Shown piece after piece: positions 1 to 64,000 of a stretch of DNA of 64,000 nt. The position numbers were made by a program, and so were the translations under genes. Source of the DNA: Alteromonas sp. M12 (GTDB lineage: Bacteria; Pseudomonadota; Gammaproteobacteria; Enterobacterales; Alteromonadaceae); the NCBI RefSeq assembly GCF_037478005.1, contig NZ_CP144164.1, forward strand, positions 496,001-560,000, in the 5' to 3' direction. The notes beneath the pieces were generated by a model. It worked only from the letters and a program-made list of their open reading frames with translations, made no database searches and had not been told where the DNA came from. The stretch's first letter is position 1, and the number at the start of each line of letters is the position of its first letter.

Positions 1-834
1 TTGCCTTTAGCAAGACGAGTATTGCGGGATTTCGTGGGTACTCAATTAGACCGCATCAGAATCGACTCTAAATTATCATTTCAAGAGTTACAGCACTTTA
101 CCCAAGAATACGTTCCTGAGCTGAATAAATTGCTGGAATATTATCAGGGCGAACGCCCAATATTTGATTTGTATGATGTTGAAAATGAGGCGCAACGTTC
201 ATTGGAACGTCGTGTGGAATTGAAATCCGGTGGCTATTTGATCATCGATCAGACTGAAGCAATGACCACTATTGATATAAATACTGGTGCGTTTGTAGGG
301 CACCGTAATCTCGAAGAAACCATTTTCAACACCAATATAGAAGCTACTCAAGCAATCGCCCGTCAACTTAGATTAAGAAATCTTGGTGGGATGATTCTAA
401 TCGACTTCATTGATATGAGCGACGAAGATCATAAACGTCGAGTAATGCACAGCTTAGAATCTGCCACCAGTAAAGATCGGGCTAAATCCAATATCCATGG
501 ATTTACCGCTTTAGGTTTAATCGAAATGACCCGTAAACGCACCCGTGAGAGTTTGGAGCATATATTGTGTGGCGAATGTCCAGTATGTAAGGGCAGAGGT
601 TCAATTAAAACCGTAGAAACTATCTGTTTTGAAGTTATGCGCGAAATTGTGCGAGTTAACCGCGCTTATGACGCAGATAAATTTGTGGTTTATGCATCCC
701 AAGCCGTCGCCGAAGCTTTAATGGGCGAAGAGTCCCATATGTTAGCTGAATTAGAGGTTTTTGTTTCTAAACAAATAAAGGTACAAACTGAATTGCTTTA
801 TAACCAAGACAAATTCGATGTGGTAATGATGTGA
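1..834 (+). CDS. rng: Ribonuclease G, C-terminal part (5' end outside window)
   Basis: Endoribonuclease of the RNase E/G family, acting in 16S rRNA 5' maturation and mRNA turnover. The 277 residues visible correspond to the C-terminal part of the roughly 490-residue enzyme; the true start lies upstream, so the TTG at base 1 is only an internal codon. Visible landmarks are the catalytic DNase I-like region with ILIDFIDMSDEDHKRRV (acidic metal-binding residues) and the zinc-link CGECPVCKGRG, after which the end NQDKFDVVMM matches the enteric RNase G terminus. The stop overlaps the GTG start of yhdP by 4 nt, so the two genes are probably co-transcribed. Confidence 0.96.
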   Translation: MPLARRVLRDFVGTQLDRIRIDSKLSFQELQHFTQEYVPELNKLLEYYQGERPIFDLYDVENEAQRSLERRVELKSGGYLIIDQTEAMTTIDINTGAFVGHRNLEETIFNTNIEATQAIARQLRLRNLGGMILIDFIDMSDEDHKRRVMHSLESATSKDRAKSNIHGFTALGLIEMTRKRTRESLEHILCGECPVCKGRGSIKTVETICFEVMREIVRVNRAYDADKFVVYASQAVAEALMGEESHMLAELEVFVSKQIKVQTELLYNQDKFDVVMM

Positions 835-3800
835 AACCCACTTCATTCTATGCCGCTTACGTAGTTAGAAAACTATGGACGCTAGCAGCTGTTCTGCTGG
901 TGCTGGTGGCTGTGAGCCTAAGTGTTATCCGCTTTTCGTTGCCTTATATGGACGACCATAAGCACCGAATCGAATCTTGGCTAAGTAATCGTTATGGTAT
1001 CAATCTAACTATTGGTCAACTCAGCGCAAATTGGGCCAAAAGTGGCCCTTCTTTGATACTCAAAGACATTAAACTTCAACAAGACGAACAATCTCCCATT
1101 GGTCTAGAAATTGAAGATACGCAAATCGAGATCGATTTTTGGGGCACCATTGTGGCCCGACAGATTCAATCCCGACGTTTTGAGTTAAGTGGCTTGGCGT
1201 TATCCGTTAATTTAGCGCGAATTCAAAGTTCAGAAAGCGAATTTCCAGTGGTTGATGCGCTGGAAGACTTATTTCTACAACAATTGCAGCGTTTTTCAAT
1301 TAGTAATAGTGTGATTGATGTCACCACGCGCTACGATCAGCAATTAATTCAAATACAGCAATTGAGCTGGCTGAATAAAGACGACCGCCACCAAGGTTCA
1401 GGTTTATTGCGCGTGGTGGAGTTAGCCAATAATTCCACAACCTTTAGTCTCGATTTAGTCGGTAATAAAGATAATCTTAGCGGTACTTTTTACGCCCGCG
1501 GTGAAGAACTTGATATGTCACCTTGGCTAAACCAATTGATTCGTACCCAAAATCAGCTAACCCAAAGTAGGGGGAACTTTACATTTTGGGCTGAGTTGAA
1601 AGAAAATCGTATTGAAAACGTGCAAATGATGCTGAATAAAAGTGAGTTTTCATGGACCTCACCGGAAAGTCAGGTTGATGCCGCGATAGTTGGCGGAAGT
1701 ATTCGTGGTGTGCCGGATGAACAGGGTTGGTTAATTAATATCGACGACCTGATTCTAGAATCTCGTCAACAAAGTTTATTAACCAGTTGGACGGGGCACA
1801 TTGGCCGCAATGGGCTGACTCATTTCCAAACGACTACCCCGGTCAATATCCGTACCTTGTTGCCTGTATTGCCATTGGCATTTGATAAGGAAGCAATTGA
1901 CTTCATCGAACAACTCAAACCCAATGCGCGAATTGATGATTTAGCCATTGTCTTCGGTAAGCAATTTTCAGCCAGCGCTAATTTCTCTAAAGTTAGCTGG
2001 AATCAAGTGGATGGGGTACCTGGAGTGACTAACGTTGCTGGCAGTTTTAGGATGTTTGATAACCTCGCTAAATTGTCTATTTCTGGTGCTGAAGGAGAGT
2101 TTTTAGCAGACAATACGTTAGACAAAAATCTCAGTTATCAATCTATCGACTTTGATGTTTTCCTCGATTGGCAACCGCGAGGAGTGGTGGTTGATATACC
2201 CAACTTCTCATTACAAGGTAGCGATTTAAACTTAGATCTGCAGATGGCCTTTGATAGCAAGGACAAACAACTGGATTTAATCGCTAATATTGGTGAGCTG
2301 AGCGTTGAGCAGGCTAAAAATTTATTTCCTGATCACTACATGGGGCCTGAAACTAAAGCGTACTTACAGGGGGCAATGCGCAGCGGAGAGTTAGCTTCTA
2401 CTAACGTGCTTTGGCAAGGTTCGCTTAGCCAATTTCCGTTCGAAAATCACCAAGGTATATTTCAGATAAGTATTGACGTCAACGACAGCGAATTTAAGTT
2501 TGCACCTGACTGGCCAGCATTAACCGATTTGGATGTGGATTTACTATTTGAAAACAAAAGCCTGGCAATGTTAGCTCATAAAGGCAAATTGAAAAATGTC
2601 GCCCTATCTCAGTTATCGGCAGAAATTCCAGAGCTAAGCAATGGAGCCGTGCTAAATATTGACGCTAACGTGAGTGCACAAAGTGCGGATGTAAACGAAC
2701 TAATATTAGACAGTTTTTTGGCTAACAGTTTAGGCACTGTTTTAACCGAAGGCGTTAATGTTAGTGGAAAACTTCAAACCAAGTTAGATCTGCATATCCC
2801 CTTGTCAGGCAATAACGTTATGGCTAAAGGCCGAGTATCTTTGAACGGCAACCCAGTCTATTTACCTAGCCTTAATTTGAATTTTAAAAACATGGTGGGT
2901 GAGGTTTCATTTGCCAATGAAAAGGTTAATTTTAATGGTCTTAAGGGGGAATTGTTTGAGCAAAAAATCACTGCAAATTTCGACGGCTATTCGGATCCAA
3001 ATGGGGCTTACAAAGCAGATATAGAAATTCAAGGTGATTGGGAGTTACAGCCGTTATTGCGGGATCACCAGCCGAGCATGAATAAGTATCTAGCTGGACA
3101 TAGTGCGTGGCAGGCAAATACGCAACTAACTTTACATAAAGACACCTATGCTTATGAATTTGAGTTGGTGAGTAATTTACAAGGGGTGACATCAAGTTTA
3201 CCTGCACCATTTAGCAAAAGCAGCGAGCAAGAAAAGCAGTTGTTCGTGACTGGGAACGGCGATAATCAAGCTTCTAATTTTAGTCTATCTCTCGGCGATT
3301 CTATTTCCTTTGAGGGGGTTCTACCCCATGAAACAATGCAGTTTTCTCGTGCGCATTTATCTATCGGCGAGAGTGAAACTTTGGCAATGGGGCTGGGGTT
3401 TAGTATCTCGGCAAAAGTAAAAGACACTGATTTTGACGCTTGGTATCAAGCTATTTCAACCTTAATAAGTGATTTACCAAGTGGCAATGACCGTCCTATA
3501 TTAACTGCGCCTCAACGAGTTTATGTCAATGCCGAAACCATGATTGTAGCAGGACAAAAAATCAATCAATTAGAGTTAGTGGCCAAGCACTCTAGCGATG
3601 ACTGGTTACTGGAGTTCAATGCGGATCAGATTCGAGCCAAAGTCACCTTATATGATGATTGGTTGAACCGCGGTGTTGATATAAAAGCTGATTTTATTGA
3701 TTTAGCTCAGTGGCATGAAGGTGAGGAAAGTGCCATATCGCAAGCCCCGATGCTGCAAAATTTACCGCCCGTTAGTTTCGATTGTAAGAGCTGCAAATTG

Positions 3801-4679
3801 TTTGGCAATGATTTAGGGAAAGTCGATTTTTCACTATCTAGAGCCCCCACAGGTATGCAAATTGACAATCTGAGGTTTAATAACAGCAATGGTATTTTAT
3901 ATGCTAGCGGTGACTGGTTTATTAGTGAACAAGGTTCAAGTACCGACTTGAAAGGTGAACTCAGCAGTCCTGATTTTGGTGCTTTACTCAAAGGGTTTGG
4001 TTTTGATTCGGGGATTAAAGACTCTAAAGCAAACTTTAAGTTTAATTTAAACTGGCAAGATGCCCCTCACAAGTTTTCGTTATCAAGCCTCGGGGGTAAC
4101 ATTGATTGGCGATTAACTGACGGTTATTTATCTGATGTGAGTGATAAAGGCTCTCGTATTTTTAGTATATTGAGTCTGCAATCGTTAGTTAGAAAGTTGA
4201 GTTTGGACTTCAGAGATGTATTTGCAAAAGGGTTTTTCTACGACAAAATGGGTGGCTCCATGCAAATAGTCGACGGCAAAGCGGAAACCCAAGACGTGGT
4301 AATCGACGGTGCTGCAGGGGAAATGTTAATTGCAGGTTACACTGACTTATCCACGAAGGAGTTGAATTACCGCATTGAGTTTACGCCGAACGTGACGTCA
4401 AGTTTACCCTTGTTAGTGTATTGGATGGTAAATCCTGCTACCGCGATTGCGGCGCTAGCGATTGATCAAGTTCTCACCGAGGCCAAAGTCATCTCCAATG
4501 TGAAATATTCAGTAACCGGTACTTTGGATGAACCGATACTGACAGAGTTGGATAGAAAAAGTAAAGAAGTTGCGTTACCCGCAAGAAATACGCCCATAGA
4601 ACTCGATGATGAAGATATTCCTCCTCAGGTTCTTCCCGAAGAGAGAGTTAATTTGCAAATCAATGATACGAGAGGATAG
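831..4679 (+). CDS. yhdP: YhdP, AsmA-like envelope lipid-transport protein
   Basis: Large AsmA-superfamily protein of 1282 residues (the E. coli homologue is about 1266). In E. coli, YhdP, TamB and YdbH together move phospholipids toward the outer membrane. An N-terminal membrane anchor (about residues 13-36, LWTLAAVLLVLVAVSLSVI) is followed by a long periplasmic part rich in beta-strand repeats. The C-terminal part carries the family-typical region around GYLSDVSDKGSRIFSILSLQ and ends in an acidic tail. The start is GTG, overlapping the rng stop (GTGA). The next gene begins 2 nt after the stop, giving a compact rng-yhdP-nit-tldD transcription unit. Confidence 0.95.
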   Translation: MKPTSFYAAYVVRKLWTLAAVLLVLVAVSLSVIRFSLPYMDDHKHRIESWLSNRYGINLTIGQLSANWAKSGPSLILKDIKLQQDEQSPIGLEIEDTQIEIDFWGTIVARQIQSRRFELSGLALSVNLARIQSSESEFPVVDALEDLFLQQLQRFSISNSVIDVTTRYDQQLIQIQQLSWLNKDDRHQGSGLLRVVELANNSTTFSLDLVGNKDNLSGTFYARGEELDMSPWLNQLIRTQNQLTQSRGNFTFWAELKENRIENVQMMLNKSEFSWTSPESQVDAAIVGGSIRGVPDEQGWLINIDDLILESRQQSLLTSWTGHIGRNGLTHFQTTTPVNIRTLLPVLPLAFDKEAIDFIEQLKPNARIDDLAIVFGKQFSASANFSKVSWNQVDGVPGVTNVAGSFRMFDNLAKLSISGAEGEFLADNTLDKNLSYQSIDFDVFLDWQPRGVVVDIPNFSLQGSDLNLDLQMAFDSKDKQLDLIANIGELSVEQAKNLFPDHYMGPETKAYLQGAMRSGELASTNVLWQGSLSQFPFENHQGIFQISIDVNDSEFKFAPDWPALTDLDVDLLFENKSLAMLAHKGKLKNVALSQLSAEIPELSNGAVLNIDANVSAQSADVNELILDSFLANSLGTVLTEGVNVSGKLQTKLDLHIPLSGNNVMAKGRVSLNGNPVYLPSLNLNFKNMVGEVSFANEKVNFNGLKGELFEQKITANFDGYSDPNGAYKADIEIQGDWELQPLLRDHQPSMNKYLAGHSAWQANTQLTLHKDTYAYEFELVSNLQGVTSSLPAPFSKSSEQEKQLFVTGNGDNQASNFSLSLGDSISFEGVLPHETMQFSRAHLSIGESETLAMGLGFSISAKVKDTDFDAWYQAISTLISDLPSGNDRPILTAPQRVYVNAETMIVAGQKINQLELVAKHSSDDWLLEFNADQIRAKVTLYDDWLNRGVDIKADFIDLAQWHEGEESAISQAPMLQNLPPVSFDCKSCKLFGNDLGKVDFSLSRAPTGMQIDNLRFNNSNGILYASGDWFISEQGSSTDLKGELSSPDFGALLKGFGFDSGIKDSKANFKFNLNWQDAPHKFSLSSLGGNIDWRLTDGYLSDVSDKGSRIFSILSLQSLVRKLSLDFRDVFAKGFFYDKMGGSMQIVDGKAETQDVVIDGAAGEMLIAGYTDLSTKELNYRIEFTPNVTSSLPLLVYWMVNPATAIAALAIDQVLTEAKVISNVKYSVTGTLDEPILTELDRKSKEVALPARNTPIELDDEDIPPQVLPEERVNLQINDTRG

Positions 4680-4681
4680 TA

Positions 4682-5494
4682 ATGGCCAATTTAGTCGCAT
4701 GTCAGTTAGTTTCAAGTCCAGATGTATCGGTCAATCTACAACACGTTGAACAATATATTGCTCAGCAGCAACCTGGTGACTTAATTGTATTGCCGGAATG
4801 TTTCGCGTGTTTTGGGGCTGGTGATGCTGCGTTATTGTTAATTGCAGAGGAGCTTGGAGAAGGTGCTATTCAAGAAGCTTTGTCGGCAATGGCTAAAAAA
4901 TACAAAGTTTGGTTGGTTGCCGGAACTATGCCAATTACTACTTCGAAATCAGGTAAATATACAGCGACCTGCCTAATTTTTGATGATACTGGGCGACGTG
5001 TAGATGATTATCAAAAAATCCATTTGTTTGATGTCCAAGTTGAAGATGGCACCCGCAATTATCTTGAATCCAAATATACCCAAGCTGGTGACAAACTTGT
5101 AGTCGTTGATTCACCTTTCGGCAAAATTGGTGTGGCTGTATGTTATGATATCCGCTTTGCTGCCATGTTTGTCGCTATGGGCGAGATTGACGTATTAGTG
5201 TTACCCAGCGCTTTCACCCGCGCAACGGGGAGAGCTCATTGGGAGCCTCTATTAAAAGCCAGAGCCATAGAAAAACAATGTTATTTGGTTGCAGCTAATC
5301 AAGGCGGTATCCATGCCAACGGTCGCGAGACTTACGGACATTCTTGCGTGATTTCTCCTTGGGGGGAAATCTTATCTGAGATAGAAACAGGCAGTGGCGC
5401 AGTCAGTGCTAAGTTTGATCCCAGCGAAATCAGTAGAATTCGCACTAACATGCCAGTTCAGCAACATAATCAATTCAGGAGTTACCTTGTCTAA
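4682..5494 (+). CDS. Carbon-nitrogen hydrolase (Nit1/YbeM-type amidase)
   Basis: Nitrilase-superfamily amidase, 270 residues, cytoplasmic. The catalytic Glu-Lys-Cys triad is visible: E39 in LPECF, K112 in YQKIHLFDV and C154 in VAVCYDIRF. The NQGG segment and the terminal [10 protein letters not shown] segment fit the Nit1/NitA branch, whose known activity is hydrolysis of deaminated glutathione, a metabolite-repair reaction. The position between yhdP and tldD is conserved in many gammaproteobacteria. The substrate is inferred from family and not shown by the sequence. Confidence 0.88.
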
Positions 5495-6932
5495 TTTGGT
5501 CGAAGAAAATTTATTATATGCAGCAGATTTAGATCCCAATAAGGTCGTATCCGCTTTAAATCTGATTTGTCAGCATCAAAATGATTTTGCCGATATTTAT
5601 TTTCAATCTAGTCAGCATGAAGGTTGGGTATTGGAAGACGGAATAATTAAAGACGGTAGCTATAATATTGAAAAAGGCGTAGGTGTGCGCGCAGTTAGCG
5701 GTGAAAAAACCGGTTTCGCCTACTCTGATGATATTAGCCAAGAAGCGTTGACTAAAGCGGCAAAAGCATCTCGCAGCATCGCAAGTACTGGAGGTAGTTT
5801 CAATGTTGCTGCCAGCGCACCCAAACAATCATCTGCAAGGTATTTTGCTGAGAATCCCATCCTTGGTATGCAAGAACATCAAAAAATCACCTTATTGCAG
5901 GATGTTGATAAATATATTCGAGATAACGAGCCCTTAGCTACCCAAGTCGTTGTGAGCATTAGTGGGGTGTATGAAGAAGTATTAATTGCTGCTACAGATG
6001 GCACTTTTACTACCGACATACGGCCACTTATTCGACTTAATTGTTCTATCTTAATTGAAAACAATGGAAGAAGAGAGCGCGGCAGTGCCGGTATGGGTGG
6101 ACGTTATGGATACCAATATTTCTTACAATCTGATGGGGATAAAACGCGTTATCAAGTACTAGCTGATGAAGCAATCCACATGGCCAGAGTAAATATGCAG
6201 GCAATTGATGCCCCCGCAGGTTTGATGCCTGTTGTTTTGGGAGCTGGCTGGCCGGGCGTATTATTGCACGAAGCTGTAGGGCACGGTTTAGAAGGTGATT
6301 TTAATCGTAAGGGTGCTTCAACTTTTAGTGGAAAAATGGGACAACAAGTCGCCGCTAAAGGGGTAACTGTAGTTGACGATGGAACTTTGGCTGACCGCCG
6401 TGGTTCATTATCTGTTGATGATGAAGGTACACCAACACAACGAAATGTTTTGATTGAAGACGGTGTATTAACCGGGTATATGCAAGACAAATTAAATGCT
6501 AGATTGATGGGTGTTAATCCTACAGGAAACGGACGTAGAGAGTCCTATGCTCATCTTCCTATGCCGCGAATGACGAATACCTTTATGTTAGAGGGGCAAT
6601 ATAGCCCTGAAGAGATTATTAGTAGTATCGACAAAGGGGTTTATGCGCCTAACTTTGGTGGTGGGCAGGTAGATATCACATCGGGTAAGTTTGTTTTCTC
6701 GACCTCAGAAGCATATTTGATTGAAAATGGCAAAATTACCACTCCAATCAAAGGCGCAACGCTAATTGGCAATGGCCCTGAAGTAATGCAAAAAATTTCG
6801 ATGATAGGTAATAATTTGAGCCTAGACAAAGGCGTTGGTGTGTGTGGTAAAGACGGACAAAGCGTGCCGGTAGGCGTTGGTCAGCCCACCCTCAAAGTCG
6901 ACGAATTAACCGTAGGCGGAACCGCCCTATAA
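5487..6932 (+). CDS. tldD: TldD, subunit of the TldD/TldE metalloprotease
   Basis: Zinc metalloprotease subunit that works with PmbA/TldE to process unfolded peptides (microcin B17 precursor and CcdA in E. coli). The zinc motif [11 protein letters not shown] (HExxxH) lies near residue 261. I choose TTG at 5487 as start: AGGAG lies 5 nt upstream, and the protein is then 481 residues, exactly the E. coli length, with an N-terminus that aligns to enteric TldD. A longer in-frame reading from 5394 would bury 100 nt in the nitrilase gene. The chosen start overlaps the nitrilase stop by 8 nt, suggesting translational coupling. Its partner pmbA lies 0.8 kb downstream, beyond darP. Confidence 0.95.
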
Positions 6933-6942
6933 CATGGGCTCC

Positions 6943-7170
6943 AATCAATCTAGCGGGCTGTTGTAGCATGGCCTTCAGGCCATGGAAGGTTCAGTCAATC
7001 TAGCGGGCTGTTGTAGCATGGCCTTAAGGCCATGGAAGGTTCAGTCAATCTAGCGGGCTCTGTAGCATGGGCTTCAGGCCATGGAATGATCCATATCTTG
7101 CGCGAGGCTAAAGCACCCGCCTACAGGAGGAATGATCCAAATCCTGCGCGGGGCTAAAGCACCCGCCTAC
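6943..7170. repeat. REP-like cluster between tldD and darP
   Basis: Three direct copies of a unit of about 50 bp (from 6943, 6993 and 7043) contain CAATCTAGCGGGCT followed by GTAG and a hairpin such as CATGGCCTTCAGGCCATGG. They are followed by two inverted copies of another GTAG element, ending in CACCCGCCTAC at 7124 and 7170. GTAG next to a GC-rich hairpin is the signature of REP sequences mobilised by RAYT (TnpA-REP) proteins; no RAYT gene is in the window. The last copy overlaps the 3' end of darP, whose TAG stop is the TAG of the REP tetranucleotide. Confidence 0.8.
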
Positions 7171-7676
7171 AACATTTCTTTTAAATATTGGAATAATTCA
7201 CGTGCGGCTTTAGGAGGCTTATTTAGTTCTTGCTGTTTTTTAGCCTGACGAGAATATTGTCTTAACTTTTGGCGATCTAGTTCTGGGTGCTCGTTGATTA
7301 ACACATCAATGCCTCTATCACCCTGCAATACTTTGTCTCGCGCTTCTTCTACATGATGGAACTTGCCAGTTTGTTGACGATGAGCCAATTGCAACTGATC
7401 TAGAGCTAACTGGATAGGCTGGGTATCTCGATGCCGCATCAGCTTACCAATTAGTTGTAATTGACGGCGGTAACCATCTTTCTTCTTATTGATTCTACGA
7501 GCTAGTTCAACTGCTTCGGTTAACTCTTCATCCATAGGGATTTTAGATAATGAAGCCGCACCTAGCTCAACTAGTGCTTCCCCCAATTTTTGAATAGCAA
7601 GACTTTCCTGCTTAAGTTGGGTTTTGCTTTTAATTTCTTGTTCTGGGCCGTTTCCGGTAAAATTCGTATCGCTCAT
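7167..7676 (-). CDS. darP: DarP (YjgA), ribosome maturation/quality factor
   Basis: DUF615-family protein of 169 residues (E. coli YjgA/DarP is about 183) that binds 50S precursors. The helical, Lys/Gln-rich body with INKKKDGYRRQLQLIGKLMRHRD is typical. It is encoded opposite to tldD and pmbA, a common arrangement in gammaproteobacteria. The stop codon at 7167-7169 falls inside a REP tetranucleotide, so the extreme C-terminus may have been altered by REP insertion and the protein is slightly short. The start ATG at 7674-7676 is the only good candidate. Confidence 0.92.
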   Translation of the reverse strand: MSDTNFTGNGPEQEIKSKTQLKQESLAIQKLGEALVELGAASLSKIPMDEELTEAVELARRINKKKDGYRRQLQLIGKLMRHRDTQPIQLALDQLQLAHRQQTGKFHHVEEARDKVLQGDRGIDVLINEHPELDRQKLRQYSRQAKKQQELNKPPKAARELFQYLKEML

Positions 7677-7764
7677 GATAATGTCTTTAATGTTACACTA
7701 TGCCAATTGTAACCCAGCTAATAGCGCACAGCATTAAAAGTTGTGCATAGAAAGTGAGTCTTAT

Positions 7765-9096
7765 ATGCAAATGGAGCAACAATTAGCCCAAATTCAACAA
7801 GCAGTTGAAGACGTTTTGGCATTGGCTAAGCAAAAAGGGGCCAGTCATGCAGAAGCTAGCATGTCGAAAGTTGAGGGTATTTCCGTATCCACTCGGTTAA
7901 AAGAAGTAGAAACAGTTGAATTCACCAACGATGGTGGTTTAGGTATCAGTGTTTATTTTGGTCAACGTAAGGGCAGTGCATCAACTGCAGATTTGAGTAT
8001 AAATGCGCTGACTTTAGCAGTAGAAAAAGCCTGTGAAATTGCTAAGTACACCAGTGAAGACCCCTACTCAGGTCCTGCTGATGAGGCTTTAATGGCCTAT
8101 GACTATCCAAACTTGGATATGTACCATCCAATTGAACTCGATACGCAACACGGGATTCAGCAAGCTATTTTAGCCGAAGAGGCAGCCTTGGGCTTCGATC
8201 CTAGAATTACCAATTCAGACGGTGCTTCATACAACGCTAATATTGGTATGAAGGTGTATGGCAATAGTCATGGGTTCATTGGTGGTTATCCAAGTAGTCG
8301 CTACAGTTTAAGTTGTGTCGTTATCGGAGAAGATAACGGTGATATGCAGCGCGACTATAGTTATACCGTTAATCGTCAAGCCGATTTGATGACGCCTGCC
8401 GCACAAATCGGAAAAGAAGCCGCAGAATTTACTTTAAGCAGACTAAATGCGCGTAAATTGAAGACGGCTAAAATACCGGTTATTTTTCATCGTGATGTCG
8501 CTGCGGGTTTACTTGGACATTTTGTTAGTGCTATTAGTGGCGGCAGCTTGTTCCGGAAGTCATCTTTTTTGCTCGACAGTTTAGGTAATCAAGTTTTACC
8601 TAGCTGGTTTGAAATACTCGAACGTCCGCATATTAAATCGGGGCTTGCCAGCTCACCTTTCGATAATGAAGGTGTTAAAACTGAAGATTTGACTATAGTG
8701 AGTCAGGGTGTATTGAACCATTATCTTTTAACCAGTTACTCGGCGAGAAAGATGGGGATGCAGACTAATGGCCATGCTGGTGGTATTCATAATTGGTTGA
8801 TTAAACATACTGGCCACTCTGATGATGCATTATTAAAGGAAATGGGAACAGGCTTGTTAGTCACTGAACTAATGGGCCAAGGAGTGAATATCGTTACTGG
8901 CGATTATTCTCGAGGTGCGGCTGGCTTTTGGGTTGAAAATGGAGTGATTCAATATCCCGTTCACGAAATAACCATTGCTGGTAACTTAAAAGACATGTTG
9001 ATGAACATTTCTGCCGTTGGTTCTGTGGCTGAAACTCGAGGAAGTATCCACACAGGATCTATCTTAGTAAGTGAAATGCAACTCGCTGGCAGTTAA
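7765..9096 (+). CDS. pmbA: PmbA/TldE, partner subunit of TldD protease
   Basis: Second subunit of the TldD/TldE protease, lacking the zinc motif of TldD. Family landmarks are GISVSTRLKEVETVEF, SGGSLFRKSSFLLDSLG, TGHAGGIHNW and GDYSRGAAGFWVENG. I use ATG 7765, giving 443 residues; an in-frame TTG at 7741 would add 8 residues but has only a weak ribosome-binding site. The gene diverges from darP, with about 90 bp between the two starts, and is followed by a bidirectional terminator. Confidence 0.94.
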   Translation: MQMEQQLAQIQQAVEDVLALAKQKGASHAEASMSKVEGISVSTRLKEVETVEFTNDGGLGISVYFGQRKGSASTADLSINALTLAVEKACEIAKYTSEDPYSGPADEALMAYDYPNLDMYHPIELDTQHGIQQAILAEEAALGFDPRITNSDGASYNANIGMKVYGNSHGFIGGYPSSRYSLSCVVIGEDNGDMQRDYSYTVNRQADLMTPAAQIGKEAAEFTLSRLNARKLKTAKIPVIFHRDVAAGLLGHFVSAISGGSLFRKSSFLLDSLGNQVLPSWFEILERPHIKSGLASSPFDNEGVKTEDLTIVSQGVLNHYLLTSYSARKMGMQTNGHAGGIHNWLIKHTGHSDDALLKEMGTGLLVTELMGQGVNIVTGDYSRGAAGFWVENGVIQYPVHEITIAGNLKDMLMNISAVGSVAETRGSIHTGSILVSEMQLAGS

Positions 9097-9203
9097 AGCA
9101 CTATTTGAATCGATTGTATGTCATCTAACATTCTGCTTTCTAAACGGAAAAAGTTAGGTAAATTTGCGTTTAATTAGTGACCATTAGCGATTCATCAGAT
9201 AGT

Positions 9204-9230
9204 AAAAAAGGGCTTAATAAGCCCTTTTTT
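9204..9230. terminator. Bidirectional terminator between pmbA and arcA
   Basis: The hairpin AAGGGCTTAATAAGCCCTT is flanked by an A-run on the left and a T-run on the right, so it can terminate both pmbA (plus) and arcA (minus). Confidence 0.9.
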
Positions 9231-9259
9231 ACGGTGTCTAATACGTCAAATTGAAACGA

Positions 9260-9964
9260 TTACATGTCAACGGTGCCGCAGAAGCGGTAGCCTTCTCCAT
9301 GAATGGTTACAATCAAATCTTCTGAGTTGACTTCTGATTCGAAGTGCTTACGTATACGACGGATTGTTACGTCAACAGTACGGTCATTAGGACGCAATTC
9401 ACGACCTGTCATTTCCATTATCAACTGCTCTCTTGTTAGGATTTTTCCAGGGTTACTTAGGAACAAGTGTAACGCGCGGAATTCACTACGAGGAAGACGG
9501 AATTCGTTTTGGCTAGGAGATATTAGACTGCGACTATCACCATCTAAAATCCAACCATTAAAGCTTACGCGACTTGGAAGATCGTCATCTTCATTGTTGC
9601 TGAGCGTTCTATTCAAAAGATTTCGCGCTCTAATCGTTAGCTCTCTAGGGTTGAATGGCTTAGTTAAATAATCATCCGCGCCGATCTCTAATCCTAAAAT
9701 ACGGTCAACATCGTTATCTCTGCCGGTTAAGAATATCAAACCGACATTTTTGCGATCTCTGACTTCACGAGCAAGTATCAGCCCATTCTTTCCAGGTAAA
9801 TTTATATCCATAACAACTAGGTTAATGTTGTTATTTTCGAAAAAATCATGCATTTCGCTGCCATCTTCAGCTTCGAATACATTATAACCTTCAGCTTCAA
9901 ATAAGCTTTTCAAAGTAGTCCGTGTTACTACTTCATCTTCAACAATTAGTATATTGGGCGTCAT
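9260..9964 (-). CDS. arcA: ArcA, redox response regulator (OmpR family)
   Basis: Two-component response regulator of 234 residues controlling respiratory genes. The receiver has acidic residues D10/E11, the phosphoacceptor D53 in [12 protein letters not shown], and the conserved K in [19 protein letters not shown]. The C-terminal winged helix contains [26 protein letters not shown] and ends GEGYRFCG, almost identical to enteric ArcA. In E. coli the partner is ArcB; no ArcB is present here. The gene instead follows a YfiR-like gene and a sensor kinase on the same strand, with 62 nt to the YfiR-like gene. Confidence 0.95.
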
Positions 9965-10026
9965 TGTTTTTATCCGTTTTATTTCAATATATTTAGTTTA
10001 ACAGAAAATATCTATAAATCAGGCTA

Positions 10027-10554
10027 TTATCCAGTGAAATTTGCATACTTTAGTAGTCTTGCACTAAACTTTACGGGAGAATCGGCATACTGCTCTTTAT
10101 TTATGTAAATCCTTATCTTGTCGTACTCTTCAATAAGGCTAAGCAATCCCCCGTTTTTAATAAAAGATATAGTTTCTCCAATAGTGACAATAGATAAGCT
10201 TGTTTGTTTCAAATCTTTGTATAAAGTTTTGGACTCGCTCGACTTATCGACAAATATATAGTTACAACCTTGTTCAATAGCAGTAGGTAGAGAGTCTACT
10301 TGTTGGAGCTGTATCTGTTTTTTATTATGATTCAGTAAATCTGATTCATTTAGCATTAAATAGTGTTTTTGAGACTCTTGCTCTATTAAACAAAACTTTA
10401 AACTCATGAAAGACTGTTGCCACTTCGAATAATTGACCACATGTAAAAAGAAGGTGGAACGAATTGACGTTGCGGACACTTCAAAATCATTGTTGTGCGC
10501 ATAAACAATAGTGCTCCATGTCACAGTGATGAAAATAATTATTCTCAAAATCAT
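10027..10554 (-). CDS. YfiR-family periplasmic regulatory protein
   Basis: Protein of 175 residues with an N-terminal signal peptide (about 1-19, ending VYA). The middle reads FFLHVVNYSKW, then CLIEQES and CNYIFVDKSSES, and the C-terminal part has GGLLSLIEEYDKIRIYINKEQ. This is the pattern of the YfiR/DUF4154 family. In Pseudomonas, YfiR is the periplasmic repressor of the diguanylate cyclase YfiN. Here the start lies 3 nt after the stop of a membrane histidine kinase with a similar periplasmic domain, so the likely partner is that kinase. Family assignment is fairly secure; the regulatory role is inferred. Confidence 0.75.
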   Translation of the reverse strand: MILRIIIFITVTWSTIVYAHNNDFEVSATSIRSTFFLHVVNYSKWQQSFMSLKFCLIEQESQKHYLMLNESDLLNHNKKQIQLQQVDSLPTAIEQGCNYIFVDKSSESKTLYKDLKQTSLSIVTIGETISFIKNGGLLSLIEEYDKIRIYINKEQYADSPVKFSARLLKYANFTG

Positions 10555-10557
10555 AAT

Positions 10558-12201
10558 TTAAGAACCCTTTGCCAAAGTTTTTGGGTCGATTATTCTCACC
10601 GGAAAAAGGATTGTAAATTCAACACCTTTATCTACTTCGCTGGTGATGGTGATAGAACCATTCAGTGCTTGGGTAATTAAGTTGTAGACCAAATGCATTC
10701 CCAAACCACTGCCGCCTTGTCCACGTTTAGTGGTCACAAATGGATCAAAAATCCGCTTCCTGAGTGGTTCTGGAATGCCTTTGCCATTATCCACATAGCG
10801 TATTTTTATTTTATTTTCTGAAACTAAATCAATATATATGTCGATTTTACCTTCATCCATAAATTCAAAGCCATGAATGATTGAGTTCATCACTAAATTC
10901 ATAATAATCTGATTAATTGGTCCGGCTTTGGTTTCAATATATAGGTCGTTTGGACAATGAACACTTATTACGTGTTTATATTTTTTGAGTTTAGGGCGCA
11001 TGGACATCAAAATCTCATCCAGTAATTGCGCAAAGGCAAAGACACGATTGCTTTCACTTGATTGATCAACAGCTACTTGTTTAAAGCTGGAGATAAGCTC
11101 TGCAGCTCGATTCAAATTGCGATAGATAATGCTCAGGTTTTCTTGTCCCTCAGAAATAAACTTCGAGAGCGTACTGGCTTTTAATGTTTTTGCTTCGAAT
11201 TCACTTTCAATATGATTAAGCCTATCTAGCATCATTGTTGAGGCTGTTACCCCGAGTCCAATCGGTGTGTTAACTTCATGTGCTACGCCTGCAACCATGT
11301 CCCCTAAAGAAGCCATTTTTTCGTTTTGGACCATTTGTCGTTGGAACTGATGCAGTTTTTCTAAGGTTTCAATTAGTTCTTGATTCGCTGCTTTTAAGGC
11401 TACAGTTCGCAGTTGCACCTTTTCCTCTAGACTGGCATGCAATTTTCGCTGTTCTTGTTCGGCAAAATCTCGTTCTTTTAGATAGTGCTGAGTACGATCT
11501 AGCATATCGTTAAATGCAGACCCAAGAATATCTAGCTCTTTGATGTTGGTACTCTCGGCTCGACCTTTGTAATCTCTTTGTCTGGAAATACGCTGAACTA
11601 AAGTGGCTAAATTAATTATTGGGTTTGCCAGTGTTTTTTGTAAACGTAGTGTCAGCAGGTAACAAATTATCAATATAATGAGTAACGCGGCGAAGTTGGT
11701 GACAATGGAACTGGAAATCAATTGGTTTAAAATATCTGCCGATACGCGCAAATACACGTAACCGATAATCTTATCGTCTAATTTAATTGGTTTAATAAAT
11801 TCGAATTTGTTATCTGTTTGAACTGGCGTTTTAAAGTCCTCAATGTGCTTCCACATTGGTGGCGTTCGAGCTTGGTCCGGACGGTTGTAACTGGTGAAAT
11901 AAGTGGGATTTTGCCCTTCAACTACTCTGTAAATATGCACAGCTTCAATGAATGTGGCAGCTTTTAATATTTGTAAATTTTCTTCCTCTATTAGATCATC
12001 ATCAAATTCTAAACTCGAGATTGCATTGTTACTGATAATTTCAGCATAAATGATAACCTGTTGAATGAGTTCATTTTTGTAATTAGTAATTTGATTGATT
12101 AATGAAATGCTAGAGGTAACAACAAGCGCCGATGTTGTGATGGCCATTACCACCCAAACAATCAGGGTTTTTAAAGATAAATTTTTTCCGCCTGTTAGCA
12201 T
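10558..12201 (-). CDS. Membrane histidine kinase with CHASE8-like sensor domain
   Basis: Sensor kinase of 547 residues. TM1 at about 11-35, a periplasmic domain at about 45-155 resembling CHASE8 (AEIISNNAISSLEFDDDLIEEENLQ), TM2 at about 161-184, HAMP at about 185-240, a coiled coil to about 290, then HisKA with H308 in GVAHEVNTPIG. The HATPase domain shows the N box, DNGKGIPEP and GGSGLGMHLV. It has no receiver or HPt domain, so it is not ArcB-like. CHASE8 is also the periplasmic domain of YfiN, which YfiR represses; the YfiR-like gene directly downstream fits that logic. The cognate regulator is unknown, although arcA is the next gene. Confidence 0.88.
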   Translation of the reverse strand: MLTGGKNLSLKTLIVWVVMAITTSALVVTSSISLINQITNYKNELIQQVIIYAEIISNNAISSLEFDDDLIEEENLQILKAATFIEAVHIYRVVEGQNPTYFTSYNRPDQARTPPMWKHIEDFKTPVQTDNKFEFIKPIKLDDKIIGYVYLRVSADILNQLISSSIVTNFAALLIILIICYLLTLRLQKTLANPIINLATLVQRISRQRDYKGRAESTNIKELDILGSAFNDMLDRTQHYLKERDFAEQEQRKLHASLEEKVQLRTVALKAANQELIETLEKLHQFQRQMVQNEKMASLGDMVAGVAHEVNTPIGLGVTASTMMLDRLNHIESEFEAKTLKASTLSKFISEGQENLSIIYRNLNRAAELISSFKQVAVDQSSESNRVFAFAQLLDEILMSMRPKLKKYKHVISVHCPNDLYIETKAGPINQIIMNLVMNSIIHGFEFMDEGKIDIYIDLVSENKIKIRYVDNGKGIPEPLRKRIFDPFVTTKRGQGGSGLGMHLVYNLITQALNGSITITSEVDKGVEFTILFPVRIIDPKTLAKGS

Positions 12202-12334
12202 ATAGTTAATCTGCTTCTTATGGTGGCAAGTCTGCTGCTAGGGATAATAGTGATATAAATTGTTTAAAAAGAAAACACTTAGGCTCATAAAAGTGGAAAG
12301 AATTATAGGCCAAGGGCTAAATATGTGTTTTTCA

Positions 12335-12688
12335 CTATTTTCGAATTATTTCAAGTAAGGTTTTTTCGTCAATATTCAATTTCACAGAGGCTCTGGTTAA
12401 AGACACTATCTGGTCTACCTTGCCGGCATCATCAGTAGCGGGTATGCGCAAAGAGTCAAAGTCGGCCATACAAATACACAAAATCTCCCCTTCTTTGATC
12501 GCAAACTGCGGTACATCAACAGGCGAGCGTTTGTACAAAATATTCGGGCAAACACTAGTGCGTTCAGGCAGTTGAATGCATTTTTCTGGCAAACTATCTT
12601 GTGCATTAACTGAATAGCTAATGCACCAGAGAAGCGACAGAGTCAGTAAAATACTGTTAAAACGACCTGAGGTAATAGTTGTTAGCAT
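12335..12688 (-). CDS. Small periplasmic protein of unknown function
   Basis: A protein of 117 residues with a clear signal peptide (about 1-29, ending SVNA). The mature part has four cysteines (C37, C47 and the CIC pair near 71-73), compatible with disulfides or metal binding. I do not recognise a family. Its start overlaps the end of glgA by 7 nt, so it is probably translated from the glgA mRNA. A role in glycogen metabolism cannot be inferred because the product is exported. Confidence 0.65.
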   Translation of the reverse strand: MLTTITSGRFNSILLTLSLLWCISYSVNAQDSLPEKCIQLPERTSVCPNILYKRSPVDVPQFAIKEGEILCICMADFDSLRIPATDDAGKVDQIVSLTRASVKLNIDEKTLLEIIRK

Positions 12689-14100
12689 GACTGATAAAGC
12701 GCTTCATATTCTAAGGCTGCTTGATGCCAAGTAAATCGAGTATTCATACCGCGTAATTTCATTTCATTAAAGCTATCTGGGTATTCGTAGTAATGCAACA
12801 GAGCTCGGTAAATACAACCAAGCAACGCCGAACTGTCTGGGTGTTCAAATACGAAGCCTGTGGCAATATCCGGCTGATGAATAACGTCAATAACAGTATC
12901 TTTCAATCCACCCACGGCTCGAACGATTGGCAAGGTTCCATATGCCAAACTATACATTTGATTCAAGCCGCAAGGCTCAAACAAAGAAGGCATTAGGAAG
13001 AAATCGCTGCCAGCTTCCAACAAGTGGGCCAATTCAACACTGAATGTCTCAATGAAAATAAATTTGTCTGGATGTATTTGGGCATGTCTATGCAGCACTT
13101 CACTTATTGAAGGGTCTCCTGTTCCAACAATCAAAAGTTGTACATTGTGTTGCAATAAATCTTCTAAAATTGGCAGTATATAACCAAAACCCTTTTGTTC
13201 GGTTAGACGACAAACCATACCAATTAATGGCACATTAGGTTTTTGTTCGAAGCCAGAGGTTTCCTGCAATTTTCGTTTACATTCGGTTTTCCCTGCTGGG
13301 TTATTTACGTCAAAATTCGCAGGAATGTACTTGTCGGTGGCTGGATCCCATTGACTGTAATCACATCCATTTAAAATACCTGACACATCTTTTCTTCGCG
13401 CAGTAAATTCATTGTAAAGCATGTGGCTACCTAAGGTAGTTAACAGCTCAACCGCATAATTTGGGCTTACCGTATTAATTTTATCGGCGTAGCGAATCCC
13501 AATTCTAAGAAAGTTTAATGCGTCTCCGTCGAGCTGGTTATGTAACTCAGAATGATTGCTTACATAAGGAATTTGATCGATACGATGAGTACCGTGAAAA
13601 GCGCCGTTGTGGATGGTTAGAATGCATTTGCTGTGTTCAAAAAAGCCGCTGTTGTCGGTCTTCAAAAAATACGGTGTTAAGGCAGTATGCCAATCGTTAC
13701 AGTGCACGATGTTAGGCTGGAAATCGATGGCTCGGCTAGTCGCTAAAGCAGCATCAGCAAAAAATGCGAAACGTTGCGCATTGTCGGCAAAAGCGTGATA
13801 GCCGTCAGTGTAAAAACCATCCCGATGAAAGTATTCGGGGAAGTCCACAGCAAAAACCGGTACATCTTGAATATGTAATTGACGGACGTTGAATGAATAG
13901 GTTTTGTTACCTGAAACAATACCTTGAGAAGCGACTATGGGCGCATCGAACTTATCTGCTAATAGCTTGTAATAGGGCATCACTATGATGACATCATGAC
14001 CTAGTTTTTTTAGCTCGATTGGCAATGCTTTAGCCACGTCGGCCAAACCACCTGTTTTAGCTAAGTCTTCTACTTCGGATACTACAAAAAGAATCTTCAA
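12682..14100 (-). CDS. glgA: Glycogen synthase (ADP-glucose type)
   Basis: GT5-family glycogen/starch synthase of 472 residues, elongating alpha-1,4-glucan from ADP-glucose. The N-terminal ADP-glucose-binding signature KTGGLADVAKALP lies at about 16-28. The C-terminal half has GMVCRLTEQKGFGY and the catalytic region FFLMPSLFEPCGLNQMYSLAYGTLPIVRAVGGL. Other glg genes (glgC, glgB, glgP) are not in the window, so this copy stands apart from a glycogen operon. A small exported protein overlaps its 3' end. Confidence 0.95.
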   Translation of the reverse strand: MKILFVVSEVEDLAKTGGLADVAKALPIELKKLGHDVIIVMPYYKLLADKFDAPIVASQGIVSGNKTYSFNVRQLHIQDVPVFAVDFPEYFHRDGFYTDGYHAFADNAQRFAFFADAALATSRAIDFQPNIVHCNDWHTALTPYFLKTDNSGFFEHSKCILTIHNGAFHGTHRIDQIPYVSNHSELHNQLDGDALNFLRIGIRYADKINTVSPNYAVELLTTLGSHMLYNEFTARRKDVSGILNGCDYSQWDPATDKYIPANFDVNNPAGKTECKRKLQETSGFEQKPNVPLIGMVCRLTEQKGFGYILPILEDLLQHNVQLLIVGTGDPSISEVLHRHAQIHPDKFIFIETFSVELAHLLEAGSDFFLMPSLFEPCGLNQMYSLAYGTLPIVRAVGGLKDTVIDVIHQPDIATGFVFEHPDSSALLGCIYRALLHYYEYPDSFNEMKLRGMNTRFTWHQAALEYEALYQSC

Positions 14101-14257
14101 TATTTATCTCTCCAATTCATAAACTTGAGAATAAAGTAACTATTACTTTAAACTGAGTAGCAGGTTACATGACGACCTGAGTGTCTAGCAAGTGGCACCC
14201 AAGAGTAGGTGACCAACTCAGTTACTTAGATAAATGGGTTATATAAATAACTGTATT

Positions 14258-15301
14258 CTATTTTTGCGCTCTGTAAAGGTTAAATTTAGAAGTTTGTGCC
14301 ACTGTTGAGACCATTGGCAACGAACCTTTAATTATATCTGGATAGGGTAAAAAGCGATTAGCTACCAACATTAATGTGCCTTTTGGAAGTAACGCGAACT
14401 TCACTTCTTTGATAAATTTGTCGGTTACACTATAGTCAGTTTTAATCCCAGTATGAAACGGAGGATTGGTTAATACTGTGTTGAATTTGTGGCTAATTTC
14501 AGCCAATCCATTTGAAGCAATAACATTAGCTTTGAGATTATTGGCCGACAAACTTAGTTCGCTACAGTAAGTTGCTAAAGCGCTTACATCACATAGTGTC
14601 AGCGTAATCTCAGGATTGATTTTTGCTGCAAAACAACCAATGACCCCCGAACCAGATGCAAAATCTAGTACTTTTCCTGTTAGCTTTTCAGGTAGGTTTT
14701 CAATCAAAAGTTGGCTAGCAGGATCGAGTGCACCTGTATTAAAAATCCCAGGTAAAAAGGCAATTTTGCATACTACGTCATTTACCTGAATATCTTTGTA
14801 TTGAACAAATTTGGTGATGTCAAAACTGTGTTTTTCTTCAATGTAAGCGCAATATAAACTGCAATGGCGAGCCGAATCGATTTTGTTTATTCGTTGGGAA
14901 ACTTTAGCAAACAATTTATCAGCACTCTTGATGCCGGATTTATTTTCCCCAACCAAAAAGATATTTCCAGATGGTTTGACGCATGCAGCCATATTGGCAA
15001 TTAACAGGGCGGCGTGCTCTTTCGACTTAGGCATGTAAATCACAGCCCCGTCAAACAACTCACTGTTTGGCTTTTCGGGGTTTTGATTATGGTTTAGCGC
15101 AACAGGATAATGTGCAGAAAATAAATGTTTATTATTTTTCGGACATTGTTGAAATACGTCATAAAATTGATGGAAACCAAAAATATTTGGATTATCTAAT
15201 GCTGAGAAAATGTCTGCTTCAGGAGGGTTAACAAACAGCCACCTACCTTCTGCAAATTGCTCTTTATTACGCACAAGCACTTGGCTTGTGGTAGATAACA
15301 T
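14258..15301 (-). CDS. rsmC: RsmC, 16S rRNA m2G1207 methyltransferase
   Basis: SAM-dependent methyltransferase that methylates G1207 of 16S rRNA. The C-terminal half carries motif I GKVLDFASGSGVIGCFA and the catalytic NPPFHTG. The N-terminal half is the degenerate second methyltransferase domain with IFLVGENKSGIKSADKL. I choose ATG at 15301 (347 residues), which overlaps the trmB stop as TAATG and has GAGGGTGA upstream. A longer in-frame reading from 15331 would lie inside trmB and has no homology to the family N-terminus. Confidence 0.92.
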   Translation of the reverse strand: MLSTTSQVLVRNKEQFAEGRWLFVNPPEADIFSALDNPNIFGFHQFYDVFQQCPKNNKHLFSAHYPVALNHNQNPEKPNSELFDGAVIYMPKSKEHAALLIANMAACVKPSGNIFLVGENKSGIKSADKLFAKVSQRINKIDSARHCSLYCAYIEEKHSFDITKFVQYKDIQVNDVVCKIAFLPGIFNTGALDPASQLLIENLPEKLTGKVLDFASGSGVIGCFAAKINPEITLTLCDVSALATYCSELSLSANNLKANVIASNGLAEISHKFNTVLTNPPFHTGIKTDYSVTDKFIKEVKFALLPKGTLMLVANRFLPYPDIIKGSLPMVSTVAQTSKFNLYRAQK

Positions 15302-16020
15302 TAGTTCACCCTCGCAAACATCAGATCCCAAACGCCGTGTCCTAGGCGATGGCCACGCTGCTCAAACTTTGTCAGTGGTCGGTTATCTGGTCGTGGGACA
15401 TAATCTTGGCTTTCCGATAAGTTTTTGAAGCCTTCTGCTGATTGCATCACTTCAAGCATGTGCTCTGCATAATTCTCCCAATCGGTTGCCATGTGGAACA
15501 CACCATCTATTTTCAATTTAGAACGAAGTTTCTGAACAAAATCAGGCTGAATGATGCGACGCTTGTGATGACGTTTTTTGTGCCATGGATCAGGGAAAAA
15601 CAACTGTAGGCGGTCGATACTTTCATCGGCAATACAATCTGCCAATACTTCTACTGCATCATGCTCGTAAACACGTAAATTAGTTACGTTTTGTTCGTGG
15701 GCATCAGCCATACATGTACCTACACCTGGTCTGTGCACCTCAATTCCAATAAAATCTTTGTCTGGTTCATTGGCAGCCATTTCAACCAAGGATTTACCCA
15801 TACCAAAACCAATTTCCAAAACAACCGGAGCAGAGCGTCCAAATACTTGTGTAAAGTCCAATTTTCCGTCTGCATGGAGTAACCCCATTGTTGGCCAAAA
15901 CTCTTCAAGGGCTTTAGCTTGGCCCTTAGTCAAACGACCTTCTCGCTTAACAAAGCTACGTACTTTTTGAACGTATACGCCTGCTGCTTCGGCTTCTTCT
16001 TGAGTTTTAAACTGGCTCAT
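15301..16020 (-). CDS. trmB: TrmB, tRNA (m7G46) methyltransferase
   Basis: Methyltransferase making m7G46 in tRNA variable loops; 239 residues, the same as E. coli. SAM-binding motif [15 protein letters not shown] and the family signature [16 protein letters not shown] are intact, and the end [19 protein letters not shown] is typical. The gene is upstream of and overlapping rsmC, suggesting a two-gene RNA-methylation operon. The usual neighbour mutY lies nearby in divergent orientation. Confidence 0.96.
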
Positions 16021-16149
16021 GCAAATGTTGTCTCTTATCTAAAAATTGTTTTTCTAAAATGGGGCGGCATTTTACCTCAGAATGAATACCTGCACTAGCG
16101 CAAACCTAGCATTTAGCCATGCCGTGGTGATTTAATGGGGGAAGCCAAG

Positions 16150-16860
16150 CTAGAATAATAACTTGTGCAAGTGTTTCGCGATTAAATCAGGTTCAGCCAA
16201 TAGCATCATGTGTCCAGTGCCATTGATGAGATTAAAATCTGCATTGGCTAATGAATTGGCAAAATCTTCAATTGCTTGAGCAGGCGCTACTTGGTCCAAT
16301 TCTGCTGCTATAAAATGAATCGGAAAGGTACTTGTTTTCAGTTTCGGCGATAGGTCAGGCCTTGGCGTCGTTGATTGAACGTGTGCTTTCAATACGCTAG
16401 GGCCAAGATCACTTTCCATGTCTTTTACTATCTCAACTAAATCTGCGTTTCTCATTTCAGTTTGAGTGAAAAAGTGTGCAAGTCTGGCTTGGTTCATGGT
16501 TACCGATTTTTTGTCATCTATCATTTTTATCAGCATTTTACGCTGCTGAACTTCTTGTGCGCTGAGGCCGTCAGGACAGTAACCAATTAAGGTTAAAGAG
16601 GCTACCTTATCTGGGAATTGCAAGGCGGTTAAAGCCGCAATATAGCCGCCCATGGAAAAGCCGACTAAATGAACCTTTTGCTCAAAGCTGTTTATACGGT
16701 CACTGCTCAATGCCTGCATTTGTTCTAATGTATCGGCCCACTGCAAAGGCACATAACTACGTTGGGCAAGATTCAGTTTTTTCCATAAAGGGATCCAAAT
16801 ACGCTCATCACACAAAGTTCCAGGAAAAAAAATAGTAGGGGTGGTTATTTCTAGCATCAT
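16150..16860 (-). CDS. Alpha/beta-hydrolase
   Basis: Alpha/beta-hydrolase-fold enzyme of 236 residues. The nucleophile elbow GFSMGGY supplies Ser, ELDQVAP the likely acid, and GTGHMMLL the His. An oxyanion region FFPGTLCDERIW follows the first strand. The TLCDERIW and VQLQ-style context occurs in small esterase/lactonase-like proteins of Alteromonadales; the substrate cannot be read from the sequence. It is divergent from mutY, with 77 nt between the starts. Confidence 0.82.
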   Translation of the reverse strand: MMLEITTPTIFFPGTLCDERIWIPLWKKLNLAQRSYVPLQWADTLEQMQALSSDRINSFEQKVHLVGFSMGGYIAALTALQFPDKVASLTLIGYCPDGLSAQEVQQRKMLIKMIDDKKSVTMNQARLAHFFTQTEMRNADLVEIVKDMESDLGPSVLKAHVQSTTPRPDLSPKLKTSTFPIHFIAAELDQVAPAQAIEDFANSLANADFNLINGTGHMMLLAEPDLIAKHLHKLLF

Positions 16861-16937
16861 TAATCTATTTCAATAAAATTCTAGTATGATCATAACAAAC
16901 CCGATGCGTTAAAACCGCAAAATCAATTCAAGGTATT

Positions 16938-17999
16938 ATGCAAAGTCCAACTACTGACTCGACGTTTAGTCAAAAATTACTGAACTGGTACCATCAAAAT
17001 GGTAGAAAAGATCTGCCGTGGCAGCAGCAGAAGACCCCCTATCGAGTTTGGGTGTCAGAAATCATGTTGCAGCAAACTCAGGTTAAAACCGTGATTCCTT
17101 TTTATCAGCGCTTTATGCAACGCTTCCCCGATGTGATTGCTTTAGCCAACGCGCCTATTGATGATGTGCTGCATCTTTGGACTGGATTAGGATATTACGC
17201 TAGAGCCAGAAACCTGCATAAAGCAGCGCAAACAGTACGTGACCTTCACGCCGGCGTATTTCCTGAGACACTCGAGGGAATGGTAGCGTTATCGGGTATC
17301 GGACGTTCCACTGCCGGTGCTGTATTGTCCATCGCCAATGGCAAACATGTGAGTATTTTAGATGGCAACGTTAAGCGTGTTCTTACCCGTTATTTTGGAA
17401 TCCATGGGTGGCCAGGGAGCAAGGCCATTGAACAACAATTATGGGAGTACGCTGATGACCTTACCCCAGCCAAAGATACAGGATTGTATACACAAGCTAT
17501 TATGGATTTAGGTGCGACTCTATGTACACGGTCTAAACCTAATTGTGATGCTTGCCCTGTGCAAACCACTTGTTTGGCGTTTGCCCAAGGTACACAAGCT
17601 GAACTGCCCACTAAAAAGCCTAAAAAAACCACTCCAGTGCGAACCACGGTAATGTTGCTACCTGTTTGGCGAGATCAAGTACTTGTGTATAAACGACCAA
17701 GTTCAGGTATTTGGGGAGGCCTATTTGGTTTATATGAAGCTGACACTTTGCAAGACGCCGAATCCAAAGCACAAAGTTTAGCCTTAGGTGATATCCAAAT
17801 TGAACAACTCGCTCAATTCCGACACACTTTTAGCCACTTCCATCTAGACATCAAACCGCTATTGATGCACCTCAAAAAACCACCCACTTTGAGAGTCGAA
17901 GAACAAGAAACCCTTTGGTATGATTTAAATTCACCGCCAAAAGTGGGATTAGCAGCGCCAACCATTAAACTTTTTAGTACACTACGCAAAAATCTTTAA
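16938..17999 (+). CDS. mutY: MutY, A/G-specific adenine glycosylase
   Basis: Base-excision repair glycosylase removing A paired with 8-oxoG; 353 residues (E. coli 350). Visible are the catalytic Glu in [10 protein letters not shown], the helix-hairpin-helix [14 protein letters not shown], the catalytic Asp in ILDGNVKRV and the 4Fe-4S cysteines with spacing C-x6-C-x2-C-x5-C in [17 protein letters not shown]. The C-terminal NUDIX-like 8-oxoG recognition domain is complete. It is followed 24 nt later by yggX, the usual mutY-yggX pair. Confidence 0.97.
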
Positions 18000-18023
18000 T
18001 AGAACATTTGGGATACATTGATT

Positions 18024-18296
18024 ATGAGCAGAACGGTTTTTTGTCAAAAACTACAAAAAGATGCCGATGGACTGGACTTTCAACTATATCCGGGGGAATT
18101 AGGCAAAAAGATTTATGACAATATTTGCAAAGAAGCTTGGGCAGACTGGCAAAAGAAACAAACCATGCTGATTAATGAAAATAAACTCAATATGATGCAA
18201 CCCGAAGCGAGAAAGTTTTTAGAAGAGCAAATGGTTGGGTATTTGTTCGAAGGAAAAGAGCCAGATATCGAAGGGTACGTTCCACCTTCTGCGTAA
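18024..18296 (+). CDS. yggX: YggX, Fe(II)-trafficking/oxidative protection protein
   Basis: Small cytoplasmic protein that protects Fe-S enzymes from oxidative damage. The conserved N-terminus [16 protein letters not shown] with its Cys, and the segment [21 protein letters not shown], identify it. The ATG at 18024 gives 90 residues and the family N-terminus; the in-frame TTG two codons earlier is not needed. It is co-directional with and close to mutY. Confidence 0.96.
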
Positions 18297-18384
18297 AGTA
18301 ACCTAAAATAATGCTTAAATAGAAGTCGATTTGCTGGGTTTTCGAACAAACAGCGCTTAAAACTAAAAATTTATTAAAAATCGG

Positions 18385-18413
18385 TTGACTTGATAGCCAA
18401 GAATCCGTTTAAT
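18385..18413 (+). promoter_or_regulatory. Predicted sigma-70 promoter of tRNA-Phe
   Basis: TTGACT (18385-18390), a 17-nt spacer and TTTAAT (18408-18413) precede a GC-rich stretch CGCACCCACGGCG, the kind of discriminator common at stable-RNA promoters. The tRNA begins about 60 nt downstream. Confidence 0.6.
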
Positions 18414-18472
18414 ACGCACCCACGGCGCTACCAAGTATACTTTTTAGTGTTGTGATTTGACGAAAAGTCAGT

Positions 18473-18548
18473 GCCTCGATAGCTCAGTTGGTAGAGCAGC
18501 GGATTGAAAATCCGCGTGTCCCTGGTTCGATCCCGGGTCGAGGCACCA
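18473..18548 (+). tRNA. tRNA-Phe (anticodon GAA)
   Basis: A 76-nt cloverleaf: acceptor GCCTCGA pairs with TCGAGGC, discriminator A and an encoded CCA at 18546-18548. The D-arm is GCTCAGTTGGTAGAGC, the anticodon loop ATTGAAAAT reads GAA, and the T-arm is CCTGG-TTCGATC-CCGGG. The last 22 nt (TCGATCCCGGGTCGAGGCAC plus CA) recur several times downstream. Confidence 0.97.
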
Positions 18549-18560
18549 TTTATTCCAAGA

Positions 18561-18587
18561 GCCCTGCATGAAAATGCGGGGCTTTTT
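18561..18587 (+). terminator. First terminator after tRNA-Phe (type A)
   Basis: GCCCTGCAT-GAAA-ATGCGGGGC followed by TTTTT. The same type recurs at 18803-18829 and 19045-19071. Confidence 0.85.
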
Positions 18588-18680
18588 CGTTTTAGGTTGA
18601 AATCGAACCAGTGCCACGGGTCGTGTCCCGCTGCTGCGCGTGCGTCTCGATCCCGGGTCGAGGCACCATTTATTCCAAGA

Positions 18681-18709
18681 GCCCTGAACAGAAATGTTCG
18701 GGGCTTTTT
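18681..18709 (+). terminator. Second terminator in tRNA-Phe array (type B)
   Basis: GCCCTGAAC-AGAAAT-GTTCGGGGC followed by TTTTT; a second copy is at 18923-18951. The core CTGAACAGAAATGTTCGGG recurs with one change in the terminator at 21980-22014. Confidence 0.85.
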
Positions 18710-19348
18710 CGTTTTAGGTTGAAATCGAACCAGCGCCGCGGCTCGTGTCCCGCTGCTGCGCGTGCGTCTCGATCCCGGGTCGAGGCACCATTTATTCCAA
18801 GAGCCCTGCATGAAAATGCGGGGCTTTTTCGTTTTAGGTTGAAATCGAACCAGTGCCACGGGTCGTGTCCCGCTGCTGCGCGTGCGTCTCGATCCCGGGT
18901 CGAGGCACCATTTATTCCAAGAGCCCTGAACAGAAATGTTCGGGGCTTTTTCGTTTTAGGTTGAAATCGAACCAGCGCCGCGGCTCGTGTCCCGCTGCTG
19001 CGCGTGCGTCTCGATCCCGGGTCGAGGCACCATTTATTCCAAGAGCCCTGCATGAAAATGCGGGGCTTTTTCGTTTTAGGTTGAAATGAACCAGTGCCAC
19101 GGGTCGTGTCCCGCTGCTGCGCGTGCGTCTCGATCCCGGGTCATCAAAGATAGAACATGACAAGCTAGCAAGCTGAGTAACGGTGGAGATTGTTGTTGTG
19201 TTTATCAATCTGCTTATTAAGTGCGGATGAGCCGCTTTATCAGCTAATCAATGTGAGTAACTTGTTGTTTTATAGAAGCCTACGGGGACTGCGGCTTTTT
19301 AAATTATGCGTGCTGACCCCGTTAACAATGATTACCCTCTTTTATGTT

Positions 19349-20302
19349 TTAATTGCTTTTTACTAAAGCAGCTAAACGGCCTGTGACTTCACCAAACTCA
19401 GCAAGAGTTTCATCGAATATTTGTTTAATCGATTTTGTTTCTTTAATGCGCCCTGCAACTTGTCCTGTTAAGGCGATTCCTGCCTCTAGATCGCCACCAA
19501 AGTATACCGCTTGTGTGTCTTGGAATTCGCTGAAAATACTTGGTGAACCTTCCTCTAAAATCCGAGTTGAACGTTTGGTGCGCAGTGCTCTTAACGCTGG
19601 CCCTGGACCTTTGCGGTTTAAAAACAGAGTGTCAGTTGAATCAGCAGCAATAATCGCGTCTTTCCAGTTTTGATGAACGGGGCTTTCTGTTGCGCTTAAG
19701 ATGCGAGTCCCCATAAGAACACCGTCAGCACCAAGGGCTAGGGCTGCTGCCATGCTGCGTCCATCCATAATACCGCCAGCAGCGACTATAGGTACGTTTA
19801 CCGCTTCACATACTTGCGGTATCAAGACCATGCTCGATACGTCGTCGGCATTTTTGAAACCGCCGCCTTCACCACCCTCTACTATGAGTCCGTCAACGCC
19901 TGCCTCTACTGCTTTTAGTGCACCTTTGAAGTTGGGTACTACATGAAATACGGTTAAGCCAGCGGCTTTTAGTTGATTTGTATATTTTGTTGGATCGCCA
20001 GCTGATGTGGTAACAAACTTAATACCTTGATCAATAATGAAGTCGAGAATTTTTGGATCGCGCACAAAAGCTTGGGCAATGTTCACACCGAAGGGTTTAT
20101 CCGTCAGGTCGCGCATTTTTAGTATTTCTTCACGTATTGCATCCAATTCACCAGAGCTCGTTTCGATAATGCCCATACCGCCAGCATTTGAAACCGCAGA
20201 TGATAGTTGTGAACGTGCTATCCAGCCCATCGCAGCTTGTATTATAGGTTTTTCAATACCGAGCATATCTGTGATGCGGGTTTTGATTACAATATTAGTC
20301 AT
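19349..20302 (-). CDS. Nitronate monooxygenase-family flavoenzyme
   Basis: FMN-dependent TIM-barrel protein of 317 residues, of the nitronate monooxygenase / FabK-like family. The N-terminus KPIIQAAMGWIA, the phosphate-binding VPIVAAGGIMDGRSMAAALALGADGVLMGTRIL and the GGEGGGF loop are typical. Such enzymes oxidise alkyl nitronates or, in FabK, reduce enoyl-ACP; the sequence does not decide which. It appears monocistronic. The 200 bp downstream, between its stop and the tRNA array, hold only a weak hairpin with a T-run (AAGCC...GGCTTTTT near 19277-19301). Confidence 0.85.
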   Translation of the reverse strand: MTNIVIKTRITDMLGIEKPIIQAAMGWIARSQLSSAVSNAGGMGIIETSSGELDAIREEILKMRDLTDKPFGVNIAQAFVRDPKILDFIIDQGIKFVTTSAGDPTKYTNQLKAAGLTVFHVVPNFKGALKAVEAGVDGLIVEGGEGGGFKNADDVSSMVLIPQVCEAVNVPIVAAGGIMDGRSMAAALALGADGVLMGTRILSATESPVHQNWKDAIIAADSTDTLFLNRKGPGPALRALRTKRSTRILEEGSPSIFSEFQDTQAVYFGGDLEAGIALTGQVAGRIKETKSIKQIFDETLAEFGEVTGRLAALVKSN

Positions 20303-20757
20303 ATCTTTCCTCTGAAATGAATTGTGGCTTAGGTTATTAGTAATATTGTTATAGAAATGTTAGTGAGATTGGTACTTTTTTTCATGAATAGAATACCTAG
20401 CTATTGGTTTATTGATAGTTGACAAGGTTGGCTTCAATTATTGTAAAGATAGAATTTGTGGGACAAGATAAGAGCTGGAAATATCAGTGCCAAAAAGCAT
20501 TAGAAAATATATGCAACCTGAGTTAAATCATTACCTTGCTCTATGATGACGTGTATTTGCTGGCGAGTAGAGTAAGTCCATTTCGCCACCCGTGGTGGTG
20601 ATTTCACTCGGTCTTATTAATAGTTATCTGGATGTCGTAAATATTTTTTCTTTAAACAAATTTTTGTCAGTTTTTTTTACATATTTCCCTTTATAGGTGG
20701 TAATTATTTTTATCTAATTGTTAATAAATTGTTGATATGGTTGTATAAAAAATAAGC
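20303..20757. other. Long AT-rich leader region with no gene seen
   Basis: About 450 bp between the flavoenzyme start and the PEP-CTERM promoter. I find no open frame with a convincing ribosome-binding site. A short inverted repeat (GCCACC-CGT-GGTGGT, near 20585) is present. Its length suggests upstream binding sites for an activator of the sigma-54-like promoter. Confidence 0.4.
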
Positions 20758-20773
20758 TGGCTTAAACTATGCT
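20758..20773 (+). promoter_or_regulatory. Candidate sigma-54 promoter of PEP-CTERM gene
   Basis: TGGCTTAAACTATGCT places GG (20759-20760) and GC (20771-20772) at the diagnostic -24/-12 spacing; TGGC is perfect and the -12 element is ATGC instead of TTGC. The start codon lies about 90 nt downstream, with AAGGA as ribosome-binding site. RpoN control with the PrsK/PrsR pair is known for PEP-CTERM genes in floc-forming bacteria. Confidence 0.45.
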
Positions 20774-20864
20774 TGTATTCCAACTAGGTGCAAAATTGAT
20801 GTGAGCATCGGAAGCTTCGGTAGGATTGAAGCATTACTGTCAAAATTAAAAAGGAAATCAAACA

Positions 20865-21854
20865 ATGATTAAAACAAAAAAGCTGGCATTAGCAAGCATT
20901 ACATTAAGTGCTATGCTAGGTGCATCGGCTGCAACGGCCGCACCTATTTTTATGCAAGGTAATTTCCTCTGGACCCAAGTGTCAGATGATGGCACCTTAG
21001 GGAATGAAAGCGCCATACCTGGACTTATCCACGATCCAACAGGAACAGGAACTTTTGATACTGCACAAGGAGATTATCTTCGCCCGGGGACCCCGTTTGA
21101 AGGCTTTGGTATCTCGTCTGACCAATTCAGTACTGTAGGTAATAGAAACTCTTCAAGCGATAGCGTAAGTCAGGTGTCAATTACAGACCTAGGTGGTGGC
21201 GCATTTGACAACCATGTTCGCTGGACGGGTACTGCTGACAATGGTTTTTTCGATATTGTTCATGACTTTTTCTTTGATGATACCGATGAAAACCTGAATA
21301 TTACGACCACGATTACCGCTATTAGTGACATGACTAATCTTGCATTCTCAAGAGCAATTGACCCTGATCCAGATAACTATCCTGGCGGTTCGGCAAGTAC
21401 AAACAATGAGCGTGGGTTGGACTTAAATAATGATGGCGATTACGATGATGCTGGTGAATTGGCGCAAACTGATTTCATCAGTGCCTCTGGTGTTATCAGT
21501 GGTTTAACTATGGGTATGTTTACCGATAGTGATTATGAACATAATACAGGTATAGAGTTTTCTTGTTGTTCACAAATTAACCCTGCTGATTATTTAATCG
21601 GTGGTGATTTTGCACCAATAGCATTTGGTTTCGACTCTTCTGGGGATAATGGTATCGGGCTTGGCTTTATGATCGGGGACTTGAATGCAGGGGAGTCAGC
21701 AACTCTTAATTATTCTTATGTTTTCGGTGATACAGTAGGTACTGTAGATATTCCTGGAGATGACGATCCAACTACCGTTCCAGTTCCAGCAACTATCTTG
21801 CTGTTCGGCATTGGTTTAATGGGGATGAGCATGCGTAAGCGTTTTGCGAAATAA
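20865..21854 (+). CDS. PEP-CTERM domain secreted protein
   Basis: Exported protein of 329 residues with a signal peptide (about 1-26, ending ATAA) and a C-terminal sorting tail: TVPVPATILLFGIGLMG followed by MSMRKRFAK. This is the VPxP variant of the PEP-CTERM signal, recognised by exosortase and cleaved or anchored during surface export with exopolysaccharide. The body is rich in D, G and S, with few Lys/Arg and a beta-sheet character, and contains a DLNNDGDYDD stretch like a calcium-binding loop. It is preceded by a possible sigma-54 promoter and followed by its own terminator. The exosortase itself is not in the window. Confidence 0.82.
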   Translation: MIKTKKLALASITLSAMLGASAATAAPIFMQGNFLWTQVSDDGTLGNESAIPGLIHDPTGTGTFDTAQGDYLRPGTPFEGFGISSDQFSTVGNRNSSSDSVSQVSITDLGGGAFDNHVRWTGTADNGFFDIVHDFFFDDTDENLNITTTITAISDMTNLAFSRAIDPDPDNYPGGSASTNNERGLDLNNDGDYDDAGELAQTDFISASGVISGLTMGMFTDSDYEHNTGIEFSCCSQINPADYLIGGDFAPIAFGFDSSGDNGIGLGFMIGDLNAGESATLNYSYVFGDTVGTVDIPGDDDPTTVPVPATILLFGIGLMGMSMRKRFAK

Positions 21855-21979
21855 CATTCGTAAAAAGTTTAAGCCCAGTTTAGTGCACCAGTTCTAAGGT
21901 ATATTCAACTCGGTTATTAGCTGCTATGTATTGCTCGCGTAGATGTATCAATTACCGAGCCAAAGTAATCTCTAATTAA

Positions 21980-22014
21980 ATGCTCCTGAACGGAAATGTT
22001 CGGGAGCATTTTTA
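21980..22014 (+). terminator. Terminator after PEP-CTERM gene
   Basis: ATGCTCCTGAAC-GGAAAT-GTTCGGGAGCAT followed by TTTTA. The loop and inner stem nearly copy the type B terminator of the tRNA-Phe array. Confidence 0.85.
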
Positions 22015-22162
22015 CATTCAAGGTCAAATGCGTGGTCCCGTCACGCCTCCTTTTGTTATTATTTCATACAATCAAAAATTGCATGGTAGGCGAAATCATA
22101 TAATCCAAGTGATGGTGAGATATCCTTTGTAGCTATTAAACCCTAAACTAATAAAATTGATT

Positions 22163-22202
22163 ACTAGGCTACTAGGCTACTAGGCTACTAGGCTACTAGG
22201 CT
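22163..22202. repeat. Microsatellite, five copies of ACTAGGCT
   Basis: Five perfect tandem 8-bp units, ending 99 bp before the start of an ArsR-type regulator. CTAG is normally rare in bacterial DNA. Copy number could vary by slippage and shift promoter spacing. Confidence 0.9.
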
Positions 22203-22272
22203 ACCTAACCCTTATAACGATGTTAAACATGCACCGTTTAAACTTGTCTTTGAGAAACATATCCGCTATTTT

Positions 22273-22296
22273 ATATGTAACTTAATGGTTACATAT
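22273..22296 (+). promoter_or_regulatory. Inverted repeat, likely ArsR-type operator
   Basis: Perfect 9-bp half-sites ATATGTAAC and GTTACATAT separated by TTAATG lie 5 bp before the regulator's ATG. Position and symmetry suit autorepression by the dimeric regulator encoded just downstream. Confidence 0.65.
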
Positions 22297-22301
22297 TGGT
22301 T

Positions 22302-22655
22302 ATGGACAATACTTTCAGCGCACTAGCAAATAAAACTCGACGTCAAATTCTCGATTTTGTGAAGAACAATCCAGCCTGTCTGGTGAATGATATTAGTCGT
22401 CAGTTCGCTATGAGTAGGGTAGCGATAATGAAACACTTAAAAATACTAGAGCAGGCCAATTTGTTAGTTACTGAAAAGATCGGTACATCCAAACACCATT
22501 ATTTTAACGTCATACCCATTCAACAAATTTATGATCGCTGGACGGATGAATATAGTCGTTTTATGGCATCCCGTTTAACCGGCTTTAAAAACCAAATTGA
22601 ACAACAATTGCAGGATGATGAAAATGAGCCAGAGCAAGACAAAAAGTGTTCATAA
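22302..22655 (+). CDS. ArsR-family winged-helix regulator
   Basis: DNA-binding protein of 117 residues. The helix-turn-helix is visible in NDISRQFAMSRVAIMKHLKILEQANLLVTEK, preceded by ALANKTRRQILDFV. No metal-binding CxC motif is present, so it belongs to the non-metal branch typically paired with SRPBCC proteins. I use ATG 22302; a TTG two codons upstream lies inside the operator. The downstream SRPBCC gene overlaps its 3' end by 32 nt, so they form one operon. Confidence 0.85.
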   Translation: MDNTFSALANKTRRQILDFVKNNPACLVNDISRQFAMSRVAIMKHLKILEQANLLVTEKIGTSKHHYFNVIPIQQIYDRWTDEYSRFMASRLTGFKNQIEQQLQDDENEPEQDKKCS

Positions 22656-23142
22656 AATTTTTATTGCGGCGCCAATAGATAAAGTTTGGCAACAACTAAC
22701 TAAAACAGACGGTCTACAAGCTCAGTTTTTTAATGCTCGTTTGGACACTCCTGGGCTTGAACAGGGTGCAGCTATAAGAATGCGCACTGGTAAAAATGGT
22801 AAATATACCTCGGTAGTGGGGGAAGTGCTGGAATTCGATCCTCCCTTTATCTACTCCCATTCCTTTAAATTTACCAGTTTAGACGATCCTTATTGCAAGG
22901 TGACTTATAAGTTGAAGGAAGTGGACGGGGGAACTGAATTTACCCTTATTAATGAAGATATGCCGGTTGCAACGAAAACTGCAAAATACATGGAGCAAGG
23001 TGTCCCGTTTATTTTAAATACTTTAAAAGGTGTCGTTGAGCATGGCAAACCGCCATTTAAGTATCAACTTATGCTATTCATGATTGGCGCTTTGTCTTTT
23101 ACCGTGCCAAGTAAATGTAAAAGTGAGCATTGGCCACTCTAA
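22624..23142 (+). CDS. SRPBCC/AHSA1-domain protein
   Basis: START/AHSA1-like ligand-binding protein of 172 residues. The family pattern is HKIFIAAPIDKVWQQLTKTDGLQ, then GEVLEFDPPFIYSHSF, VTYKLKEVDGGTEFTLINEDM and a final helix LNTLKGVVEHGKPP. I choose ATG 22624 because AGGAT lies 7 nt upstream and the family N-terminus begins here; earlier in-frame ATGs at 22615 and 22618 are possible. ArsR/SRPBCC pairs are common, with an unknown ligand. Confidence 0.82.
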   Translation: MSQSKTKSVHKIFIAAPIDKVWQQLTKTDGLQAQFFNARLDTPGLEQGAAIRMRTGKNGKYTSVVGEVLEFDPPFIYSHSFKFTSLDDPYCKVTYKLKEVDGGTEFTLINEDMPVATKTAKYMEQGVPFILNTLKGVVEHGKPPFKYQLMLFMIGALSFTVPSKCKSEHWPL

Positions 23143-23198
23143 ATGGTTAATGATTATGACTCGTTAATAAACAGATAATCACAATTGGGAGAATAGTT

Positions 23199-23756
23199 AT
23201 GGCAACTCCAGAAGAAATGGCGCAAACCATGCGCAACAACGTGGAGCAGAAAACCGGAAAGGGCATGAACAGCTGGTTTGAAATCATCACCAAAGGACAG
23301 TGTGAAAAGCATGGTCAAATAGTTAAAATGTTGAAAACTGAGTTCGCTGTGACCCACGGTTTTGCTAATTTAATCGCCCATGACTATCTCAATCGTAATG
23401 CAACTCCGTCAAACGAAACAGACTTAATAGAGACGCAATATAGTGGCTCTAAGCAACATTTGAAAATAATATACTCAACTATTATTAAAGCTCTCGATAG
23501 TTTGAGTGAAATGCAAATAGCGCCAAAAAAGTCTTATATTAGCTTGCGGCGCAATAAGCAATTTGCACTCATTCAACCTTCCACTAAAACCCGTGTTGAC
23601 CTTGGTCTTAATCTTAAAAATGTCGAGCCTCAGGGGCGATTGGAAGCTTCTGGTAGTTTCAATTCGATGGTGTCTCATCGAATTAAAATCACTGATATAA
23701 ATCAAGTAGATGAAGAACTGATTGATTGGCTGAAAATGGCATATCAGCAAAGCTAA
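23199..23756 (+). CDS. DUF4287/DUF5655 protein
   Basis: Cytoplasmic protein of 185 residues. The N-terminal part (about 1-65) has the DUF4287 pattern WFEIITKGQCEKHGQIVKML followed by THGFANLIAH. The C-terminal part (about 80-185) is DUF5655-like, with KKSYISLRRNKQFALIQPSTKTRVDLGL. Function is unknown; the DUF5655 fold is thought to bind DNA or nucleotides. It follows the ArsR-SRPBCC pair by 56 nt with a good ribosome-binding site (GGGAG) and probably belongs to the same unit, an association seen in many bacteria. Confidence 0.8.
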   Translation: MATPEEMAQTMRNNVEQKTGKGMNSWFEIITKGQCEKHGQIVKMLKTEFAVTHGFANLIAHDYLNRNATPSNETDLIETQYSGSKQHLKIIYSTIIKALDSLSEMQIAPKKSYISLRRNKQFALIQPSTKTRVDLGLNLKNVEPQGRLEASGSFNSMVSHRIKITDINQVDEELIDWLKMAYQQS

Positions 23757-23823
23757 AAATTGCCAATTAGACGTAAATGAAAGATGGTGAAGGATAGACA
23801 GGCATATTTTCACTGGTGTTATG

Positions 23824-23844
23824 AGCCTGCTTCTTTGGCAGGCT
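23824..23844. terminator. Hairpin between convergent genes
   Basis: AGCCTGC-TTCTTTG-GCAGGCT lies between the DUF4287 gene and the convergent MshQ-like gene. The T-run is weak, so termination efficiency is uncertain. Confidence 0.5.
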
Positions 23845-23892
23845 ACTCAAAATTTTGAATCAAGGTGTGCACTGGTTAAAATGCACAAATCA

Positions 23893-26800
23893 TCAATTTG
23901 ATTTTTCGCGCCAATGAATCATTCGATCGTTGCCATGAAATATGCCAAAAGTCGCTACCGAGGACGGATTCTCAGTGTACGGGCCGTCATAGTTAAAGTC
24001 GATATCGCTCCAATCAAATTGTAACCAAGTTGGGACTTCAAACTCAATTTGCACATCACCTTGGTTATTAACTCCAGGTGGAGAAAGGAGGAATTCTGCA
24101 CGTCCCGACTCGAACGTACCTGCGCCTGACGCGCTAGTAGTGCCTGGAGCTAGACTTATATCGGTTATGTTGACGTCGGTTGCTGCGTCGAAGCGAGTGA
24201 AATTGTCTTCGCTACTGATCACAAAACGACTTCCATCCCAATACTCGATTTGCATCGGGATATTCAATGAAGTGGTTTCTGGGCCGTAGTTATTCTTCAA
24301 AACCCATCGACCAAAACGCACTTCTTCGCCGAATGGTAGCAATTCAAGTACCCCGTTGGCAGCATTTCCATCTGAATCGTTTGCCGTAATTCCATCTGCA
24401 TCTATAACCGATGTAACCTTCAAACTTAGGTTACTTGTAAATGGTTCAACTAACGCGTTGGCATTACGCTCATAAATAAAATTATCGGTTGAGTTAAATT
24501 GATAACTAATTACCCCATTCATTTCGGTTATCGTCGGCGATTTTAGATTTGCGCTCAAAGAGACATTAGTAGTGGCATCGGCACCAATTTGGCTTGAATC
24601 TTCGGTGGGACTGACTCTAACAATATTGGACTCATCTAAATTTACGAAATCACCGGTATAGTTTAACGTTGTATGCCCATCTAAAGATTTGGCCGTTATG
24701 GTGAATTCAGGTTCAGTCGCGTAGCTAATTTGACCTGAAGCAGGGCTTGCAATGTTCATCTGTCCAGCATAGACAAAAGGATCGCCTCCAGACAGAAATC
24801 CATCAAATACTGTCTCTAAGTCAAAATACGCTGGGGTAAACCTACCGATACTTTCACTTGTTGCGGCATCAATAGTTTTACCAAAATAACCATTAACTGG
24901 CGGTGTTGCCGTTATAGTAAATACACCTACTTCTGAAACACTTTGATTTGTTTCTAATTTTACGCCGTTGTCGGCTGTATCAATACTGATGTTCGCCACC
25001 CCTAAACTCACCGAATTACCCGTTAACGGTGCAACAGTATCTACTGTAAGGGGAATATTCTTCATTTCAAAGTTTGCTGTAATGGTACCGTCACTACATG
25101 CCGCGGCGACTGATAAATTAAAGTCTTCACCGGCTTTTTTAAATACATTGCAGCTAGCATCGTTTGTTGTACATTCTGCATTAGCATCAGGGCTGGCAAC
25201 AATTAATTTAGCCGGGCTAACTACCGTTGTTACTGTTGAAGAAGCCAACCCGTTGCCACTTGCGTCATTTACTTCAATGCTAATTTTACCGGCGTCTTGG
25301 TATTCAAAACTTAATACTGCCGTTCCGGATTCATCAAAATTGATGATTCTATTCTGAGTAACTGAGGCGGCAGCCATGGCGGTGGAATCTAAAGTGGGTA
25401 CCTTGGTTCCAGTGGTTGGATTTGCATAATTGAAAACTAGATCTAGGGATAAATCGCCATTTTCCGCAGCCGCACAACTGGTACTACTGTCACCGACCTT
25501 AACCGCTTGAATTGTTAAGTTTGTGGTGCTGCATGCAGTGTGATCTTCTAAGCTAAGCAGGTAACCACCGCTGGAAAAAACAATATCACAATCAGGTATA
25601 CACTCTAGATCACTCATTGCTGGAACATCTGTTTCGGCTGATAGGGTGATTGTTTCTGCGGTTGTATGGTTAAACTCGACACTGACAGTTTCACCACTGG
25701 GAATAGTGATTGGATTATTACTCCATGTAGACGGACTTCCCGTGGCTGCCAGGGTTACATTGACGTCTATGGGGACTAAATCTGTACAGTCTAGATTGGC
25801 ACAGGCTTTGAGCGTAACAGGTTCAGCGCTGCAGGTTAAACCATCTCCATCATGTTCAATTTGGATATGATGTAGTGGCACAGTACAAGAGCGGGTTGTG
25901 CCCATAAGGCTAGATACTTCTGCCGCATTCAAAGCCGTCGGCCTCAGGTTTACCTCATCAATGGCCCCATGGAAAACGCTTTTCTGATTTGCCGATGAAT
26001 ATAAATTACCAATATAAAAATCCCCTGAAGTATTAGGAATTAGGCTACTGGACTCAGAAAAAGTACCGTCAAGAGTACCATTAACATATAGTTTTACTCT
26101 TTCTGATTCGTCTTGGGTACCATCGAAAACAATAGCAATATGATACCAAGTATCAACCACAAAACTGGTGTTCGATTGAAATCTGTCATTCGCCCCATCT
26201 ATGTCTACATACAGTCGGTTGCCGCCAGAGTTGGTAAAAAAAGCACCATAAGAAACGCCGTCAACACCATCAGGTCCTTTTGAAAACACCCCCCGTGAAT
26301 CCGTGCCATTGGTTTGATTAAAACTACTGGCCTTAATCCACGCTGATAACGTCATGGCTGTTAACTCGTCTAAACTGTCTCCATTTGCACTAACAATATA
26401 ATCATCAACGCCATCGAATTCTCCATACCCACATGAACCTGGATCGCCCTCAAGGGCGGGGCTCATCGCAGATGTAGTTGGATCAGTACCCACCCCGTAA
26501 CCCACTGAAACTGCGTCGTAACCACTGTTAGTGCTATCTTTTACTTCGTTTGCCGTACCATTCCAGCTGGTTTCATCCATCCGCCACTGCGCGTTTTTGC
26601 AGACCCCTTCATTTAATTTAAAATCAGTGGCCCTTACGTAAGATGAGCTTCCATAATTGTTCAAGCTACGGAAACGCAGAATATTGGTGGTGATAGGATC
26701 AAAATCATAACTCTGTAATAAAGTCGTATTTTCAGCAGTAAATATGTAGCTTGGGGTAATTGCTGTGCCCAGTAATTTAAAATCAGCGATACCTGTATAA

Positions 26801-29800
26801 CTTGGGTCACCGTGATTTTTAATGGTTACTAAACGTGCTCCTATTACATCTGTAACTTCATCTTCCTCATCCAATACTATGTCATATGGTGCTGCTGACA
26901 TTGGCACACTAAAGGTGGTTGATGGAGTAACCGATTCCCCGATTACTTCAAATTCACGTAGCCCGATGTAAGATGTATCACCGTGATTGTTGATGGTTAT
27001 TAACTTGACTGCAGTGACTTCCTCAGGAATGTCATCTTCATCTAACTGAAAAGTTTCTCCGTTTGAATGCATGGCCGCGGTAAAAATTTTCGTTCTGGTA
27101 ATTGATGGGCCAAGTAGTTCAAATTCTCTGGCCCCAATGTAGGTATTGTCACCGTGATTACTAATGGTTACTAGTTTCACATCGGTTACATCAGTTGGCA
27201 CATCGGCAGGGTCTAGAGTAAAAGTCTGAACACTATCGTTCATAGCCGCTGTGAAGGTTTTGCTTTGGGCTACTGACAATCCAAGCAGCTCAAATTCACG
27301 AGCACCGATATAGGATGGATCGCCGTGATTACTAATAGTGATGAGTTTCACATCTGTGACGTTAACGGGGATGTCTTCACTATCTAGGCTGAACAATTCA
27401 CCATTGCTATGCATTGCTGCTTTAAACGTCTTACTTTCACTAACCGATGGCCCTAAAAGTTTAAATTCTTTCGCGCCAATATAACTAGAATGACCATAGT
27501 TGGAGATTGTGCGTAAGCGCACATCCGTTATATTTTCAAACTGATAAGCTGGATCTATGCTGAAGCTTTCACCGTCGTTATTTTTAGCGGCAGTATAAGT
27601 ATAGGTAGGTCCAACTGAATCACCTGAAAAGGTTAATTCTCTGGCGCCCGTAAAGGTAGAGTGTCCGTAATTACTTAAGGTACGTATGCGTGTAGCTGTG
27701 ACATTGTTATAAGCGCCGACAGACCAAGTTTGCAAATCATTATCCATGTTGGCGGTAAAAGTCGTCCCGCCGTCTGGGGCATTGATGGTTTGCCATGGAC
27801 CGTTTGAAATTTGAATATCAAGTTCAAAGGTCTGTACTGATATGTTGTTACCGTAATTAACCAGAGAGAAAGTATCGAAATTAATCGGATCTCCATTGGT
27901 ACCGTCATTATCGGTGTCAAAAGTAAAGGCTAATGTATTATTTTGTTTGGAGGACAACCATTGATTGCTTTGGTCACCATCGTGTAAATTTTTGGCGGCG
28001 TAAGAGGTAGAGTTATACTCACTATCTATAGTAGTTAAACTACCACCGTGATAGCTCAATGAGAAATTGTGATTTGGTTCGTTGGCCCCTGAGCCAGCGA
28101 CAGGAATTTTTATCCAATCTGGATTAGAAAGGGTTTTAACTTCAATTTGAAAGTACTTAATTGAAATATCGTTATTGCCGTAGTTAACTAAATTGAAGCC
28201 TTCAAGTTTAAATCTGTCCCCGGCTCCTGATAAATTACCGTCATCATCGAGATCAAATTGGAAGTCCAAGGTATTGTTACTTTTACTACTTAACCAAGAT
28301 GAGTTTAAGTCGCCGTCATGCAGATTTGCAGCTGCATAGGAGGTGGCGTTATATTGGCTATCAATATTGACTAATGTCCCACCTTGTTGCGCTAAAGCAA
28401 AATTATAGTCAGGTTCGCCAATGACAGAGCCTGGCACACTGAGTTTTTGCCAGTTTGGATTTGCTGATGTCTTAACCGCTACTTGGAACTCGTTGATAGC
28501 GCGGTCATCGTTTCCATAGTTTTTCAAATAAAAACTTTGTAAGGTAAATTGATCCGCGGCAGTGGCGAGTGAGCCGTCCCCATCAGCATCAAATTGAAAT
28601 TCAAAGAAATTATTAGTTTTGTTACTTAGCCAAGAAGAATTTCCGTCACCGTCATGAATATTTTTCGCAGCCAATGACGTGGAGTTATACTGACTGTCAA
28701 AACTGGTTAAGGTACCGCCTTGATACGTTAAAGCAAAATTATAATTAGCTTCGCCACTTGTGGAACCAGGTACCGCTATTTTTTGCCATGTTGGATTTGA
28801 GGCGGTTTTGACTGAAACTTGAAACTGCTTAATTGACCGATCGTCATTTCCATAGTTTCGTAATCGGAAGCTTTCGAGGGTGAAATAGTCTGTTGCCGTA
28901 CCCATTAAGCCATCTTCGTCAACGTCAAATTGGAAGGCTAGGGTGTTATTTCCATTCGAGCTTAGCCATCTACTATTTGCGTCACCATCGTGAATATTGT
29001 CAGCACCCCAAGAGGTGGAATTCAATTCGCTATCGATCTCGACCAAAGTACCGCCATTATGGGACATAGCAAAATTAAAATCGTTATCACCAATAGCTGA
29101 GCCCGGCACATAAATTTTTTGCCAACTTGGGTCACTCAGAGTTTGCACTGCAATTTGAAACTGTTGTACTGAACGAGTGTGCGCTCCATAGTTTCTTAGG
29201 TTAAATTTACTAAAGGTAAAGACATCATCAGTATCTCCTTCGGCTCCAGTTGTACCATTACTATTTGGGTCAAAAGAAAATTCGATAGTGTTATTATTTT
29301 TGCGACTTAACCAAAGTGAGTTGTCATCGCCATCCTGCATATTCTCAGCAGCCCAGGTAGTGGCGTTGTATTCGCTATCAACAATGCCTAATACACCACC
29401 ATTATGTGTCCTGGAGTATATATAGTCGTCATCACCAGCGACTGAGCCGGGGACTTCAAGTTTGTTCCAAGTCACACCATCAGTGGTAACTTCAATTTGG
29501 AATTCTTTTACTGAGCGATCATCGTTACCGTAGTTTGTAATTTGTATTTCACTGATGGGGATTGAATTTCCAGCGTTGCCATTCCAGTCGGTATCAAAAT
29601 TAAACTCAATGGTGTTATTCGATTTTTTCGACAACCATCTTGATTTGTTGCTGCCGTCGTTAAGGTTTTTCGCACCATAGGTTGTGCTATTGTATTCACT
29701 GTCCACCGATACCAATCGAGCCCCTTGCGCCCAACTCAAATAATCAATTTTTGCAGTGGGGTTTTGCTCAGCTACGATTGGACGCCATCCATCAGTACCA

Positions 29801-30138
29801 GAGTCGGCACTTAAAGAGCTGTCTGAAGTGGTGAGTAACATAAATTGTTTTAGTGAACTTGAATCTTTACCATAATTGGTTAATTCAAATTCTTCTACAC
29901 AGTATGCTTCGTTGCTGTCGTTGAGTTGGAAATTAATGTTGTTGCTTAATTTGCTAGATAACCAGTGAGTGTTTGAATCACCGTCCTGTAAATTACTGGC
30001 CGCCCAAGTGGTACTATTATATTGAGTATCTACTAAGGTTATAGTCGAGGGTTGTAATACGTCTGCTAAAACATAGGTAGCAGGAAGAGCTGCCAGCAAA
30101 GCAATAATTTTAAAATGGCACGTTTTGGTGGTTTGCAT
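23893..30138 (-). CDS. Giant MshQ-like surface protein with discoidin-like and LamG repeats
   Basis: Exported protein of 2081 residues with a signal peptide (about 1-26, ending VLA). From about 30 to 790 there are seven repeats of about 110 residues, each starting DSxYNSTTxAAxNLHDGDxNSxWLS and containing a NTxxFxFD strand; these resemble F5/8-type C (discoidin) modules. From about 790 to 1180 there are seven shorter repeats of about 57 residues with ITISNHGDxSYIGAREFELLG. A LamG-like domain (FDGVDDYIV, LSAWIKAS, WYHIAIVFDG) occupies about 1180-1415, and the rest matches the C-terminal DUF6701 region of MshQ of the MSHA pilus. No other MSHA pilus gene is nearby. A role in adhesion or glycan binding is inferred. 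The ends of the repeats are approximate. Confidence 0.85.
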   Translation of the reverse strand: MQTTKTCHFKIIALLAALPATYVLADVLQPSTITLVDTQYNSTTWAASNLQDGDSNTHWLSSKLSNNINFQLNDSNEAYCVEEFELTNYGKDSSSLKQFMLLTTSDSSLSADSGTDGWRPIVAEQNPTAKIDYLSWAQGARLVSVDSEYNSTTYGAKNLNDGSNKSRWLSKKSNNTIEFNFDTDWNGNAGNSIPISEIQITNYGNDDRSVKEFQIEVTTDGVTWNKLEVPGSVAGDDDYIYSRTHNGGVLGIVDSEYNATTWAAENMQDGDDNSLWLSRKNNNTIEFSFDPNSNGTTGAEGDTDDVFTFSKFNLRNYGAHTRSVQQFQIAVQTLSDPSWQKIYVPGSAIGDNDFNFAMSHNGGTLVEIDSELNSTSWGADNIHDGDANSRWLSSNGNNTLAFQFDVDEDGLMGTATDYFTLESFRLRNYGNDDRSIKQFQVSVKTASNPTWQKIAVPGSTSGEANYNFALTYQGGTLTSFDSQYNSTSLAAKNIHDGDGNSSWLSNKTNNFFEFQFDADGDGSLATAADQFTLQSFYLKNYGNDDRAINEFQVAVKTSANPNWQKLSVPGSVIGEPDYNFALAQQGGTLVNIDSQYNATSYAAANLHDGDLNSSWLSSKSNNTLDFQFDLDDDGNLSGAGDRFKLEGFNLVNYGNNDISIKYFQIEVKTLSNPDWIKIPVAGSGANEPNHNFSLSYHGGSLTTIDSEYNSTSYAAKNLHDGDQSNQWLSSKQNNTLAFTFDTDNDGTNGDPINFDTFSLVNYGNNISVQTFELDIQISNGPWQTINAPDGGTTFTANMDNDLQTWSVGAYNNVTATRIRTLSNYGHSTFTGARELTFSGDSVGPTYTYTAAKNNDGESFSIDPAYQFENITDVRLRTISNYGHSSYIGAKEFKLLGPSVSESKTFKAAMHSNGELFSLDSEDIPVNVTDVKLITISNHGDPSYIGAREFELLGLSVAQSKTFTAAMNDSVQTFTLDPADVPTDVTDVKLVTISNHGDNTYIGAREFELLGPSITRTKIFTAAMHSNGETFQLDEDDIPEEVTAVKLITINNHGDTSYIGLREFEVIGESVTPSTTFSVPMSAAPYDIVLDEEDEVTDVIGARLVTIKNHGDPSYTGIADFKLLGTAITPSYIFTAENTTLLQSYDFDPITTNILRFRSLNNYGSSSYVRATDFKLNEGVCKNAQWRMDETSWNGTANEVKDSTNSGYDAVSVGYGVGTDPTTSAMSPALEGDPGSCGYGEFDGVDDYIVSANGDSLDELTAMTLSAWIKASSFNQTNGTDSRGVFSKGPDGVDGVSYGAFFTNSGGNRLYVDIDGANDRFQSNTSFVVDTWYHIAIVFDGTQDESERVKLYVNGTLDGTFSESSSLIPNTSGDFYIGNLYSSANQKSVFHGAIDEVNLRPTALNAAEVSSLMGTTRSCTVPLHHIQIEHDGDGLTCSAEPVTLKACANLDCTDLVPIDVNVTLAATGSPSTWSNNPITIPSGETVSVEFNHTTAETITLSAETDVPAMSDLECIPDCDIVFSSGGYLLSLEDHTACSTTNLTIQAVKVGDSSTSCAAAENGDLSLDLVFNYANPTTGTKVPTLDSTAMAAASVTQNRIINFDESGTAVLSFEYQDAGKISIEVNDASGNGLASSTVTTVVSPAKLIVASPDANAECTTNDASCNVFKKAGEDFNLSVAAACSDGTITANFEMKNIPLTVDTVAPLTGNSVSLGVANISIDTADNGVKLETNQSVSEVGVFTITATPPVNGYFGKTIDAATSESIGRFTPAYFDLETVFDGFLSGGDPFVYAGQMNIASPASGQISYATEPEFTITAKSLDGHTTLNYTGDFVNLDESNIVRVSPTEDSSQIGADATTNVSLSANLKSPTITEMNGVISYQFNSTDNFIYERNANALVEPFTSNLSLKVTSVIDADGITANDSDGNAANGVLELLPFGEEVRFGRWVLKNNYGPETTSLNIPMQIEYWDGSRFVISSEDNFTRFDAATDVNITDISLAPGTTSASGAGTFESGRAEFLLSPPGVNNQGDVQIEFEVPTWLQFDWSDIDFNYDGPYTENPSSVATFGIFHGNDRMIHWREKSN

Positions 30139-30221
30139 TACAACCTAGGCTTCATTACCGTCAATAAACATCATATGATAATAACCCAGCTCCAATATAA
30201 TTGTAATGTTAGGAACTAGAC

Positions 30222-30575
30222 ATGCGTATAAATATGCTCTTCATACTGTCATTTATAACGATAGCGGCTTGTAGCCCTAATTCGTCAGAGACTGAGCAGT
30301 CAAAAAGTCCAGAGAGTTTGCTTATGGAACAACAAAAGGGTGACCAGGTTATTGAGCTTGAAGCTGAAAAAAAGTTAATAACCGATTCATTGACTGAAAT
30401 CGAGCAGACACACAGCTCATTGGAAAATCGTGCTGAGTTGGAAATGGCGCAATCTGAAAAAGACCTAATCTCACTAGCCGCAGAAAAAAGAAAAATCGAG
30501 GAACAACAGCTACTTGAAAGCGCGAGAGAAAAGACCGAAAAGTTGGAAGCCTTGTTAAAACAAACCGAGCAATAG
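30222..30575 (+). CDS. Small coiled-coil lipoprotein
   Basis: A 117-residue protein with a lipoprotein signal peptide: ITIAAC puts the lipidated Cys at 17. The mature part is charged and helical, full of E, K and Q (EKLEALLKQTEQ), and most likely a coiled coil. It is divergent from the giant surface-protein gene, with 83 nt between the starts, so the two may share a control region. No specific family is recognised. Confidence 0.7.
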   Translation: MRINMLFILSFITIAACSPNSSETEQSKSPESLLMEQQKGDQVIELEAEKKLITDSLTEIEQTHSSLENRAELEMAQSEKDLISLAAEKRKIEEQQLLESAREKTEKLEALLKQTEQ

Positions 30576-30725
30576 TTGGATATAGCAGTGTGCCTTTCAC
30601 CGCTTCGTTATTTGCAGGAGGCTTTCACCACAACGTTTTAAGCCAGCCGCTTCCTTTGTATTGTCACCCTTAGTCTTTCATTAATATGTTAGTGTATTCA
30701 ATTAGCATGTGGTCATCAAAAACGC

Positions 30726-30878
30726 TTAGGTTTTTAGCAGTATTGTGTTGTGCGATTGACTTGCCGTTCCCACTTTTGTCGCATCGGCTAAGCTCGTAGG
30801 AGTGGGTAAAATAAAAACTAAAAGAACTAAAATGCTAACTACTAGGGCTGTGACCACTGCAAAAATATATTTAATCAT
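30726..30878 (-). CDS. Small membrane/secreted peptide, 50 residues
   Basis: A short open frame starting MIKYIFAVVTALVVSILVLL and ending NTILLKT. A strong hydrophobic segment (about 5-24) is followed by a possible signal-peptidase site near SLA. GAGGGA lies 7-8 nt before the ATG, and the start is only 21 nt after the stop of the ABC permease gene on the same strand, so it reads as the third gene of that operon. I recognise no family. Confidence 0.55.
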   Translation of the reverse strand: MIKYIFAVVTALVVSILVLLVFILPTPTSLADATKVGTASQSHNTILLKT

Positions 30879-30899
30879 TAAATTATTCCCTCATTTGTT

Positions 30900-31643
30900 C
30901 TAGTGATTACGTTGTTTAGACCAAGCCAATGCGGTTATCGCTAACAGTACCGCGCTCATGATTAAAATTGCTAGCATGTTGTAGAGCAAATCTCGTTCCC
31001 CTGGGGCACCTATAATATGCAATGCAATTTCGCTCAGATGATAGGTGGGTAATAAGTGTGCAAAAGTTTGCATGCCTGGTGGGAATAGCATGATTGGGAC
31101 CCATAATCCCCCTAACGCCGCAAAAGCTAGAAAAATGATATTGGAAACCGCTACGGACGCATTACCATTGCAAACAAAGCCAACAATTAAACCGATTAAG
31201 ATAAATGGCAAAGTGGCAACAATGTGGGTAATTAACATCAATGCCCAGGTACTTTGAGGCAACGCTACAGCCGCCCCGAAACCGGCGATTATATACATGA
31301 TTGCCAATGACATACTTGAAAACAAAAGGGTGCTACAGATCTTCGCACCTATGTAACTGAAGCCTTGGCTAGGCGCTGCTAATTTCAGATCTAACCAGCC
31401 TTTATCCCGCTCGTTTGCCACACTAATTCCAAATCCAAATATTGCAGGTCCCATAACGGCAAATACGCCGTAAGTGGCTAGTAAATAACCTGGCGAACTA
31501 TTACTGCCGGGAATTAGGATGGCAAATAATGTATAAAATGCCACTGGCATCCCTAATGTGGGAAAGATGAATTCAGGTGCGCGAAAGGCTTTTAGCAATT
31601 CGGCACCGGTTTCCAATACAAAAGAGGCGACTATCCTGTTCAT
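30900..31643 (-). CDS. ABC-2 type transporter permease
   Basis: Integral membrane protein of 247 residues with about six hydrophobic segments, typical of ABC-2 permeases of exporters. The segment GFGISVANERDKGWLDLKLAAP is the conserved cytoplasmic loop. It overlaps the ATPase stop by 4 nt (ATGA) and has GGAG upstream. Together they form an export system whose substrate cannot be read from sequence; the 50-residue peptide gene just downstream is a candidate partner. Confidence 0.88.
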   Translation of the reverse strand: MNRIVASFVLETGAELLKAFRAPEFIFPTLGMPVAFYTLFAILIPGSNSSPGYLLATYGVFAVMGPAIFGFGISVANERDKGWLDLKLAAPSQGFSYIGAKICSTLLFSSMSLAIMYIIAGFGAAVALPQSTWALMLITHIVATLPFILIGLIVGFVCNGNASVAVSNIIFLAFAALGGLWVPIMLFPPGMQTFAHLLPTYHLSEIALHIIGAPGERDLLYNMLAILIMSAVLLAITALAWSKQRNH

Positions 31644-32536
31644 AATTTATCTCCTTGGCTAAGGTGACTGAACACGTCTTCTAATTTGGGTTGGCTAACG
31701 GTAAGGTCAGCAATTTGGGAATCTAAATTCAATATTTCTGACAGTGATAGATTGACGTTTTTACTGCGAATTTCACTAAAGCGTCCTGATTTCGAAACGG
31801 AAGTCACGCCGGTTATAACACGCAACTTATCTGCCGGAATTTGAGTTTCACAGCGAATAATTGAGCCGCTAGTTTGCTTTTTGATTTCATTAGGCGAAGC
31901 ATCAGCCACTATTAAACCTGAGTTCATAATCATGATTCTGTCGGCTAAATTTTCGGCCTCTTCTAGATAATGAGTGGTGAGTACTATGCTTTTGCCTTGT
32001 TTGGCAAACTGCCGAATGATAGCCCACATATTTCGTCTGGCTTCAATGTCTAAACCCGTAGTGGGTTCGTCTAAGAAGATTAATTGGGGGTTACCAACTA
32101 TGGCTAAGGCAAACTGCGCACGCCTTTTTTGACCGCCAGATAATTTTTTATAACGCTTATCTGCAAAGCCTTCAAGTTCACACATTTCAATGGTTTGCTG
32201 TACTGAAAATGGGGCGGGATAATAGCTTGCAAATAGCGTTATTTGCTCGCGAATTGTTAGCAAATCTGGCAAGTCTGAGTCTTGTAAAATGACCCCAGTT
32301 TGACGTTTAGCATTCATAGAGCCGGGTTGATGCCCCATTATTTGCATGTCACCGGAGGAGATTTTTTCTAAACCTAGCGCACATTTAATGAGAGATGTTT
32401 TTCCTGCACCGTTCTGACCTAAAATGGCAAATACGCCAGCACCTTGAATACTAAAATTAACGCCTTTAATAGCTTCAATTGCTGCGTATGATTTTTTGAG
32501 GTTTTTAGCTTGTAAAATTGGTGTTGAAAGATCCAT
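31640..32536 (-). CDS. ABC transporter ATP-binding protein
   Basis: ATPase of an ABC-2 exporter. Walker A is GQNGAGKTSL, the signature is LSGGQKRRAQFALA, Walker B is LIFLDEPTTGLD, and the switch His is in LTTHYLEEAE. The C-terminal extension (about 225-298) is the regulatory tail common in the CcmA/NatA group. I use ATG 32536 (298 residues, AGG upstream); an in-frame GTG at 32593 would add 19 residues but lies beside an inverted repeat that is probably regulatory. Confidence 0.9.
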   Translation of the reverse strand: MDLSTPILQAKNLKKSYAAIEAIKGVNFSIQGAGVFAILGQNGAGKTSLIKCALGLEKISSGDMQIMGHQPGSMNAKRQTGVILQDSDLPDLLTIREQITLFASYYPAPFSVQQTIEMCELEGFADKRYKKLSGGQKRRAQFALAIVGNPQLIFLDEPTTGLDIEARRNMWAIIRQFAKQGKSIVLTTHYLEEAENLADRIMIMNSGLIVADASPNEIKKQTSGSIIRCETQIPADKLRVITGVTSVSKSGRFSEIRSKNVNLSLSEILNLDSQIADLTVSQPKLEDVFSHLSQGDKL

Positions 32537-32595
32537 ATAAACTGCCTGCTTAATGTTTAGTATCCCAATATTATCGAGCGGGTGATACTTCACAA

Positions 32596-32609
32596 GTGAC
32601 GAAAGTCAC
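32596..32609 (-). promoter_or_regulatory. Inverted repeat upstream of ABC exporter operon
   Basis: GTGAC-GAAA-GTCAC, perfect 5-bp arms, 60 nt before the ATPase start. It sits where an operator overlapping the -35 region would be expected. The binding protein is unknown. Confidence 0.4.
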
Positions 32610-32647
32610 ATTCTGCATTCGCTTAAAATGGATCTTTTAGGGCAGGC

Positions 32648-33823
32648 TTAGTTAACCGGTAAATTAGTCTGCAAAAATTGCAGCATATTCCCACCCATGA
32701 CCTTGCTTATAGATTCCTTTGACACACCTTTGTTTAAAAGGGACTGAGTGATGAGTGCCAACTGGCTGGTATCGAATGCCGTAGTGACAGCACCATCAAA
32801 ATCTGAACCTAGAGAAACGTGCTCATCGCCAACCAAGTTGATGCCATAAATGATCGCATCTGCTATATCTGTTGGTTGAGTACTACATATGGCACCATCC
32901 CAATGACCAACAGCAATAAGGCCTCCAGCTTGGGCAATTTGTTGCATTAAGCCATCATTAATATTGCGTTTTGATTGACAGTGACCATAGAAGCCTGTGT
33001 GACTAACTACTAGCGGCGAGGTGCTAATTGCTAGCACATCTTTAACGGTTTGTTCAGATGAATGGGATACATCGACAATAATGTCTAACTGCTGCATTTT
33101 TTTGACAGCCTGTTTACCAAATTCAGTTAAGCCCATTTGGCTTGTGCCATGCAATGAGCCGCCTAATTTGTTGTCAAAAAAGTGTTGCAAGCTCATCATT
33201 CGAAAACCTTTGTTGTACAGAACTTGAATGTTCTCCAACTCTCCATCTAACGCGTGAGAACCTTCTGTTCCCAAAAGCCCAGCAACCAACTTAGGATGTT
33301 GTAGACGCTTTTCTAAAAATGTCGCTAGTGTTGTTTGCGAAGTGACCACAACAAAATCGTTTGCATGCTCTTGCGCTTGTTCTAAAAGTTTATCAGCTTG
33401 AAATAATGCCCTTGCAGTTAAGCTAGTCCAGGTGTCCATCGGCCAACCTTGAACTAATGCTAATCGAGTAATGTTGTCTGCGGCATCTGTGTTATTTTCT
33501 TCGTAATTTAGTCCCACTGGCGATTTGGTTACAGTAGTAAACATTTGTAACGCAACATTACCTTGCTGCAAACGCGGAATGTCCACATGTCCAGTTTGCC
33601 CGTGCTCAGACAAATCCCTGTTCCACAGCAGTGAATCAGCATGCCAATCGCCTACTATTAACGAATTATGAAATGCTTGAGCATCTTGACTGATCGTGAT
33701 GGTGTCAACCGGCTCCACTTTGTTCATTTGTTGTTCCAAATAGCTTGGTACAAAAATGCGAACACCAGTATAACCAAGTAACACCACTGCTAAGGCAGTT
33801 AATGCAACACGAGTTCTCTTCAT
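32648..33823 (-). CDS. Membrane dipeptidase, M19 family
   Basis: Renal-dipeptidase-like zinc metalloenzyme of 391 residues that cleaves dipeptides, including some with a D-residue. Metal ligands are visible: HAD in VGDWHADSLLW, the bridging Glu in LGTEGSHALDGE, the His residues in DVSHSS and VVSHTGFYG, and the final GSDFDGAV Asp. A hydrophobic N-terminus (about 5-22) suggests export or membrane anchoring. ATG 33823 is chosen because GGAGA lies 7 nt upstream; the TTG four codons earlier is part of that region. Confidence 0.9.
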   Translation of the reverse strand: MKRTRVALTALAVVLLGYTGVRIFVPSYLEQQMNKVEPVDTITISQDAQAFHNSLIVGDWHADSLLWNRDLSEHGQTGHVDIPRLQQGNVALQMFTTVTKSPVGLNYEENNTDAADNITRLALVQGWPMDTWTSLTARALFQADKLLEQAQEHANDFVVVTSQTTLATFLEKRLQHPKLVAGLLGTEGSHALDGELENIQVLYNKGFRMMSLQHFFDNKLGGSLHGTSQMGLTEFGKQAVKKMQQLDIIVDVSHSSEQTVKDVLAISTSPLVVSHTGFYGHCQSKRNINDGLMQQIAQAGGLIAVGHWDGAICSTQPTDIADAIIYGINLVGDEHVSLGSDFDGAVTTAFDTSQLALITQSLLNKGVSKESISKVMGGNMLQFLQTNLPVN

Positions 33824-33867
33824 TGAGTTCTCCAATATTAAGGCAGGGATCAGACTAGGTTGTGTGC

Positions 33868-34533
33868 CTATTTCTGAAAGGCTTTTTGCAAGTATGCATT
33901 AAATGCGGGCATAGCTTCAACTCTAGCTTGAGCAATCACTTTAGCTTCTGGCATTTCGTTTAATTTGGCTAATAGTTCCTTGGCTCCAGGCACTTCGGCT
34001 AATAAGTCGATATCAAATAACTTAGTTGCTATTGGCAGCGCTATATCAGCAGAATACAAAAAGAAAATATCTGCAGCGGTAAACTGGTCGCCAGCGATAT
34101 ATGGAGAAAAAGAAGCGACTCTAGAGAGTGACTGCATGCCGTTTAATAGTGCACGTTTAACTTCTTTTTTAGTGATATCCTCTCCTGGTACACCCCAAAA
34201 AGCTTCTGCCATACAACGCCTTGCAGGCAATTCCATATAAAGCTCAAGCATTTTTATCAGCTCTTTGGTTTTGGCTTTCTGAAATGGGTCTTCGGGATAT
34301 AATTTGATGCCAGAATAATTATCATCTAGGTATTCTAAAATGACATTGGTTTCAATCAAGACACCATGTTCCGTTTCTAACGCAGGCACTTTTCCCGTAG
34401 GGGATATAGCTAAATATTCTGGTGTTTGATTTGGGTAGGTTATCACTTCTTGGTAATCGATTTTTTTTAGATCAGCGGCCAATTTCACCATATTGAAGTA
34501 ATTGCTAACGGCAAACCCATATAATTTAAGCAT
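33868..34533 (-). CDS. Glutathione S-transferase family protein
   Basis: Soluble protein of 221 residues with an N-terminal thioredoxin-like domain (LKLYGFAVSNYFNMVKLA; NPTGKVPALE-type SPTGKVPALETEHGVLIETNVILEYLD with the cis-Pro and the glutathione-binding ETN) and an all-helical C-terminal domain with FTAADIFFLYSADIA. The start ATG 34533 has GGGAGA upstream; a longer in-frame reading to 34590 has no support. Class and substrate are not clear. Confidence 0.88.
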   Translation of the reverse strand: MLKLYGFAVSNYFNMVKLAADLKKIDYQEVITYPNQTPEYLAISPTGKVPALETEHGVLIETNVILEYLDDNYSGIKLYPEDPFQKAKTKELIKMLELYMELPARRCMAEAFWGVPGEDITKKEVKRALLNGMQSLSRVASFSPYIAGDQFTAADIFFLYSADIALPIATKLFDIDLLAEVPGAKELLAKLNEMPEAKVIAQARVEAMPAFNAYLQKAFQK

Positions 34534-34716
34534 AACATTCTCCCAACTTATAAAAGAAAGCATAATGTGCTTGTTTATCCACAAAGACACAACATTTGAA
34601 TACTTATAGTTATGAATAAGAGCTGAAAAGCACTTGAGGTAATCTATGTAAGATTATGTTTTTTAGTAACTAATTTTTTGTATCGTAAATTTTGTGTAGT
34701 AAAACCTTCTTTAAAA

Positions 34717-34743
34717 TGTCACTGAAATTAAACTCTATTGTCA
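34717..34743 (+). promoter_or_regulatory. TGTCA direct repeats upstream of TonB receptor
   Basis: Two TGTCA boxes (34717-34721 and 34739-34743) lie exactly 22 bp apart, twice the 11-bp Pho-box period, before a receptor gene followed by two phosphatase genes. The middle unit is poor, so PhoB control is only a suggestion. Confidence 0.3.
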
Positions 34744-34792
34744 TCACTTCCTAGCACTCTAGCGCCCGAAAATTAAATACAAAAAGGGAACC

Positions 34793-37144
34793 ATGGTGCG
34801 CAACAATAAACAATTACCTTTTCATTATTCGAGTCTTGGAATGCTCGTGGCAGCTGCATTATTTGCACAGCATTCGTATGCCCAAGAAAACACCCAAGAA
34901 GCTGAAATAGAAGAAATCAGTGTTATCGGTAAAAGTGTTTCTTATGCCAATAACCAGACATCGGAGACGATGTTATTGCAGCAAAGTTCGCTTACCAGTG
35001 TTCTGTCCGTTATCGATAATTTACCTGGTGTATTAATTAATGAAGGGGATACCTTCGGAACAGATGATTGGTCAACCACTGTTTCTATTCGAGGATTCCA
35101 GTTAAGTCTAGATCAACAGCAGATTGGTATCACCGTCGATGGTATTGCCAATGGTAATTCCAACTATGGTGGTGGCGCTAAAGCGAATCGTTATATCGAC
35201 ACTGAAAATCTTGCAACTGTTGAAGTGTCTCAAGGTACATCTGATATAGCATCTCGTTCTAACGAAGCCCTAGGCGGCACATTAAATTTCGTAACTATTG
35301 AGCCTGGCACTGAAGAACAAATGATTTTTAGTACCACATTGGGTGATTTCGATGCGCAAAAAATGTTTGTGCGTTATGAAACCGGCGAAATAGCTAAAGA
35401 TACTTATGCGTGGTTTAGTGTTTCAAGTTCTAGCAATACCGATTGGGTTAATCAATCGGCTGAAAATACTCGCGATCACATTGCCGCAAAAATCATAAGC
35501 AGTTATGGCGACACTGATTTAACCGCATATTTTTCTTGGGATGATGCCCATGAAGACAACTACCAACGAGTTAGTTTGGATCAGTTTGTTCAAAATCCAG
35601 ATTGGGATCGCTTAACGTCTGAATGGACTGGGATTCCCTATATCGATCAATTATATCGTAAAGGCTGGTCGACACTACGTGAAAATCGGTTTGCTTATGT
35701 TGAATTAGAGCATGATTTCGGTTCTGTAGTCGTCAATGCTAATGCCTATTATCATTACAATGAAGGTCGTGGCGATTGGATCCCTCAATACCTAGTGGAT
35801 GTGGAAGCTGATGGCACGGATCAGCCTCATTCTGAGTTGGTTTCTGGCAATACCGTAGAAGGTGGCAGTGCGTTGTCGACAATCTACTTTGTGGATGCTA
35901 CTGGCGTTGCTTTGTCACCCATTGATGGTTGTGTAAGTTCAATCACCTTCCCTTATGGCGGAGCCGGTGCCGAATATGATCCAGCGTGTTATGCATCTGG
36001 TGCATTGCCGGTTAGTTCTTATCGCCATACTCACTATGAAAAAGAGCGTATTGGATTTAATGCTGATTTTTCTTGGATTGCGCAAATAAACGACATGCAG
36101 AACAATCTTCGCGGTGGGATTTGGTATGAAGATTATGATCGTAACGAGTCTCGAGATTGGCACAAAATAATTGATTCTAGAGTTGGTTATGAGTTCGATA
36201 ATACCCCTTATTGGGTGCAATATGACCGTTCTTTCCCTGTTGAAACTACCATGTTGTTTTTGGAAGACACCCTTGAGGCAGATATGTTCACCGCACGTTT
36301 TGGTGTTAAACAATTTTACGTAGATTTAGAGCGGACCGACAACTTTGGTGAGACTGAAAACGTCAGTATTTCGTCAGATTCCGATTTGTTGTTAAGCGCT
36401 GGTTTAGTGGTCCAAACCGGTCTTGACGGTTTAGAAGTATTTGCTGGCTATGCTGAAAACTTTGCTGCCATTAAAGACACAGTGCTTGAAGCTGATTCAT
36501 CTCAGTTAGCAGATATATCGCCTGAAACGGCAGAAAATCTAGATTTAGGTGTTCGTTACAATGGCGACATTGTTACTGCAAGTTTGACTTATTATTCAAT
36601 TAAATTTGAAGACAGATTGACATTTATTGCGCCTGATTCACCGGATGGAATTGATTTCTTAATCGGCACCAATGGCGGATATGTAAACGTTGGGGGTATC
36701 GATTCTAGCGGTCTTGAAGCTAGTATCAATATTCAAGTAAATGACAACTTAAGCGTTTACGGTTCATTTACTAAAAATGACGCTGAATATACTGATGGTT
36801 CAATTGATTACCCAGTTGGAAATACCGTATTTGGTTCTGCCGAACATATGGCGGTTATTTCAATTGATTGGAATAGAAATAATTATATCGCAGGGCTATC
36901 GACGAAATGGGTAGATGACCGTTTTATCGATGCGGCGAATACGCAAGTCGCAGATGCCTATTTAGTATCTGATTTTTATGCTGGTGTAATTATTGATGAT
37001 TTGGGCGAAAGTGTTGATTCTATTGAGCTTCGTCTTACCGTAAATAATATGTTTGATGAAAGCTATTTAGGCGGTATTTCTGGTCAATCAGCTTGGATTG
37101 GAGCTCCTCGTACTGCTGCATTCAACGCTATGGTTAAATTTTAA
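34793..37144 (+). CDS. TonB-dependent outer-membrane receptor
   Basis: Receptor of 783 residues. A signal peptide (about 1-30, ending SYA) is followed by a TonB-box-like EEISVIGK, a plug domain with LPGVLINEGDTFGTDDWSTTVSIRGF and SNEALGGTLNFVT, and a 22-strand barrel ending in a terminal Phe (FNAMVKF). Two exported phosphatases follow, so an organophosphate or nucleotide-type ligand is a reasonable guess. A terminator separates it from the phosphatases, so the genes may be linked by read-through. Confidence 0.92.
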   Translation: MVRNNKQLPFHYSSLGMLVAAALFAQHSYAQENTQEAEIEEISVIGKSVSYANNQTSETMLLQQSSLTSVLSVIDNLPGVLINEGDTFGTDDWSTTVSIRGFQLSLDQQQIGITVDGIANGNSNYGGGAKANRYIDTENLATVEVSQGTSDIASRSNEALGGTLNFVTIEPGTEEQMIFSTTLGDFDAQKMFVRYETGEIAKDTYAWFSVSSSSNTDWVNQSAENTRDHIAAKIISSYGDTDLTAYFSWDDAHEDNYQRVSLDQFVQNPDWDRLTSEWTGIPYIDQLYRKGWSTLRENRFAYVELEHDFGSVVVNANAYYHYNEGRGDWIPQYLVDVEADGTDQPHSELVSGNTVEGGSALSTIYFVDATGVALSPIDGCVSSITFPYGGAGAEYDPACYASGALPVSSYRHTHYEKERIGFNADFSWIAQINDMQNNLRGGIWYEDYDRNESRDWHKIIDSRVGYEFDNTPYWVQYDRSFPVETTMLFLEDTLEADMFTARFGVKQFYVDLERTDNFGETENVSISSDSDLLLSAGLVVQTGLDGLEVFAGYAENFAAIKDTVLEADSSQLADISPETAENLDLGVRYNGDIVTASLTYYSIKFEDRLTFIAPDSPDGIDFLIGTNGGYVNVGGIDSSGLEASINIQVNDNLSVYGSFTKNDAEYTDGSIDYPVGNTVFGSAEHMAVISIDWNRNNYIAGLSTKWVDDRFIDAANTQVADAYLVSDFYAGVIIDDLGESVDSIELRLTVNNMFDESYLGGISGQSAWIGAPRTAAFNAMVKF

Positions 37145-37176
37145 TTAAAATGCTTTATGTGTGACCCTGTGTCTTT

Positions 37177-37200
37177 GGGCTGCTTTTGCAGCCCTTTTTT
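37177..37200 (+). terminator. Terminator after TonB receptor gene
   Basis: GGGCTGC-TTTT-GCAGCCC followed by a run of T, ending just before the ribosome-binding site (GGAGAAA) of the next gene. It can lower but not abolish expression of the downstream phosphatases. Confidence 0.9.
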
Positions 37201-37214
37201 TATGGAGAAATTGA

Positions 37215-38366
37215 ATGAAACGTGCATTGGTTATGATTTTATGTTTGTTTACTTTACTGGCAAGTTCGTTGGCCAGTAGTGCTGAAAACCTTATACTCAT
37301 ATCCCTCGATGGGGTTCGCTGGCAAGATGTGTATCGAGGTTATGAACCTAAGTTGTACAGCGCAAATATTAACTCTGCTATTAAACAGCGCCAACTTGAA
37401 CAGTTTGGCGGTTCTTCTGCAAGTGAAAAAAGAACTAGGCTTATGCCGTTTCTTTGGTCGAAAATTGCAAATAGTGGGCTATTGCTGGGTAATCGAGATA
37501 TTAATTCTGCCATGACAGTAAACAATTCCATGTGGTTTTCATACCCTGGATATAACGAGCTATTAACCGGTAAAGCCGATCCAACGATTCGTGATAATGC
37601 AGCCAATAACAACAAAAACGTTACTTTTTTGGAATGGTTAAATCAACAACCAATTTATCAACATAAGGTTGCTGTATTCGGTAGTTGGGATGTATTTCCG
37701 GCAATCATTAATCGGCAACGAAGTGGATTGCCAATCAATGCTGGTTTTGAATCTGCAGACTGGCAAAATCTGTCAGAAAGAACCGAGTGGCTAAATCAAT
37801 TGCAACAAAATATACCTAGCCCATGGCATAACGTACGCTTGGATGCTTTTACAATGGGTTTTGCAGAAGAATATGTTGAACAATTTAAACCCAAAGTGTT
37901 GTATTTGGCTTTAGGTGAAACAGATGACTTTGCGCACAATGGCAGTTATTGGCAATATGTGGATGCACTACATCGTGCAGATAGCTTAATCGCAAATTTA
38001 TGGCAGAAGCTACAAAGTATGCCGGAATATGCAGGTAAGACTAATCTCATTATTACCACTGATCACGGGCGTGGTGAAACACTGAAAAGCTGGCCTCACC
38101 ATGGCAGCCCTGAAGCAGTAAAGGGTTATATTAATGCAGAAGCAGAGTTCAAAAATGGGATAGTGGGTTCAAACCAAATTTGGCTCGCTGCCATGGGGCC
38201 AGACGTAAAGCAAATGATGGCAAACGATCATCCATTAGGAGAGCAAAAAAACACGCAAAGATTTAGTTTGGACCAAGTTGCCGCTACAGCCCTTCGTTTG
38301 TTAAATATAAAGCCAGACCAATTTAATGATGACATTGGTAAAGCTATTGAGGTAAACCAGCAATGA
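37215..38366 (+). CDS. Exported alkaline-phosphatase-superfamily hydrolase
   Basis: Secreted protein of 383 residues with a signal peptide (about 1-23, ending SSA). Metal-binding motifs of the alkaline phosphatase/phosphodiesterase superfamily are visible: ISLDGVRW, the nucleophile region FSYPGYNELLTG, GETDDFAHNG and IITTDHGRG followed by a further HHGSPE. It probably cleaves phosphomonoesters or diesters in the periplasm. It overlaps the next gene by 4 nt (ATGA). Confidence 0.85.
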   Translation: MKRALVMILCLFTLLASSLASSAENLILISLDGVRWQDVYRGYEPKLYSANINSAIKQRQLEQFGGSSASEKRTRLMPFLWSKIANSGLLLGNRDINSAMTVNNSMWFSYPGYNELLTGKADPTIRDNAANNNKNVTFLEWLNQQPIYQHKVAVFGSWDVFPAIINRQRSGLPINAGFESADWQNLSERTEWLNQLQQNIPSPWHNVRLDAFTMGFAEEYVEQFKPKVLYLALGETDDFAHNGSYWQYVDALHRADSLIANLWQKLQSMPEYAGKTNLIITTDHGRGETLKSWPHHGSPEAVKGYINAEAEFKNGIVGSNQIWLAAMGPDVKQMMANDHPLGEQKNTQRFSLDQVAATALRLLNIKPDQFNDDIGKAIEVNQQ

Positions 38367-39427
38367 AAATCAATATTTATGCTGTTTGCTTGATTTTATT
38401 ATTGAGTTCTCATGGTTTTGTATTCGCCCAGCAAGCAACGACTAAACCTATCACCAAGATTTTATTTGGTTCTTGTGTGCATCAAGATAAACCACAACCT
38501 ATTTGGGCACCGATTAATCAACAAAAGCCAGATCTGTTTATGCTGTTAGGCGACAATATTTACGGTGATACAGAAGATATGCAGGTGTTAGCGGAAAAAT
38601 ACCAAAAACAAGCTAATGTTCCTGGCTTTAAACAATTAAGAGAAACGACGCCAGTGGTGGGAATCTGGGATGATCATGATTTTGGTGTAAATGATGGTGG
38701 TGCGGAATATCCTCAAAAGCAAGCATCCAAACAACTTATGCTAGATTATTTTAAAGAGCCTGATAATAGTCAAAGACGTAGTCGAGAAGATGGTGCTTAT
38801 ACTGCCTATATATACGGGCCGCTAGGACAGCAAGTACAGGTGATATTATTAGATTTGCGTTGGAATCGCAGTGCTCTTCATGCAGTATCGAAAACTCAAT
38901 ATGAAAAAATGAAATCACCTAATAACTTAGGCCCGTACGAGCCTGATCCTTCTGGTAAGGGCATGATGTTAGGTGAAACTCAGTGGCAATGGTTAGAAGA
39001 ACAATTAAAACAGCCTGCTGATTTACGTATTTTAGTGTCTAGTATCCAGTTTATTTCTGAATTTACTGGCTGGGAAAGCTGGGCTAATTTTCCGCACGAG
39101 CGTGAACGCATGCTTGCCTTACTAGATGAGTTGAATATCAAGAACTTGTTCGCTATCAGTGGTGATACACATTGGGGGGAATTGTCAGTAGATAAAACCG
39201 AAAAAGGACAATCTATATGGGAGCTGACTTCATCAGGTTTGACAGAAAGCTGGCATCAAATAAGTCCCAATGAACATCGACAAGGTCAAGCATTTATTGA
39301 TGCAAACTTTGGGCAAATTGATATTCAATGGCCTAACTCAAATGATACAAAAGATGAAATTAAGGTTAGCTTGAGTCTCAAAGACACTCAGGGTGACTTG
39401 TTATTACAACAACATTTATCATTTTAA
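38363..39427 (+). CDS. PhoD-like exported phosphatase/phosphodiesterase
   Basis: Exported metallophosphoesterase of 354 residues with a signal peptide (about 1-22, ending VFA). The PhoD pattern is complete: KILFGSCVHQD, LLGDNIYGDT, GIWDDHDFGVNDGG, VILLDLRWNR and ISGDTHWGE. PhoD enzymes release phosphate from phosphodiesters with Fe and Ca. Translationally coupled to the gene before, the pair probably supplies phosphate or a phosphate-free product to the receptor system. Confidence 0.9.
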   Translation: MKINIYAVCLILLLSSHGFVFAQQATTKPITKILFGSCVHQDKPQPIWAPINQQKPDLFMLLGDNIYGDTEDMQVLAEKYQKQANVPGFKQLRETTPVVGIWDDHDFGVNDGGAEYPQKQASKQLMLDYFKEPDNSQRRSREDGAYTAYIYGPLGQQVQVILLDLRWNRSALHAVSKTQYEKMKSPNNLGPYEPDPSGKGMMLGETQWQWLEEQLKQPADLRILVSSIQFISEFTGWESWANFPHERERMLALLDELNIKNLFAISGDTHWGELSVDKTEKGQSIWELTSSGLTESWHQISPNEHRQGQAFIDANFGQIDIQWPNSNDTKDEIKVSLSLKDTQGDLLLQQHLSF

Positions 39428-39526
39428 GATAAGGAATCTAGGTATTCAGCAACATACTGTTAATTGTGATTACCTTTTGCCATACTAAATTTTCGTTAAG
39501 ATCAACTAAGCACTAGAGTAAAGTTA

Positions 39527-40204
39527 ATGTGTGGCAGATTCGCAAATCATGTGGGGGCAATGCACGGTTGGGCAGATATTTTATCAGACTGGCCAGCGCA
39601 GGCTGAATTGGGCTTTAATATAGCCCCCACTCAAATGGCTCCTATTGTGACGCCAGATGGATGCGAGGTCTTTCGCTGGGGGTTGTTACCTAGTTGGGTG
39701 AAAACTGCGAATACTGAATTTTCCACTTTCAATGCACGGCTCAAAACTCTAAGTGAAAAGCCCTCATTTCGACATGCGTGGGAAACCGGACAACGCTGTA
39801 TTGTTCCAGCGTTAGGTTATTATGAATGGCGACAAGAAAATGGGCATAAACAAGCTTATTTTGTCTGTCGTAAAGACGGTAACCCGATTTTATTTGGTGG
39901 TTTATATGAGTCACCGAGAAAAGATGCCCCTGGTTCATTTACTATCATTACCCGTCCCTCAGAAGGTGAGTTACAACCTCTGCATCACGCCATGCCTTTG
40001 ATGTTCGATAGACAATTAGCTAAACAATGGTTTGACGCTGACCAAAACCTTTGTCAAAGCGAAGAGATAGCATGGTTACCTTACGCAGACGATTACAAGT
40101 ATTATCCGGTGTCTAGTCAAGTCAATAAAGTCGCCAACCAAGGCCCTGAGCTTATTCAAGAAACAGAGCCGGAAAGTCAAATTCAACAGGGTTTTGGCTT
40201 TTAA
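39527..40204 (+). CDS. SRAP-domain protein (YedK/HMCES family)
   Basis: Protein of 225 residues that forms a thiazolidine DNA-protein crosslink with abasic sites in single-stranded DNA, using Cys2 (MCGRF). Conserved features are NIAPTQ, the RWGLLPSW segment, FSTFNARLKTLSEKPSFRHAW, the ALGYYEWRQ Glu and the HHAMPLMF His. Complete and monocistronic. Confidence 0.93.
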   Translation: MCGRFANHVGAMHGWADILSDWPAQAELGFNIAPTQMAPIVTPDGCEVFRWGLLPSWVKTANTEFSTFNARLKTLSEKPSFRHAWETGQRCIVPALGYYEWRQENGHKQAYFVCRKDGNPILFGGLYESPRKDAPGSFTIITRPSEGELQPLHHAMPLMFDRQLAKQWFDADQNLCQSEEIAWLPYADDYKYYPVSSQVNKVANQGPELIQETEPESQIQQGFGF

Positions 40205-40244
40205 AAAAGGGGTGAGTTAATTATCGTTTCCCCCTTTATTTTTA
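40204..40244 (+). terminator. Likely terminator after SRAP gene
   Basis: AAAGGGG and CCCCTTT arms with a loop of about 18 nt, then ATTTTT. The loop is long, so strength is uncertain. Confidence 0.5.
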
Positions 40245-40297
40245 ACTCTTTACTACCCATCTATAGTTTATCTGGAATACATTGTAATGATTGGTAA

Positions 40298-40585
40298 ATG
40301 GACATACTCAGTGAAGCAGGAAACTATCGAAAGGAACTTATTGGGCTAACAGCGATGCTCATATTTCCTATGCTTTTCATTGTTTTGAGCAAACTTATTA
40401 AGTGGGCAAAAAGAAACTCTAAAGGCGCCTTTGTTTTTTTAGCCATATTTCCTCTTATTTCGCTGTTTCCAATTCCCCCTTCGGCAACTGAAAGCCTAGA
40501 TAAACAAAAACGCGAGCAAATTAAACGCGGTGAAGAATCCGGCGATCCTCCTGATGATATGAACGTAGATCATCAAGAACAATGA
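40298..40585 (+). CDS. Small membrane protein, unknown
   Basis: A 95-residue open frame with two hydrophobic segments (about 16-33 and 44-60) joined by a basic loop KLIKWAKRNSKG, and a highly charged hydrophilic C-terminus (EQIKRGEESGDPPDDMN). The ribosome-binding site is weak and I recognise no family. The amino-acid composition and topology are coherent enough to call it. Confidence 0.5.
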   Translation: MDILSEAGNYRKELIGLTAMLIFPMLFIVLSKLIKWAKRNSKGAFVFLAIFPLISLFPIPPSATESLDKQKREQIKRGEESGDPPDDMNVDHQEQ

Positions 40586-40691
40586 ACGTTCGAAACTAAA
40601 AGGCGTCTAACATCGTTAAGAAAACTGCCTCGTCGGCATTATGTTAGAGATACTATTGTTATTGGTTTGATATGAATCAAAGAGGTGTTAA

Positions 40692-41276
40692 ATGTGGGAT
40701 GAAAGATACGCTGACAAAGACTATGCTTATGGCAAAGAGCCGAATACTTTTTTAGCAGAAAATTATCAAGCTATTCCACAAGGTCGGGTTTTGAGTTTGG
40801 CTGAAGGAGAGGGCCGTAACGCGGTATTTCTTGCTCAAAAAGGGTATTCAGTTACGGCAGTAGATGGCTCTGAAGTAGGCTTGAAAAAGGCTGAAATGTT
40901 GGCAAAAGAAAAGGGGGTTGAAATAGAGCTAATTCATGCTGATCTAGCCGAGTTCTATATTGGTGAAGATATATGGGATGGCATTATTTCTATATTCTGT
41001 CCATTGCCTACCGAATTACGCAGCCATGTATACAAAAACGCGGTTAATGGGCTCAAAGCTGGTGGTGTGTTTTTGCTAGAAGCTTATACTCCCGAACAGT
41101 TAAAGCATGCGACCGGAGGCGGAAAATCGATTGATTCAATGACCACTAAAGAGTCGTTGCTATCGGATCTCGGAAGGCTGAATTTCAGCCAATTACAAGA
41201 AATAGAACGAGACGTTATCGAGGGGATATACCACACTGGTAAAGGGGCTGTGATACAGGCAGTCGCAACTAAATAA
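40692..41276 (+). CDS. Class I SAM-dependent methyltransferase
   Basis: A 194-residue methyltransferase. The N-terminus MWDERYADKDYAYGKEPNTFL and motif I VLSLAEGEGRNAVFLAQKG, followed by VTAVDGSEVGLKKAEMLA, are typical of the TehB/small-methyltransferase group. Substrate not predictable. AGAGGTG provides a ribosome-binding site. An 8-bp inverted repeat TCTAACAT/ATGTTAGA lies in the leader (near 40607-40651). Confidence 0.85.
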   Translation: MWDERYADKDYAYGKEPNTFLAENYQAIPQGRVLSLAEGEGRNAVFLAQKGYSVTAVDGSEVGLKKAEMLAKEKGVEIELIHADLAEFYIGEDIWDGIISIFCPLPTELRSHVYKNAVNGLKAGGVFLLEAYTPEQLKHATGGGKSIDSMTTKESLLSDLGRLNFSQLQEIERDVIEGIYHTGKGAVIQAVATK

Positions 41277-41356
41277 GGCACACATTTAACAACTGTTGTT
41301 AGCGCTGTTTGCGTCTGCCACAGGTCATGATTTGATAAAATTTGGAGATTATGTGA

Positions 41357-41797
41357 ATGAAAGATTTACCCCATCAATATACTGTAATTGCTCAAGGCAA
41401 TGTATCTGGCAGTTTAACTGCGAAATGCGAAAACTTGCCAGATATTGACGTAGCCCCACCTTCACAGTTTGGTGGAGCAGGTGATAAATGGTCCCCAGAA
41501 GATCTTTTTATGGCCTCAATTGCAAACTGTTTTGTTTTATCATTTCGTGCGATAGCTAGAGTAGCGAAGTTAGAGTGGCATTCGATTGAATGTTCATCAG
41601 AGGGTGAGTTAGACAAGCTTGATGGCAAAATTCAGTTCACTAAAGTCAAATCAAAAGTCAGACTGGTTATTCCAAGCACCGAAAACAAAGATAATGCAGA
41701 AAGATTACTGATTAAATCAGATGAAAAATGCCTCATTCGTAATTCGATTTCCTGTAGTACCAGTATTGAGTGTGAAATCATATACGGCGACGAATAG
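41357..41797 (+). CDS. OsmC/Ohr-family peroxiredoxin-like protein
   Basis: A 146-residue protein of the OsmC superfamily. The two catalytic cysteines are seen in SIANCFVLSFRAIA and NSISCSTSIEC, and GGAGDKWSPEDLFMAS is the family signature. Such proteins reduce organic hydroperoxides. The start is ATG 41357 with GGAG upstream. Confidence 0.85.
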   Translation: MKDLPHQYTVIAQGNVSGSLTAKCENLPDIDVAPPSQFGGAGDKWSPEDLFMASIANCFVLSFRAIARVAKLEWHSIECSSEGELDKLDGKIQFTKVKSKVRLVIPSTENKDNAERLLIKSDEKCLIRNSISCSTSIECEIIYGDE

Positions 41798-41807
41798 TAG
41801 AGAAGCA

Positions 41808-41845
41808 AAAAAGGCGCAGAGTTAATTCACTTTGCGTCTTTTTTA
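41808..41845 (+). terminator. Terminator after OsmC gene
   Basis: AAGGCGCAGAG and CTTTGCGTCTT arms with wobble pairs, followed by TTTTTT, directly upstream of the next gene. Confidence 0.65.
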
Positions 41846-41859
41846 TTGGAGTTTAAGGT

Positions 41860-42519
41860 ATGAAGTTTTTGGTTTTTTTGGGGACTGTGCGTAATAGTAC
41901 TCCCCCTAAACCTGCGCGTCTTGGCGAGCGAGTATGTAAAGCCTGCATAGCATGTTTAAACCATCGCTACGCGGCGCATACATTTGAGCTGGTGGATGCA
42001 CTGGATTACCCGTTGCAGCCTGTTTTCAAGCCGCACTTTGCTTATTCTAGAAGCCAAGCGCCTACTGAGCTCAATCAGTTAGCCGACAAAATTCAATCAA
42101 GTGATGGTTACATCATGATAAGCCCTGAATATAATCATTCTATGAGTCCGGCATTGGCCAACCTGCTAAACCACTTTGGTAGCTCTATATTTTCCTATAA
42201 ACCCAGTGCAATAGTCACCTATTCTGCCGGGCAATGGGGAGGTATGCGCGCAGCAGTGGGAATGCGCACTTTTCTTGCTGAATTAGGTTGCCTGCCTGTT
42301 TCGGCTATGATTCATGTGCCCAAAGCGCAAGACGTATTCTCTGAGGATGGTTCGCCACAAATCGGCGAAGACCAAGAATCATGGTTTAATTACTTTGCTC
42401 GCACCTTCAATCAATTAATTTGGTGGGCAGAAGCGGCCAATCTGCATCGAGCTCAAATTGACCCTCACAATATGGTGAAGGACTTTAAAACAAACCCTTC
42501 CCAGCGCAATGCACCTTAG
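41860..42519 (+). CDS. NADPH-dependent FMN reductase-like flavoprotein
   Basis: Flavodoxin-fold protein of 219 residues. The phosphate loop LGTVRNSTPPK, the flavin-contact SPEYNHSMSPALANLLNH and the AGQWGGMRA segment identify the NADPH-dependent FMN reductase (ArsH/ChrR-like) family. Its role could be quinone, chromate or azo reduction. GGAG lies before the ATG. Confidence 0.85.
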   Translation: MKFLVFLGTVRNSTPPKPARLGERVCKACIACLNHRYAAHTFELVDALDYPLQPVFKPHFAYSRSQAPTELNQLADKIQSSDGYIMISPEYNHSMSPALANLLNHFGSSIFSYKPSAIVTYSAGQWGGMRAAVGMRTFLAELGCLPVSAMIHVPKAQDVFSEDGSPQIGEDQESWFNYFARTFNQLIWWAEAANLHRAQIDPHNMVKDFKTNPSQRNAP

Positions 42520-42650
42520 TCTGTTTATTAAGCTTTTAGGAATTGCTTGTTAGATACTGATACAGCATCTAAACTCTGCACAATCAATGTTCAAAGGGCT
42601 TTTTGGTGATAATTCAGGTTATTCCAAATAAACAATAAGGATATGCCAGC

Positions 42651-43067
42651 ATGTTAAGCTCAACAGCAAGTTGTCTTTGTAAAGCGGTGACAATTACCGC
42701 AAATGAAATTAATCCGAAGTTTACAGTATGTCATTGTGATTCATGCAGAGGCTGGGGCGGAGGACCTTTTTTTGCGGTGCAGTGTGGTAAAAATGTCACT
42801 ATAGAAGGGCTTGATAAGGTAAAAATGTATCAATCATCAACCTGGGCTTCCCGTGGCTTTTGCGCTGAATGTGGTACCCATTTGTTTTTTAAATTCAGTC
42901 AAACTGGTGATTACAATATGCCAATTGGCATCTTTCACCAACTCGATGGGTTAGAAATGGATATGCAGTATTTCAGTGATCAACGTCCGAATTATTATTG
43001 TTTTTCTAATCAGACTAAAGAACTCAGCAGAGCTGAAATAATGGATTATTTTGCGAAAAATCCATAA
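42651..43067 (+). CDS. GFA-family (CENP-V) zinc protein
   Basis: A 138-residue protein of the glutathione-dependent formaldehyde-activating family. Zinc ligands are CLCK near the N-terminus, CHCDSC in the middle and CAECGTH in the C-terminal half. AAGGAT precedes the ATG by 8 nt. The enzymatic role of such single-domain members is mostly unknown. Confidence 0.85.
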   Translation: MLSSTASCLCKAVTITANEINPKFTVCHCDSCRGWGGGPFFAVQCGKNVTIEGLDKVKMYQSSTWASRGFCAECGTHLFFKFSQTGDYNMPIGIFHQLDGLEMDMQYFSDQRPNYYCFSNQTKELSRAEIMDYFAKNP

Positions 43068-43140
43068 AAATATCGATTAAAAGCGAGTTTGCACAGAAAA
43101 TATGCAAAAAGCGGTTTTTTAGTTTTCGTTTCATATTTGA

Positions 43141-43434
43141 AGACACATTAACGACTATGGTGTTTTCGATTATGAAAACGCGAATGACGTTTTGCCTCAA
43201 AACAATGCCGTACTGTTCGCCGTGCCTAGGTGAGACACACAATATACTTCCACTGCTTTTGTTGACTGGGATTTAACCTGCGACCTAGCAAGTAATCACA
43301 TTGGCTGCGCAGGTTAAAATGGCAGTTTTTTGCTAGATTTTACTGACACATCATTAGGCACGGGAAACAGCGTTTAGGTTGCTGGCATTGACTTTTTAAC
43401 CTTGGATTCCCTTCATACACTGCCATCGTGCCTT
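43141..43434 (+). pseudogene. Possible decayed coding stretch
   Basis: One frame reads protein-like sequence broken by three stops: NDYGVFDYENANDVLPQNN, a TGA near 43228, then TSTAFVDWDLTCDLASNHIGC, a TAA near 43309, then NGSFLLDFTDTSLGTG, a TAG near 43375, then VAGIDFLTLDS. The composition (D, N, T, G rich) resembles exported proteins. No start or ribosome-binding site is left. I cannot name the ancestor, and chance cannot be ruled out. Confidence 0.3.
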
Positions 43435-43499
43435 ATGGTGCATCCAGTGATTGACAGTCAACAAGATATTTGTGTCCAGAATTGGCTCTATTTTATATT

Positions 43500-44393
43500 T
43501 TATATTTTACATTTGAGTTGAGTCGCTAATATTGATGACCAATTTGACTCTTCTGAAAAATTATTAGCCAGTCCATCTGGGTTTTCTTCAGTGAGTTTTT
43601 TAACACCATGCTCTATCATATAATCTGGAATGTACTGGGGTTTTCCAAGGTTTTGTATGAAGTCGCAAGCTGCCTGCATTGACTCTGGGGATTCAATAAA
43701 CGCCGTAAGTTTTTGTTGAAACTTATCTTGTTCAAGGGCTGTGAGTGACCAGATTGAGTGTTTCTGAATAATATTAATCGCCTGATGTGCAGTTGCATCA
43801 ACAACTCTCTTAGAATCATAAATTCCGTAAGCACTGGCTAGTACATAATTGTAAATTGCGAGCTCGTCTTCACCATCGATAATGCACTGTTTAATTGAAG
43901 GGTATAAATCAACGGGGCTGATAGTCTGGTTTAGCGAGTTTTTATCGATACATACAGTTGCTAGTTTAGGGGCTAAATAGGTAGGAAGTGCGTCTACTTT
44001 TTCGGTTTTTTCACTTGGTGTGCAAGATAATATTGGTTCTTCCCTGAGCACTTTTACTTCCCATTCGTCGGCTATACTATTACTGTGTTGCGCGGTAACC
44101 ACATATCTCATACATTCCTTCGCATCCAAAGGTAACATACGCAGCTCTGTTACTTTGCTCCTGACATTTTTAGTAGTGGCTAAGTTGATATAGTGAAATC
44201 CAGGTTTGACGTTTTTAACCTGTGTGCCGACTTCCATTTTTCCATCAATTGAGACAATGGTAACGTCATAGTTGTCCAAATCAGATGCTTGGCTTCGGGT
44301 GCCATCGATAACTGCATACGGCTTAGACGCGCATCCGCCCAGCACTACTAGCGCAATTAGAAAAAAGCACTTTTGTAGACTTTGATACTTCAT
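43500..44393 (-). CDS. Lipoprotein of unknown function
   Basis: A 297-residue lipoprotein; LVVLGGC gives a lipidated Cys at 21. The first half (about 25-125) is beta-rich and contains VSIDGKMEV and GFHYINLATT, resembling small domains of envelope lipoproteins; the second half (about 150-297) is helical and may contain short repeats (AIYNYVLASAYGIYDSKRVVDAT). No family is recognised. It stands alone. Confidence 0.75.
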   Translation of the reverse strand: MKYQSLQKCFFLIALVVLGGCASKPYAVIDGTRSQASDLDNYDVTIVSIDGKMEVGTQVKNVKPGFHYINLATTKNVRSKVTELRMLPLDAKECMRYVVTAQHSNSIADEWEVKVLREEPILSCTPSEKTEKVDALPTYLAPKLATVCIDKNSLNQTISPVDLYPSIKQCIIDGEDELAIYNYVLASAYGIYDSKRVVDATAHQAINIIQKHSIWSLTALEQDKFQQKLTAFIESPESMQAACDFIQNLGKPQYIPDYMIEHGVKKLTEENPDGLANNFSEESNWSSILATQLKCKI

Positions 44394-44730
44394 TTTATAT
44401 CCCTATTTTTTCTATTCCATTATTACTAACAGTTAAAAGCCATTTACATCTAGGCTAATTATGTTTGTTAACCTATGATTAAACTATAACATCGAGGAAT
44501 AGTACTAAGTCAAATTCGCTAGGTATTTTGGCAAGGAGATTCTATGCTCATTGAGATTTAAAAAGGTATAGTTAACCGAGATATTTTCAGTCAGTTGTGA
44601 CTTGTGGTTAACAGGGTTATCGTATTGCATGTTTATCCCCTTTATTTTAAAACCAAACAAATCTAATGGTCTCAATTTGAAAATAGTCGGCTATATATAA
44701 CCTAGCAATTATAAAAAGGTGAAAATTATA
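44394..44730. other. Intergenic region upstream of PPK2 gene
   Basis: About 340 bp between divergent genes. It is AT-rich. I see no convincing small open frame and no strong promoter match. It probably holds the promoters of both flanking genes. Confidence 0.35.
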
Positions 44731-45504
44731 ATGAGTTCCTCATCGATGAAACATAAAGAATATAAAAGTATTCTGCGTGATCTTCAGATTCAATTAGTCA
44801 AACTTCAGAATCATATTATCAACAATAATTTGCGGCTTTTGGTTATTTTTGAAGGTAGAGACTCTGCTGGAAAAGACGGAATTATTAAACGAATTACAGA
44901 GCATTTGAGCCCACGAGACACTCGAGTAGTTGCCCTGGGAAAACCGTCAGATCGCGAAGTAAATTCATGGTACTTTCAGCGCTACGTGAGTCATCTTCCT
45001 TGTGCTCAAGAAATGGTTTTGATGAATCGAAGTTGGTACAACCGAGCTGGGGTTGAGCGGGTAATGGGGTTCTGTAGCGAAGCTGAGTATCAACATTTTA
45101 TGCAGACAGTTATTCAGTTTGAACGCATGTTGATAGAGTCGGGGATTCACATTGTTAAATATTATTTGGATATATCTAAACAAGAGCAAATTGCCAGATT
45201 AGACGACAGACATACAAATCCGCTAAAACAATGGAAAATCAGCCCCATTGACGAAGTTGCGGTTGCCAAATGGGACGAGTATAGCGAAGCGCGTAATGAA
45301 ATGCTTAATCGCAGCCATAGTGACACTACACCTTGGTATGTGGTGAGTGCTGATGATAAAAAACAAGCCAGAATAAATGTGATTCGTCATTTGTTGTCAA
45401 TTATCGATTACAAAAATAACCTCAACGAAAACAGTAAAGTTGACGGAAATGTGGTCTTTCAGTTTGAACCGCAAAACTTGCACAATGGTAAAATTAGCAG
45501 CTAG
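44731..45504 (+). CDS. ppk2: Polyphosphate kinase 2 family protein
   Basis: A 257-residue enzyme that uses polyphosphate to phosphorylate nucleotides. Walker A is FEGRDSAGKDG, the lid region contains RDTRVVALGKPSDRE, Walker B is MNRSWYNRAGVERVMGF, and HLPCAQEMVL matches the PPK2 core. Single-domain length fits class I or III. ATG 44731 is chosen because AAGGTGA lies 8 nt upstream. Confidence 0.92.
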   Translation: MSSSSMKHKEYKSILRDLQIQLVKLQNHIINNNLRLLVIFEGRDSAGKDGIIKRITEHLSPRDTRVVALGKPSDREVNSWYFQRYVSHLPCAQEMVLMNRSWYNRAGVERVMGFCSEAEYQHFMQTVIQFERMLIESGIHIVKYYLDISKQEQIARLDDRHTNPLKQWKISPIDEVAVAKWDEYSEARNEMLNRSHSDTTPWYVVSADDKKQARINVIRHLLSIIDYKNNLNENSKVDGNVVFQFEPQNLHNGKISS

Positions 45505-45701
45505 TCAGAAATGCAATGGTGAAAAATTGCAGTCAATATTTTTAATTTTTGATAGATCTTTGATTGTTTGGCTTCAAGCGTTGGCTAAGGAAACTGGGTG
45601 TTGAGATCGTTAAATTCAAGAGAAAAAATTGCATACCGAAAATCATTTTAGGATTGGATGTTGAGCAAATATAGGCGATTTTGGCTACCTGTGTGCACTA
45701 A
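45505..45701. other. Intergenic stretch without a recognised gene
   Basis: With the next entry this makes about 345 bp between PPK2 and the DoxX gene. The segment is AT-rich; I see no ribosome-binding site followed by a coherent frame, and no terminator with a strong T-run. Confidence 0.35.
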
Positions 45702-45824
45702 TATGACGGTTCTTTTCAAAGTGAGAAACTTGCTATACAAACTCGATTAAGCGCTGCAGATCGATATCATGAAGAAGCGGGATTAGACCGCCTCTGTGAA
45801 AAACATGAACGTCAGACGCAATAG
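45702..45824 (+). pseudogene. Possible C-terminal gene remnant
   Basis: A 40-codon frame ends in TAG and reads YDGSFQSEKLAIQTRLSAAD, then RYHEEAGLDRLCEKHERQTQ. It is protein-like (charged, helical) but has no start codon with a ribosome-binding site, and an in-frame TAA sits directly before it. It could be the 3' remnant of a lost gene. Confidence 0.3.
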
Positions 45825-45849
45825 TAAAGTCTTTCATGCTCTAGCCGTT

Positions 45850-46206
45850 CTATTCAGAAAGCTCTTGTTTGCGATTAATTATGATAGTGACCAATAATAA
45901 TGATAAAACAATTGCGGGAATAGCATTGGCAACCGCATCATAAACCACGTGAAAATAAATTGCCCCAAGCATAATAACTAGCAAACCACTTGCAGCGTAA
46001 ACACTTAGCTTTTTAAACCAGATCCCAATAGCCCCTACTAATTCACTTGCACCAATAAAATAACCGAACCAGATAGGTAACCCCATTGCTGCGAAGGATA
46101 AGTGCAATTGTTCAACTCCAGCCAATTTAGCCAATCCAGCCGCTGCAAAGGCAAAAGAAGCTAAACCAACTGATACCAGCATCGTAAATTTTGTAACTTT
46201 TTTCAT
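45850..46206 (-). CDS. DoxX-family membrane protein
   Basis: A 118-residue protein with four hydrophobic segments and the DoxX pattern ASFAFAAAGLAKLAGVEQ, LPIWFGYFIGASELVGAIGIW. Family members are small inner-membrane proteins linked to quinone or redox metabolism. It is divergent from a LysR regulator with 137 nt between the starts, the usual arrangement for a LysR target. Confidence 0.85.
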   Translation of the reverse strand: MKKVTKFTMLVSVGLASFAFAAAGLAKLAGVEQLHLSFAAMGLPIWFGYFIGASELVGAIGIWFKKLSVYAASGLLVIMLGAIYFHVVYDAVANAIPAIVLSLLLVTIIINRKQELSE

Positions 46207-46343
46207 AATTCAATTCCTATTTTTTGAGGTTATCTAAACAACTGCTTAGTTAATGAATTAAGAATAATCGAATAGCTACTTAATAAATATTGAATGTTTT
46301 TAATGAAGTTATAAACTAATACTTTATGTTTTAGAGTGTGAAT

Positions 46344-47234
46344 ATGAAACTTGATCAACTAACTATGTTCGTTACTGTCGCTCGGCTGGGATCTTTAAGT
46401 CTGGCTAGTGCGCACTTAAATAAAACCCAACCAGCAATTAGTCAAAGCATTCGACAACTTGAAAGTTCTTTCAATTTAAGTTTGTTTAATCGTTCGGGTT
46501 ATCGCTTAGAATTAACTGAAGTAGGGAATGTTTTATATCAAAAAGCAACCAGTCTTTTGGATGAAGCAAATGCGTTGCAACAAACTGCTAAATACATGGT
46601 GCTGGGAAATGAAACCAGCATTACCCTAGCAATTGAGGCATCATTTAATTTAAAACTGATTCTGCCATTATTAGAAAACGTACAAAACCAGTTCCCCAAC
46701 ACGCAAATCATTATCAAACAAGAATATTTAACGGGGGCGTTTGAAGCGATAAAAAACAAAAAAGCAATACTGTGCATAACCCCGTATCAAGAGGTTTTAC
46801 ATAAAGATTCAGAAATTGAAGAGCACTTCTTAACGAATGGTGCACTGGTCAATGTAGCATCACCTCGATTAATTAAACGGCATCCTAATTTACAAAGTCG
46901 CCGCGAACTTTTACATGAATATCAGATTGTTGTGCAGGATTCAGGGAGTGGATTCAAAGATACTGAATGGGGCGTGCAAGACGGTCAAAGAAGGTGGTAT
47001 GTGAATGATTATCAAACTAAAAAAATGTTGATAGAAAGTGCTATGGGGTGGGGGAAAATACCCGATTACTTAGCAGCGCAAGGTATTCAAAATGGAACAT
47101 TGGCTTTACTTAAATTAACTGATGTTAAAAACGAAATGCTAGCGAGATACCATATTATGAAAAACAAATCAGAGTTGTTAGGGCCTGTTGCTCAAGCCGT
47201 TTGGGAGCAATTTAAACATTACCGATTCAATTAG
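46344..47234 (+). CDS. LysR-family transcriptional regulator
   Basis: A 296-residue regulator with an N-terminal winged helix (QLTMFVTVARLGSLSLASAHLNKTQPAISQSIRQLESSFNLSLFNR) and a C-terminal substrate-binding domain with ITLAIEASFNL. It probably controls the divergent DoxX gene. I use ATG 46344 instead of the GTG two codons earlier, because of the family N-terminus. Confidence 0.9.
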   Translation: MKLDQLTMFVTVARLGSLSLASAHLNKTQPAISQSIRQLESSFNLSLFNRSGYRLELTEVGNVLYQKATSLLDEANALQQTAKYMVLGNETSITLAIEASFNLKLILPLLENVQNQFPNTQIIIKQEYLTGAFEAIKNKKAILCITPYQEVLHKDSEIEEHFLTNGALVNVASPRLIKRHPNLQSRRELLHEYQIVVQDSGSGFKDTEWGVQDGQRRWYVNDYQTKKMLIESAMGWGKIPDYLAAQGIQNGTLALLKLTDVKNEMLARYHIMKNKSELLGPVAQAVWEQFKHYRFN

Positions 47235-47297
47235 TCTTAGTTGCTTATTTCTAAATTAACACTTACACAATGCTGGTAAGTATCGCCAACACATAGT

Positions 47298-47759
47298 TCA
47301 ACTTTCATCAAACTCAATTGTGTCTGAATTAAACATCAAGGTCACGTTATCGCCATAATGAATATTAACGATAGGTGGCGCTAATATTTCGATTATATTT
47401 TGCTGTTGAAAGTGCTGGGTTTTGGTCTCGGGGTGAGGATAGTAGACCCAAGCATCAAATTGCTGAACTTGAAACTTAATTTGGCATTTGACCAAAGAGA
47501 AGGTTTCTTGATTGAATCCTTTTGCCCAATGAAGGTTTTCGAAACAAAAAGTGGGTTTTAGAATACGAAATGCACAAACCGGAAGTTGCACATTCAAGGT
47601 TCCATCAAAACACTCACTAATATCTAATCCCAAGTGTTTGAAAAAGGGTCTCTGCATTTCAATTGTGCCAGCAGGATAGGGCGAGCCTGCACCTTTGCCT
47701 GAGGCTACTTGGTGTCCTTGAACCACAACCCCTGAGATGATGATTTGAGGTGATGACAT
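47298..47759 (-). CDS. Protein resembling archaeal CTP-dependent riboflavin kinase (DUF120)
   Basis: A 153-residue protein whose pattern fits the archaeal RibK/DUF120 fold: a glycine-rich start GKGAGSPYP (about 21-29), LGLDISECFDGTLNV (43-57) with the TLN triplet that binds metal in archaeal RibK, and CQIKF then IIEILAPP (122-129) plus YGDNVTL near the end. The fold binds CTP and riboflavin in archaea; bacterial riboflavin kinases are normally of the unrelated RibF type. Here it is the last gene of a tonB-sigma operon, 4 nt after the membrane-protein gene. The resemblance is from motifs only. Confidence 0.6.
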   Translation of the reverse strand: MSSPQIIISGVVVQGHQVASGKGAGSPYPAGTIEMQRPFFKHLGLDISECFDGTLNVQLPVCAFRILKPTFCFENLHWAKGFNQETFSLVKCQIKFQVQQFDAWVYYPHPETKTQHFQQQNIIEILAPPIVNIHYGDNVTLMFNSDTIEFDES

Positions 47760-47763
47760 TGAG

Positions 47764-48378
47764 CTAGCACTTCAGTAAGGTTTTGTTGGCGTGAATACCC
47801 ACAATTAAGCCAGAAACGTTAAATGCTATTTCCACACTGTCACCGCTTTTGAAATTGCCATTTATAAGGTTCATTTGCTGCAAAGTTTCAATCAGTTGCT
47901 TGGATATTTTAACTAGCTCGTTATTACAGGTTCTTAATTCCCAGCCATTTTCGAATTGGCTTAGAATTGCCGACTTTTGATGGTGACTTGCCAGTAGCGC
48001 CTTTTGCTGTAAGTAATCTTGATAATGTTTTTGGTAACGTTGGCTAATTTGACTGTAATCTTGGGATTGTTGGTCATCAATATTGTGTATTTCTACTGAC
48101 GTATAGCGCAAAGTCTCTGGTGATTGGCGTAATTCATAAGATTGCCATGCGACTAGACCTAACAATAAGATTGTGCCTGTTGCAAAAGTCGCGCGCTGAA
48201 AGTTGTGGAACCAAGTATATAGCTTGGATTTTGATTCGGTGCTTTGCATCAACTGACGCTTCATGCTGCCCGTCGTTTGAACCTTGGTTTTACGTTGTTG
48301 ATATAGCTCAGATATCCGAGTTTCAAAATGTTCTGTTTGTTTTGACGACCCTTGATCGTGTTCATGGGACTTAGTCAT
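47764..48378 (-). CDS. Single-pass membrane protein, candidate anti-sigma factor
   Basis: A 204-residue protein with a hydrophilic N-terminus (about 1-62), one TM segment (about 64-82, FATGTILLLGLVAW) and a C-terminal domain with coiled-coil character (DYSQISQRYQKHYQDYLQQK) outside the cytoplasm. It overlaps the end of the ECF sigma gene by 8 nt, the typical position for an anti-sigma factor. No zinc-binding HxxxCxxC motif is visible, so it would be atypical. Role inferred from topology and position. Confidence 0.55.
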   Translation of the reverse strand: MTKSHEHDQGSSKQTEHFETRISELYQQRKTKVQTTGSMKRQLMQSTESKSKLYTWFHNFQRATFATGTILLLGLVAWQSYELRQSPETLRYTSVEIHNIDDQQSQDYSQISQRYQKHYQDYLQQKALLASHHQKSAILSQFENGWELRTCNNELVKISKQLIETLQQMNLINGNFKSGDSVEIAFNVSGLIVGIHANKTLLKC

Positions 48379-48931
48379 GGTATTTCTCTAATTGTTCACG
48401 AAGTGAATTCTTCGCGTATCTAATCCGACTTTTTACTGTCTCTACACCACAACCGGTAATATCGGCAATTTCTTGTAGACCGAATCCTTCTTGTTGTAAG
48501 CAGAATCCTTCTCGTTGCTCAAATGGTAAAGACATTAAGACCTTGTCAAAAATAGTTTCAATGGGATCAGCAAATTCAAAGGACGTTTTTAGCTGATCCA
48601 GAGGAGCGCCGGTTAATGGTTCACATCGTGTGCTGCGCCTAAATTCATCAATCAATAAATTTCTGGCAACTGTAAATAGCCAAGCATTGAATCGCCCCGA
48701 TTCTTTGTATAAATGTGGCCTTTCAAACACTTTTAACCAAGTTCTTTGACTGATATCTTTGGCTAAATGCATATCAGATTGGGTAACTAAAAAATGGTAA
48801 AGGTCATTCGCACAGTTATCGTAAAGTTGTTCAAATAGTTTTTTATCGCTACTTTGTGCAAACCGGACAATTAGCCATTCGTTAGAATGACTAATTGAGA
48901 ACAAAGATTTAATCGCTAAAGTTATACTCAC
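48371..48931 (-). CDS. ECF-type RNA polymerase sigma factor
   Basis: A 186-residue sigma-70 family factor. Region 2 is visible in ANDLYHFLVTQSDMHLAKDI and ARNLLIDEFRRS (2.4), region 4 in LQEIADITGCGVETVKSRIRYAKNSLRE. It lies 28 nt after the stop of a TonB-like gene and overlaps the membrane protein that may inhibit it. It differs from the second sigma factor at 57379. Confidence 0.9.
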   Translation of the reverse strand: MSITLAIKSLFSISHSNEWLIVRFAQSSDKKLFEQLYDNCANDLYHFLVTQSDMHLAKDISQRTWLKVFERPHLYKESGRFNAWLFTVARNLLIDEFRRSTRCEPLTGAPLDQLKTSFEFADPIETIFDKVLMSLPFEQREGFCLQQEGFGLQEIADITGCGVETVKSRIRYAKNSLREQLEKYHD

Positions 48932-48959
48932 TCAACTTCCTTTATGGCAGTGAAAATAG

Positions 48960-49595
48960 TTAGCTTTCTAATTTAAAGTCTAACACAACTTCTAATCCTG
49001 TCTGCTCGATGGGTTTACCATCTTTTATTTGGGGTCTGTATTTCCATTTTTTTAACGCTTTTCGCGCTTCACGATCAAATGTCCGTTTGGGGTTAGCATC
49101 GATGATTTGTATGTTTTGCACAGATCCACTGGCATCAATACTAAATTGCAGTTTCACCCAACCTTGAATCCCGTCTCTGGCTGCATCGGCAGGATATTTC
49201 GGTGAAATACGCACCATAGGCGTAGTTTCCGCATCTTGAATCGTTAAAAATTGATTTTCTGCGGCGATTTCTTGAGTAGGGACCTCAACCGTAAAGTTGG
49301 CGGTTAAGTTGCTATCATTAGGCTCAAACACCTCCTTTGGTTGTATTGTTTGCGGCATTAACTTAGGAGGTTCAATGGGTTTAATTTTTGTTCTTTCTAT
49401 TGATTTACTGTCTTGGGTGTTAAATACAGGATCGACAAATACCCCAGCTGTCGGCGGTGTTATGTAATCTGCATTTTGTGCTGTTAGTTTTTGCATTATC
49501 ACAAATAAGCCGAAAGTAATGATGGCTGCAGAACCAATAAAACCAGATATTTTAAAACCAGAGTGATGATAGGGATGTAGCATAATATTTTGCAT
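48960..49595 (-). CDS. TonB-family energy transducer
   Basis: A 211-residue protein with an N-terminal TM segment (about 17-36), a Pro-rich linker (KPIEPPKLMPQTIQPKE) and the TonB C-terminal domain (VRISPKYPADAARDGIQGWVKLQFSID, then FDREARKALKKWKYRP). First gene of an operon with an ECF sigma factor, hence probably coupled to an outer-membrane signal or to the giant envelope machinery. GCAGGAA precedes the ATG. Confidence 0.88.
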   Translation of the reverse strand: MQNIMLHPYHHSGFKISGFIGSAAIITFGLFVIMQKLTAQNADYITPPTAGVFVDPVFNTQDSKSIERTKIKPIEPPKLMPQTIQPKEVFEPNDSNLTANFTVEVPTQEIAAENQFLTIQDAETTPMVRISPKYPADAARDGIQGWVKLQFSIDASGSVQNIQIIDANPKRTFDREARKALKKWKYRPQIKDGKPIEQTGLEVVLDFKLES

Positions 49596-50156
49596 TTGTG
49601 TTCCTGCTATTTGATGGATTTAATAACTAAACGAATCAAAATTAGAAATAGGGTTAAGGGGATGCAGGAAATATTAAAAAATATTTTTTATGAATAGCGT
49701 TTTTAGGAAAAATGTAACTTGGGCGAGTTAGGGCGAAGTTTTATTGTTTTAGATCTGCACTCAATAAACATTCGCGTTTATTTTCGAGATGACGATAAAG
49801 TGTGGAGTGAAGTTTTTGTTGTTTATTCAAATAATAGCCTACAAAATGATAGTGTAGCTCAGCCCAACATATCAGCGCAGTCAATTTTTTTGAGTTGAGT
49901 TAAGCAAGGTTAAATGAGTGACTTATCATCCAAAATTCAGCCTGTTAGTGTGTTAATTTAATGATGATAAAATAAACAATAAATGCTAACTTGGGTTTTT
50001 AACATACAAGACATTGTTTTTGTCTAAATTAGGCGAATAGCCTAATAGGTAATGTTAACCTTTGACGGAATTAGGGAACTTTGGGCACTGCCGTAAAGTG
50101 AATTTTAGCTAAGCATGCACGCCAGCATCAAGCTACAAAAATACTGCTAGATTAGG
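49596..50156. other. Long divergent control region
   Basis: About 560 bp between the tonB operon (minus) and the nSTAND gene (plus). I see no small gene. An inverted repeat AGACA-TTGTTTT-TGTCT lies near 50009-50025 and a weak one (GGCGAATAGCC) near 50033. A GGAAC-like box near 50072 does not have proper spacing to a -10. Confidence 0.4.
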
Positions 50157-53027
50157 ATGTCGATTTTGGAATCAGAAAACCGTAACAATGATAATCCTTT
50201 TGTTGGATTAAATGCGTTTGAGATTAGTCATACTGATAATTTTCAAGGAAGAGAAGATGTAGTTCAACAGGCGTTGTCAAAGCTCCAACACAAAGCGCTG
50301 TCATCCCAACCATTTTTGTTGTTGTTAGGTAAAAGTGGCGCTGGTAAATCAAGCCTTTTACAGGCCGGTATCTTCCCTAAATTAGATGAATTGCAGTTTG
50401 GGGAACAAAATATAAGCTTTCGTTCAACTATTATCACGCCTTGTAACTTAAGTATTGATCCTTTTCGCTCTCTAATTTTAGCTTTGTCAGACATTTCTGA
50501 GCAAGATTTTGTCGCCAATCAAGAACTCAATTCTTTAGTTAAAATGTGCAAACAGCAACCTGACAAATTTTTGCAGCTGATGAAGCAGAAAATGGAGTCT
50601 TGGCCTGCTGATAAGAAACTGGCAATTGGTATTGTGCAGCTTGAGCGTTTATTTTTAACCGACTCCTTGGGTTACACTGAGCGACGTTATTTCACCGATA
50701 TTTTGGCTGGTTTGGTCATCCACTGTGGCATACTCGTTGTGGCTACATTGCGCAGTGATTTTTATCATACCTTATCTGACTATCCAGCATTGCTGCGTTT
50801 AAAGCAAAATGGTGGACAGCTAGATGTGTTGCCTCCGACATTAAACCAACTTAAAAAAATGGTATTCCCAGGGACTGCTAAGCATCTAAGATTTGAACAG
50901 GCAAATGGAGAGTTGGTTAGCCTTGATGCATACATAGCCCAACGGGCGTTTGAGTTTCCTGACAGCTTACCTTTGCTGCAATTCGTTTTATTTCACTTAC
51001 ATCAAAATCGTTCGCAAAATGGACTGATTAATTACTCAACCTATCGTAATTTGGGGGGGCTAGAACGGGCGATTGCTAAAATTACCGAACAAACTTACGA
51101 AAGTTTGGATCGCTCTTGTAAAAAGCATTTTAACCGCACCGTTAGTCGCCTGGCTGAATTAAATTATAAAGGCCATTATGAGAGAGTTTGGGTTAAAGCT
51201 GACGATTTATATAAAAGCCACAATGCCAAAGAGTTAATTGATGCGTTTGAGGCGATAGGCATTATGAAGTCTGTGCAGGGAATTGATGGCAACAATTACA
51301 TTTGCTTGGTACATGATTGTCTATTTGCTAATTGGCCTAGACTTAGTGAAGCTTTAGACCATCATCAAAAAACGCTCGAATTAAAAAACAAGCTAGAAGC
51401 ACAAGCTGCTGAGTGGAAAAGTGCCACGCGACCTTCAGCATATTTACTCGCACCCGGTAAAGCTTTGGATGAAGGAAAACTCATTCTTAAGCAAAGTGGC
51501 TCCATAAGTTCGACGTTACGAGCAATGATTCATGCGTCAGTTAAGCGTGCGAGCCTTAAGTATCGAGTAGGTTTTGGCTTTGCAGTGCTGCTGTTAATGC
51601 TGTTTGGATTTATGATTAAAAATGCCTATGATGCAAAAGTAAATCAGAAAATAGCGGAATCGAAACTGATTGAAAGCCACGAATTAATTGAATTTCTGAT
51701 TGATGAAAGCACCAAATTAGAGGCGATTGGACGGTTGGATTTAATCCAAGAAAGTTCAGAGCGTTCACTGGAATATCTAAGTACTGTATCACCTTCAGAT
51801 GATTCTACTGCTGCCAAATTGAGTCGCAGTCAAACGTTTTTCCAATTAGGTAAAGTTTACTTGGAAAATCGACAGTTTGCGGGTGCTCTTGACGCTTTTA
51901 ACAAAACGCTAGAATTGGATACTGAGCTTGTCGAGATCCATCCAAATGGCTTTACTTATGTGTTGGAATTAGCTCATGCAAATTATTGGATTGCTATGAC
52001 TCATCTGCGCGCGGGAGATATCCAAAAGGCTGAACAGTACTTCCTATTTTACCAGACCAATGCCCATGATTTAGTTGAATTACAACCTGATAGCCCAATA
52101 GCCAAGATCGAACTTTCTAGAGCATATTCCAATTTAGCCAAAATTGCAGCCCAACGAGGGCAGTTAGAAAGCGCGACACAGAGCTTTTTTGAGGCGGTTA
52201 AGTTTACCGAAAAAGGCAGATCTGCTGCCAATATTAGCGACTTATTGGAAGCCGCCAGCGCATATACTTGGTTGGCAAATAAGTATTATTCAGAATTGAA
52301 AATTGCTGAATCGCTAGAAATGAACAAGGGAGAACAAAGACTAAGATCGTTAATTATTAAAAAAGAAGACTCCCCAGCAAACCAAATGGCTGCAGCATAT
52401 TCATTGTGGAAATTAGCGAATGAACACATTCTCGTTGGTCAATATAAACAGGCAGATTCTGCATTGAGTGAATTGAAGGTTGCCTGTGCTCGTGGGATGC
52501 GTGCTCAGAATGCGGATATTCAATGGCGATATTTAGATGCCTTTAGTGATGCCAGTTTAGCGCAGATGGCAATGCTGTCGGGAAATTCTGAACATGCTAG
52601 AAAGTTATTTAGCGCCAGCTTTGGGAAAGTTGGTGATACTGCTGCAGGCTTAATGAGTCAGTGGCAAGATGCGTTTTTCGAGCGTCAATATTGGCTCGCC
52701 AGGTTCCATCATGGGAATGCTAATCAGAAAGGGCTTGAATCTGCTAGTTCGGTAATTATTAACGCCAATCAAGAGGATGCGATTAAATGGAAGGTACGTT
52801 TAGCGACTTTGGTCGGTGAACAAGTCGATTTCGAAGTGATGCAATCAGATGAAATTTTAAAACCACAAATGTTGATTGCCGCACTGGAATATTATAGTTT
52901 CCAAGATCATTTAGAAAAATTACAAAGATTGTGGCAACAAGTGCCGCAAGAAATGTGGTTAAATAAAGATCTTGAGGAACTGCGCGATACTTTGCGTAAG
53001 CAGATTCGAGAATTCACGTCACAATAA
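50157..53027 (+). CDS. nSTAND ATPase with TM segment and TPR domain
   Basis: A 956-residue protein. It starts with NPFVGLNAFE and FQGREDVV, the signature of nSTAND (novel STAND) NTPases, followed by Walker A GKSGAGKSS (about 58-66), TLRSDFYHTL and the sensor region VLPPTLNQLKKMVFPG. A TM segment lies at about 468-488 (VGFGFAVLLLMLFGFMI). The C-terminal half (about 540-930) is helical with TPR-like repeats such as FQLGKVYLENRQFAGALDAFNKTLELD. STAND proteins act as signal-dependent switches, often in signalling or defence. The architecture resembles CadC-type regulators with a NTPase in place of the DNA-binding domain. It diverges from the tonB-sigma operon. Confidence 0.85.
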   Translation: MSILESENRNNDNPFVGLNAFEISHTDNFQGREDVVQQALSKLQHKALSSQPFLLLLGKSGAGKSSLLQAGIFPKLDELQFGEQNISFRSTIITPCNLSIDPFRSLILALSDISEQDFVANQELNSLVKMCKQQPDKFLQLMKQKMESWPADKKLAIGIVQLERLFLTDSLGYTERRYFTDILAGLVIHCGILVVATLRSDFYHTLSDYPALLRLKQNGGQLDVLPPTLNQLKKMVFPGTAKHLRFEQANGELVSLDAYIAQRAFEFPDSLPLLQFVLFHLHQNRSQNGLINYSTYRNLGGLERAIAKITEQTYESLDRSCKKHFNRTVSRLAELNYKGHYERVWVKADDLYKSHNAKELIDAFEAIGIMKSVQGIDGNNYICLVHDCLFANWPRLSEALDHHQKTLELKNKLEAQAAEWKSATRPSAYLLAPGKALDEGKLILKQSGSISSTLRAMIHASVKRASLKYRVGFGFAVLLLMLFGFMIKNAYDAKVNQKIAESKLIESHELIEFLIDESTKLEAIGRLDLIQESSERSLEYLSTVSPSDDSTAAKLSRSQTFFQLGKVYLENRQFAGALDAFNKTLELDTELVEIHPNGFTYVLELAHANYWIAMTHLRAGDIQKAEQYFLFYQTNAHDLVELQPDSPIAKIELSRAYSNLAKIAAQRGQLESATQSFFEAVKFTEKGRSAANISDLLEAASAYTWLANKYYSELKIAESLEMNKGEQRLRSLIIKKEDSPANQMAAAYSLWKLANEHILVGQYKQADSALSELKVACARGMRAQNADIQWRYLDAFSDASLAQMAMLSGNSEHARKLFSASFGKVGDTAAGLMSQWQDAFFERQYWLARFHHGNANQKGLESASSVIINANQEDAIKWKVRLATLVGEQVDFEVMQSDEILKPQMLIAALEYYSFQDHLEKLQRLWQQVPQEMWLNKDLEELRDTLRKQIREFTSQ

Positions 53028-53055
53028 ATAATTCAATTAGAAGTACCCAAAAAAT

Positions 53056-53940
53056 ATGATGGTAGGTGAAATTGCTGCTCTAAGCACTGCGTTGTGCTGG
53101 GCTGTCGCAGCACGAATGTTTCGAATTTTAGGCAAAAACTTTTCGCCTTTGGCGCTCAATTTATGGAAAGGCTTGGCAGCAATTGGCATCCTGCTAGTTA
53201 TCACCCAGTTTTTTCTTCCTCAAGTTTCAGTATCAACCAATACCATGTTATGGCTATTGTTCAGTGGAGTGATCGGCATAGGATTGGGAGATACATTCTT
53301 TTTCCAAGCGTTAAACAAAATCGGTGATAGCCAATCTATTTTGGTTGCAGAAACTCTCGCTCCTATTTTTACCGCGTTACTTGCTATGGCTTGGATCGCC
53401 GAGTGGTTAACTTGGCAACAATGGTGCGGAATCGCCTTAGTTTTATTTTCAGTGGACATGATCATTAAGATTCAAAAACGATCAAGTTTTGATAAGTTTG
53501 AATTAAGTGGCTATGTCTACGCCGGTCTTGCCGCTTTGTGCCAAGCGGTTGGTGCGGTAGTCAGTCGAGATATTCTTACCTCAACTGGCATTGACGCATT
53601 TAATGCCAGCCAAATTCGTTTGCTTGGTGGTTTAGCTATTATTGTCATTTTAATGCTAGTAACCAAACAAAAATGGTTACCCACCACTGACAACCTTAAA
53701 CGTACTTGGCTATTTTTTAGTGGTGCAACCGTGATTGGTACCTTTGCCGCGTTATATTTACAAATGGTTGCCTTTACCTATACCAAAGCCGCGGTGGTAC
53801 AAACTTTATTTGCCATGAGCGTCATTTTATCCTTGGTGGTGGCTAAAATACTGGGGGAAAAAGTCAGTGGTAAAACTACTATCTGGTCATTGATAGCGTT
53901 AATCGGTGTTGGTGTCTTAGTAGGTTTAGAGCACATTTAA
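53056..53940 (+). CDS. EamA/DMT-family transporter
   Basis: A 294-residue inner-membrane protein with ten hydrophobic segments in two EamA repeats; the second repeat begins GYVYAGLAALCQAVGAVVSRD and the first MVGEIAALSTALCWAVAARMF. Drug/metabolite exporter superfamily, substrate unknown. It starts 28 nt after the nSTAND gene on the same strand and could be co-transcribed; the ribosome-binding site is weak. Confidence 0.88.
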   Translation: MMVGEIAALSTALCWAVAARMFRILGKNFSPLALNLWKGLAAIGILLVITQFFLPQVSVSTNTMLWLLFSGVIGIGLGDTFFFQALNKIGDSQSILVAETLAPIFTALLAMAWIAEWLTWQQWCGIALVLFSVDMIIKIQKRSSFDKFELSGYVYAGLAALCQAVGAVVSRDILTSTGIDAFNASQIRLLGGLAIIVILMLVTKQKWLPTTDNLKRTWLFFSGATVIGTFAALYLQMVAFTYTKAAVVQTLFAMSVILSLVVAKILGEKVSGKTTIWSLIALIGVGVLVGLEHI

Positions 53941-53983
53941 TCTGACTATTTTGTGGCTTAGTTAAAACAAATTTTTTTATTGG

Positions 53984-54009
53984 GGAATAAATTCGTTTTT
54001 CATTCGTTA
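53984..54009 (+). promoter_or_regulatory. ECF-type promoter of secreted-protein gene
   Basis: GGAAT (53984-53988), 16 nt, CGTTA (54005-54009). The element before the ECF sigma gene at 57319 is the same in both boxes and in spacing; the flanks GGAATAAA and TTCATTCGTTA also match. Confidence 0.7.
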
Positions 54010-54045
54010 TCCAAGTGTCATTAATATAAACATGAGGAAACGAAG

Positions 54046-54873
54046 ATGACTAAGCTAAACAAAATTGTAAACTTAATGGTAATTGCTGGAATAGCACAGG
54101 CAAGTAGTGCCGCTATGGCAGCCGATCTACAAATAAGCCAAGACATTCAGTTATCCAATCAAACACAAATTTCTCAGCAAGCAAATAGTCAAGATGCTTC
54201 AACGGATATCTCTGCCAATTCTGACTCTTCTGCTCAATCTAATGCTGATGTTCAGGCAAATGCCGATACGACGCCTGAACAAGAGCAAGCCGAGTCTACT
54301 ACACAAGATAGTTCGGAAATGGCTGCCACTCAAACTGCAAATCTGAATGGTGTTTTAACAAATACCGTCGATGAGTTCAGCACCAATGTGGGGAATTCTA
54401 GTGCGGTGACTGTAAATAATTCTTTAGCGGCAGTGTCAAAACTAACGGTTTTGAGCGTGACTAACCTAGAAAGCCCTGATTCTGTAGACGGAAATGATCA
54501 AATTCAAGAGACAACGAGCGATGATTTGGCGTTGCAGTCAACTCCGTCGCTAGTATCTGAATTGAATTCGTTATCAACTATAGATAAAGCACCATCACTT
54601 AACAGTGCTTCTGAGTTAACCAACAACATTGGGGCTAATTTATCACAAGTCGCAATGCTTGATGTTGCCTCCCAAGCGTCTCAAGTGATAGGGCAATCTG
54701 TCAACACAACGATTGCAGAAACAATCACTAGCAATGCTCAAAGTTCCATTTCACAAAACGTAAACAACCAAATTAGTACTTTGGTGACTGACCAAATCAA
54801 TAATGAAGTAGCCACAGCATCTGCAATAGAGGTGGCTAATACCATTACTAATGACTTAGACCTAGGTATTTAA
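54046..54873 (+). CDS. Acidic, low-complexity secreted protein
   Basis: A 275-residue protein with a signal peptide (1-25, AMA/AD). The mature part is made mainly of S, N, Q, T, A, D and E; it has only two Lys and no Arg, Cys, Trp, Tyr or His, with a single Phe. The first 75 mature residues are Q/S/N-rich (ISQQANSQ), and the C-terminal 90 contain QSVNTTIAETITSNAQSSIS and NNQISTLVTDQINNEV. Such composition indicates a disordered or amyloid-like extracellular protein. GAGGAAACG precedes the ATG. It shares a promoter motif with the downstream sigma factor gene. Function unknown. Confidence 0.7.
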   Translation: MTKLNKIVNLMVIAGIAQASSAAMAADLQISQDIQLSNQTQISQQANSQDASTDISANSDSSAQSNADVQANADTTPEQEQAESTTQDSSEMAATQTANLNGVLTNTVDEFSTNVGNSSAVTVNNSLAAVSKLTVLSVTNLESPDSVDGNDQIQETTSDDLALQSTPSLVSELNSLSTIDKAPSLNSASELTNNIGANLSQVAMLDVASQASQVIGQSVNTTIAETITSNAQSSISQNVNNQISTLVTDQINNEVATASAIEVANTITNDLDLGI

Positions 54874-54942
54874 CCTTCTTTAAACCTGCAAGATTACGTC
54901 AACTACTCGTTGGCGTGATTTAAGTATTATTGGTGGTCAAAA

Positions 54943-55872
54943 ATGAAATTACGAATTGGCAATATTACCTGTATATTCGCGTGTGCAACCAGTTTTTTTA
55001 CTTGGGCGGATACGCAATCTGCCTTTACGTTTAGTGGTAAAGCTGATGCTAGCGCAATCTACAATTCAGCCCTAAGTGTAGACGAGTTGGATGATGTATC
55101 TACTCAAAGTGACAGTGGGCAAGAACTAAATGCAATGCTACAAGGTAAATGGAAGATAAATGACAAAGCGCAAGTAACAAGTCGTTACGCTTACAGTCAG
55201 CAACGCTATAACCAATATTCACAATATGATTTGGAGCTACATCAGTTTAGCCTTGATGGCAGCTACAAGTTTACTCAACGTGAGTTTGGGCTGCGTTTTG
55301 ATGGCGCCAAAGCGCGTCTCGAAACAGGCACTTTTTTAGATTTCCAACAAATGAGCGTTTATTTAGGAACATTTATTCAACCTGAGACTTTCTTGCGTAC
55401 TAGCCTAAAATTTAAAAATAAGTCATTTACTCAATTATATGAAAGAGATGCCAATGGTTTTGGAGCATCCGCCGACCTATTTCACTTTTTGAATAATGCC
55501 AATACTATGCTCATGATCGGACTTAGCGGTGAAATAGAAAATGCGCACGATAATCAGTTTAATTATTGGGCGGCGGGGTTAAATACTAAACTAACTCATA
55601 AGTTCGATATGTTTGGCCTGGCCTCTAAGGTGGGAATAGGATGGCGATACCAATATAAAGATTATGAGTCAGTTGAGGTGTCAGACTTGCAAGCTAGTTA
55701 CAATATTCAAAGAGACGAAAACAGACAGGTGATACAGGCTGATTGGGTGCTAAATATATTCGATAACTTGTCTGTTGTGACTGAAGTTCAGCGTGGAGAT
55801 TATAAATCTAAAGTTGAGAGCCTAACCTATCAGCAAAATATCGCTAGTTTAGGCTTAAACTATACCTTCTAA
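54943..55872 (+). CDS. Outer-membrane beta-barrel protein, unknown
   Basis: A 309-residue exported protein (signal peptide about 1-22, ending TWA). Alternating strands with aromatic residues (SRYAYSQQRYNQYSQYDLELHQFSLDG) and the terminal Phe of NYTF identify an outer-membrane barrel of roughly a dozen strands or more. It follows the acidic secreted protein by 69 nt without an obvious terminator, so one transcript is likely. I recognise no family; export or anchoring of its neighbour is a guess. Confidence 0.72.
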   Translation: MKLRIGNITCIFACATSFFTWADTQSAFTFSGKADASAIYNSALSVDELDDVSTQSDSGQELNAMLQGKWKINDKAQVTSRYAYSQQRYNQYSQYDLELHQFSLDGSYKFTQREFGLRFDGAKARLETGTFLDFQQMSVYLGTFIQPETFLRTSLKFKNKSFTQLYERDANGFGASADLFHFLNNANTMLMIGLSGEIENAHDNQFNYWAAGLNTKLTHKFDMFGLASKVGIGWRYQYKDYESVEVSDLQASYNIQRDENRQVIQADWVLNIFDNLSVVTEVQRGDYKSKVESLTYQQNIASLGLNYTF

Positions 55873-55886
55873 AGGTGTTTTAACCG

Positions 55887-57248
55887 TTATTCGTTTACTT
55901 GCCTTTTACTTCCGATACCTTGAATAGCGCCAATACCATATATTGGATCTCTCCCTTTTGGACCTAAGTCAATCGCTTGGTCTGATAGGGACGCTAAAAC
56001 AGCGTCGCGATAACTCTGTTTCATATTTTTCGAGTTTTCCAGCAAACATGCAATCGCTGCTGACACCACTGGCGCAGCCATAGATGTGCCCGATTCTTTG
56101 CTTAACCCCCCCATCGCCTGAGCAGTAATCACGTTTACACCCAACGCGGAATAATCTATATAATCGCCTCGATTCGACCAGCGATATGGTTTTAAATTAT
56201 TGTCGAACGCACTCACTGCTATGACTTCATCATATCCTGCTGGATAAACTGCTTGGGCAGCAGGTCCTTCATTTCCGGCAGCAGCAACGATAATCGTTCC
56301 TTGCTGGATAGCGGCTGTAATCATTCGATTTAAAATTCGGTTATCTGGGCCAGCCAAACTCATGTTGATTACTGTAACCTTTTCCTCTACTAACCAGTTT
56401 AATGCATCAATCATGGCGCTTAATGTTGCACCCTGGGAGTAGTCGGATTGCCGATAAAACACTTCTGCAGAGTATAAATGTGCTTGCGGTAATAATGGAA
56501 TCAGCGTGTTGAATTCTCCTATCAACACCCCTGCGACAGCTGTGCCGTGCAGTGCGGGAGAATTTAAGTTCTTGGTTAAAAAAGACTTCGCAGTGATCTT
56601 CGCTTTTGCAAACGCAGGGTGCGTTCGAGCGACTGCGCTGTCGATCATGCCGATTCGTGCAGTCGTAGTACACAATGATTGGTTTATTGGCTTGTGTGCC
56701 GTATCAAAAGCGGTTTGCGGTGTCTGGGATTGCGCCGTATAAATATGATTTCTATCTAAGGTTGCAAATGCTTCTTGGGTTAAATGTTTAGCTAATGCGG
56801 ATTTTGAGTCTAAATGGGACGGAATTGTAAATCGCAAAATAGACAATCCTAATCCTGAATATGTTGAATCCGAATTAATCACAGCGCCTAAACCAGTTAA
56901 AGTCTGTTTGGTTTGTTCATCTGCTAATATCATCCATTGGTTTTGGACCGCTCTCCATCCATCATCCAATTTGACTTCTACAAAAGCTGGGTTGCTAAGG
57001 TCAGCGCCTATCGCTAAAGTTTTCGGTAATGTTGTTAAGGGTTCTGTTATTAAGTTTTCTAACGCTGGCATCTCACTGAGCGCAAAGGGCTCTTTTACTT
57101 CTTCAACGATTATTTTTTGCTCTAATCGGTCGACTGTTTTTTCAATATTTTCAACTTGCTTAGTAATGCCTTGGGTATTAATTAATTGTGCCGAAGACAC
57201 CTGACTAAATGCCAACAAACTGAATATCGTTATTTTGATTCGCGTCAT
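55887..57248 (-). CDS. Exported subtilisin-like (S8) serine peptidase
   Basis: A 453-residue protease with a signal peptide (about 1-20), a coiled-coil segment (about 30-48, VENIEKTVDRLEQKI) and a pro-region resembling an inhibitor domain (to about 185). Catalytic residues: Asp near 201 in IGMIDSAVARTHPAF, His near 234 in ALHGTAVAGVL, Asn in AAAGNEGP and Ser near 388 in GTSMAAPVVSAA. The triad is complete. It is convergent to the barrel gene and divergent from the ECF sigma gene. The sigma-type promoter motif is not seen on its own strand. Confidence 0.88.
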   Translation of the reverse strand: MTRIKITIFSLLAFSQVSSAQLINTQGITKQVENIEKTVDRLEQKIIVEEVKEPFALSEMPALENLITEPLTTLPKTLAIGADLSNPAFVEVKLDDGWRAVQNQWMILADEQTKQTLTGLGAVINSDSTYSGLGLSILRFTIPSHLDSKSALAKHLTQEAFATLDRNHIYTAQSQTPQTAFDTAHKPINQSLCTTTARIGMIDSAVARTHPAFAKAKITAKSFLTKNLNSPALHGTAVAGVLIGEFNTLIPLLPQAHLYSAEVFYRQSDYSQGATLSAMIDALNWLVEEKVTVINMSLAGPDNRILNRMITAAIQQGTIIVAAAGNEGPAAQAVYPAGYDEVIAVSAFDNNLKPYRWSNRGDYIDYSALGVNVITAQAMGGLSKESGTSMAAPVVSAAIACLLENSKNMKQSYRDAVLASLSDQAIDLGPKGRDPIYGIGAIQGIGSKRQVNE

Positions 57249-57318
57249 GTTTACCTCTTGTGTTAATACTAAACTTGATTAGTAAACGTTTCAGCTAAAA
57301 ATAAATTTCATTTTATTT

Positions 57319-57344
57319 GGAATAAAATTTTAGTTCATTCGTTA
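57319..57344 (+). promoter_or_regulatory. ECF-type promoter of sigma factor gene
   Basis: GGAAT (57319-57323), 16 nt, CGTTA (57340-57344), about 35 nt before the start codon. The same boxes and spacing stand before the secreted-protein gene at 54046, indicating autoregulation. Confidence 0.7.
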
Positions 57345-57378
57345 ACTCAATAAAGATACAGAGAAAAGAGTAAAAACC

Positions 57379-57870
57379 ATGACTGACACCTTCGAAAAAA
57401 TCATACCTATGCTAAGGCGATTTGCGTTTTCGTTGACTGGTAGCCCAGCTGATGCAGATGATTTAGTTCAAGCTACTTTCGAAAAAATTCTAAAAAAAGG
57501 CGTGCCAGAGGATGTCGAGATCCTCAAATGGGCGTTCAAAGTGTGCCGCAATGTATGGATCGATGAATATCGTTCACGCAAGGTACGACTAAATGCGACG
57601 CACTCTCCAGAGTTACAAGAGCAAGTATCAAAAGAACAAGAGCCTCAGCATGAAGCGCAGGCACTGTTAACCCAAGTGAACCAAGCTATGGATTCACTAC
57701 CAAGTGACCAGCGTTCAATCTTGTCGTTAGTGGCATTGCAAGGCATGTCATATAAGGATGTTGCTGCCACCATGGAAGTTCCAGTAGGTACTGTTATGAG
57801 TCGCTTATCCAGGGCTAGAATGACTTTGCTGAATATGGTGAATCCACTGTCACATGGAGAAAAAGCATGA
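57379..57870 (+). CDS. ECF-type RNA polymerase sigma factor
   Basis: A 163-residue sigma factor. Region 2 is seen in RRFAFSLTGSPADADDLVQATFEKIL and ICRNVWIDEYRSRK-like VCRNVWIDEYRSRK, region 4 in LSLVALQGMSYKDVAATMEVPVGTVMSRLSRAR. Its stop overlaps the anti-sigma start (ATGA), a typical pair. The promoter in front matches that of the secreted-protein gene. Confidence 0.92.
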   Translation: MTDTFEKIIPMLRRFAFSLTGSPADADDLVQATFEKILKKGVPEDVEILKWAFKVCRNVWIDEYRSRKVRLNATHSPELQEQVSKEQEPQHEAQALLTQVNQAMDSLPSDQRSILSLVALQGMSYKDVAATMEVPVGTVMSRLSRARMTLLNMVNPLSHGEKA

Positions 57871-58610
57871 ACATTACTGATGAGATGTTGAGCGCATTTT
57901 TAGATGCGGAGTTGCCGGCAGAAGAAATGGAGCAAATTCGTCAAGCCCTTGAAAACGATGATGAATTAGTAATGCGCTTGGCAGAGATATCACAAGTTGA
58001 TCAGTGGGTTGTTGAAAATGCACAGCAAATGGATCAAACCCCAGAGCCTTCAATATTGGTTGAACTTGCCCGGAAAATTGATGCAGGAAATGATAAGACC
58101 AACGACGCAATAAAAAACAATGTGGTACAGATATCAGCTCAAAAAAAGCGTAAACCGAGCATAAAACTACCTTATTCATTAGCAGCAGGAGTAGCTTTAA
58201 TTTTAGCTGTTGGCGTTTTAACCATCAACCAGCCGACTTTTGAATCAAGTGTTTCTGCTGATATTGCCAGTATATTAGATTCCACTATGAGTGGACAGAC
58301 AACCTTGACGACAAATGGATTAGCAGTTAAACCGCAGCTTAGTTTTGCTACTCAAAATGGCGAATTGTGCCGTCAATACCAATTGTCTGAAGCTGAAATT
58401 AGCAGTACCAACATCGCCTGCAAACAAACCAATGGTTGGCATATAAAAGCTAAACATTCAGAACAAGGTTCGCCAAGCAGTGGCAGCTATCAAACAGCAT
58501 CAAATCAACAACAACTTGATGCTGTAATAGACCAAATTATTAGCGGTGCTCCGCTGGACAGAGCGCAGGAACAACAAGCCATTGTTAATCAATGGCAAAG
58601 TAATCAATAA
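57867..58610 (+). CDS. Transmembrane anti-sigma factor
   Basis: A 247-residue protein. The N-terminal part (about 1-60, MLSAFLDAELPAEEMEQIRQALENDDEL) has the anti-sigma fold without the zinc-binding His/Cys set. One TM segment (about 107-125, YSLAAGVALILAVGVL) separates it from a periplasmic domain with two cysteines (LCRQYQLSEAEISSTNIAC). It overlaps the sigma gene by 4 nt. Signal-induced proteolysis is possible; a nearby exported serine peptidase fits but is not shown to act on it. Confidence 0.85.
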   Translation: MNITDEMLSAFLDAELPAEEMEQIRQALENDDELVMRLAEISQVDQWVVENAQQMDQTPEPSILVELARKIDAGNDKTNDAIKNNVVQISAQKKRKPSIKLPYSLAAGVALILAVGVLTINQPTFESSVSADIASILDSTMSGQTTLTTNGLAVKPQLSFATQNGELCRQYQLSEAEISSTNIACKQTNGWHIKAKHSEQGSPSSGSYQTASNQQQLDAVIDQIISGAPLDRAQEQQAIVNQWQSNQ

Positions 58611-58636
58611 ATACATTAAAAAGTAAGAGGTGAAAT

Positions 58637-59161
58637 ATGAAATCTATCATGCTGTTTTTATCAATCGTACTATTCGTGTCAGGCTGTGCTTCGAAACCTG
58701 ATTATCGTGCTGCACAAAATGGTTCAGTTGGATATAGCGAGCAAAAAATTACTGATGACCGTTACCGAGTACAATTCAAAAGTTTCTCAAAAAGTGTTGC
58801 AGATGCCTCAGATTTTGCATTGCTTAGATCAGCTCAATTAACTCAACAGCAGGGGTTTGATTGGTTTGTTATCACCAACAAAGAAACCTTTGTAGAGTCG
58901 CAGAAGCTCCAACCTGCATCATCATTGGGCCTGAGTCATCAACGTCAAATAGAGCGTGAATGCGGATTGATAACTTGTAACTCTTATGAGCGACCGTCTA
59001 CCGAGTTAGGCATGAGCATGAATACTAGGGCAGGGAATGAGCGCAAAGAAATCCATAGCATTTTAGATATTCGGATGGGAAAAGGAACGAAATTGAGCGA
59101 AGAGGCTTATGGTGCACAAGATGTAATCGATAATTTAATAGAAAAATCTAAAAATGATTAA
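58637..59161 (+). CDS. CC0125/CC1285-family lipoprotein
   Basis: A 174-residue lipoprotein with Cys17 in VLFVSGC. The pattern DDRYRVQFKSFSKSVADASDFALLRSAQLTQQQGFDWFVI fits the family named for Caulobacter proteins; their function is unknown. It is 26 nt after the anti-sigma gene with AGAGGTG as ribosome-binding site, so it is part of the sigma operon, followed by a terminator. Confidence 0.78.
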   Translation: MKSIMLFLSIVLFVSGCASKPDYRAAQNGSVGYSEQKITDDRYRVQFKSFSKSVADASDFALLRSAQLTQQQGFDWFVITNKETFVESQKLQPASSLGLSHQRQIERECGLITCNSYERPSTELGMSMNTRAGNERKEIHSILDIRMGKGTKLSEEAYGAQDVIDNLIEKSKND

Positions 59162-59200
59162 ACTGAGCGGCAATTGATAATAGCTATAGGTAAGAGTTTT

Positions 59201-59222
59201 TGGGGGTTTAAGCCCCCTTTAT
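59201..59222 (+). terminator. Terminator of sigma/lipoprotein operon
   Basis: GGGGG-TTTAAG-CCCCC with TTTAT behind it, separating this operon from the ribosomal operon. Confidence 0.75.
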
Positions 59223-59240
59223 CTTCCAATGAAATATATG

Positions 59241-59269
59241 TTGCCTTAAGTGTTGGCTTTGTATACAAT
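59241..59269 (+). promoter_or_regulatory. Predicted promoter of rpsF operon
   Basis: TTGCCT (59241-59246), 17 nt, TACAAT (59264-59269). Confidence 0.7.
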
Positions 59270-59310
59270 TCGCGCCCTTAAATCAGCTATCACCTTTAGT
59301 TCCTTGTCTC

Positions 59311-59355
59311 AATACAGTTTGGCTGAGCTGTAAGAGGCTACAACCGTAAGGAGCA
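59311..59355 (+). promoter_or_regulatory. Probable S6:S18-binding leader of rpsF mRNA
   Basis: The 5' leader ends GTAAGAGGCTACAACCGTAAGG and closely resembles the E. coli rpsF leader. In it, a CCG within a stem binds the S6:S18 complex and represses translation. Assignment is by sequence resemblance. Confidence 0.55.
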
Positions 59356-59358
59356 ACA

Positions 59359-59781
59359 ATGCGTCATTACGAAATCGTGTTTATGGTCCACCCTGACCAA
59401 AGTGAACAAGTTCCTGGTATGATTGAACGTTATACCGGAATAATCACAAACGACGGCGGAACTATCCACCGTTTAGAAGATTGGGGCCGCCGTCAATTGG
59501 CATATCCAATCGAAAAATTACATAAAGCACACTACGTACTAATCAATGCTGAAGCTACTGCAGAAGCAATTGAAGAGCTAGAAACTGCTTTCCGTTTTAA
59601 TGATATTGTTCTTCGTAACCTTGTTATGCGTACCAAAGGAGCTGAAACTGAACAGTCTCCAATGGCGAAAGAAGAACGTCGTGATGATCGTCGTGATGAC
59701 CGTCGTCCAGAGCGTTCTGAAAAGCAAGAAGAAGCACCTGCTGCAGCTGTAGAGCCTGCTAGCACTGAAGATCAAGCATAA
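59359..59781 (+). CDS. rpsF: Ribosomal protein S6
   Basis: 30S protein S6, 140 residues, binding partner of S18. The core ([21 protein letters not shown], then [22 protein letters not shown]) is typical. After residue 100 there is a charged C-terminal extension with repeated RRDDRR, followed by an Ala/Glu-rich tail; E. coli S6 also has a variable acidic tail. It begins a three-gene operon with rpsR and rplI. Confidence 0.97.
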
Positions 59782-59792
59782 GGAGACAGATA

Positions 59793-60020
59793 ATGGCTCG
59801 TTTTTTTAGACGTCGTAAATTTTGCCGTTTCTCAGCTGAAGGTGTTGTCCAGATCGATTATAAAGACATCGCTTTGCTGAAAAACTATATCACTGAAAGT
59901 GGTAAAATCGTACCAAGCCGTATCACTGGAACTAGCGCTAAATATCAGCGTCAGTTGTCAACTGCTATCAAGCGCGCGCGCTTCCTAGCATTGCTTCCAT
60001 ATACTGATTCTCACAAGTAA
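59793..60020 (+). CDS. rpsR: Ribosomal protein S18
   Basis: 30S protein S18, 75 residues, starting [17 protein letters not shown] and with [14 protein letters not shown]. It begins 11 nt after the rpsF stop, leaving no room for priB, which stands between these genes in E. coli. GGAG precedes the ATG. Confidence 0.97.
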
Positions 60021-60048
60021 TCGTTGGCGTAAATAAGAGGTAGCAAAG

Positions 60049-60501
60049 ATGGAAATCATTCTACTAGACAAGATCGCCAACCTGGGCGGCTTGGGTGACA
60101 CTGTCACTGTAAAATCAGGATATGCACGTAACTTCCTTTTTCCTCAGAAAAAAGCAGTTCCTGCAACTAAAGCAAATGTAGAAAAGTTTGAAGCACAACG
60201 TGCTGAACTTGAAGCAAGCATTGCTGCGACTTTAGCTACTGCTGAAGCGCGTGCTGCTAAAATCGTTGAGCTTGGTGAAGTAACTATTGCTTCTCCAGCT
60301 GGTGACGAAGGTAAGCTTTTCGGTTCAGTTGGTACTCGTGATATTGCTGATGCAATCACAGCTGCTGGCGTTGAAGTTGCAAAATCTGAAGTTAAATTGC
60401 CTACTGGTACTTTGCGTGAAACTGGCGAGTTTGAAATTGACTTACAGTTACACTCAGATGTAATGACCACTGTTAAATTGGTTATCATCCAAGAAGCATA
60501 A
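60049..60501 (+). CDS. rplI: Ribosomal protein L9
   Basis: 50S protein L9, 150 residues, with N-terminal domain [19 protein letters not shown], the central helix ([16 protein letters not shown]) and the C-terminal domain [12 protein letters not shown]. Last gene of the operon, followed by a strong terminator. Confidence 0.97.
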
Positions 60502-60521
60502 ATCTTAGATTTATAGACTTT

Positions 60522-60549
60522 AAAAACCTCGCTTCGGCGGGGTTTTTTT
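60522..60549 (+). terminator. Terminator of the ribosomal-protein operon
   Basis: AAAAACCTCGC-TTCG-GCGGGG-TTTTTT, a tetraloop hairpin with a T-run. Confidence 0.92.
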
Positions 60550-60558
60550 ATGCCAAAA

Positions 60559-60990
60559 GAAAAATATGGCCCATGTGCTTTTAGCTCAAGGAGTGTTGCT
60601 GTATGTCTAACGGGATAAATCCCGTGCTACAGGGATGTGTAGCCATGGGCTTTTAGCTCATGGAGTGTTGCTGTATGCCCAACGGGATAAATCCCGTGCT
60701 ACAGGGATGTGTAGCCATGGGCTTTTAGCTTATGGGATGTTGCTGTATGCCCAACGGGATAAATCCCGTGCTACAGGGATGTGTAGCCATTGGCTTTAGC
60801 CTATGGAATGTTGCTGTATGTCCAACGGGATAAATCCCGTGCTACAGGAATGTGTAGCCATGGGTTTTTAGCCTATGGAATGTTGGTGTATGCCCAACGG
60901 GATAAATCCCGTGCTACAGGGATGTGTAGCCATGGGCTTTTAGCTCATGGAATGTTGCTGTATGCCTAACGGGATAAATCCCGTGCTACA
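60559..60990. repeat. REPIN-like array, six copies of about 72 bp
   Basis: Each copy holds a left REP (GTAGCCATGGGCTTTTAGCT type) and a right inverted REP, AACGGGATAAATCCCGT followed by GCTAC, which is GTAGC plus a hairpin on the other strand. Right halves end at 60630, 60702, 60774, 60845, 60917 and 60989, a period of 71 or 72 bp. The leftmost copy is incomplete on its left side. A pair of inverted GTAG-flanked hairpins is the definition of a REPIN. The array fills the whole gap between the rplI terminator and the stop of the convergent TPR gene. Confidence 0.85.
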
Positions 60991-60991
60991 A

Positions 60992-63811
60992 TCAACCTTT
61001 GTTGATTTCTTCAAGCAGTGCTTGAGCGTTGGATTTTTCGGCGAAATACACATTTTCAGCCAGTATCTCGTTCAGTAGCCGCTCAGCTTGTTTGATTTTG
61101 TCTAGTTTTGTTAATGTGTAAGCTAGATGATATTTCAGGTTTGGGTTGCTTGCATCTCGAGTCATCGCATCGCGCAATACAGTGATACTTTTTTCGTAAT
61201 CGCCTTGTTTGGCAAGTATCCATCCATAGTTGCTTAGAATATTTACATTGTCGTCATCCAGTGCCATAGCTTGCAAAGAATAATCTGCGCTTTTGTTCAA
61301 ATCATCTGGTAAGTATAAATAAGCCAAACGATTAAGTAGTGCCGCTTTATTTGGCATATTATCGGTCTCTAGAAGATGTTGATAGTGTTCGATAGCAATG
61401 GATGATTGACCATAGTAAAAATGGAATTGCGCAAGTAGGCTTCGTGGAAAATAGCTCTGTGGATATTTGTCTACAATTTGATTGAGCACGGTTAAAAACT
61501 CATTTTCTGACATTCCATTGGCAACGTGTGCATAAAGTTTTGCCAAGGCTAATTCGTATTTGTCGTCTATTTTTAATATTTGTAAATAGTACTGTTTGGC
61601 AATGTCAAACTGCTGTTTTGTATCATTTAACTCGCCAAGTTTTAATAATACATCTGGGTTATCTGAATTGCTTTGAACTAGTTCGTTAAGTTGTTTTTCA
61701 GCTTGCTTGAGATTGTCTGAAGTAATTAATTGAGACACCCATTGTAAGTGTAAACTGATGTCATTAGGGTTTAGTTTATGGGCTTGTGCGACAGCGGATA
61801 ACGCTTTTTCTTTCTCATTTACGGCTAAATACAACTGACTAAGCGCCAGTAAATTAAATGCCGTTTTTTCAATAAGCTTTTCGTATTTACTAATTGCTCT
61901 TAAAGCTTTTGCTTCGTCTTTTAACTTTATGAGAAGTTGTGCTTCTTTTAACACATACAGCGGGTAACGCGGTTCTAAGCGTTGAAGACTTTGCGCTAGA
62001 CGCAAGGCTGGAGTGAAGTTGCCCTGACTTTCGTTTATTTGTAACAAACCTTCCATTGCCTGTAAATTATTTATATCTTGCTTCAAAATCGACTGATATA
62101 GGTTGCTAGCCCTATCTGTATTAGACATCGCTAAGTTGATTCTGGCTAAACGTAGTTTAACTGCAATATCGCTGGTATTAATACTGAGTAATTTTTCTAG
62201 TGTTAGTAGGGCTTCTGGGTAACGCTTTAAGCGACTTTGCACAGTAGCAAGGTTATATAAAGCAGAATAAGACTCTGGGTTTTCTGCTAGAACATTTTGT
62301 ATGGCGTCCATTGCTGCAAAATCTTGTCCTTGCATGATCAGCATAGCCGTATTTAGGTTCTTAACGTCCACATCGTTAGGCATTAACTTTTTGAGTGTGG
62401 TTAGACTTCGGTCTGCAGAACTAAGCTTCTTTGCATCCATGTTTACCATGCAATGTTCAATTAGGACCTTCTTATTTTCAGGGTAGGCAATCATCAACTT
62501 TTCTAATTCAGCCAAAGCGATGTCAGTTTTTCCCCTTGCTATAGCTACCTGAATAGCAAATAGTTTGTATTCCACTTGTTCAGAAAAGTCATCTTCAAGC
62601 CTATCTAATAATGCCACAGCCCTATGAGGTTTATGGTTTACCAAATACAGACCGCCTAAAAATAATGACTGGGAAAGATTATTGGTTATTTGTAACTGAT
62701 ATTTTTCGAATACGTCTAACGCAGCATCAAAGTCGTAAAGTGCCGAATAGGTTTTAGCTAACAGGTAGGCCGACTGAAACTCACCACCGGAGCGTAAATT
62801 GTATTCTGCTAAATCGTCTCTCGCGCTTTGATACTGGCCAAGTAGAAAGGAAACCGTCCCTCTGAGGTATGAAAATGTCGGATACTCATCGATCAAGTAT
62901 CTTGGTAAACCATTGAGTCGATTTGCCAATACTTGCATTTGTTTATAACCGTCACTCTGGTTAGCAGTTTTAACCGCTAACCAGTTGCGTGCGAATTGCA
63001 CGTATAAGTCATTGGGAGACTCTACTAATAACTTGTCTGATAAAGAAAATGCTTTATCGAGGTCATTACTGGCAATGTAAGCATCGACGAGGTTACGGGC
63101 GATTGCTGGTTCACGGGGATTGATCTCAAGGGCTCTGTTTAAGAACATGATTGCTTGTTCAATATCACCTTGAGATCGAGCTAGTTGCCCTCTTAAACGC
63201 CAAGTTTCAGCATTTTCTGATGAGATTTTTAAGGCTTTTTCTAATAATTTGTCGACCAGTGAATAGTTTTTTTCGATCAGCGCTATTGTGGCCTGTCCAT
63301 TAATTGAATCAATGTGACCGGCATCAATAGCTAAATTTTGTTGATAAAACTGATTGGAGCATTGGTAATCGCGCAAGTTGATGCAGGCTGTTGCTTTGAA
63401 TATATTCCATTTCATTTGATTTTTTTGCGATAGCCTACCGCTATAGTCGAGCTCTACTAAATATTTATACTTTTTAAGGTTGAGCAGGGTTTCTGCCCAA
63501 TCAGCAAACACTAGGTTAATATCTACATGGGAGCGGATGGCTTCGCCAATCTGTTTTTCTGCATCTTCATATAGTTTGTTTTTTACCAGTAATTTGCTCA
63601 ATAGTACTTTCGCTGATAAATCATTAGGGTTGTCTTGAAGTGCATTTTTAACGTGGATATAGGCTTCTTCATATTGTCCCTGGTCGAAGTTCGAAAGTGC
63701 TTTTTCATAATCAGAGTTATTTGCATTGACAACCTGAGTGAGCGCGCAACCGGCTATCAAAATGATTAATTTAATTTTGTAAAAACGGTACTTCAGGTAA
63801 TTTCTTTTCAT
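60992..63811 (-). CDS. PrsT-like TPR lipoprotein of the PEP-CTERM system
   Basis: A 939-residue exported protein; LIAGC gives a possible lipidated Cys at 22. The whole body is TPR repeats (SNFDQGQYEEAYIHVKNALQDNPND, LRGQLARSQGDIEQAIMFLNRALEINPREP and so on to the C-terminus). Length, N-terminus and repeat spacing fit PrsT, the TPR lipoprotein associated with exosortase/PEP-CTERM clusters. The fragment at the right edge also looks like a PEP-CTERM end, which supports the context. The stop lies directly beside the REPIN array. Confidence 0.75.
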   Translation of the reverse strand: MKRNYLKYRFYKIKLIILIAGCALTQVVNANNSDYEKALSNFDQGQYEEAYIHVKNALQDNPNDLSAKVLLSKLLVKNKLYEDAEKQIGEAIRSHVDINLVFADWAETLLNLKKYKYLVELDYSGRLSQKNQMKWNIFKATACINLRDYQCSNQFYQQNLAIDAGHIDSINGQATIALIEKNYSLVDKLLEKALKISSENAETWRLRGQLARSQGDIEQAIMFLNRALEINPREPAIARNLVDAYIASNDLDKAFSLSDKLLVESPNDLYVQFARNWLAVKTANQSDGYKQMQVLANRLNGLPRYLIDEYPTFSYLRGTVSFLLGQYQSARDDLAEYNLRSGGEFQSAYLLAKTYSALYDFDAALDVFEKYQLQITNNLSQSLFLGGLYLVNHKPHRAVALLDRLEDDFSEQVEYKLFAIQVAIARGKTDIALAELEKLMIAYPENKKVLIEHCMVNMDAKKLSSADRSLTTLKKLMPNDVDVKNLNTAMLIMQGQDFAAMDAIQNVLAENPESYSALYNLATVQSRLKRYPEALLTLEKLLSINTSDIAVKLRLARINLAMSNTDRASNLYQSILKQDINNLQAMEGLLQINESQGNFTPALRLAQSLQRLEPRYPLYVLKEAQLLIKLKDEAKALRAISKYEKLIEKTAFNLLALSQLYLAVNEKEKALSAVAQAHKLNPNDISLHLQWVSQLITSDNLKQAEKQLNELVQSNSDNPDVLLKLGELNDTKQQFDIAKQYYLQILKIDDKYELALAKLYAHVANGMSENEFLTVLNQIVDKYPQSYFPRSLLAQFHFYYGQSSIAIEHYQHLLETDNMPNKAALLNRLAYLYLPDDLNKSADYSLQAMALDDDNVNILSNYGWILAKQGDYEKSITVLRDAMTRDASNPNLKYHLAYTLTKLDKIKQAERLLNEILAENVYFAEKSNAQALLEEINKG

Positions 63812-63912
63812 GGGGTCTCTGACGAATCAGGTTGCTATTTATAAGGGAAATACAGGCTTTAATTTACCTCGAAATGGGTTATTTAAAAAGCCACTTTGAT
63901 TAATACTAGATA

Positions 63913-63940
63913 TAAAAAAGCCCGCTAATTAACGGGCTTT
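63913..63940 (-). terminator. Terminator between prsT-like gene and edge gene
   Basis: AAAGCCCG-CTAATTAA-CGGGCTTT; on the minus strand it is followed by TTTTTTATA, so it ends the transcript of the gene at the right edge. Confidence 0.85.
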
Positions 63941-63957
63941 GAATTGATATAAAGTGC

Positions 63958-64000
63958 TTAAGATTTGATTCTACGTTTTCTGATCACTAGTAAACCCGAA
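63958..64000 (-). CDS. C-terminal end of a probable PEP-CTERM protein (partial)
   Basis: The only visible part of a gene continuing beyond the window. It reads SGLLVIRKRRIKS and a TAA stop, a short hydrophobic run followed by RKRR, the ending of PEP-CTERM sorting signals. It is on the same strand as and upstream of the PrsT-like gene. Confidence 0.5.
   Translation of the reverse strand, partial: SGLLVIRKRRIKS

Follow-up and report, generated by a model that had tools for sequence, protein, structure and literature searches.

The window analysed here, a stretch of 64,000 nucleotides, carries a tRNA-Phe(GAA) gene at 18473-18548 on the forward strand, and the row of short repeats behind this gene is a real array. 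The source genome is a single contig of 5.01 Mb, and this gene is its sole tRNA-Phe among 52 tRNA matches to RF00005 (the other 51 were all read; the count comes from scoring 150 of 379 first-look candidates). A probable tRNA-Phe promoter, TTGACT and TTTAAT separated by 17 nt, lies on the same strand at 18385-18413; it was assigned by eye and is absent from the consensus-scan list.

The array, all of it on the forward strand, is built around copies of the tRNA 3' end (tails). These begin with TCGATCCCGGGTC at 18527 (within the tRNA), 18647, 18769, 18889, 19011 and 19130, which corresponds to spacings of 120, 122, 120, 122 and 119 bp. The five complete tails are 22 nt long and end in CCA; the first is the 3' end of the gene itself (18527-18548), and the others occupy 18647-18668, 18769-18790, 18889-18910 and 19011-19032. 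Each is followed by a terminator-like hairpin of either the CCCTGCATGAAAATGCGGGG type (A; 18557-18586, 18799-18828 and 19041-19070) or the CCCTGAACAGAAATGTTCGGGG type (B; 18677-18708 and 18919-18950) and by a spacer, located at 18588-18646, 18830-18888 and 19072-19129 in the A units and at 18710-18768 and 18952-19010 in the B units. Part of tRNA-Phe recurs in inverted form in the spacer of unit 1, and the segments 18724-18740 and 18966-18982 of the B spacers are inverted relative to tRNA positions 18515-18531. The unit order is A-B-A-B-A, with approximately 120/122 bp per unit, and the third A unit measures 119 bp, its spacer having one base less than those of the other A units. The first repeat starts 98 bases 3' of tRNA-Phe, and the tandem repeat has a TRF score of 1225. 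An earlier note on this DNA had proposed the alternation of hairpins and the duplication of a 242-bp dimer; the hairpins do alternate, and 18527-18768 and 18769-19010 are 100% identical, which indicates that the duplication claim is right. Its description of four full units and a truncated one, each with CCA and a complete terminator, is accurate for the tails and terminators of the complete copies but not for the last copy, which consists of TCGATCCCGGGTC alone (19130-19142, 13 nt) and has neither CCA nor a terminator.

Absence of the repeats from independent assemblies had been named as a sign of artefact. In G182, assembled independently from the same species, a contig starts exactly at a tail and continues through unit A and the 13-nt stub into the same right flank. 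The one-contig source genome and this shared unit and right junction speak against an assembly artefact. The unit, the stub and the flank are thereby supported, but the copy number is not, because the G182 contig breaks at the array; no B unit was found among the G182 contigs searched.

The exact 19-nt tail is present in 51 of the 395 family genomes, with 0 for the reversed control among the matches listed, and in 45 of the 59 Alteromonas genomes. From 25 genomes, 54 tandem units (48 distinct) were extracted; four genomes belong to the genus group of the window and 21 to the 59 Alteromonas, the latter being a lower bound because selection of the Alteromonas genomes required the exact tails to be visibly in tandem. 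The units are spaced by 109-129 bp, with the single exception of a 242-bp step in G234 that itself comprises two units, and the tails are 22 nt in the window array and 19-22 nt in the relatives. In the comparison of copy number among related genomes that had been suggested earlier, the number of tandem units varies across these genomes, and the array is missing or decayed in several congeners. G004 contains degenerate tails past the first terminator, and G001 contains a single unit behind an island. G002 has a different tRNA-Phe tail, and a second copy was not found within the 681 bases examined; in G005 (59% complete), the exact tail was not found. Additionally, the right array ends differ between genomes.

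The terminators comprise types A to E and two others, with A and B present in both genera, and a pattern search finds a 3' arm with a T-run in all 48 distinct units. Within arrays, the mean identity is 0.93 for the spacer and 0.87 for the terminator region (56 pairs). The corresponding values are 0.72 and 0.79 between Alteromonas genomes (485 pairs) and 0.58 and 0.68 between the two genera (192 pairs), the between-genome values referring to the first two units per genome only. The array of G430 consists of four units with a single 62-nt core and four terminator types. Judged from these sequences, the arrays are in concerted evolution with terminator exchange. The B-type terminator hairpin also occurs outside the arrays: in G003 (C7, L042:11462-11501), one follows a gene whose end is PEP-CTERM-like, at a distance from tRNA-Phe.

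In light of the observed anatomy, recurrence, within-array homogenisation and mixing of terminator types, the repeats are interpreted as tandemly arrayed tRNA-linked repeats (TLRs) that make up a sequence family of their own, present at tRNA-Phe in the Aliiglaciecola group and in Alteromonas, and whose main effect would be that of serial terminators. This interpretation is given about an even chance of being correct. The unit would be a cassette in which the 3'-terminal 19-22 nt of tRNA-Phe are followed by a hairpin resembling an intrinsic terminator and then by a spacer. Recombination between identical tails or spacers would expand, shrink and homogenise the array and swap terminators between units, and termination in series behind the tRNA gene would be the main, selected effect. 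Escape past the first terminator may produce low-level RNAs consisting of the spacer, the CCA tail and the terminator after it, in the manner described for RrA/B/F in E. coli (PMC8144298); a dedicated function of such read-through RNA is possible.

Serial terminators are favoured because five complete hairpins with T-runs stand in series, as against 1.7 terminator-like sites expected in shuffles (nine were found, four of which are the tail's own hairpin). They are also favoured because the 3' arm with its T-run is present in 48 of 48 units while the type changes freely, as in G430, where a single core is combined with four types. The higher identity of spacers within arrays (0.93) than between Alteromonas genomes (0.72) and the agreement with the TLR definition, with a tail of 22 nt here and 19-22 nt elsewhere, likewise argue for the interpretation. 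Nevertheless, the missing or decayed arrays of G004, G002 and G005 and the tandem exact tails seen in only 21 of 59 Alteromonas do not support a strong need for serial terminators, and pure terminator selection does not explain a spacer that is common to two genera.

An array without any selected role, arising as a neutral by-product of tandem duplication and gene conversion behind the tRNA gene, is considered unlikely. The variable copy number, the differing right ends, the exactness of the dimer duplication in the window and the absence of the array from several congeners are all consistent with it, but the same kind of unit occurs in two genera, the period remains at 109-129 bp in all steps but the one that holds two units, and the terminator pattern is found in every distinct unit. 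Behind this one tRNA gene, the 48 distinct units from 25 genomes of culturable marine bacteria differ naturally in copy number, spacer and terminator, which allows selection on the terminator, the spacer and the tail to be separated.

For the spacer, 44 distinct sequences were aligned to nt 1-57 of tRNA-Phe, with 300 dinucleotide shuffles per spacer. For 12 of the 44 related rows, no more than three shuffles equal the inverted match to tRNA-Phe, a level uncorrected for multiple testing, and for seven of them none does (A and B of the window genome, both spacers of G007, and those of G003, G204 and G418). The direct match, which mostly involves nt 42-52, is at this level in nine of the 44, all from Alteromonas; the remaining spacers do not attain it. 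A model built from 30 Alteromonas cores (R1) scores the window units at 38.5-41.4 bits and the bare tRNA tail at 25.4 bits, which indicates that the spacer is common to both genera. Matches to R1 are present in 9 of 60 relatives at E<=0.01 and in 29 of 390 family genomes at E<=0.001 under stricter filters, which miss G182. These 29 genomes represent 5 of 52 genera (19 Alteromonas, six of the window's genus and four others).

The R1 scores are also consistent with a functional small RNA, in which read-through units would be processed into CCA-ended, structured RNAs acting as a sponge or decoy for a regulator or for an enzyme of tRNA processing. Precedents are provided by RrA/B/F, read-through RNAs that derive from the stretch between two terminators and are ligands of Hfq and CsrA (PMC8144298), and by the RtT RNAs of Actinobacillus pleuropneumoniae, which give Northern signals (PMC4986893). 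In the units themselves, hairpin 2 contains two pairs with both sides changed and 12 both-side-changed cells, compared with 3.5 in shuffles, and none of 500 shuffles reaches 12. However, the aligned units show modest covariation: two such pairs are also attained in 83 of 500 shuffles, sliding the partner by -2 gives an equal covariation score (0.077), and the last pair of hairpin 2 is broken in 12 of 30 rows. Hairpin 1 exhibits no compensatory change in the 30-core alignment. Whole units fold better than shuffles (z of -2.13 and -3.18), but the spacer plus tail does not (z of 0.07 and -0.94), which suggests that the excess of the whole units is explicable by the terminators. In addition, a GGA in a hairpin loop is present in 0 of 48 units in the predicted minimum-energy folds. 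Of four other repeats from the source genome folded in the same way, the two Arg repeats and the Lys repeat each show a GGA loop, and the Tyr repeat shows none. The five terminator-like hairpins in series also bear on this reading, since a hairpin of this kind in every unit implies that later units would be transcribed by serial read-through only, and this weakens the decoy idea. A decoy role of the units may be called possible, and the functional small RNA as a whole is regarded as unlikely.

It is doubtful, and quite unlikely in our estimation, that the units represent a novel family of structured RNAs driven by the tRNA-Phe promoter, with copy-number change by recombination dialling the RNA level. 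If this were true, the array length and the terminator mix would set how much structured RNA escapes, and the RNA would be made of pieces from tRNA-Phe, namely an inverted copy of approximately nt 42-57, a UGC-loop hairpin and a CCA tail, to which the Alteromonas RNA would add a direct copy of nt 42-52. Two further candidates were rejected or lost ground. A tRNA-like acceptor hairpin (9 pairs, ACCA overhang) owes much to the TCGA in the T-loop and the acceptor strand, and it is also undercut by the folding of the spacer plus tail at shuffle level. A phage or plasmid origin found no support, as the 242-bp dimer has no blastn match in the phage and plasmid collections at E<=1e-5.

The earlier note had compared the array with the tyrT repeats of E. 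coli. The same layout is indeed found at tRNA-Phe, but the RtT-like identity fails, as the RtT covariance model (RF00391) is absent among the 13 matches listed up to E=10 over 18473-19200. In the same genome, RF00391 matches at tRNA-Tyr with 51.3 bits (G000:C1:2223364-2223499, reverse strand) and weakly behind tRNA-Lys with 32.6 bits (C1:3060886-3061013, reverse strand), the cut-off being 45 bits. Among 14 control genomes, E. coli is the sole match; among 60 relatives, 16 match at E<=0.001, eight of them above the cut-off. R1, under the stricter filters, has no match at the RtT loci of the source genome. The Phe units share the CCA tail and the tandem layout with RtT but lack both the covariance-model match and the GGCAGGATGCC-type motif, which is common to the Arg, Tyr and Lys spacers (GGACAGGATGTCC at Tyr). 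Membership of the RtT family, with production of an RtT-like RNA or tRNA decoys, is thus extremely improbable, in spite of the identical layout and the presence of RtT elsewhere in the genome.

A scan for extra tails behind tRNAs (16-nt tail, at most one mismatch, within the stretches examined) finds two at tRNA-Arg(acg) (+121 and +122) and one each at tRNA-Tyr (+179), tRNA-Lys (+175), tRNA-Leu(gag) (+313) and tRNA-Ser(gga) (+3331). Behind each of the two tRNA-Arg(acg) genes, at +121/+122, stands a tail copy of 18 nt (L134:505-625 and 797-918), and the spacer of this repeat resembles those of the Tyr and Lys repeats, with no RF00391 match there.

TLRs have been known since 1978. E. coli K-12 contains 22 of them at ten loci, their last 18-19 bp being the 3' end of the upstream gene, and their function was unknown before three were studied (PMC8144298). 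According to the same source, the original claim that the tyrT RNA acts in amino-acid starvation has been retracted; a stringent-response role is still cited in PMC4986893. By its sequence, the Phe array can be placed within the TLR definition, and it looks like a new sequence family among these long-known, unexplained repeats, with versions in many relatives. The suggested independent evolution of the tyrT architecture is therefore correct as to the different tRNA but not as a lone convergence, since such repeats are already grouped as TLRs (PMC8144298) and the Phe array is a further member of the class. Like the E. coli TLRs, which number one to several per locus, it is located directly behind a tRNA or rRNA gene and its 3' end copies that of the gene, although the copied end is 18-19 bp in E. 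coli (PMC8144298) and 22 nt here. It differs in its position at tRNA-Phe, its spacer and the terminator-like hairpin in every tandem unit. RrA/B/F are similar in that an RNA-bearing repeat with an 18-bp copy of the upstream gene end is reached by read-through after the first terminator (PMC8144298), and in the Phe array a spacer and tail likewise lie between successive terminator-like hairpins in the direction of the upstream gene. However, RrA/B/F are located behind 5S rRNA, with one per operon, and contain CsrA-binding GGA motifs (PMC8144298), whereas GGA loops are missing from all 48 predicted folds of the Phe units. No earlier report of such arrays at tRNA-Phe was found in the titles and abstract starts of the open-licence literature, and PMC4119200 yielded no hit for tRNA-Phe.

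Within this family, the tRNA-Phe gene is used as an integration site by islands. G001 has an insertion at the anticodon loop, flanked by the 5' half (nt 1-38) and a full copy on one side and, after approximately 26 kb, by nt 31-76; next to its far end lies an integrase scoring 27.2 bits (cut-off 27.1). In G182 (C36, L111:1379-2571), an integrase-like gene with 25.4 bits, below the cut-off, and another terminator directly follow tRNA-Phe; an element seems to occupy the site in G182, and the site in the window is free of one. Several Alteromonas contain distant exact tails 3-79 kb away, and partial tRNA copies are a usual mark of integration (PMC9897764). These observations favour attachment-site scars, each tail being the old end repeat of a lost island at tRNA-Phe, but the left extension of the tail copies is bimodal (19-22 nt for 48 contexts, 45-48 nt for eight), and the arrays of G409 and G271 are found past a 48-nt copy, to the chromosomal side of the element inserted there. 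Islands of the anticodon-loop type (PMC2647930) resemble the array in their direct repeat of the tRNA 3' part, although their repeats are 45-48 nt long and kilobases away, whereas the array tails are 19-22 nt long and recur every 109-129 bp. This difference in tail boundary indicates that the units are not scars of these islands, and the scar reading is held to be very improbable; a variant with an older element and another crossover, in the T-loop, is possible. Partial tRNA tails beside a tRNA gene thus need not be island ends.

Among the other extra tails, that of tRNA-Leu(gag) is a 25-nt copy with one mismatch at +313 (L143:520-917), and a short ORF before it resembles the start of an integrase by eye; this copy is perhaps a real island remnant. 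At tRNA-Ser(gga), a 23-nt copy with one mismatch lies 3.3 kb off (L146, reverse strand, 6794-10214) and is followed by a terminator-like hairpin; it perhaps marks a small island. Elsewhere in the window, tandem repeats with palindromic pieces are present at 60571-60990 and 6945-7171 (72-bp and 50/46-bp units), and palindromic stretches of similar appearance are located downstream of tRNA-Lys. Additionally, TACTAGGC is repeated 5.4 times, free of mismatches, at 22162-22204.
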